From: a virus
Virus record (IMG/VR): IMGVR_UViG_3300025168_000730
Span: 1 to 22,567 of that record
Reading direction: 5' to 3' (one strand)
Length of the DNA stretch: 22,567 bases
Shown here: one piece after another, positions 1 to 22,567 of the stretch
How the letters are laid out: every line of letters begins with the position of its first letter
Position numbering within the stretch: position 1 is the first letter of the stretch
The notes under the pieces: model-generated
What the model saw: the letters and a program-made list of their open reading frames with translations, nothing else
The model's database searches: none
Told to the model about the DNA's origin: nothing
Translations under genes and position numbers: made by a program

Positions 1-1278
1 AACCGTTCCCAAAGATAGCACCTTGATGCTAACATTGGATGTGTCCATTCTAATTGGGAAGACAACTCCATCGAGACCATTTCTGTTCTTCGCGACGTAT
101 ATCCTACCCTTATTCACCTTCTTGTCCTCAATTGTTCTGGAAATGGTGAAGATAAAATCAGCCACAAAGCATTTGTTAAACGCTTCTGATATTGCTTCCA
201 GTGTAACGATTTCAGCATTCAATCCACTTCGGTTAGTTTGCGAGGCTGTCCAGATTGGACACTCAAAGACCTGAGATAAACCACGGAGTTCTTCGTAAAT
301 AGATTCCAAATCGTGTCTTTTCTCATTTGATTTGCGATTAATTACTGGTCGCAACAAATCAGCATAGTCAACGATGATCATATCAACTTTAATTCCTCTG
401 GATTTTATTCGTTCCAGATGATTCTTAATCGTGGTAGTGGTCGCTGATTTGGTTGGATACTCCTTGATAATTACATTACCTTCAATATCTTTAACCTTTT
501 CATGAATCTGCTCCTTAAATTGGAACATCTCTTTTAATTTTAATCCAGTAATGCAACTATCATAACGACCAGCGATAGATGTCTCAGCCATCTCAAGAGT
601 ATAATGAATGACCGTCTTGCCCTGCTTTACTGCTTGCGCTCCGAGATGTACCAGAGCCATAGATTTACCAGCCCCAGTTGGAGCAATAACAACACCCAAC
701 TCTCCATTTCCTAGCCCACCTTTACAAATCGCATCGATTTCTTTCCAACCTGTTGTGATTGGATCTCTTTGTTTAATCTTGAATCTCTCTTCAAAGTCTA
801 GCTTATAGTCGTAACCAAAGTTAATATCCGTGCCTAGCTTTAAAGCCTCGTTGATAACCGTGCTAATCTCATCAAACGATGAGCGATTAAGAAGCTTCAC
901 TGACCTCATCATTGCTTCTTTCAGTTTCTGCTTCTTGCAGAAGTCAAGCGATGTTTCCTTAACGTAGTCACAATCCTCAACAATGGAGGCGTCTTTCAGT
1001 ACACTAAGCAAGTATTCTTTAGCTTGCTCCTTTACAACATCGTCATCAATATTGTTTCTGATTAGCGTTGCCATAATCTTAAGAGAAGGGTATACCTCAT
1101 ACTTCTCTTTGTATTGATAAATACTGCGAACTATTGATTGGAGATACTTGTACTCCAAGAAGTTCACATCTAAAACTTCGCCCAGTTGATCTGCGAAGAC
1201 TCGTTCAGTCAAAATCAGGTAAGTCAGCTTATCTTGAAATGTCTTACCAAACTTTGAGAAATCCGTTTTTTCTGTCAT
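1..1278 (-). CDS. dnaB: DnaB/gp41-like replicative DNA helicase, C-terminus cut by window edge
   Basis: I translated this frame by hand. It opens with ATG at 1276-1278 and stays open for 426 codons to the window edge, so the C-terminus is missing. A RecA-type ATPase core is clear: Walker A APTGAGKS at residues 199-206, YTLEM at 226-230 (the FSLEM position of DnaB), Walker B IIVDYADLL at 301-309, TASQTNR at 344-350, and AKNRNG at 396-401, the DnaB arginine-finger region. The first 150 or so residues look helical and match the N-terminal domain only loosely. The expected role is hexameric 5'-3' unwinding at the phage replication fork. The ATG overlaps the stop of the upstream membrane-protein gene as ATGA, and an AAGGA lies just before it, which suggests translational coupling. 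It is the last visible gene of an operon with the FEN-type exonuclease. Confidence 0.9.
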   Translation of the reverse strand, partial: MTEKTDFSKFGKTFQDKLTYLILTERVFADQLGEVLDVNFLEYKYLQSIVRSIYQYKEKYEVYPSLKIMATLIRNNIDDDVVKEQAKEYLLSVLKDASIVEDCDYVKETSLDFCKKQKLKEAMMRSVKLLNRSSFDEISTVINEALKLGTDINFGYDYKLDFEERFKIKQRDPITTGWKEIDAICKGGLGNGELGVVIAPTGAGKSMALVHLGAQAVKQGKTVIHYTLEMAETSIAGRYDSCITGLKLKEMFQFKEQIHEKVKDIEGNVIIKEYPTKSATTTTIKNHLERIKSRGIKVDMIIVDYADLLRPVINRKSNEKRHDLESIYEELRGLSQVFECPIWTASQTNRSGLNAEIVTLEAISEAFNKCFVADFIFTISRTIEDKKVNKGRIYVAKNRNGLDGVVFPIRMDTSNVSIKVLSLGTV

Positions 1279-1556
1279 TTTCCTTCCAGTAATCTATATT
1301 CTCTCGCCCATTCTTCTACTTGCTCTTTCGTGGGCTTCCTATCCTGCTTTCCCCCTCTAAACATCTGGTATCCAGAAAGCAGGACGCTAATTGCAATAAA
1401 GGTAGCATACACTACTAACATCCATTTTGCAAGCACTAAGTTAACGAAGAATGTAAAAAAGGTCATGAAGCCCACGACCTTCCCTAAGATAAAGAACACT
1501 GATGCTAATTTCGTCAGTGTTGATAAGCTCTCCCAAAACCCTTCTTGTTCTTCCAA
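1275..1556 (-). CDS. small two-span membrane protein of unknown function
   Basis: The 93-residue product has a short acidic N-terminus, a long hydrophobic stretch at about residues 17-43, a second at about 45-62, and a charged C-terminal tail rich in Lys, Arg and Glu. This predicts two membrane helices. The start is TTG at 1554-1556, directly after the TAG stop of the exonuclease gene. An AGGAGG about eight bases upstream supports this start and no nearby ATG competes. Its stop overlaps the helicase ATG (ATGA), so all three genes should be co-translated. I do not recognise the family. The position between exonuclease and helicase invites ideas such as anchoring replication at the membrane, but nothing in the sequence shows that. 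Confidence 0.7.
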   Translation of the reverse strand: MEEQEGFWESLSTLTKLASVFFILGKVVGFMTFFTFFVNLVLAKWMLVVYATFIAISVLLSGYQMFRGGKQDRKPTKEQVEEWAREYRLLEGK

Positions 1557-2525
1557 CTACTTGCCCTCCTTGCTCTCAACCGTTATTCTGTTGAAAAGTG
1601 TGAATAGATCGTTCCAGTCATAAGCACCGAAACCATCCTCAATCATCATAGCCCTAACACCAGTTTTATTAAAGGCAAGTTCTGGATTGCCTACCATTCG
1701 CCTAATGTATTGAGCGCTTTGGGCTGAGATGCAAGGCACATACAACTGCATCATCTTGTAGTTCTTTTCTATTAGTTCTCTCTTCTCGATGATATTCTTA
1801 TACACTTTGAGTTTGCTTTCAACACCTTCGGCATAGTCAACTAGGTCTTGTATTGTATACGATTTTTCATCAGAAAGGAAAGGAAATCGCTTAGATACAG
1901 TCGGCAAACCCGCTCCGCCAACACCGGGAAGGTTGTCGCTCTTGTCCCCCGCGATTGCTCTCGCAAGTGCGAAGTTTGTTGGGTGGATCTCAAACTGCTC
2001 CAAGATCCTCTTCTTGTTGAGGATTTGTTTTTGGATTGGTCTGTATAGAATAGTTGTGTCGTCGCACAACTGGATGAAGTCTTTGTCTGAACTTAGGATA
2101 ATCTTGTGGTGTTCGGACAAGGTTTGGGACTGGGAGACCAACGCGATAATGTCGTCAGCCTCCACATTCTCAACATAAGACTGCAAGATAGGCATCTCGT
2201 TTAGATACTCGATGATCCTTTCCTGTTGCCAGTTCTTATTATCCTCCTGCTCGCCAGCAGTCATATTGTGTATGTCTCGATTGAGACGCACCGGCTTCCT
2301 ACCTGCCTTGTAGTTCTTGTCCATACTCTTTCGTCTTTGAGAGCCACCGTCCCAAGCAACAAAGATTAGGTCTGGATTGATTATTCTACATACAGCTTGT
2401 AGTGATTTGATGAAACCCTTGGTGCCTCCGATTGGTTGTCCGTTAGTGGACAGGCTAGGGTCTACAATGTAATTCCTCATAAAGAGGTTTAGTGCGTCAA
2501 TTAATAATACTCTTCTATTCTTCAT
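1557..2525 (-). CDS. rnh: FEN-type 5'-3' exonuclease / RNase H-like
   Basis: The 322-residue protein has the ordered acidic motifs of the FEN/5'-3' exonuclease family: LLIDALNLFMR near the N-terminus (D10), AWDGG (D59), NYKAGRKP at 71-78, VEADDIIA at 121-128 (E122, D124, D125), SSDKDFIQL at 145-153 (D147, D149), and GDKSDNLPGVGG at 193-204 (D194, D197, then the helix-hairpin-helix-like DNA-binding turn). Family members such as T4 RNase H remove RNA primers and 5' flaps from lagging-strand fragments using two metal ions. All expected acidic residues appear to be present, so it should be active. The start overlaps the end of the small acidic gene by 11 bases, and the stop abuts the TTG start of the membrane protein, giving a tight replication operon. 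Confidence 0.9.
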   Translation of the reverse strand: MKNRRVLLIDALNLFMRNYIVDPSLSTNGQPIGGTKGFIKSLQAVCRIINPDLIFVAWDGGSQRRKSMDKNYKAGRKPVRLNRDIHNMTAGEQEDNKNWQQERIIEYLNEMPILQSYVENVEADDIIALVSQSQTLSEHHKIILSSDKDFIQLCDDTTILYRPIQKQILNKKRILEQFEIHPTNFALARAIAGDKSDNLPGVGGAGLPTVSKRFPFLSDEKSYTIQDLVDYAEGVESKLKVYKNIIEKRELIEKNYKMMQLYVPCISAQSAQYIRRMVGNPELAFNKTGVRAMMIEDGFGAYDWNDLFTLFNRITVESKEGK

Positions 2526-2700
2526 ACTCCAACTCGATGCCTAAGTCTTTGAGGATTTTTTCAAGTTCCTCATTTAACTTGTCTTCGTCGTTGGAGTTAA
2601 CATAATTGTGTTCTTCTAGAGCAGTTATATAGTAGAAAGCTTCTTCGATTAAATCTTTCTTCTCTTCTAACTTTTCTCTAAGGCTAGCATGGTCATTCAT
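2515..2700 (-). CDS. small acidic helical protein, unknown
   Basis: This 61-residue protein is rich in Glu, Asp, Lys and Leu and looks wholly alpha-helical, with a likely coiled-coil pattern across residues 5-35 and 40-60. The ATG at 2698-2700 has a GGAGG about nine bases upstream. It is the first gene after a near-consensus promoter and overlaps the exonuclease start by 11 bases, so it probably helps load ribosomes on the exonuclease gene. I do not recognise the family. Small acidic first-operon proteins in phages may be regulators or DNA mimics, but that is speculation here. Confidence 0.7.
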   Translation of the reverse strand: MNDHASLREKLEEKKDLIEEAFYYITALEEHNYVNSNDEDKLNEELEKILKDLGIELEYEE

Positions 2701-2772
2701 AGTAAAGCCCTCCTTAGTCTTTTAGAACATAACTATGTTGGTTTTGCTTTTTTGCCTCCAACGATTTGAATT

Positions 2773-2801
2773 ATTTTAACAGAGTAGGATAGGAAAGTCA
2801 A
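2773..2801 (-). promoter_or_regulatory. sigma70-type promoter for the exonuclease-helicase operon
   Basis: Read on the minus strand, TTGACT (2801-2796) is followed by a 17-base spacer and TAAAAT (2778-2773). The -35 box matches consensus at 5 of 6 positions and the -10 box at 5 of 6. It lies in the 107-base gap after the secreted-protein gene and upstream of the acidic protein gene. The -35 box is embedded in TCTTGACTTTC, the same 11 bases as in the promoter at 5105-5133. Confidence 0.75.
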
Positions 2802-2807
2802 GAGATT

Positions 2808-3137
2808 TTAGTGATGGTGGGAGTATTTTTTCTTTTTGTATTTCTTATACTTCTTGTACTTCTTGTACTTTTTCTTGTGCTTCTTTTTGAAATACTTCTT
2901 CTTATACTTCTTCTTGTATTTCTTATAGTGGCTATGCCCCTTGTACTTATAGAGGTGGCTATGATAGTGCTTACTGTGGGTGTGCCAGTAATAATCATAC
3001 ACAACATAGTACGAAGGGTGTACGACGTAATGATCTTCGTATTCATAGTGAGGGTTGTGGTGTTTTGTGGTAGGGTGGGCGAAAGCGCAGCCCGAGAAGA
3101 CCGATAAGAATAAAGATAGGGTGATGATTCTTTGCAT
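2808..3137 (-). CDS. secreted Lys/Tyr/His-rich low-complexity protein, unknown
   Basis: The 109-residue product begins with a clear export signal (MQRI, hydrophobic LSLFLSVFSG, then CAFA). Cleavage after AFA at residue 20 fits signal peptidase I; the FSGC at 14-17 is a poorer lipobox, so a lipoprotein is possible but less likely. Residues 21-70 are dominated by His and Tyr (for example HTHSKHYHSHLY). Residues 71-106 are almost only Lys and Tyr in KKYKKK-like repeats, and the protein ends HHH. The mature chain is therefore strongly basic and potentially metal-binding. GGAGG lies eight bases upstream of the ATG. Other frames over the repeat are open only because of its biased composition; this frame is the one with both a signal peptide and a good ribosome-binding site. 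I do not recognise the family. Confidence 0.75.
   Translation of the reverse strand: MQRIITLSLFLSVFSGCAFAHPTTKHHNPHYEYEDHYVVHPSYYVVYDYYWHTHSKHYHSHLYKYKGHSHYKKYKKKYKKKYFKKKHKKKYKKYKKYKKYKKKKYSHHH
2820..2927 (-). repeat. degenerate AAGAAGTA-type repeat coding for a Lys-Tyr tract
   Basis: On the minus strand this stretch is almost entirely AAG, AAA and TAT/TAC codons, giving repeats such as AAGAAGTAT and AAGTACAAG. It encodes residues 71-106 of the secreted protein. The irregular unit length suggests slippage growth constrained by protein composition. Confidence 0.7.
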
Positions 3138-3146
3138 GATTAAAAC

Positions 3147-3169
3147 CTCCGTTCTCTTATTAGACGGAG
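3147..3169 (-). promoter_or_regulatory. leader hairpin overlapping the ribosome-binding site of the secreted-protein gene
   Basis: On the minus strand CTCCGT (3169-3164) pairs with ACGGAG (3152-3147) across an 11-base loop. Four bases of the GGAGG ribosome-binding site (3150-3146) fall in the 3' arm, so folding would hide it. The hairpin sits in the 43-base gap after the recombinase gene. Only four T residues follow, so it is a poor terminator. Confidence 0.45.
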
Positions 3170-3180
3170 ACTATATTCAT

Positions 3181-4281
3181 TTATTCATCTTTTTCTTCAT
3201 AAAAGTCTTCGGCTTTGCCTAGGCGCTTGTCGAACTTCTGGATGACTTCTTCGTCCATAACATCGTAGACACGCTGTTTAAACACTGGGTCAGTCATCTT
3301 TTCATCCCACTTGGATGGCTGGAACTTTACAACTTTACCGTCGCCCATCTCCAAGGAATACCAAGCACCAGCACTACTCATATAGTTTGAGCCCTTGATA
3401 GCCTCGAACAAACTTTGATCGTCTTGGACACCGATGTCGTCGGTACCCCATAAGATTTTAAAGTTACATTGCCGACCTTGTGTTCCGAACCTGCTCTTCT
3501 CCAACTTGACCTTGACCTCGGAGCCAATACGGAAACCGCTATCGTCAAGGACGAAAGAAGCCTTAGCCTTTCTACCTGTAAGCCAGACACGCAAAGAATA
3601 TGCGTAGATCATAGCCTTACCACCGGGAGTGACATAGGGGGTAGTCATCGCCTCGCTTGGGCTTCTGGTGATGTTGCTCTTCAATTGATTGAGCACCAAG
3701 AAGGTTGATTGGCTGTTAGCAATCGGTACAGTCAGCTTGGACATACCCTTAGCCAAGATCCTCGCCTTCACTGCCATGGAAGACTGTGGATTAAAGTCTC
3801 CTTCCACGTCGGAAATAGCAGGTGTAAGAGCAAGAGAATCCCAAATGAAAAGCATACGATTTTCATTGTTAACCAATAGATCTTCGATAGTTTCCAAGAC
3901 AAACTCAACAGACTGAGCTTGAACATAAAGAATAGTTTCAACATGACACCCTGCCCTCTCCAAAAAAGTTGGATCAATGGCGGATTCAGAATCAAAATAG
4001 ATTACATCAATGCCCATCTTTTGAGCGTTAGCAGCGACCTGAGCAGCCATATAAGACTTACCAGTTGCTTCCAGACCTGCGATCTCAGTTACTTTACCGA
4101 CTGGAACACCAGCCAGTTTCCCTTTGCAAATAATAGAATCTAGCCACCTAGACCCTGTTGGAATCCAATCATTAACCTGAGTTGGATTCTCTTCATTGAG
4201 GTTATGTGCTACGGTCATCCCTGCGCGTTTGTTAATCAACTTACGCATGTCAGCCATAGACAACTTGCCTGCCTTAGCCAT
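3181..4281 (-). CDS. uvsX: UvsX/RecA-like recombinase
   Basis: The 366-residue protein has the RecA/UvsX core in order: Walker A GLEATGKS at residues 69-76, the VIYFDSESAIDP strand at 93-104, Walker B-like MLFIWDSLAL at 143-152 with D148, NQLKSNI at 198-204 in the region before loop 2, and the conserved PGGKA at 219-223. Proteins of this family form ATP-dependent filaments on single-stranded DNA, pair homologous DNA and support recombination-dependent phage replication. Length is close to T4 UvsX. The acidic C-terminus resembles that of other recombinases. AAGGAG at 4287-4292 precedes the ATG. It lies directly downstream of the gp32-like gene, its expected partner, but behind an intrinsic terminator, so it depends on read-through or on a promoter I cannot see. 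Confidence 0.92.
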   Translation of the reverse strand: MAKAGKLSMADMRKLINKRAGMTVAHNLNEENPTQVNDWIPTGSRWLDSIICKGKLAGVPVGKVTEIAGLEATGKSYMAAQVAANAQKMGIDVIYFDSESAIDPTFLERAGCHVETILYVQAQSVEFVLETIEDLLVNNENRMLFIWDSLALTPAISDVEGDFNPQSSMAVKARILAKGMSKLTVPIANSQSTFLVLNQLKSNITRSPSEAMTTPYVTPGGKAMIYAYSLRVWLTGRKAKASFVLDDSGFRIGSEVKVKLEKSRFGTQGRQCNFKILWGTDDIGVQDDQSLFEAIKGSNYMSSAGAWYSLEMGDGKVVKFQPSKWDEKMTDPVFKQRVYDVMDEEVIQKFDKRLGKAEDFYEEKDE

Positions 4282-4294
4282 TGTATCTCCTTAT

Positions 4295-4322
4295 AAAAAA
4301 GTAGGGGGGCTTGCGCCCCCCT
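4295..4322 (-). terminator. intrinsic terminator after the gp32-like gene
   Basis: On the minus strand AGGGGGGC (4322-4315) pairs perfectly with GCCCCCCT (4310-4303) across a four-base loop. After two bases a run of six T follows (4300-4295). It begins four bases after the gp32-like stop codon and ends just before the recombinase ribosome-binding site. Confidence 0.85.
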
Positions 4323-4325
4323 TGG

Positions 4326-5075
4326 TTATCCTGCCAGTTCTTTGAGAGCAGCTTCAACGTCATTGGAGGGTTCTGCTTTCCCTCCATACTTTGAAGACTC
4401 GACCGAGACCGATTCTGCATCTACCTCAGAATTGAGGAACTCATCAAGAATGCCTTGCACATCTTGAGTGGACTTACGCTCGAAAAGTGTGTCCAAGTCT
4501 GGGACAGTGGTAACAATCTCCTGACATGCTTCATCGCCATCTTCACATAGTGGGGAGGATTTACGTCGTGGCTGCACCTTCGTTTGAGGATACATCATGC
4601 CGGGAGCTTTCCCATAAGCAAGAACAAGGTCTGTTCCTTCATTTGGGTCAGTAATATCACCATAGTCTGGATTAAGAACCAGACTGAGAAGTGTTTCGTA
4701 TACGGTCTTTCCGTATCCCCACACCTTAACACCTTCAGCTTCTTGTCCACGAACGAGGACAGGAGAGAAGAAGCGCTGGCGAGCGAAGAGGGTTTTTGCC
4801 TGCGTTACACTTTCGTTAGACCCTTCGTTAAAAAGTTTCGTAGCGAAGTTGCACACAGGACAATCGTCCCCAAAGTTGCGCTTCGGACAAAGGAAGCCAG
4901 AATTGCTTCCTAGGTTGTAGTGAAAGTGATGCTCCTTGAAGGGATCCTCATCTGGTGATGGTAGGATGCGGATAACATTTTCCCCGTCCTGTGGTCGCCA
5001 GAAGTCAGACTTCTTTCCACCCTTGTTTTGAGCAGCACTAAGTTTCTGTTTCATTTTATCAAGATTAATACCCAT
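4326..5075 (-). CDS. gp32: gp32-like single-stranded DNA-binding protein
   Basis: The 249-residue protein matches the T4 gp32 layout. A short basic N-terminal segment (residues 6-22) is followed by an OB-type core carrying a zinc site: H50/H52, then C63, C72 and C75, close in spacing to the His-Cys-Cys-Cys site of T4 gp32. Aromatic and basic residues such as FWRP and RRFFSP fit the DNA cleft. The last 50 residues are acidic, as expected for the tail that recruits other replication proteins. It is shorter than T4 gp32 (301 aa). Its role would be coating single-stranded DNA in replication and recombination. The ATG has CTCCTT (AAGGAG) at 5081-5086. Its own promoter and terminator make it a one-gene unit, which suits a protein needed in large amounts. 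Confidence 0.9.
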   Translation of the reverse strand: MGINLDKMKQKLSAAQNKGGKKSDFWRPQDGENVIRILPSPDEDPFKEHHFHYNLGSNSGFLCPKRNFGDDCPVCNFATKLFNEGSNESVTQAKTLFARQRFFSPVLVRGQEAEGVKVWGYGKTVYETLLSLVLNPDYGDITDPNEGTDLVLAYGKAPGMMYPQTKVQPRRKSSPLCEDGDEACQEIVTTVPDLDTLFERKSTQDVQGILDEFLNSEVDAESVSVESSKYGGKAEPSNDVEAALKELAG

Positions 5076-5104
5076 TTTTTCTCCTTTTTAAAAATTATAC
5101 ACAC

Positions 5105-5133
5105 ATTATAAAACAACTAATATTGAAAGTCAA
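5105..5133 (-). promoter_or_regulatory. near-consensus sigma70-type promoter for the gp32-like gene
   Basis: On the minus strand TTGACT (5133-5128) is followed by exactly 17 bases and then TATAAT (5110-5105), a full -10 match. The -35 box overlaps the last bases of the upstream tubulin-like gene. It shares TCTTGACTTTC with the promoter at 2773-2801. Confidence 0.85.
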
Positions 5134-5969
5134 GAACTTTTTTCATTTTGTATCTCTGATGTGCTTTCAATGAAATAAGCGTATTTGTCTGAGTATTGAG
5201 TAGAGAACACACCGTAGGATACTTTTACTTCCTTTTCTTGTGGTGTATCTTTTACTTGGCTCATTATCTTACTCATCAAAGTTTTATCAGTTTTTAGTTC
5301 CGTTTCAGGAATAGCGTAATAATAACGCTTTTCCTTTGCGTTGTCAAGAGAAAAAAACGGACTTTCTTCGCCTGTTTCTGGATTTAAGATGCCGAAAGTT
5401 GAAATGCGGCAGATGTTTTTTGGATCGGATAGGGTTCCAACAATTGGTTTGGTATGGTTAAAGATGTTTATCATATGGATTGTTGCGGCGATAACTTCGT
5501 TTAAGCTATCGTAATAGCCCATAATAGGTGCTCCGCCTAAGATTTTATCTACCTGCTGGTTATCAATGGCGTAGAACTGCTTGAAAACACCAGATCTAGT
5601 GTATTGTTGTAGAGCACCGAAGACTACGTTGGTTTGCAATCTCCTAGTATCCGATAGTGTATCTACGTCCGGGTGAACATAGAGGATGCTTATTTCGCCC
5701 TTGCCGTGTAACTGCTCCAACACACGCAGGGCAGCGCCAGAAATAATGCTAGATCCTGCCACAATAAAAAGTATATCGCCCTCGACTTCCCTTAGTTGGT
5801 CACCTATGTCTGGAAAACTGCTTTCATACTGTTCTGGGTGGGCGCATTCTGGCACACGAATAGTTGATCCCTCTTCGTGATCGATTGTGATTACCTTGTA
5901 TTGTGGATGCTTTGCAAAGGCTTTTGTTAATTTATAGCCAGCAGACCCTAGTCCAATTAATATATCCAT
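5130..5969 (-). CDS. putative tubulin/FtsZ-superfamily-like protein, divergent
   Basis: The 279-residue protein starts with a Rossmann-like strand and glycine loop, ILIGLGSAGYKL (residues 3-14), followed by VITIDHEE (26-33), as at the FtsZ/tubulin N-terminus. At 64-85 it has GDILFIVAGSSIISGAALRV, which lines up by eye with the FtsZ FVTAGMGGGTGTGAAPVV region, though the signature is degenerate (GSSIISGAA). Next come an ISILYVHP strand, a helix and FYAIDNQQV (132-140), where FtsZ has IVIPNDRL, then a long helix and KPIVGTLSD (174-182) where FtsZ has its catalytic T7 loop. The C-terminal third is less clear. The similarity is my own pattern match, not a search result; another Rossmann-type nucleotide-binding protein is possible. 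It overlaps the polymerase gene by 13 bases, so it belongs to the replication operon. Confidence 0.6.
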   Translation of the reverse strand: MDILIGLGSAGYKLTKAFAKHPQYKVITIDHEEGSTIRVPECAHPEQYESSFPDIGDQLREVEGDILFIVAGSSIISGAALRVLEQLHGKGEISILYVHPDVDTLSDTRRLQTNVVFGALQQYTRSGVFKQFYAIDNQQVDKILGGAPIMGYYDSLNEVIAATIHMINIFNHTKPIVGTLSDPKNICRISTFGILNPETGEESPFFSLDNAKEKRYYYAIPETELKTDKTLMSKIMSQVKDTPQEKEVKVSYGVFSTQYSDKYAYFIESTSEIQNEKSS

Positions 5970-7144
5970 AAGTCTTTCATCTCTCCAAAGTTTCTTCCGC
6001 CGGATGCGTTGGTCTTGAATCGACCGAAAGGTGTGGTCATAAACTCCCAGTATACCATGTTGATAAAGTCGCCATCCTCGTCGGCATAGTCTAACACAAT
6101 ACTGTCGTGGATGATAAATGCTATCTTGGTCTTCTTTCCTTCGAGCATTTCGTTGATTGCAATTGCCCTATCCATAATCAAGTCACTACAAGTGCTTTGG
6201 ATGATGTAGTTTAGGGCATGATACTCATCAGAAGGGATGTCTCGGTGGAACATCGTTTTTACCATCCTACCGTCCCAAAACATCTCTTTGACTGCTGCCC
6301 TATCATAGAGTCTAGATAGGACCTCATCTTCGGCATTTGGGTTGTAAAGCCACGAAAAAAGTTTCTTTTTTGCTTCATCTCGTGTTACTTGCCCACCGAA
6401 CAACTCATAGGCGTTGTAATCGTGCAAATCTATGTAGGGCTGCTCTTTTCCGAGGAGACCTAGCATAACGCGAACTTCGGCTGCGTTGTAGTCTAACTCA
6501 ACAAGCCAGTCGTTGGTTGGCTTAATAATCTTTCTGAACTTCTTATCCATAGTTAGAATGGGAAAGGAATGCTTCTGGGTGGTTAGTCTGCCTGTCTTTG
6601 TGCCGAAAGGATTGTATTTGATGTAGGGCTCTGTTCTGTGTATCTTCCTGTAAAAGTCTTTTGTTCTAGGGTCTGCCAGTTCATTGTTGAGAACAGACAA
6701 ATCAATGTTTAGTTTCTGATACTTTATTTCTGTGGTTAGCTTTGTGATGTCGACCATGTTTTGGTAGTTCTCTGGTCGAGGGTAGGTGTCCAGAACGTGT
6801 CTGGTGATCTTATCTTTCATTAAGCAGAACTCTCTTAGGAAGCCCTCGGGCACAAGATCAAAGAAACAGTGGTCTTGTAGAGAAACCTTAGCGATTGCAA
6901 ATGATTTGTAGAATGCTTTGAGTTTTGACCAGATACGGTCGTAGTCTTCTTTGAGTTCTGATGGACAGACTTCCCCTAGGTCCTTGCCTTCGCAGTAGAT
7001 GTTGGCGTATTCAATCGGCAGGTCTTTTAGGAACGAAGCATACTTCCAAGTTTCGTTGCCTTCGTCTGGGAGGTCTTTGTAGATTTCTCCCTCTGAATAT
7101 ATGCCGACACACTTTTCTTTTTCATCTAACGCTTGGAATAACAA
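5957..7144 (-). CDS. polA: compact family A DNA polymerase, polymerase domain only
   Basis: The 395-residue protein carries the family A polymerase motifs: GTKTGRLTT at 181-189, motif A LVELDYNAAEVRVML (214-228, catalytic D218), motif B R255-x3-K259-x3-F263-x3-Y267 with exact O-helix spacing, QSTCSDLIMDRA at 316-327, and motif C IIHDSIVLDY at 344-353 (catalytic D347). The usual HDE of motif C is HDS here. No 3'-5' exonuclease domain is present, and the N-terminal 150 residues are only partly recognisable as a short thumb. Family members are typically 550-900 residues, so a proofreading subunit may be encoded elsewhere. The start is TTG at 7142-7144 with AAGG six bases upstream; no upstream ATG lies before the in-frame stop. 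It follows the tail genes with a ten-base gap. Confidence 0.9.
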   Translation of the reverse strand: MLFQALDEKEKCVGIYSEGEIYKDLPDEGNETWKYASFLKDLPIEYANIYCEGKDLGEVCPSELKEDYDRIWSKLKAFYKSFAIAKVSLQDHCFFDLVPEGFLREFCLMKDKITRHVLDTYPRPENYQNMVDITKLTTEIKYQKLNIDLSVLNNELADPRTKDFYRKIHRTEPYIKYNPFGTKTGRLTTQKHSFPILTMDKKFRKIIKPTNDWLVELDYNAAEVRVMLGLLGKEQPYIDLHDYNAYELFGGQVTRDEAKKKLFSWLYNPNAEDEVLSRLYDRAAVKEMFWDGRMVKTMFHRDIPSDEYHALNYIIQSTCSDLIMDRAIAINEMLEGKKTKIAFIIHDSIVLDYADEDGDFINMVYWEFMTTPFGRFKTNASGGRNFGEMKDLWIY

Positions 7145-7154
7145 TGCTGACCTT

Positions 7155-8696
7155 CTAGTAATATTGTTTCAGGTATTGGTTAATATACTCTAAAGCGGAG
7201 GATTTGTCAACAGAATAATACAATTGATTAATATCTGACATTACTTTGTCCAACCTTTTATCCAGTTTGCCTTTGCCGTTGGTCTTTTCTTTTATTCTAA
7301 TTATCAAATAAGTTTTCATCCAGAAAAGATCGTTGTATTGCAGATTGAACTTTTCTTCAGTTATAGCGTCTCTTCTGATTTTTCTTACTACTGTCTTGGA
7401 CTTTGAAGAGTTATCCCTATATTGACCGGGACCCGGACTCTTAGGTAGACATAATTCGGGAGATTTAGTATACGGGAATTGTCTTACATAGTCAAAATAA
7501 AAATTCTTAAACTTGTCTCTCAGCAGGGTCACATCTGTTTCATATGATTTGTTGTAAAATCCATCATATACGTCGTGCAGAGTAAAATTTTTGATATACT
7601 TCTTAGCTGGACCGAGACTGTGGATGTGCGCGTGGAGGGGATTGGCACCATAGACTGCCCTCACAAGTACGTTTCCCTTTTCTATTGTATGCTGGTGTTC
7701 AGGCACATGGGCGAAGTTTGCTAAATTGCCTGTTTGTTTTGCTGGTCCGGTTGCACCGTTTCCATTTTCGTCAACGCTGAAGTCATGGGAGTGGTTAAGG
7801 ACTGCTCCTGTAAAACTCTCCTTCTCAATAGTAAAGAAATACTTTTGCATATATTCTTTCATTTTTGATGAATTTAGATTGGCGACAAGCCTCCAAGGGG
7901 CATTCTTATCAACAAAGAAGCCGAACTTTGCAGCCGCCAGTGTGTAAAATTCAAAATTAATATTGTTTATGTATTTATTAAACTTATTGTAATCATCATC
8001 GTGATTATCAAAAGACATCTCGACGCACAGACCACTTACATTTGGGCTAGTTCTTATAGACTCCAAGACGCCCGTCTTAGTAATTGGAAAGTCAAGCATC
8101 ATCTCGGGGGCATATAGATTTAAAAACACATCAAGAAAGCTTTCAAAGTCTCTTATCTGCTTGTCTAGCTTAGTTTTTGGCAAGAAGACCGTAACAAAAT
8201 TATTATAATACTGCGTCGTAATTCTATCATATAGATTGTCTACGTCAAACCATCCCTTTTTAGCCTGTATATTTTTAGTTAAAAAATTATCTGGGTGTAG
8301 TCTATTGGCTCTTTGGGTTTTGATAAACTTAACAAAGTCTTCAAATGCGTCGGCAACAAAGTTCATTACAAAGACAGTCTCTTCTTCGGTTTTGATTTGC
8401 TTTAAAGACTCATTGTTCGGCACTATATAGTCTCTATTGAGATCCAGCTTGCCATAGTTTGCATACTTGGAAGACCAAAAATTGATTGGGTCGGGGGTTT
8501 CCATATTGTCAAGTTCGTCATCAGGCACCACAAAGCTATCATAGATATTTCTTGTCTTCGATGTGACCCTCTCTGGGTCATCATACGTTATATTATCTGG
8601 GTATGAATTCTGATACTTAACCCTCTCCTTGAAGAGATCTTTGGCTCCAAGCTTGTTGCTTCCATATACATCAATGTTAAAAACTTTTGTGGTCAT
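7155..8696 (-). CDS. probable virion protein with HxH motifs, unknown
   Basis: The 513-residue protein follows the 894-aa hub-region protein at 12 bases and is the last gene of the tail block, so a structural or tail-assembly role is inferred from position. I do not recognise the family. Residues 1-290 are a mixed fold with many Asp, Asn, Tyr and Phe. Residues 297-360 are glycine- and histidine-rich with HSH (302-304), HQH (334-336) and HAHIH (355-359), a pattern seen in metal-binding phage fibre and spike tips. After that comes a basic, Tyr-rich C-terminal region. No signal peptide or membrane helix is seen. The start ATG is preceded by a G-rich stretch rather than a clean ribosome-binding site, so translation may be coupled to the upstream gene. 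Confidence 0.75.
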   Translation of the reverse strand: MTTKVFNIDVYGSNKLGAKDLFKERVKYQNSYPDNITYDDPERVTSKTRNIYDSFVVPDDELDNMETPDPINFWSSKYANYGKLDLNRDYIVPNNESLKQIKTEEETVFVMNFVADAFEDFVKFIKTQRANRLHPDNFLTKNIQAKKGWFDVDNLYDRITTQYYNNFVTVFLPKTKLDKQIRDFESFLDVFLNLYAPEMMLDFPITKTGVLESIRTSPNVSGLCVEMSFDNHDDDYNKFNKYINNINFEFYTLAAAKFGFFVDKNAPWRLVANLNSSKMKEYMQKYFFTIEKESFTGAVLNHSHDFSVDENGNGATGPAKQTGNLANFAHVPEHQHTIEKGNVLVRAVYGANPLHAHIHSLGPAKKYIKNFTLHDVYDGFYNKSYETDVTLLRDKFKNFYFDYVRQFPYTKSPELCLPKSPGPGQYRDNSSKSKTVVRKIRRDAITEEKFNLQYNDLFWMKTYLIIRIKEKTNGKGKLDKRLDKVMSDINQLYYSVDKSSALEYINQYLKQYY

Positions 8697-8708
8697 TGGC
8701 TAGCCCCC

Positions 8709-11393
8709 CTAACTTAAGCTCGGGGCAGATTGCCAAACTGCCCTAACTTGTGTGTTCCAACCTGAATCTGTTATCTCATTTGATACACCTAAAACAAAAT
8801 AATAACCGCCCAAGCCCATTTGCCTTGAGAGGGAGTCTTTGCTGCCCGGATTTCCTAGCCCAGCAACTGTTGGGTTAATATATAAAAAGCACCCCGGCTT
8901 AAGCAGTGAATTTCCTAGCATAGAAATGTCAGCTTCAAAGTTTCTCCATAACTCTGCCCTTCTGTTTCCCGCTCTCATAGACTTTTCAGCCATCATCTCA
9001 GCCAGTCCGGGTCTTTGTGATTTTCTAAAATTGATCTCTTTAATCAATCCACGATCAGCACCTATGTAAAAATGATACACGCCGCGTTTGGCATCCCTAG
9101 CTATGTTTCCATCCCAATCAAGAGTTGTATTTGATGAGTTAGCATAAAATACGAGGTAGTTAAACCTCTCACTAGTCTTTCTTTTGGCCAACAAACTATT
9201 GTTTCCAAACCTATCGAGTATTCTATCTAGCTCAACTCTGGCTTTATACAGTTGGACATCGCTGAATATTCCTGATACGATTGGTAGTGCCTGCTTTGTG
9301 CCGAGCAGCCCAGAACTAATTGGCTCTATGACGCTATCGCCACTAGAGACTCCGGGCAGATCGAATGATGATATTTTTAGAGATTGTGTTTGTTTCTGCG
9401 GATTACCAAAAGTTTGCTGATTGATCGCCGGAACAACCAGTCTCTGTATTGTGTCTCTGATGAAATCACTTACGGGGTAAACATCTCTACCGGGGTCAAT
9501 AACGTTTGCTTTAAAAAAATCGATGAACAATTCCAAAGTTATTGGGACATCAGCAATGTTAACTTCTATTTTTGTACCGGGGTTTTTTGGGTCGTCTATC
9601 GCAAATGATCCCAATGTTGCCACAATCTGATCTTCTTTCATCCTGACGTGGACATCGTTTATCTTGAAGGCTTCCTGTAGGAGATCTCCGTAATAGAACC
9701 AGTAAATTATTTTGCTACCCCTATCAGCAGAGAAGGAGTCGGCATGTCCTTTAAGTGTAGCATTGGCAGCGTCTCCAACATACTGTGACACATCTAGATT
9801 TTTTAATGCCTCTTCAGATACATTTTTTGTAATACTCCCATTGGTTTTTTTGTCTGCAAGATCTTCTGCGCTCCTCTGAAACTCTGCCTCTAGATTAAAT
9901 GATACAGGTCCGGTGGCTTTACCATCTCTTATTTGAGATACCAAGCTAGCTTCAGCAGCGGCTCTTCTCGCTTCCTCTTCCTGAGCTTGGCTGTCTGCTT
10001 GAAAATCAAATGTTACCCATTCAGGATTTTCCTTCCCTATGTTTATTTGACGCTTCTTGGAGATATCTTTGTATGCTTGCCCGTACAAAAGCAAATCTTC
10101 TTTGGCGACAACAAGACGATATACTTTGCCCTTGTTAAACATATTGGTTAACAGTTTGTTAAATTTTGCAACCCTGTTCTTCGCTGCTATAAACAAAGTT
10201 CGATTATTTAATTCGTTAATTTTGTTTTTCTTATCTGGTATGCCTATTTTAAGCTGGTCAACATTCTCTTGTAATACCTGTATCGCCTGCTCTGTCAGTT
10301 CCCTTTCCTCTCCTTGGAGAGAGAAGACCCGCTTTGTAAATTGATATTTCTCTGTGGTGGTGAAGGGCAATTGCCCTTCGCCACCAAAGCCGGAGACTGT
10401 TGTGTTATATCCCGTTTTCACTACTTCTTCTTTTTCTGCAAGTTCCGCTTCGTAGCTGGTTATAAGCTTATTGCTTTGCTTGATCATTCCATCATCGGCA
10501 AGCAGGTCTTTTTCTAGTTGGGCGATCTGTGGTTTGATCGATGCATCCAAAGATATCTCTTCGTCTTTAAATATGTTATACCTCATCTGCTTTTCGATAG
10601 CCTGTTCTATTCGTGCTCTGTACTGCAAGCTCAATTGCAGAACACCATTTTGCTGAAAAGATAAATCATAATCGACCAATATTAGAGACATAGAAACTTG
10701 GGTATTTCGAAGCTCTGCGCGAAGACCGGCGTTAAAATCTCCCGGTGGAAGTTCGTAGCCAACGTTTGCTTTGATCTCATAATAATCAGAGTCAAACTTT
10801 TCATCATCCAGTCGGTTGTTTCTTAAGATTAAATCGGAAAACGTAAAACCATTTCCCCTGTTCTTCACTAGTGACTCTCCACTCATCATTGTCAAGACCA
10901 AGTTGCAATCGACAATTCTTCCTGCTCCAAATGGGTTTTGATTTTTGAAATCAAAAGAAAAGGATTTTATTGCCACGTCGTCTCCTCTTTGACCCCTAGA
11001 GGAAATTAACTCTTCAATATTACGCTTAGAGCTATCAGGAAAAGATATGGGCACTTCGTTTGTTTGTTTTCTAGAATCTCCGTCGATAGTTACTTTATAA
11101 AGATTAATCTTGGGAACAATTTGTGCTTTCTCTAGCGTGGTCATATTTAACAAATTGGAGTAGTTTCTACCTCCAGTATTTATTTTAGACAACAATGCAT
11201 TAGTGTCTGGGTCTTCAATACTAAAAAAAGTGTTCCAGCCGTTAGGGTTGACAAAGGCTTTTGAATTCTCTGAGAACATAGTGATGTTAGATCTAATGAA
11301 ACTCTGGGTTGAAGAGTTCATAATCGGAGATATCTTGTTTTCTGCCAAGAGAGTATTAAGATCTTTCGCTACGTTTGCTGCTGTACTAGTCAC
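8709..11393 (-). CDS. large virion protein, probably baseplate hub region
   Basis: The 894-residue protein has an N-terminal half rich in beta strands (PKINLYKV, KSFSFDFKNQNPFG, the SLILVDYDLSF area). Two charged helical stretches follow, at about 285-330 and 365-400, that look like a coiled-coil hairpin joined by a glycine-rich linker (SGFGGEGQLPF). The Ala/Glu-rich helix near 470-490 and a C-terminal domain come next; the latter ends in LKPGCFLYINP, GLGGYYFVLGVS and WNTQVRAVW, a pattern common at the ends of phage tail hub proteins. Its place after the tube cap and gp53-like genes supports a hub or spike-associated role, but I cannot assign a T4 counterpart. It starts with GTG at 11391-11393, two bases after the previous stop, with GGAG seven bases upstream. 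Confidence 0.75.
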   Translation of the reverse strand: MTSTAANVAKDLNTLLAENKISPIMNSSTQSFIRSNITMFSENSKAFVNPNGWNTFFSIEDPDTNALLSKINTGGRNYSNLLNMTTLEKAQIVPKINLYKVTIDGDSRKQTNEVPISFPDSSKRNIEELISSRGQRGDDVAIKSFSFDFKNQNPFGAGRIVDCNLVLTMMSGESLVKNRGNGFTFSDLILRNNRLDDEKFDSDYYEIKANVGYELPPGDFNAGLRAELRNTQVSMSLILVDYDLSFQQNGVLQLSLQYRARIEQAIEKQMRYNIFKDEEISLDASIKPQIAQLEKDLLADDGMIKQSNKLITSYEAELAEKEEVVKTGYNTTVSGFGGEGQLPFTTTEKYQFTKRVFSLQGEERELTEQAIQVLQENVDQLKIGIPDKKNKINELNNRTLFIAAKNRVAKFNKLLTNMFNKGKVYRLVVAKEDLLLYGQAYKDISKKRQINIGKENPEWVTFDFQADSQAQEEEARRAAAEASLVSQIRDGKATGPVSFNLEAEFQRSAEDLADKKTNGSITKNVSEEALKNLDVSQYVGDAANATLKGHADSFSADRGSKIIYWFYYGDLLQEAFKINDVHVRMKEDQIVATLGSFAIDDPKNPGTKIEVNIADVPITLELFIDFFKANVIDPGRDVYPVSDFIRDTIQRLVVPAINQQTFGNPQKQTQSLKISSFDLPGVSSGDSVIEPISSGLLGTKQALPIVSGIFSDVQLYKARVELDRILDRFGNNSLLAKRKTSERFNYLVFYANSSNTTLDWDGNIARDAKRGVYHFYIGADRGLIKEINFRKSQRPGLAEMMAEKSMRAGNRRAELWRNFEADISMLGNSLLKPGCFLYINPTVAGLGNPGSKDSLSRQMGLGGYYFVLGVSNEITDSGWNTQVRAVWQSAPSLS
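10355..10386. repeat. 32-bp near-perfect palindrome inside the 894-aa gene
   Basis: TGGTGGTGAAGGGCAA is followed with no spacer by its reverse complement, except for one mismatch (T at 10361 against G at 10380). As RNA it would form a stem of about 14 bp with an AATT loop and one G-U or mismatched pair. It encodes the glycine-rich linker between the two predicted coiled-coil arms and is not followed by a T run. Confidence 0.85.
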
Positions 11394-11395
11394 TT

Positions 11396-11734
11396 TTAAA
11401 CTCCGTAAGACTGTAATATTCTTTCAAGTGGAGTTGGCACCATGATGATGTCTCCAAAGGATATCTGATCTTCAGTGGGCTTTTGGTTGAATTGGGCTAT
11501 GACCCACCAATAAGTTGAATCGCCATAATAAAAATTAGCTAATTTATAATAGTGATCCCCACGTCCCCATATGTGATCAATCACAGTTAACGATGACACA
11601 TCCTTTGAATCAGGATATTTTAAAGTTGGTGTGCTATACTGCTCTATTCGCTTCACGCCGCGATCACGGTGAACGTTTTTATATAAATCAAAATTGTTTA
11701 CGAATCTTTGTCGACCTTCATATCTAGAAGCCAT
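11396..11734 (-). CDS. gp53: gp53-like baseplate wedge protein with LysM-like fold
   Basis: The protein is 112 residues from the ATG at 11732-11734; an in-frame TTG five codons earlier lies inside the ribosome-binding sequence GGGAGAAAT and is less likely. The C-terminal part YYKLANFYYGDSTYWWVIAQFN, with FGDIIMVPTP a few residues later, is the LysM-like module typical of T4 gp53 family proteins: a Tyr/Trp-rich helix-turn-helix followed by the closing strand. T4 gp53 is longer (196 aa), so this is a short version. gp53 links baseplate wedges into the hexagonal ring. It sits between the gp48-like and the hub-region genes, a sensible baseplate context. Confidence 0.8.
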   Translation of the reverse strand: MASRYEGRQRFVNNFDLYKNVHRDRGVKRIEQYSTPTLKYPDSKDVSSLTVIDHIWGRGDHYYKLANFYYGDSTYWWVIAQFNQKPTEDQISFGDIIMVPTPLERILQSYGV

Positions 11735-11753
11735 CTTTATTTCTCCCAATTAG

Positions 11754-12641
11754 TTATCCACCAAATAGTTTTTCCCAAGGACTAGGTGACCCCTCTAGTG
11801 ATCCTAGTATAGAATCCTCTCTCGATTTTAACACCACCGAGTATGCAGTGTCGGGTTCCATATCTCTTTCACCCAAGGTGCCGTCTTTAAACTTAGCAAG
11901 ATACTCTTGAGTATATTCACTCTTTGAAGGAGTTCCGGGCGTAGATCCCACGATGTTTGTGTATGGGAAATCTTCACCCTGTACGCCAGATATGGTTCTG
12001 CCATTAGAATCAAAGCCTAGTGTTTGATCGTGAATGGGATTAAAAGTACAGTTAAGTCTGATTATTTTAGGAAGAATTCCGGTGTTTTCAATTTCAAAGA
12101 CGCCAAATTCCAGATCAGGCGTAAAATTAAAGCTAGAAATCGTACCCGCCAAAAGATCCTCTCCCGCAATTGATGTTGGAGATTGCGCTAAATTTATATA
12201 TCTTAAACCAATGATAGGTGCGCCGCTATAAGTATTTTGTGAGCCATGCTTCGTGTAAGAAGGGTAAAGCATCTGTACCAAGCTGTTAACATCATTGAGA
12301 TTTTTTGCTGCTGCTGCCTCATTCTGAGCTACGATAGCCCAACTCATCGAAATACTTCTTTGCGTATTTTGATAATAGGGAAGCGGATCTGTTCGACCAA
12401 AGGCGGCATCTTGTTGAAAGTTGCTGCTATAGGAATCCGAAAAGGACTCCATAAAAGCGCTGAAATTTACACTAAAATCCGTATTTGATATACGACTGAA
12501 CTGCAACCAATAGCCCTTATTGACATAGGTTGCAACAGTATCAACCAGACCCATTCTTACAGCAGACTGAGCGTCTTTCAAGTCTGATAAGGCTAGTTTC
12601 TGTTCAAATTGCTTTTTATCTTTTTCGCTTATAAGGCTCAT
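11754..12641 (-). CDS. gp48: gp48-like baseplate tail-tube cap / tube initiator
   Basis: The 295-residue protein resembles tail-tube cap proteins of T4-type phages. It contains RSISMSWAIVAQNEAAAA, then NDVNSLVQMLYPSY, GAPIIGLRYINL, and GTISSFNFTPDLEFGVFE with IIRLNCTFNPIHDQTLGF. This order (helix, LYPxY, APxxxxRxxNL, NFxPDLExG, FxxxHxxxLGF) is characteristic of gp48-like proteins that sit on the baseplate and seed tube polymerisation. T4 gp48 is 364 residues. The neighbours agree: the tape measure is upstream and gp53-like protein downstream. The ATG lies in AATAAACTATG with AGGA upstream, the same start context as the tape measure. Confidence 0.8.
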   Translation of the reverse strand: MSLISEKDKKQFEQKLALSDLKDAQSAVRMGLVDTVATYVNKGYWLQFSRISNTDFSVNFSAFMESFSDSYSSNFQQDAAFGRTDPLPYYQNTQRSISMSWAIVAQNEAAAAKNLNDVNSLVQMLYPSYTKHGSQNTYSGAPIIGLRYINLAQSPTSIAGEDLLAGTISSFNFTPDLEFGVFEIENTGILPKIIRLNCTFNPIHDQTLGFDSNGRTISGVQGEDFPYTNIVGSTPGTPSKSEYTQEYLAKFKDGTLGERDMEPDTAYSVVLKSREDSILGSLEGSPSPWEKLFGG

Positions 12642-12658
12642 AGTTTATTTTCCTATAC

Positions 12659-14986
12659 TCAGGCAATTGGAAGTCTAGCGTTTCCAGTTAGTGTGTAGTT
12701 CTCATCAATATATTTAATTGTTGTCTCAGCAATTTTATTTCTCCCGGCACTGTCCAAGTAGAGTTCTACTTTAATTGGTTGTTCGTTTCCACTAGCAGAG
12801 GCTAGCGCCCTAGTCATTGCTCTTTCAAGCTGGGCTGGGTTTATTCCCATTTGTGACGCCATAGCAGCCATTTGTGCGTGGGGGTCCATACCTCCTGTCA
12901 TCGCCGGGGCTGCTGCGGGGCTGCTAGACTCAAAGGCACCGGCATCTCGCGCCAAAAGAGCCGCGTCTATTCCCAAACTTGCGGCTGTGCCTGCTCCGGG
13001 TACCATTCCGGCTGCGCCAGATGCCACTTCCATTCCTGCTCCAGTAAAGTCTCCATCAAAAATGCGTGATCCAGCAAACCCAAGAGATGCTAGCAATCCG
13101 ATAACTGGTATTTTTTTAATAAATGATTTGCCCAGACCTTTTCCTAAACCTTTTCCTAAGCCTTTTCCTGCACTCTTTTTAGAGAGTGCTAAACTTTCTT
13201 CAACCGCGCCGGGAGGCAGAGGTGGGGGCTTTGTACCAAACATTTTGCCCCTACCGAGAATGGCATCCCCGCCTGAGCCTCTAGATGACTGTCTTCCAAT
13301 ACCACCACCTAGCGCACCTAGCGTTGCTTTTCCAAGCTTTCGAGTCAATAGTGCTCCAGCGGTGGCGATACCCCCGCCGGCTAAAAGCGCTAGAAGCGTT
13401 GGCATCATTCCGTCTTCTGATGATGTTGCTTTAACGGCACCTTGCGATGCGATCTTCATTGCTTCTGCGAGATCATTAACGCCTGTTGTTAGGTTTTCAA
13501 AGACTGCTTGTTGATCTTTTAGTGAGTCAGTAGCTTGGCTAGACATTTCTCCTAGTGTTTTCTGTTCGCCTGTAAATATTGATGCCGCATCTGCTCCGTC
13601 GCCAAGGATAGCCCTAACTTTACCAACCTCAAGACCAAATGCGTTGGCAGCGAATCTCTGCTCAAAGAAGCCAAGTTGATTAAAGTCTTTGCCTGATTTT
13701 GCGAATGCCTCTCTTAATAAGTTTAGTTGCGCTTCAGGACCCTCTGCCGCTGCCATTGTCAAATCAAATGCATTAACAAACGATCCACCAAGAACAGTTC
13801 CTACATCTGCCACTGCTGTAGCAGAGCCCTCGAAGGTACTTAATCTATCAGACAGAGCGAATAATGTGCCACCCATATCCTCAACATTAATGCCAAGCTT
13901 TTTAGCCATTGTTGCGGTGTTCTCGAAAATCTTTGGTGCCCTAGCGCCAAACTCACCTAATCTTGGAGATAAAGCAGCAAAAGCATTAGCCATTTCATCT
14001 GGAGCAATTCCTATTGCTGCGCCTGTTTCAACCATCTCCCTAAGAGATTCATTTGCTTGGGGAACAGACATGCCGATTTCTGAAACTAAGAAGTTAAAAT
14101 TACCAGCGGTTGTTTGGGTGGAGACGCCCAAGTTTTTCAACATCGCCGTCGTGCCACCGATTTGCTTTTGAACATCTGGCTGTAGCATACTGAATGTTGA
14201 AAAGTCTCTGTATAGCCCTGTTACAGCCTCTGCTGAATCAGAGAACAAAACGCCCTGTTCTTTGTAAGCCCGAGATGTATCTTCGACGGTCTGTGTTAGT
14301 TCGTAATTTGCTCCGGTTGAGCCTAGCACCTGTGCTTGCAAGCGATTAAAGGAAACTGTGGTCTGGAGGATGTTGTTACCCATCATCCCTAGCAAACCAA
14401 CACCGAATCTGTCACCAAATGCCTTAGCAGCAGAAGAGCCAAACTCTTTCATGCCCTTGCTGCCACCCTTGATGGCTTTTGTAATATCCCTAAATGTGCT
14501 GCCTGTATCTCTGGAGATACCTAGAAGACCACCCATTGTGTCAACAAGACCTTCTCCCAGACTGTTCGCTGCTCTCATGGATTCAAGAGTTTTCTCACGC
14601 GCTTTATTTTCTTCTTCTATTAGCTTTAATTTCTTCTTTTGCCTTTCTACCTCTTTTCTATCGCCATCGGTGAGAGCCTTATCTAGTGCTCTTGCTGCTC
14701 TGATCCTTGCATCAGCAAGTTCTTTTATTATTTCACCCTTTCTTAATTCAGCAGCAATTCCTTTCTCTATTTGTTCGAGAGATTTCTTTCGCTCATCGTT
14801 ATCCTCTTCCAACAATATTTTATATTCTCTGGCGATCTGTTCGCGTCTTGCGAGAACACTTTGTTCTTTTTCGGCAGAAGACAAAGTATCCCCTGCCAAG
14901 CGAGCACGAGTTTTTTCAAACTCAACTTGTTTAGCAAGGAGATCATTTAATTTCTCAGCATTCAGTATGTCTTGTTCATCTGCCAT
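12659..14986 (-). CDS. tail tape measure protein
   Basis: The 775-residue protein has the usual tape measure layout. Residues 1-145 are a long charged coiled coil (Lys, Glu and Arg rich). A middle region of amphipathic helices follows, rich in Ala, Gly and Thr. Two hydrophobic segments appear: LLALLAGGGIATAGALL at about 525-541 and the IPVIGLLASLGFAG to AAGMVPGAGTAASLGI area after about 620, which may enter the host membrane during DNA injection. A Gly-Lys-Gly-Leu repeat precedes the second one. The family sets tail length and forms the channel (T4 counterpart gp29, 590 aa). At about 0.15 nm per residue it would suggest a tail of roughly 110-115 nm, which is an inference. It starts ten bases after the 109-aa gene. 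Confidence 0.9.
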   Translation of the reverse strand: MADEQDILNAEKLNDLLAKQVEFEKTRARLAGDTLSSAEKEQSVLARREQIAREYKILLEEDNDERKKSLEQIEKGIAAELRKGEIIKELADARIRAARALDKALTDGDRKEVERQKKKLKLIEEENKAREKTLESMRAANSLGEGLVDTMGGLLGISRDTGSTFRDITKAIKGGSKGMKEFGSSAAKAFGDRFGVGLLGMMGNNILQTTVSFNRLQAQVLGSTGANYELTQTVEDTSRAYKEQGVLFSDSAEAVTGLYRDFSTFSMLQPDVQKQIGGTTAMLKNLGVSTQTTAGNFNFLVSEIGMSVPQANESLREMVETGAAIGIAPDEMANAFAALSPRLGEFGARAPKIFENTATMAKKLGINVEDMGGTLFALSDRLSTFEGSATAVADVGTVLGGSFVNAFDLTMAAAEGPEAQLNLLREAFAKSGKDFNQLGFFEQRFAANAFGLEVGKVRAILGDGADAASIFTGEQKTLGEMSSQATDSLKDQQAVFENLTTGVNDLAEAMKIASQGAVKATSSEDGMMPTLLALLAGGGIATAGALLTRKLGKATLGALGGGIGRQSSRGSGGDAILGRGKMFGTKPPPLPPGAVEESLALSKKSAGKGLGKGLGKGLGKSFIKKIPVIGLLASLGFAGSRIFDGDFTGAGMEVASGAAGMVPGAGTAASLGIDAALLARDAGAFESSSPAAAPAMTGGMDPHAQMAAMASQMGINPAQLERAMTRALASASGNEQPIKVELYLDSAGRNKIAETTIKYIDENYTLTGNARLPIA
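13137..13172 (-). repeat. three tandem 12-bp units coding Gly-Lys-Gly-Leu in the tape measure
   Basis: The plus strand reads CCTTTTCCTAAA, CCTTTTCCTAAG, CCTTTTCCTGCA in tandem, differing only at the unit ends. On the coding strand they give repeated Gly-Lys-Gly-Leu just before the second hydrophobic segment of the tape measure. Confidence 0.9.
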
Positions 14987-14996
14987 AGTTTATTCT

Positions 14997-15326
14997 CTAT
15001 TTGAAAGGCCACTTGATGCCTGTTGATCTTTCAAAATTAGCAACTGCCCTTTCTAGTTTGTGTCTATTGCCTAGGGTTCTTGGGTCTGTAAGACCGTATT
15101 TTTCAAAAGCACTTAAGTATCTTCTTTCGTTTCCCAATGCTCTGGCGAAAGAGGATACCTGCTGTGATGTTCCTCTCACTTTACCTGAGATAGGATTACC
15201 GCCAAACATTTGACCTAGGATGTATTCCAGTTGAAAGCCTAACGCTCTCAAATATCCCTCGTCAATTGTCTCTGGGTTTAAGTTTATATCGTATTTGACT
15301 AATTCATTGTCATTTGAGTTGGACAT
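14997..15326 (-). CDS. small tail-cluster protein, unknown
   Basis: The 109-residue protein is helical and basic toward its end, with RSTGIKWPF at the C-terminus and GLTDPRTLGNRHKLERAVANFE before it. No signal peptide, membrane helix or catalytic motif is seen, and I do not recognise the family. It starts at ATG 15324-15326 behind a strong GGAGG, 36 bases after the terminator of the gp26-like unit, and ends ten bases before the tape measure start. It is therefore the first gene of a new transcription unit that carries the tape measure. A role in tape measure assembly is possible by position only. Confidence 0.75.
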   Translation of the reverse strand: MSNSNDNELVKYDINLNPETIDEGYLRALGFQLEYILGQMFGGNPISGKVRGTSQQVSSFARALGNERRYLSAFEKYGLTDPRTLGNRHKLERAVANFERSTGIKWPFK

Positions 15327-15363
15327 AATAAAGATCCTCCGTTAATAAATAGTAAATGGTCCC

Positions 15364-15400
15364 AAAAAACAAAAACCAAAAAGCGTATTGCTTTCTGGTT
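15364..15400 (-). terminator. intrinsic terminator after the gp26-like/frameshift unit
   Basis: On the minus strand an 11-base arm (15400-15390, AACCAGAAAGC) pairs with 15384-15374 (GCTTTTTGGTT) with one G-U pair and a five-base loop. TTTGTTTTTT follows (15373-15364). It begins one base after the stop of the extension frame. Confidence 0.88.
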
Positions 15401-15401
15401 C

Positions 15402-15671
15402 TTATCTGCCTTTCTTCATAGATTTCTCTATTTCTTGTCTTTCGTTATCGAATTGCTTTTGTAATCTTCTTAAAAACCATCTCCTTACTTGAATTGGTAA
15501 GTTGTATGATTCGAAGAAGCTCCAGCCACCATGGTGCTTGAGATTGAAGAGTTCCTCATAAACACTTTCGATATATTCATCACTTAGGCCAAAAAAAGTC
15601 AGAGGTAAACGGTACCTCCATTTCTTGCTCGTAGCTGCAAGAATAGCATGTAAACTGCTGGGCAAGGTCAA
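15402..15671 (-). CDS. C-terminal extension frame of the gp26-like gene, probably reached by frameshift
   Basis: This open frame overlaps the end of the gp26-like gene by 92 bases. Its first possible start is TTG at 15669-15671, with no ribosome-binding site at proper spacing that I can see, and the only ATG lies near its end, so independent initiation looks poor. The part beyond the overlap, 62 residues, reads GLSDEYIESVYEELF, then WSFFESYNLPIQVRRWFLRRL, the helix-Pro-Arg/Trp pattern seen in C-terminal extensions of frameshifted tail assembly chaperones and in gp51-like proteins. Joined at the seven-T run the product would be about 345-346 residues. Alternatives are a separate gp51-like gene with a weak start, or an extra T introduced by sequencing that breaks one longer gene. 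Confidence 0.65.
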   Translation of the reverse strand: MTLPSSLHAILAATSKKWRYRLPLTFFGLSDEYIESVYEELFNLKHHGGWSFFESYNLPIQVRRWFLRRLQKQFDNERQEIEKSMKKGR

Positions 15672-16440
15672 CAGATGGCATTAGCTTGGCGTATGAAGAT
15701 CGAACAAACCTAGCATCCATTGCTGGCATACTTTCCACATAAGAATTAATGTGTGACCGATCCGAATTACCATTAACGGAAACCATATAGCTCATCATGA
15801 CGTCTGTTAATCCAAGCTCAGGGAGACCATTTTTTTGTCTCATCTTGTTTGTTTTGGCAATGCTTTCCTCATCATAGCCAGTAGATGGCTTGATTTCAAC
15901 GGATGCTTTGGTTTTCGGGGCGCTTATTAAAAACGTTCCATTATTTGTTTGCTCATATTCTAAGCCAGAAATCTCCGGTGTTGTGATAGCACAAGATTCG
16001 ATTAAGTCAAAGGAGAAATCATTTACATCACCACAAGAGGGGCAAGCTACCTTTGTCTCATACTCTGACCCGTAGCCCGTAATTCTCGTAGCAACAAGAA
16101 CTGCGCTCTTATCTCCGCCTAAAAGTGAGGAAACTGTGATATTCTTATCGATAATGACACTCTCTAATAACTTATCCAGAACAATGCCTTTCTGGATATA
16201 TGATTTATTAACCAAGATGTCCTCATCCCTAGCGGTCATATGCCTAATTTCTAATGTTTCTTTGTTATGGAGAGGATGCGACTCTGGGTAGAACTTACCC
16301 TTGGAAGGTAAATCGACAAGCTCAGTCGGTGCAACAAACTGCATTGGTGTTTGTTGTTGTTGGTTTGAAACAACAGCACCTGTCGCATCGGATCCGCTAT
16401 TGCTAGCCCCGAGTCGATCTGAATTGTTTCTGGTTGACAT
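15580..16440 (-). CDS. gp26: gp26-like baseplate hub assembly / tail assembly protein
   Basis: The 286-residue protein has the conserved N-terminal motif of the T4 gp26 family, LVDLPSKGKFYPESHPL (residues 41-57) followed by IRHMTARDEDIL (65-76). Two Cys pairs, CPSC at 133-136 and CYSC at 265-268, can form a zinc ribbon split across the protein. The first 35 residues are Ser/Asn/Gln rich and probably disordered. It lies between the tube gene and the tape measure region, where tail assembly chaperones are usual. The ATG at 16438-16440 has GAGG upstream and its own promoter. The chain ends SDFFWPK three codons after a TTT TTT T run where a second frame takes over. gp26 assists hub assembly in T4; whether it acts as tape measure chaperone here is inference. 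Confidence 0.8.
   Translation of the reverse strand: MSTRNNSDRLGASNSGSDATGAVVSNQQQQTPMQFVAPTELVDLPSKGKFYPESHPLHNKETLEIRHMTARDEDILVNKSYIQKGIVLDKLLESVIIDKNITVSSLLGGDKSAVLVATRITGYGSEYETKVACPSCGDVNDFSFDLIESCAITTPEISGLEYEQTNNGTFLISAPKTKASVEIKPSTGYDEESIAKTNKMRQKNGLPELGLTDVMMSYMVSVNGNSDRSHINSYVESMPAMDARFVRSSYAKLMPSVDLAQQFTCYSCSYEQEMEVPFTSDFFWPK
15591..15597 (-). promoter_or_regulatory. putative +1 or -2 ribosomal frameshift site (seven T)
   Basis: On the minus strand the gp26-like frame reads GAC TTT TTT TGG and the extension frame reads ACT TTT TTT GGC. Moving between them requires skipping one base or slipping back two, with Phe codons able to re-pair in either case. A GGAGGT at 15619-15614 lies 16 bases upstream and could act as an internal stimulator. 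The zero-frame stop follows at 15582-15580. Confidence 0.5.
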
Positions 16441-16463
16441 TTTTGCCTCGTTGGTTTTTATTT

Positions 16464-16492
16464 ATTATAATGTAGATTTTAAACTTTGTTAA
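16464..16492 (-). promoter_or_regulatory. sigma70-type promoter for the gp26-like gene
   Basis: On the minus strand TTAACA (16492-16487, 5 of 6 to consensus) is followed by 17 bases and TATAAT (16469-16464, full match). It lies in the 57-base gap between the tail tube gene and the gp26-like gene. Confidence 0.7.
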
Positions 16493-16497
16493 GTATT

Positions 16498-17112
16498 TTA
16501 TACGGCATTATTCTTAAGAGAGTTATAGCCATCGTTAATAGACTTTCCTTGAGTTGTCTTAACTGAACCGGCTTGGATTGGCAGTTTTGCTCCACCAAGT
16601 GGGATACTATTGTAGAGTGCATAGTCATAGCGAAGTTCAATATCCATTGTAAGCATATCATCGGAAGCATATTCAAAGTCTCCCATGCCAACATTCTTAA
16701 CCCAAGCATTCTTTAGGGTCCAGACTTCAACATCTTTTCCTTCAGCATTTTTTGCTTTGATCTTAACTTCTCCTAGAACCTCAACAGCTTTTTGTTTTGA
16801 GATGGATTCGTATGCCATTGGGCTTGGGACTTGATAACCACAGGCTCCAAGAATACCCATAAGATAGGCAGTAGCATCAGGATTAATTGGATCAACAGTT
16901 GTAAAGGAAACAGTCTGCCATTCAACTTTACCGGGATAGTAAAATTTGTGATTGAAGAACGTATGCTCTGACTCAGTTACATTAAAGCTAGGTCTATCGA
17001 CTCTAGTAATTACCCAAGAGTCAATCCCAGCGAGATTGAGAATAAATCTATATTTTCTTTTTGGTTCGCTGGTGATGTTAGCCCAAAATTTAGATCCGAA
17101 GTTGTCTGCCAT
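16498..17112 (-). CDS. gp19: tail tube protein (gp19-like)
   Basis: The 204-residue protein matches T4-type tail tube subunits. It has KYRFILNLAGIDSWVITRVDRPSF near the N-terminus, the YYPGKVEWQTVSFTTVDP segment with the conserved W-x2-[VI]-x-[FV] pattern, and a C-terminal WTLKNAWVKNVGMGDFEYASDDMLTMDIELRYDYA, typical of the beta-barrel that stacks into hexameric rings. T4 gp19 is 163 residues, so this is modestly longer, mostly through extra residues after 180. It forms the inner tube through which DNA passes. It lies 68 bases after the sheath gene, the same order as in T4, with AAGGA upstream of the ATG. Confidence 0.92.
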   Translation of the reverse strand: MADNFGSKFWANITSEPKRKYRFILNLAGIDSWVITRVDRPSFNVTESEHTFFNHKFYYPGKVEWQTVSFTTVDPINPDATAYLMGILGACGYQVPSPMAYESISKQKAVEVLGEVKIKAKNAEGKDVEVWTLKNAWVKNVGMGDFEYASDDMLTMDIELRYDYALYNSIPLGGAKLPIQAGSVKTTQGKSINDGYNSLKNNAV

Positions 17113-17180
17113 TGTTTAGGTTTCCTTTAAAAAGTGATTATTTAATCCCTGTTATCTATAAATAGTTTTGATATTATTTT

Positions 17181-20100
17181 TTAATCCTCAAAACCTGCAC
17201 CAGAGTTTGTGATTACAAAATCAATAGCGAAGAACTCGACAGCCTTAGTTGGCTTTAAGAAGATCTTTGCGTAGATTGTATTTCTATCAATCAAGTCTGG
17301 CGTAGTTGTTGTCTCATCCAAGACGACTTTGAAATCATCCAACCCAAAGTTGTTCTTAATATTGTCCAAGAATGGAGCAACCTGACCTGTAAATCTAGAC
17401 CAAGTTTGTTCAACATTCTGATCAAATAACAAGTTTGATGCAATTCTTGAGATTTCTTTCTTTACAAAGATCATCAACCTTCTAACGTTGATTCTATCCA
17501 ACGCAGATGGGGTGATTTGTAGAGTCTTCTGTCCGAAGATTACAATGCCCTCGTTTGGAAATGATGCGATAGGGTTGAGGTTTCTTTCGTAGAGATAATC
17601 TCTTTCGGCAGAAGTTAGACGGCTTCTAACGTTGGTCACTGGAATACCAGCGGCACCCTCTGTCAAGCCCCCTCTATTGAAGCCTGCTGGAGCGAACCAA
17701 AGCGCTGCTTTGTTCTCTGCAAAAGACATAGCTCCGAATGCTGCAATTGAAGGAGGTGCCCAAAGTTGGCGACCCGTGATTGTGTCAGAAATTCTAACCC
17801 AAGGGTAATATGCCGCACCATAACTTGTGTTAAGATTTCTAGCATCCAAGTTATCTGCCACCTCTTTAACGTGGCGTGAAACTCCACCTAATCCAGTGCC
17901 GGTTGTAATTCTCTGCTGCTCGGACTCATTGTTCTCAGAAGCTGGTATGTACCCGCCGCGAGGATCGATCAGAGCCAAGGCATCTCCACGAGATTCACAA
18001 GTCTGAAGCATATGGGTTGTTAGCCCTTCGTTTGTGATACCGGGAGCAGTCAAGATATTAGCTTCAACAAACTCTGGATCTGCGAACATATCGATTGCTT
18101 TCTTCACAGAATAGAACATAGAGTACGTTGTTGGGGCTGCGGTAGCGTGTGTCAAAGCTCTAGCGGCATTGAAAGGTTCTTTTTCTGTAATATCAAATCC
18201 ATCGAAACCACCGTACATTGGGGCTGTGAATCTGTCATATCCTTTATCAAGAACTGATTTATAAGAGCCAGTTCTAGCCGAAATCGAGTCACCTGTAGCT
18301 CTAGATCCTGAATCGTAATATACTTGAGGAATAGTTCCGCCCGGTGCCATTACCAAATCATCCAAGCTGAAGTACCAAGATGTCTTGGTTCCTGTATCTG
18401 GAGATCCACTGAACTTATTTGCCACAGGAAGTGGGTAAAGGAGGTCGTATGTGCCCTCATCGAAGGTTGAACCTCCCGCTGTTCTTGTGAACTGTGCTCC
18501 AAAGTAAGCTTCTGTCTCATCGGAAAGATCTCCAGCAGAAGCGCTCCTTCTAAGTGGTACTGTTGGAAAGTTCACTGAGCCGGTGAATGGGAATTTACCC
18601 GCTACATCTCCCAGTTCGGCGTCAACACCAATTCTTACTTCATCAGATAACGCAACGAAACCAACGCTGCGAATGTGTAATGGAATTTGAAGACCAGCCT
18701 CTACACACGCTTTCAATCCGCCAGCGGGAGCGATGCTTCCTGTGCCTTGGTTAGCAGCATTGTAGTCGGAGGAACCAGAAATCTGGAAGCTGGTATATCC
18801 GATTGGTCCTTCGACACCGAATGGAATAAGCTCTGGATCTGCCTGTGCTTGGTCAATTGCATTTGCAACTTCGACACGAACGATACTTGAACGATTTGGA
18901 TAACTTCCGTATTCGAACAAACGACGTGCGTTAGTATCCCACTGGTGGTATCTATCACCAATTTGCTTGGAGATGTAATTCGCTGAGTTTGGGTCTAAAC
19001 TAAGATTAGTAAACTTCTCAACGTATTTTTTTGCATTGTCAAGATCTTTAATATCGCGGATTGCAATGCTGAAAGATCCGTAAGGGGTGTTATCATTTTT
19101 GCTGTATTTGATATCTTCAACAGAAATCTTGTAGTTTCTGTGAATTTCTTGACCAGATGTTAATCCGTGGAATTTAAACAATCTTGTGACTGTTGCAAGG
19201 TTCTCTGGATTGAATGGCGGGTCGAGTGTGTTCCCGGCTAGTTCGTGGGTTCCTGCCGTGTTTCTCAAATCCTGCGAGAAAAACCAACCAGACTGCGCTG
19301 CTTGTGTAGCAAATTTGAAATTGCTACCATCAGTAACATCCATTCCGGCTCTTCCCAACCTAAGTATAACCCCATATGAGTTGGAGCCTGTGATAGTATC
19401 AGCTACTGCTCTTTCATAAGTTTGACCAAGGAAGAAATTCTTCTTTTTAGCCGAGGTGGTATCAACAAGGGCACTATTTGTCAAAGTTGGATTAGTGTTG
19501 AGAACCTTTCTGATGTAATTAGAATCAGTTCTGGAAAAGCTGATTGTCGTTTCTTCCGTTAGGGTTCCGGCTCCATCTGTTATATCGTATGCGCCGATGG
19601 TGTAAGTATACTTGCCAACTGAATTGATCAAAGCACTAGATCCCGTTGTGGATCCCATGTTTTGATTATCGAATTCTTTCGTCGTATCAAATCCACGAAT
19701 TGTACCCGACAGCGTAAGCATCGAGCCGGTTGTGTAAAGAACTGCTGCCAATGTACCCGTTGTTGACTTTTCATCCCCGCCGTCTACTACCTGAACGGCT
19801 CCAGAGTTGAACAAGAACAAACCATAAGCCCCGCCACCCATTTGATCTTGCGCCAAGGCTGGAGAAGATGGTCCGGGGAATGCTAAATTCCAACCGGCTT
19901 TTCCGTCCTGTGTGTCAGCGTTGTCTGGATGCTGGTCGCCAAGTAGTCTTATGAATGTCAAAGGAGTGCTATTCTTAAGCCATGCTTGAGCGGCGTAGGC
20001 AGCAAATGTCGGTGCCGTAGGTATTCCTCCACGCCAAAGGTCGCTTTTCTCTTCGCCCCCTACTGGATCTCCAAAGATTGTTACGAACTCTGAGAAGGAA

Positions 20101-20249
20101 TCAACTCTAACAGGTTGGAAAGCGGGTCCTCTTCTAGTACGCCCAATAACCAATGGTCCAATTGCCACTGGTGACTTGGGGACTTGGGAGTTGTCGATCT
20201 CTTCGATGAACACTCCGGGGGAAACAAATTTGAAATCTTTTGCCGACAT
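17181..20249 (-). CDS. gp18: tail sheath protein (gp18-like), enlarged
   Basis: The N-terminus SPGVFIEEIDNSQVPKSPVA to GPLVIGRTRRGPAFQPV is the typical start of contractile sheath proteins. The last 170 residues carry the conserved sheath core: LTSAERDYLYERNLNPIASF, IVIFGQKTLQITPSALDRINVRRL and AKIFLKPTKAVEFFAIDF. At 1022 residues it is far longer than T4 gp18 (659). The extra length lies in the central region, about residues 130-700, rich in Gly, Ser and Thr and likely surface-exposed beta domains. The sheath surrounds the tube and contracts on infection. AAGGAG lies eight bases before the ATG at 20247-20249. It is preceded by an 84-base gap that should hold its promoter. Confidence 0.93.
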   Translation of the reverse strand: MSAKDFKFVSPGVFIEEIDNSQVPKSPVAIGPLVIGRTRRGPAFQPVRVDSFSEFVTIFGDPVGGEEKSDLWRGGIPTAPTFAAYAAQAWLKNSTPLTFIRLLGDQHPDNADTQDGKAGWNLAFPGPSSPALAQDQMGGGAYGLFLFNSGAVQVVDGGDEKSTTGTLAAVLYTTGSMLTLSGTIRGFDTTKEFDNQNMGSTTGSSALINSVGKYTYTIGAYDITDGAGTLTEETTISFSRTDSNYIRKVLNTNPTLTNSALVDTTSAKKKNFFLGQTYERAVADTITGSNSYGVILRLGRAGMDVTDGSNFKFATQAAQSGWFFSQDLRNTAGTHELAGNTLDPPFNPENLATVTRLFKFHGLTSGQEIHRNYKISVEDIKYSKNDNTPYGSFSIAIRDIKDLDNAKKYVEKFTNLSLDPNSANYISKQIGDRYHQWDTNARRLFEYGSYPNRSSIVRVEVANAIDQAQADPELIPFGVEGPIGYTSFQISGSSDYNAANQGTGSIAPAGGLKACVEAGLQIPLHIRSVGFVALSDEVRIGVDAELGDVAGKFPFTGSVNFPTVPLRRSASAGDLSDETEAYFGAQFTRTAGGSTFDEGTYDLLYPLPVANKFSGSPDTGTKTSWYFSLDDLVMAPGGTIPQVYYDSGSRATGDSISARTGSYKSVLDKGYDRFTAPMYGGFDGFDITEKEPFNAARALTHATAAPTTYSMFYSVKKAIDMFADPEFVEANILTAPGITNEGLTTHMLQTCESRGDALALIDPRGGYIPASENNESEQQRITTGTGLGGVSRHVKEVADNLDARNLNTSYGAAYYPWVRISDTITGRQLWAPPSIAAFGAMSFAENKAALWFAPAGFNRGGLTEGAAGIPVTNVRSRLTSAERDYLYERNLNPIASFPNEGIVIFGQKTLQITPSALDRINVRRLMIFVKKEISRIASNLLFDQNVEQTWSRFTGQVAPFLDNIKNNFGLDDFKVVLDETTTTPDLIDRNTIYAKIFLKPTKAVEFFAIDFVITNSGAGFED

Positions 20250-20269
20250 TATAGCTATCTCCTTTTACC

Positions 20270-20286
20270 CGTCTATTTTTAAGACG
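20270..20286 (-). other. small leader hairpin upstream of the sheath gene
   Basis: On the minus strand CGTCT (20286-20282... read as CGTCT) pairs with AGACG (20274-20270) across a seven-base A/T loop. It sits just before the AAGGAG ribosome-binding site of the sheath gene and leaves that site free. There is no T run, so it is not a terminator. Five base pairs could be chance. Confidence 0.3.
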
Positions 20287-20333
20287 ATATTATTTCTTTA
20301 GTAAATAGTGTTTTGTTTTTAGAAAGTCCAAAA

Positions 20334-21272
20334 TTATTCTCTATACTTGCCGCCCACTCCGACATTTTGTTTGCTATCATTACCGGGACCTGTTGTTGGG
20401 AGAGGATCATCCCACACAACATGCTCCCTAGGTATTCTAACTTGCACGGCATTTTCTCTAATAGAGAACTTTGGCGTTTCTTGGTTTATACCTTCACCCA
20501 CAAGGTAACCAAGGACCTTAATTTCTACAGAGGTTTCAAACCTTCTTTCCTCGTTTTCCATTGATGTAATATTGTTGTTTAGGGCGAAGTCTCCCTGAAC
20601 AAATGCTTCATACCTGTGCCCATCCCTGTCAATCAAGAAACTATTAATTGTTCCCGGTCTAGTAATAAAGGGTTGCAACAAGTCATTCATTTGTTGTTGG
20701 TATTCTGTTCTGAGTAATATCTTGTATGTGATCTCGGCATATACAATAGGCGGAATAGAGACTGTTTCATACACAACTTTTTTTGTTGACTTGCGAACAA
20801 ACTTGGGCGCTACTCTATTGTTGTGCCTCCTGTTCGCATCGGCATTGGCAAAATTAGAAGTCTTGTCTTGTTTTATTCTCCTTGCAATAACAAGAGAGCC
20901 ACCTTTTTCTGGTTGAGATTGGAAAGGAAACATATCTCCATAGTAAGCACCCCTTGTTGTTAAGTCTTTTACAACTGATGCTCTTTCAATGGTAATCGCT
21001 GGTAATACAATCAATCCCTCACCGTCTCTATATTCCTTATCATTCTTAACCTGATATGCTCTTTCGGCTGATGCCCATATAACTGGTACTTTTGCGACTC
21101 CTTTATTGGTGGTTGTTTTCAATGACAACTTATCATTAACAAAATCGTGTATAGCATAGTCGATGGTTTCCAGAGTGGACGGAGAGAAGTTTAGATCTTG
21201 CAACCTTTCCTGATCCTCTTGGGGAATACCTGTGTAATTTTTATTTTCTTTTCCACCTGTATAAGCAGACAT
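20334..21272 (-). CDS. gp15: tail terminator / sheath stabilizer (gp15-like)
   Basis: The 312-residue protein shares with T4 gp15 an early KVPVIWASAERAYQ motif (T4 has VPITYASKEHF), then LIVLPAITIERASV, IPPIVYAEITYKILLRTEYQQQMNDLLQPFI and RRFETSVEIKVLGYLV near the C-terminus. T4 gp15 is 272 residues; it caps the finished tail tube and sheath and joins the tail to the neck. The first 50 residues here (Gly, Asn, Lys, Gln rich) look like an extra flexible arm. AGGAG precedes the ATG at 21270-21272. Its position between neck genes and the sheath gene matches T4 gene order except that the terminase genes are not between. Confidence 0.85.
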   Translation of the reverse strand: MSAYTGGKENKNYTGIPQEDQERLQDLNFSPSTLETIDYAIHDFVNDKLSLKTTTNKGVAKVPVIWASAERAYQVKNDKEYRDGEGLIVLPAITIERASVVKDLTTRGAYYGDMFPFQSQPEKGGSLVIARRIKQDKTSNFANADANRRHNNRVAPKFVRKSTKKVVYETVSIPPIVYAEITYKILLRTEYQQQMNDLLQPFITRPGTINSFLIDRDGHRYEAFVQGDFALNNNITSMENEERRFETSVEIKVLGYLVGEGINQETPKFSIRENAVQVRIPREHVVWDDPLPTTGPGNDSKQNVGVGGKYRE

Positions 21273-21283
21273 TTTAAATTCTC

Positions 21284-21772
21284 CTAGAGGGCATCAAAGG
21301 TGCCCTTTCTTGCTCTTTTACATGTAGCAGAGATCTCATATTTATAATCCACTTGACCAAAAAGTTCTTTTGGCTCATTTAACGTAACGATTTCATAGTG
21401 AAATTTGCCGTATAAAACAAAGTCGCCTTCTCTAACAAAAAGGTTTTGGTCTTCTGTTAGTCTTCTCTTGTGAAAATAAATATTAATTGAAGATCTCTTG
21501 TCCACACCGAGAGAAGAATTGGTTGTATCTTGACCTTCCCACCCAATCAAAGCATAGACTCTCACAGGAGACAGGAAGGTTTTTTCTATAGCCTCTCCGT
21601 AAAGAGGATGAAAGTTAGTTTTTTCTAGACTTATAGGATAATAAAGGACTGTTTGACCAATGACCCGCTCTATGACTTCATCATTGATCTGCTTGACTAA
21701 ATTGCGCTCTTTGTCCCCAGTAAATAAGGGAGCCGGAGGATTAGTGGGTTGTGTCCATTTGTTGTCTGCCAT
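21284..21772 (-). CDS. neck / head-closure protein (gp14-like)
   Basis: The 162-residue protein is a compact beta-rich chain with YGEAIEKTFLSPVRVYALIGWEG, INIYFHKRRLTEDQNLFVREGDFVLY and FHYEIVTLNEP, a pattern I associate with head-closure or neck proteins of contractile-tail phages. The Pro-rich N-terminus probably forms an arm. T4 gp14 is longer (256 aa), so assignment rests on pattern and on its place between the gp13-like and gp15-like genes. It begins five bases after the previous gene with an AGGA before the ATG, and ends eleven bases before the gp15-like start, so the neck genes form one operon. Confidence 0.65.
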   Translation of the reverse strand: MADNKWTQPTNPPAPLFTGDKERNLVKQINDEVIERVIGQTVLYYPISLEKTNFHPLYGEAIEKTFLSPVRVYALIGWEGQDTTNSSLGVDKRSSINIYFHKRRLTEDQNLFVREGDFVLYGKFHYEIVTLNEPKELFGQVDYKYEISATCKRARKGTFDAL

Positions 21773-21777
21773 TTATA

Positions 21778-22567
21778 CTATCCTACAAATACTGAAGGTG
21801 GAATATTCATTAATACTTTTTGTGTTGAATCGGTTACATTACCATCCTTCTCGGCTAGTTTTTCGTATGTCAACTCGTCTAGGACAGTTTTCAATTCCTC
21901 TCTTAGGAGATTTTGCTGCTCTTTAGCTTCAGACACAAGCGCTGGACCGTTTAATGTTACGGATTCTCCCGGAATTGGTATTGTCGCAAACTTACTTCTA
22001 ATTAACCCAAGCATTTCTTTAGAGACAGCAAGAGCAAATCTCCTAATCCATTGCTTACCAATCGAGTTGATCTTATCATAGGGTATGTTCTCGAATGGAA
22101 GTGTATTCATATTGTTGATACCAGTCGCGCCATCTTCTTTGCCAGCTTCCTCTTCCCAAGGGTCTGTTCTAACGGAGAAGTCAACCCACATCTTTGTCGG
22201 GGATGATGCTACTGGGGTTGGAAATAACCTTAAATTATTGTCTTTTATCTCGTATGAGTAGTGAGAAGCTCTAGTATAGATCGCATCCTCAAAAGCCATT
22301 GCCTGTGCCTTATTCTGCCATGCTGGAATGACTTCAAACGTTGAATCGTCTGAGTATTGTCCATAATAAGACAAATTGCCTACTGTATTTAAGCCACCGT
22401 AATACCCGTAAAATCTCCACATAGCGTGGGGCGTCTTATAATAAACTTTTCTAACGGTGACCCTTTTGTCTCCGTTATCTCCAAGCTTTCCGTAGAATGG
22501 GCTACCAGTGTCTGTTGTGGCTGTGGTCTTAATAATTGACTGTAAGTCGTAGTCCTGTACTTTTTGC
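21778..22567 (-). CDS. neck / head-tail connector protein (gp13-like), N-terminus cut by window edge
   Basis: The frame is open through the right edge (about 263 codons visible), so an ATG at 22420-22422 is internal and not the start. The visible part has an aromatic stretch YKTPHAMWRFYGYYGG, a beta-rich middle, and a helical C-terminal region INSIGKQWIRRFALAVSKEM to LLGLIRSKFATIPIPGES, then EQQNLLREELKTVLDELTYEKL. Similar helical segments occur in neck proteins of marine T4-like phages, and T4 gp13 is 309 residues. The order gp13-14-15-18-19 fits. The assignment is inference from pattern and gene order; another virion protein is possible. Confidence 0.6.
   Translation of the reverse strand, partial: QKVQDYDLQSIIKTTATTDTGSPFYGKLGDNGDKRVTVRKVYYKTPHAMWRFYGYYGGLNTVGNLSYYGQYSDDSTFEVIPAWQNKAQAMAFEDAIYTRASHYSYEIKDNNLRLFPTPVASSPTKMWVDFSVRTDPWEEEAGKEDGATGINNMNTLPFENIPYDKINSIGKQWIRRFALAVSKEMLGLIRSKFATIPIPGESVTLNGPALVSEAKEQQNLLREELKTVLDELTYEKLAEKDGNVTDSTQKVLMNIPPSVFVG

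Follow-up and report, generated by a model that had tools for sequence, protein, structure and literature searches.

A highly diverged family of predicted tubulin/FtsZ-like proteins in the replication module of T4-like phages

The gene and its place in the replication module

The DNA analysed here, a virus record of 22,567 bases, is referred to as the window. Its minus strand carries a gene for a protein of 279 residues, TUB, next to genes of DNA replication (Table 1). The original prediction, which read the product as tubulin/FtsZ-like from the sequence, had set an ORF at positions 5130–5969, between the phage polymerase and the single-stranded-DNA-binding protein and overlapping polA. The ORF occupies exactly these positions; polA shares 13 nt with its start (5957–5969), and gp32 begins 54 nt past its end. 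The motifs that the prediction had named are all present in the translation, i.e., GLGSAG at residues 6–11, AGSSIISGAA at 71–80, FYAIDNQQV at 132–140, and KPIVGTLSD at 174–182. The plus strand at 5130–5969 has many stops in the frame examined. From the gene overlap, we infer that TUB is co-expressed with polA.

Table 1. Positions in the window of the TUB gene, its sites, and neighbouring replication genes
Feature	Positions	Strand	Remarks
TUB, tubulin/FtsZ-superfamily protein (predicted), 279 aa	5130..5969	−	ATG start, TGA stop included; fold and profile evidence
T1 loop GLGSAG, residues 6–11	5937..5954	−	position computed from ORF start
T4 signature-loop position, AGSSIISGAA, residues 71–80	5730..5759	−	without GGGTG(S/T)G
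Asn137 codon (T6/H6)	5559..5561	−	N in 83/84; pairs with invariant FtsZ N165
Asn157 codon (start of H7)	5499..5501	−	N in 83/84; aligned to FtsZ H7 Asp/Asn column
T7–H8 region, residues 172–188	5406..5456	−	no helix predicted; no near-invariant acid
Family-A DNA polymerase (polA), 395 aa	5957..7144	−	Pfam DNA_pol_A 4.7e-13
gp32-like single-stranded-DNA-binding protein	4326..5075	−	match 1.3e-17
UvsX/RecA-like recombinase	3181..4281	−	match 6.6e-34
5′-3′ exonuclease, same module	1557..2525	−	match 6.3e-27

Farther upstream of polA lie baseplate-hub and tail-sheath genes. The tail sheath protein is very large, at 1022 residues (17181–20249, minus strand), with Pfam sheath domains on residues 718–1014 and the PHROG sheath match on 441–1020. 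Between the exonuclease and UvsX genes is a 109-aa ORF (2808–3137, minus strand) with a signal-like start, an extreme abundance of His, Lys, and Tyr in its tail, and a Pfam match below the cut-off only.

Relatives of TUB are numerous in IMG/VR. The first of three scans confirmed 36, the second, by profile, 382, and the third, from the diverged side, at least 598, where confirmation means a tblastn E ≤1e-3 among candidates and the three counts overlap; the best 80 of the 382 and the best 80 of the last scan were taken further. The fetched loci hold 165 family matches and 140 distinct sequences. A search of 84,980 prokaryote genomes gave a single relative (L091, 5001–5834), in a record titled as the chromosome of a candidate division WOR-3 MAG (2.85 Mb); it may be a provirus, a host clue, or a mis-binned phage. 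Because the 165 loci carry 140 distinct sequences, and because near relatives give dN/dS values of 0.05–0.13 where computable, TUB is a real gene, and one that, judging from these alignments, is under strong purifying selection. Among near relatives, TUB diverges more than gp32 and UvsX (91% versus 98–99% in L001), with dS raised too. Positive selection was considered and rejected, given the raised dS and low dN/dS; recombination or faster change is more likely than adaptation. In a second relative (L002), gp32 and UvsX are 98–99% identical to those of the window, TUB 91%, and polA 73%, a sign of recombination within the replication module.

The gene order was followed in two sets of loci. The first, selected by TUB, comprises 163 plus-strand family loci, redundant contigs included, with gaps that are approximate since they are taken from BLAST ends. 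polA lies upstream in 138 of the 143 loci with more than 700 bp upstream, the other 5 having none in view. The polA–TUB gap is about −13 to +42 nt in 109 of the 138 and 0.3–2.6 kb (>300 nt) in 29. gp32 follows downstream, within about 0.7 kb, in 142/142 loci with more than 1 kb on that side. The second set, the best 80 of 541 confirmed loci selected by UvsX, was meant to reduce the bias that comes with selection by TUB, although the UvsX alignment derives from TUB loci and some contigs recur. TUB is found in 55 of the 58 loci in which more than 1 kb precedes gp32; the rest of the 80 comprise 6 with TUB in less room, 15 with no room and no TUB, and 1 without gp32. The order polA–TUB–gp32 is constant in the 50 UvsX-selected loci with all three in view. 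In some loci, further genes separate TUB from gp32 or polA from TUB, and in L307 about 1.5 kb lies between TUB and gp32.

In the three loci where TUB is not in view (L287, L312, and L329), different ORFs precede gp32 and polA is not in view either; TUB may have been displaced or lost there. Read by eye, L312 has a DPPY methyltransferase-like ORF before gp32 (564–1538), and L329 has a DnaK-like ORF directly past UvsX (3344–4270). In one record, an open frame of 572 aa runs from TUB into gp32 across a TAG. A read-through fusion was considered and rejected: the frames of TUB relative to gp32 are even (54, 50, and 48) and further stops occur in most same-frame spacers, which makes the open frame a matter of chance. 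To summarize, in a phage lineage with gp23-type capsids, TUB is an almost constant component of the replication module.

Predicted fold and profile likeness

The AlphaFold2 model of the window TUB, built from a 43-sequence alignment, has a pLDDT of 90.8 and a pTM of 0.90. Against the PDB, Foldseek gave a best E of 2.0e-11 at probability 1.00, and all 50 matches listed are FtsZ, TubZ, or tubulin/microtubule entries. With VIA-align, where Z values within 1 of each other are treated as tied, the model scored Z 24.4 to CetZ 3zid_B (256 residues, 3.0 Å), 23.0 to TubZ 4ei7_B (275 residues, 3.4 Å), 22.0 to Aquifex FtsZ, and 21.6 to tubulin 3jak_B. A second family member (L034), 38% identical, was modelled from 20 sequences with a pLDDT of 92.4 and scored Z 25.0 to CetZ and 24.2 to TubZ. 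Both models have the N-terminal nucleotide-binding domain, the long helix H7, and the C-terminal domain, and the window TUB ends nine residues past its last strand. TUB is only 10–18% identical to the FtsZ and tubulin chains that the fold searches list. Among predicted viral structures, 9 matched at E ≤0.001; the best is a phage FtsZ, the PhuZ of Noxifer is included, and one row is named as an unrelated enzyme. Since none of the 9 exceeds 13% identity, this library seems to lack a close TUB member.

A structure prediction followed by a fold search was the check suggested with the original prediction, and its reading of the fold is borne out: the model is confident, FtsZ, TubZ, CetZ, and tubulin are the top listed matches with the C-terminal domain aligned, and the second member agrees. 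The fold searches also bear on another reading, namely that TUB is a nucleotide-binding Rossmann protein of a different family, of the TrkA-N or dehydrogenase kind, with a superficial likeness to FtsZ. Weak Pfam TrkA_N matches do occur in 14/84 members at E ≤0.1 (best 0.00097 among the 25 of 37 families listed), and the window TUB has one below the cut-off at residues 3–33. Against this, all 50 rows listed for each model in VIA-align are FtsZ, TubZ, CetZ, or tubulin/microtubule entries, aligned over 256–284 residues at Z 21–25 with the C-terminal domain included; no TrkA-N or dehydrogenase fold is among the 50 rows listed per search. On these listed rows, the Rossmann reading is rejected on fold as highly improbable.

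Profile comparison gives likeness to the same superfamily. With family alignment A2, hhalign scored 36.5 against FtsZ (E about 3.5e-4) and 46.0 against PhuZ (E about 1.1e-5), where the maxima for shuffled profiles were 23.1 and 24.8, respectively. The real score was reached by 0/60 shuffles in each of four comparisons, and reversed profiles also fell below it (A2 and A5). Because the real scores exceed all shuffled controls, the likeness of TUB to FtsZ is beyond chance. The wider alignment A6 gave a weaker FtsZ match (E 0.005), the shuffle controls covering A2 and A5. The TUB–FtsZ alignment is collinear over 238 columns, at a probability of 37% at best, and the TUB–PhuZ alignment spans columns 4–101. 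hhalign pairs GLG with the FtsZ T1 loop, AGSSIISGAA with the signature loop, IDN with IPN, and the KPIVG stretch with the T7 stretch, and thus reproduces the motif assignments made at the outset.

Ordinary searches pass over the family. Sequence searches of the PDB yielded no useful match with the window TUB, A1, A6, or a short consensus (best E 1.2). The window TUB has 0 matches at E ≤0.1 in 50,697 named phage records; tblastn against named phages gave no match with the window TUB or L053 and one, at E 0.7, with L036. Pfam Tubulin matches 7/84 members at E ≤0.1 (best 0.0064 among the 25 of 37 families listed) and 0/7 records at E ≤0.001, where 13/14 control genomes are positive. NCBIfam, searched with 6 members, gave a best E of 0.0072, with ftsZ matching over the T6–H7 stretch in L034 (E 0.093) and L053 (E 0.29). 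Of the 84 members compared with PHROGs, 3 match an unnamed family (best E 2.7e-4). There is no convincing Pfam, PHROG, or NCBIfam assignment, and TUB is an example of how part of the tubulin superfamily can escape sequence models.

Taken together, the predicted fold, the profile likeness, and the conservation show that TUB forms a new and highly diverged family within the tubulin/FtsZ superfamily, a membership that we hold with very high confidence on models and alignments. That is, the fold is near certain, and the mechanism considered next is what we infer.

The nucleotide site and the T7–H8 region

Conservation was counted over 84 family members. In the T1 loop, G6, G8, and G11 are each present in 84/84, A10 in 79, C12 in 78, and N13 in 57. 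Elsewhere D30, N137, and N157 are each conserved in 83/84. hhalign pairs N137 with FtsZ N165, which is invariant in a nine-sequence FtsZ set, and N157 with the Asp/Asn column in H7. In FtsZ and tubulin, the counterparts of these two asparagines presumably make contact with guanine. Most of the family seems to have retained base recognition, as far as alignments and models can tell. The window TUB and its nearest relatives have Tyr12-Lys13 instead of Cys12-Asn13, so that their site appears still more degenerate than that of the rest of the family; with this substitution, their nucleotide site may be dead.

Passages of PMC2875224 define the signature loop of tubulin/FtsZ GTPases as GGGTG(S/T)G. 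This motif is found in 0/84 TUB members, where the corresponding pattern, about G-[SA]-G-x-[IV]-S-G-A, is itself conserved (S77 in 77/84 and L81 in 84/84). As a control, the strict motif occurs in 8/9 FtsZ and 0/8 PhuZ sequences. Since PhuZ likewise lacks it, its absence is weak evidence on hydrolysis and does not exclude a working tubulin.

In tubulins, the T7–H8 segment completes the active site of the next subunit. The corresponding part of TUB, residues 172–188 between H7 and strand S7, has no helix in the window model, nor has the matching stretch of L034. Columns 172–188 hold no near-invariant acid, being acidic in at most 50/84 members. D209 is invariant in the nine-sequence FtsZ set, as are D201 and D204 in an eight-sequence PhuZ set; their placement at T7 is read by eye. 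The original prediction rightly called the GTP signature degenerate, and TUB likewise has neither a conserved T7 acid nor, in the two models, helix H8. Judging from the sequences and models, assembly-coupled hydrolysis looks lost.

We propose that TUB probably still binds guanine nucleotide, using its T1 loop together with the conserved T6 and H7 asparagines, and probably does not hydrolyse it canonically. The case for non-canonical or absent hydrolysis comes mainly from the T7–H8 region, since it lacks the conserved acid and the helix; the altered signature loop adds weakly to it. A non-canonical nucleotide cycle is, on these sequence and model features, somewhat favoured. Assembly, if any, would use non-canonical contacts, and TUB could act as a scaffold, a monomer, or a dimer.

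The same features can be read otherwise. TUB could be a working cytomotive filament of the PhuZ/TubZ type, which polymerises with GTP and places replicating DNA or capsids, its divergent T4 and T7 loops being sufficient. The models contain the complete tubulin fold, C-terminal domain included, PhuZ gives the best profile score, and PhuZ too does without the strict signature motif. Accounts of PhuZ behaviour, as given in parts of the cited papers, fit such a filament: PhuZ positions DNA at mid-cell (PMC4244570), and the phiKZ TubZ/PhuZ forms protofilaments (PMC3678025). Residues 172–188, with no column acidic in more than 50/84 members and no helix in either model, speak against it when set beside the invariant acids of FtsZ and PhuZ, as do the immediate neighbours, polA and gp32, and the chimallin result given below. 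We consider the filament rather unlikely.

A third reading starts from the assembly faces, one of which seems kept and the other altered: TUB would be a decoy that binds host FtsZ by the kept nucleotide face, caps its filaments for want of the T7–H8 face, and stops division. Several phages block FtsZ early in infection. The low identity to the listed FtsZ and tubulin chains, the strong purifying selection, and the location of TUB in a replication module all weigh against a decoy, which appears improbable.

Polymerase content, proposed role, and known systems

Gene content was compared in ten contigs of 155–193 kb, the completeness of which is unknown, so that absences from them are provisional. 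TUB is present in 10/10 (once each in seven; also in L279, L284, and L307), as is a gp23-type capsid protein. The gp23 matches in G002, G003, and G008–G015 fall in two separated stretches within frames of about 585–691 aa, as if the capsid protein, by its sequence, carried a large insertion. A family-A polymerase match is found in 10/10, above the cut-off in 8. Family-B polymerase and the gp45 clamp are each found in 0/10 of these contigs of unknown completeness, with T4 as a positive control for both. The family-A enzyme is the sole DNA polymerase recognised in this lineage. The bacterial viruses that carry TUB form a large, uncultured T4-like group.

The best named match to UvsX is that of Microcystis phage Mel-JY01, at 32%. 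Its gene order is a PolA-like ORF, three other ORFs, gp32, UvsX, and exonuclease, and a search of the record with the TUB family profile gives no TUB match; there is no gp45 match either. The PolA-like ORF is a diverged PolA homologue by family profile (E 3.6e-15). As this TUB-less phage has it at the equivalent place, a PolA homologue does not demand TUB. A hidden tubulin in Mel-JY01 was considered and rejected: the 428-aa ORF before gp32 is S-AdoMet-lyase-like and aligns poorly with the TUB family. A sister set was formed from Mel-JY01 and the best 80 of 128 confirmed IMG/VR loci chosen by its UvsX. None of the 81 loci has a TUB-profile match at E ≤10, the polA–gp32 interval being in view in 21. 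Family-B polymerase is found in 8/9 sister records and a family-A Pfam match in 0/7. TUB-less sisters have other ORFs between the PolA-like gene and gp32 (L183 6714–8000; L227, L244, L263, L210, and others), among them the S-AdoMet-lyase-like ORF of Mel-JY01 and a recurring pair of about 500–710 and 130–140 aa. In Rhodothermus phage RM378, considered as a possible relative, the whole record has no TUB, and the first 50 kb has no profile match to TUB, polA, gp32, or UvsX, only to the exonuclease.

Over 60 non-redundant loci, TUB divergence correlates with that of polA (r 0.72, partial r 0.52), gp32 (r 0.62, partial 0.28), and UvsX (r 0.52, partial 0.20); linkage alone could explain the correlation with polA. 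TUB goes with reliance on PolA, as an association without a shown cause.

The gene neighbourhood, although it does not prove it, makes a role in replication reasonably likely. We suggest that TUB serves the PolA replisome as a nucleotide-gated accessory or scaffold and would be made by coupled translation right behind the polymerase. The full proposal, a superfamily member repurposed as a GTP-binding, hydrolysis-impaired replication accessory in a lineage where the family-A enzyme is the sole DNA polymerase recognised, is tentative, with a chance that we put slightly below even. A more specific version makes TUB a dedicated partner of the family-A polymerase in this T4-like lineage, one that replaces the missing sliding clamp or tethers the replisome; this we think unlikely. 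The findings suggest a tubulin fold drafted into viral DNA replication. If TUB does act in replication, the fold would have a function beyond filament dynamics and might help explain replication without a recognised T4-type clamp. If it is a polymerase partner, then a relative of tubulin, the microtubule protein, would serve DNA synthesis directly rather than moving or dividing things.

No description of the family was found among the openly licensed PMC papers listed, preprints aside, and the searched text of the Far-T4 paper (PMC4360716) yields no mention of tubulin, FtsZ, UvsX, or gp32. Parts of the literature report two FtsZ/tubulin representatives in jumbo phages (PMC7824862) and, as phage members of the superfamily, PhuZ and TubZ.

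The comparison with known systems is as follows. PhuZ (phiKZ PHIKZ039 and relatives, from nucleus-forming jumbo phages) resembles TUB in being phage-encoded, in its tubulin/FtsZ fold, and in its size. It keeps the invariant D201 and D204, whereas TUB lacks a conserved T7 acid and H8. In phiKZ, 14 annotated genes (about 7.7 kb) separate PhuZ from the DNA polymerase gene, whereas TUB lies between polA and gp32. PhuZ phages have chimallin; a BLAST search with the phiKZ shell protein PHIKZ054 matched 0/10 TUB contigs and was positive for phiKZ, although a diverged shell protein would escape it. TubZ/RepX, of plasmids and phages with type III partition, shares the fold with TUB (Z 23.0 over 275 residues, 4ei7_B). 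TubZ works with TubR and a centromere, whereas the window neighbours of TUB are polA and gp32; the stretch searched for repeats, 4000–7400, has no repeat array, just four two-copy direct repeats. Archaeal CetZ gives the best Z for both models, with near rows tied, at 13–17% identity. CetZ proteins shape archaeal cells and have intact GTPase motifs. FtsZ has in common with TUB the 238-column collinear alignment and the invariant T6 Asn, but differs in its signature motif (8/9 versus 0/84), its conserved T7 acid, and its H8.

FtsZl1 and FtsZl2, according to passages of Makarova and Koonin (2010, PMC2875224), were found by remote similarity and are structurally diverged; T6–H7 elements are not identifiable in FtsZl1, and both keep GGGTG and carry long extra regions. 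As far as those passages go, TUB is the reverse, with T6–H7 kept, the signature lost, and minimal length. TUB is homologous to the superfamily, yet it lacks hallmarks of canonical tubulin GTPases and stands outside FtsZ, TubZ, PhuZ, and CetZ; its loop for coupling assembly to hydrolysis is without its conserved acid. So far, phage tubulins have been known in two settings, nucleus-forming jumbo phages and partition systems. TUB adds a third setting, that of a large, unannotated family in phages with T4-type capsids, tied to the polymerase gene.

Follow-up and report, generated by a model that had tools for sequence, protein, structure and literature searches.

The window, by which we mean the whole 22,567-nt stretch analysed (positions 1 to 22,567 of IMG/VR record IMGVR_UViG_3300025168_000730), carries on its minus strand a set of tail genes among which two overlapping reading frames meet at a run of seven T. 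The features that matter for the analysis are the following.

17181-20249, minus strand: tail sheath gene, 1022 aa (PF17482 and PF04984; phrog_23, E=1e-64)
16498-17112, minus strand: upstream gene, tail tube protein, gp19-like (PF06841, E=6.8e-7; phrog_4542, E=1.2e-17)
15580-16440, minus strand: gp26-like ORF, candidate tail assembly chaperone TAC-N, 286 aa, zero frame, ATG start, TGA stop at 15582-15580
15614-15619, minus strand: GGAGGT, Shine-Dalgarno-like, 16 nt 5' of the T run
15591-15597, minus strand: seven-T run of the putative shift site GAC TTT TTT TGG
15402-15590, minus strand: extension in the +1 frame, candidate TAC-C, 62 codons (GLSDEY...KKGR) and a stop
14997-15326, minus strand: 109-aa ORF between the chaperone and tape measure genes, no family match
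12659-14986, minus strand: probable tape measure protein, 775 aa, assigned by position and length (PF20155 TMP_3, E=4.5e-4, below the cut-off)

The sheath gene puts this locus inside a contractile-tail module, and the gp26-like gene lies between the genes for the tail tube and the tape measure, the latter recognised by its position and a weak family match. There are no tRNA genes in the window, and a nucleotide search with the locus found no match among isolate phages. Two other minus-strand ORFs in the window were noted: one of 279 aa (5133-5969), beginning MDILIGLGSAGYKLTKAFAKHP and lying among replication genes, had no Pfam match at 0.001, and one of 109 aa (2808-3137) is of low complexity, rich in His, Lys and Tyr, and has a possible signal peptide.

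The gp26-like ORF matches PF12322 (E=9.6e-13, over the cut-off) and phrog_150, a baseplate hub family (E=3.3e-13). Its product and the extension were folded separately, with an alignment for TAC-N made up of the window and IMG/VR loci only, and the resulting AF2 model of TAC-N has a pLDDT of 88. Foldseek returned nothing significant for this model; the top three structures in a second look were 3klu (YqbN, Z 6.2), 3fgx (Z 6.1) and 2ob9, the HK97 tail assembly chaperone (Z 5.7, with an rmsd of 3.1 over 75 residues). The likeness of the predicted fold to solved tail assembly chaperones is suggestive only.

The gp26-like ORF ends GAC TTT TTT TGG CCT AAG TGA, and its zero-frame stop comes three codons (TGG CCT AAG) past the divergence of the two frames at the T run, as the original prediction had read it. 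The coordinates, the seven-T run, the 92-base overlap of the frames and the GGAGGT 16 nt upstream that it had reported all proved correct when the sequence was re-read. The 92 nt are counted from the first TTG of the extension frame, which is open to 15402 and overlaps the gp26-like ORF by 98 nt when the whole open frame is taken. We also agree that this frame has no good start; its sole candidates are two TTG codons, 74 and 68 nt ahead of the run.

The extension is under coding constraint. Among 57 homologues, the conserved residues (GL..Y..VYE.FF.LK..GGWSF.EAYNLP..R.WF) start exactly at the shift, with FFGL, and synonymous sites vary as codon usage predicts (obs/exp about 1). The fold predicted for the extension consists of three helices (pLDDT 92), and Foldseek, run on the extension by itself, found nothing matching in the PDB. 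DUF6760 is matched by 45 of the 57 homologues and phrog_634 by eight, with a best E of 1.4e-3.

Comparison with homologues, which the original prediction had proposed as a check, shows that both frames and the shift site are conserved. In a first set of 83 further IMG/VR relatives whose junction could be read (37-86% identical; 84 loci with the window), the extension is in the +1 frame in 83/83 and in the -1 frame in none, which bears out the earlier statement that the required shift is not -1. The window not counted, their sites are TTT TTT TGG (76 loci), TTT CTT TGG (four) and TTC TTT TGG (three: L047, L050 and L095). A second, more distant group (n=79), with Microcystis phage Mel-JY01 and Flavobacterium phage immuto among its members, combines a +1 extension with a UUU_U or CUU_U site in 78/79; here TTT TTT TGG, CTT TTT TGG, TTT CTT TGG, TTT TTT TAC and TTT TTT TTC are found, and the +1 site is kept even with TAC or TTC instead of TGG as the A-site codon. 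Counted over the two groups, 162/162 loci have UUU or CUU in the P site at the junction with U as the next base, whereas the looser pattern TTT_Y or CTT_T occurs in 6% of 6-codon windows drawn at random from these genes; the loci being related, these counts are non-independent trials. Around Bacillus phage SP-15 there is a third +1 group; UUU_C is its usual site, and a few members have others, CCC_A for instance. L155, the sole member of the second group without UUU_U (TTC TTC TGG), has its extension in another frame, a deviation that may reflect either a sequence error or a change of site.

At the junction itself, synonymous variation drops sharply. The P-site Phe codon is TTT in 80 of 80 cases, set against 587 TTT to 205 TTC gene-wide (TTC = 26%), and the Asp codon before the run is GAC in 51 and GAT in two, with a ratio of 589:1041 in the rest of the genes. 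Both GAT cases carry TTC next. The heptamer T_TTT_TTT, which would permit -1 slippage, is absent throughout the first set and occurs in 2/78 of the second group; because of the bias towards GAC and the TTC that accompanies both GAT codons, we take it to be avoided. The canonical mark of tail assembly chaperone genes, an X_XXY_YYZ heptamer leading into the -1 frame, is not found here, the extension lying in the +1 frame. The geometry is conserved across relatives, and the arrangement is therefore the product of neither chance nor error.

Judged by its codons, the GGAGGT is conserved beyond coding need within the window's own group, where the Glu codon that it contains is GAG in 54 loci and GAA in two (782:1046 gene-wide); it is missing in 32 of the 84 loci. 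No conserved RNA structure was found downstream of the junction in 83 sequences (empty alifold consensus, mean z about -0.5).

We consider it very probable that a programmed +1 ribosomal frameshift at this site yields a pair of tail assembly chaperones, TAC-N and a minor fused TAC-NC. Most ribosomes would stop at the TGA and produce the 286-aa TAC-N of the gp26 family. A minority, with tRNA-Phe on UUU in the P site (15594-15592) and UGG waiting in the A site, would slip one base forward, re-pair on the overlapping UUU (15593-15591) and continue with GGC; in some relatives it would be tRNA-Leu that slips from CUU to UUU. The slipped ribosomes would read the three-helix TAC-C and complete a TAC-NC of 345 aa. 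By analogy with lambda gpG/gpGT, the tape measure protein would be coated by many copies of TAC-N and a few of TAC-NC, which would bring in the subunits of the tail tube. The occurrence of the slip, its rate and direction in cells, and the chaperone role are what we infer from the comparison. The earlier proposal of a 286-aa protein with a minor fusion of 345 aa (+1) or 346 aa (-2) is thereby supported as a reading, the fusion itself being putative.

Several points speak against +1: the A site holds a sense codon, UGG, and no stop; the GGAGGT, absent from 32 of the 84 loci, has a 16-nt spacing better suited to backward than to forward slippage; and L155 no longer has the site. In the +1 site of E. 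coli prfB (RF2), CUU_UGA, a stop codon occupies the A site and the Shine-Dalgarno sequence lies about 3 nt before the shift codon. The window resembles prfB in its U-rich P-site codon followed by U, and CUU_U is a natural variant among its relatives, whereas its A-site codon and the distance of its GGAGGT from the run are not of the prfB type. The spacing of the GGAGGT matches the pattern of neither prfB (+1) nor dnaX (-1), and this element is the main misfit to the +1 reading.

An upstream Shine-Dalgarno-like element at long spacing favours backward movement, and with it a Mu-like programmed -2 shift at the same run, with UUU moving back to bases 2-4 and a product of 346 aa containing an extra Phe, although we regard this as improbable. 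Re-pairing after such a shift would be perfect on the seven-T run of the window and 76 of the 83 relatives. However, in the three TTC TTT TGG loci it would put tRNA-Phe on UCU, and the SP-15-type site TTC TTT CGT has the same problem, whereas +1 there gives UUC; moreover, CUU_U is the +1 site of prfB. Since re-pairing of UUU or CUU on UUU would be possible for every variant in the two main groups, +1 fits better than -2. The original prediction had allowed either direction; its exclusion of -1 holds, and between the two that it left the homologues favour +1.

We judge it very unlikely that translation of the extension, as a gene of its own, begins within the gp26-like gene, from TTG or GTG or by reinitiation. 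Precedents exist in T4 gene 51, in jumbo phage LR756511, where the gene has its own ATG, and in injection-system loci, and several isolates are annotated with separate or overlapping small ORFs. Yet the comparison reveals no usable start: in 15 of the 84 loci the extension lacks any start codon, the position of the start is unconserved, and the +1 frame often opens, after a stop codon, just 2-8 nt before the run, with the conserved residues beginning precisely at the shift. The window's relatives carry no separate extension gene with a conserved start, an arrangement that had been named beforehand as telling against a frameshift. Still less probable is transcriptional slippage, in which reiterative copying on the T/A run would alter the number of U in the mRNA; most loci do have a seven-T homopolymer, but in the first set the run is interrupted in seven relatives (TTTCTTTGG, TTCTTTTGG) without loss of phase, and the SP-15 group has TTTTTTC or TTCTTTC, and these interrupted runs are therefore evidence against polymerase slippage. 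There is a negligible chance that the arrangement stems from gene decay or from faulty sequencing or assembly, with a true run of six T and one continuous gene, the other outcome that the original prediction had named as refuting it. Homopolymers are error-prone, but more than 160 contigs and isolate genomes, Mel-JY01 and immuto among them, have the same phase, independent contigs carrying seven T or variants that are not homopolymers, and this conservation refutes it.

The preferred +1 reading sets the window's group apart from other T4-like phages. In the Kyanoviridae (S-PM2, P-SSM2), Sinorhizobium phage phiM12 and Delftia phage phiW-14, the homologous extension has a T_TTT_TTC or T_TTT_TTT junction and lies in the -1 frame, whereas the window's group would shift +1 at UUU_U; the two share the PF12322 family and gene position, and their extensions are related by profile (hhalign E=2e-7). 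In T4, both gp26 and gp51 are listed as hub assembly chaperones (PMC3004832). Their genes are separate and on opposite strands, gp51 matching PF12322 with E=1.8e-53, so that the two forms come from separate genes with no frameshift, in contrast to the one locus of the window's group. The -1 clade extension matches the gp51 C-terminus (E=4e-5), and a direct comparison of the window's extension with T4 gp51 gave no match; the link of the +1 extension to gp51 would thus be indirect, running through the -1 clade. Lambda gpG/gpGT and their kin, where a single locus directly ahead of the tape measure gene yields a short and a long chaperone through a -1 shift (PMC5009743), are alike in the paired forms and the position, with no sequence relation shown. 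The original prediction of a tail-chaperone-type extension before the tape measure gene stands, refined in that its family by sequence is T4 gp26/gp51 and not lambda G/GT.

We built a tree of 90 TAC-N sequences, 87 rows of which were labelled by direction. It contains a well-supported split, with the -1 sequences and T4 opposite the +1 sequences, the exceptions being Atu_ph07, on a long branch, and L155. Direction needs two changes over the 87 labelled rows, and the clustering of each direction was equalled in 0 of 500 label shuffles. A wider interpretation, tentative and put forward as a whole, is that there was an ancient split in one chaperone family between a -1 clade using U_UUU_UUC, from which T4 escaped to separate genes, and a +1 clade using UUU_U or CUU_U; that selection at the same few bases would act against the opposite direction; and that the +1 element would act on a sense codon with a distant Shine-Dalgarno-like sequence, unlike known +1 signals.

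In most phages with long tails, it is frameshifted chaperones that set up tail length assembly; the T4-like phages had long been counted as an exception. Vladimirov, Gautam and Davidson reportedly described tail assembly chaperones made by frameshifting in T4-like groups in 2022, with separate genes in T4, so this kind of system is already known. Two papers citing that study (PMC10885494, PMC12846349) speak of frameshift-made TAC-NC in several T4-like groups. As for direction, +1 frameshifting in tail genes has been described in the haloarchaeal myovirus HSTV-2 and in Listeria phages PSA, A118 and A500 (PMC5009743); in the Listeria phages the site is CCC_UGA and lies in the gene for the major tail protein, unlike the UUU_U chaperone site of the window. 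We found no account of a deep section of the T4-like chaperone family in which +1 is the rule, the 2022 paper being represented here by the papers that cite it, and the +1 direction, its depth and the avoidance of T before the site look new. If a large uncultivated T4-like group, of hundreds of contigs, shifts forward where related families, at nearly identical bases, shift backward, the two together would provide a natural comparison of what sends ribosomes +1 or -1.

The reading would also correct annotation, since in sequenced isolates the extension stands as a hypothetical gene of its own, often cut short. It is annotated as a separate hypothetical protein in, for example, L010:3734-3970, L012:3833-3943 and L016:3809-3928, and its annotation is shortened to 36-39 aa in immuto and SP-15.

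DUF6760 was also found over the cut-off in 18 of 296 genomes of a sampled phylum, that of an Actinomycetes MAG; in the loci read (L325:1052-1656, L327:914-1656, L310:431-1647), a small separate ORF carrying it adjoins tube-like genes and a Zn-ribbon ORF. The ORF upstream of the injection-system DUF6760 had no Pfam match. We considered these loci as a further case of frameshifting and set them aside, those read showing a separate small ORF and no evidence of a frameshift. In extracellular contractile injection systems, DUF6760 may serve as the C-domain of the chaperone.
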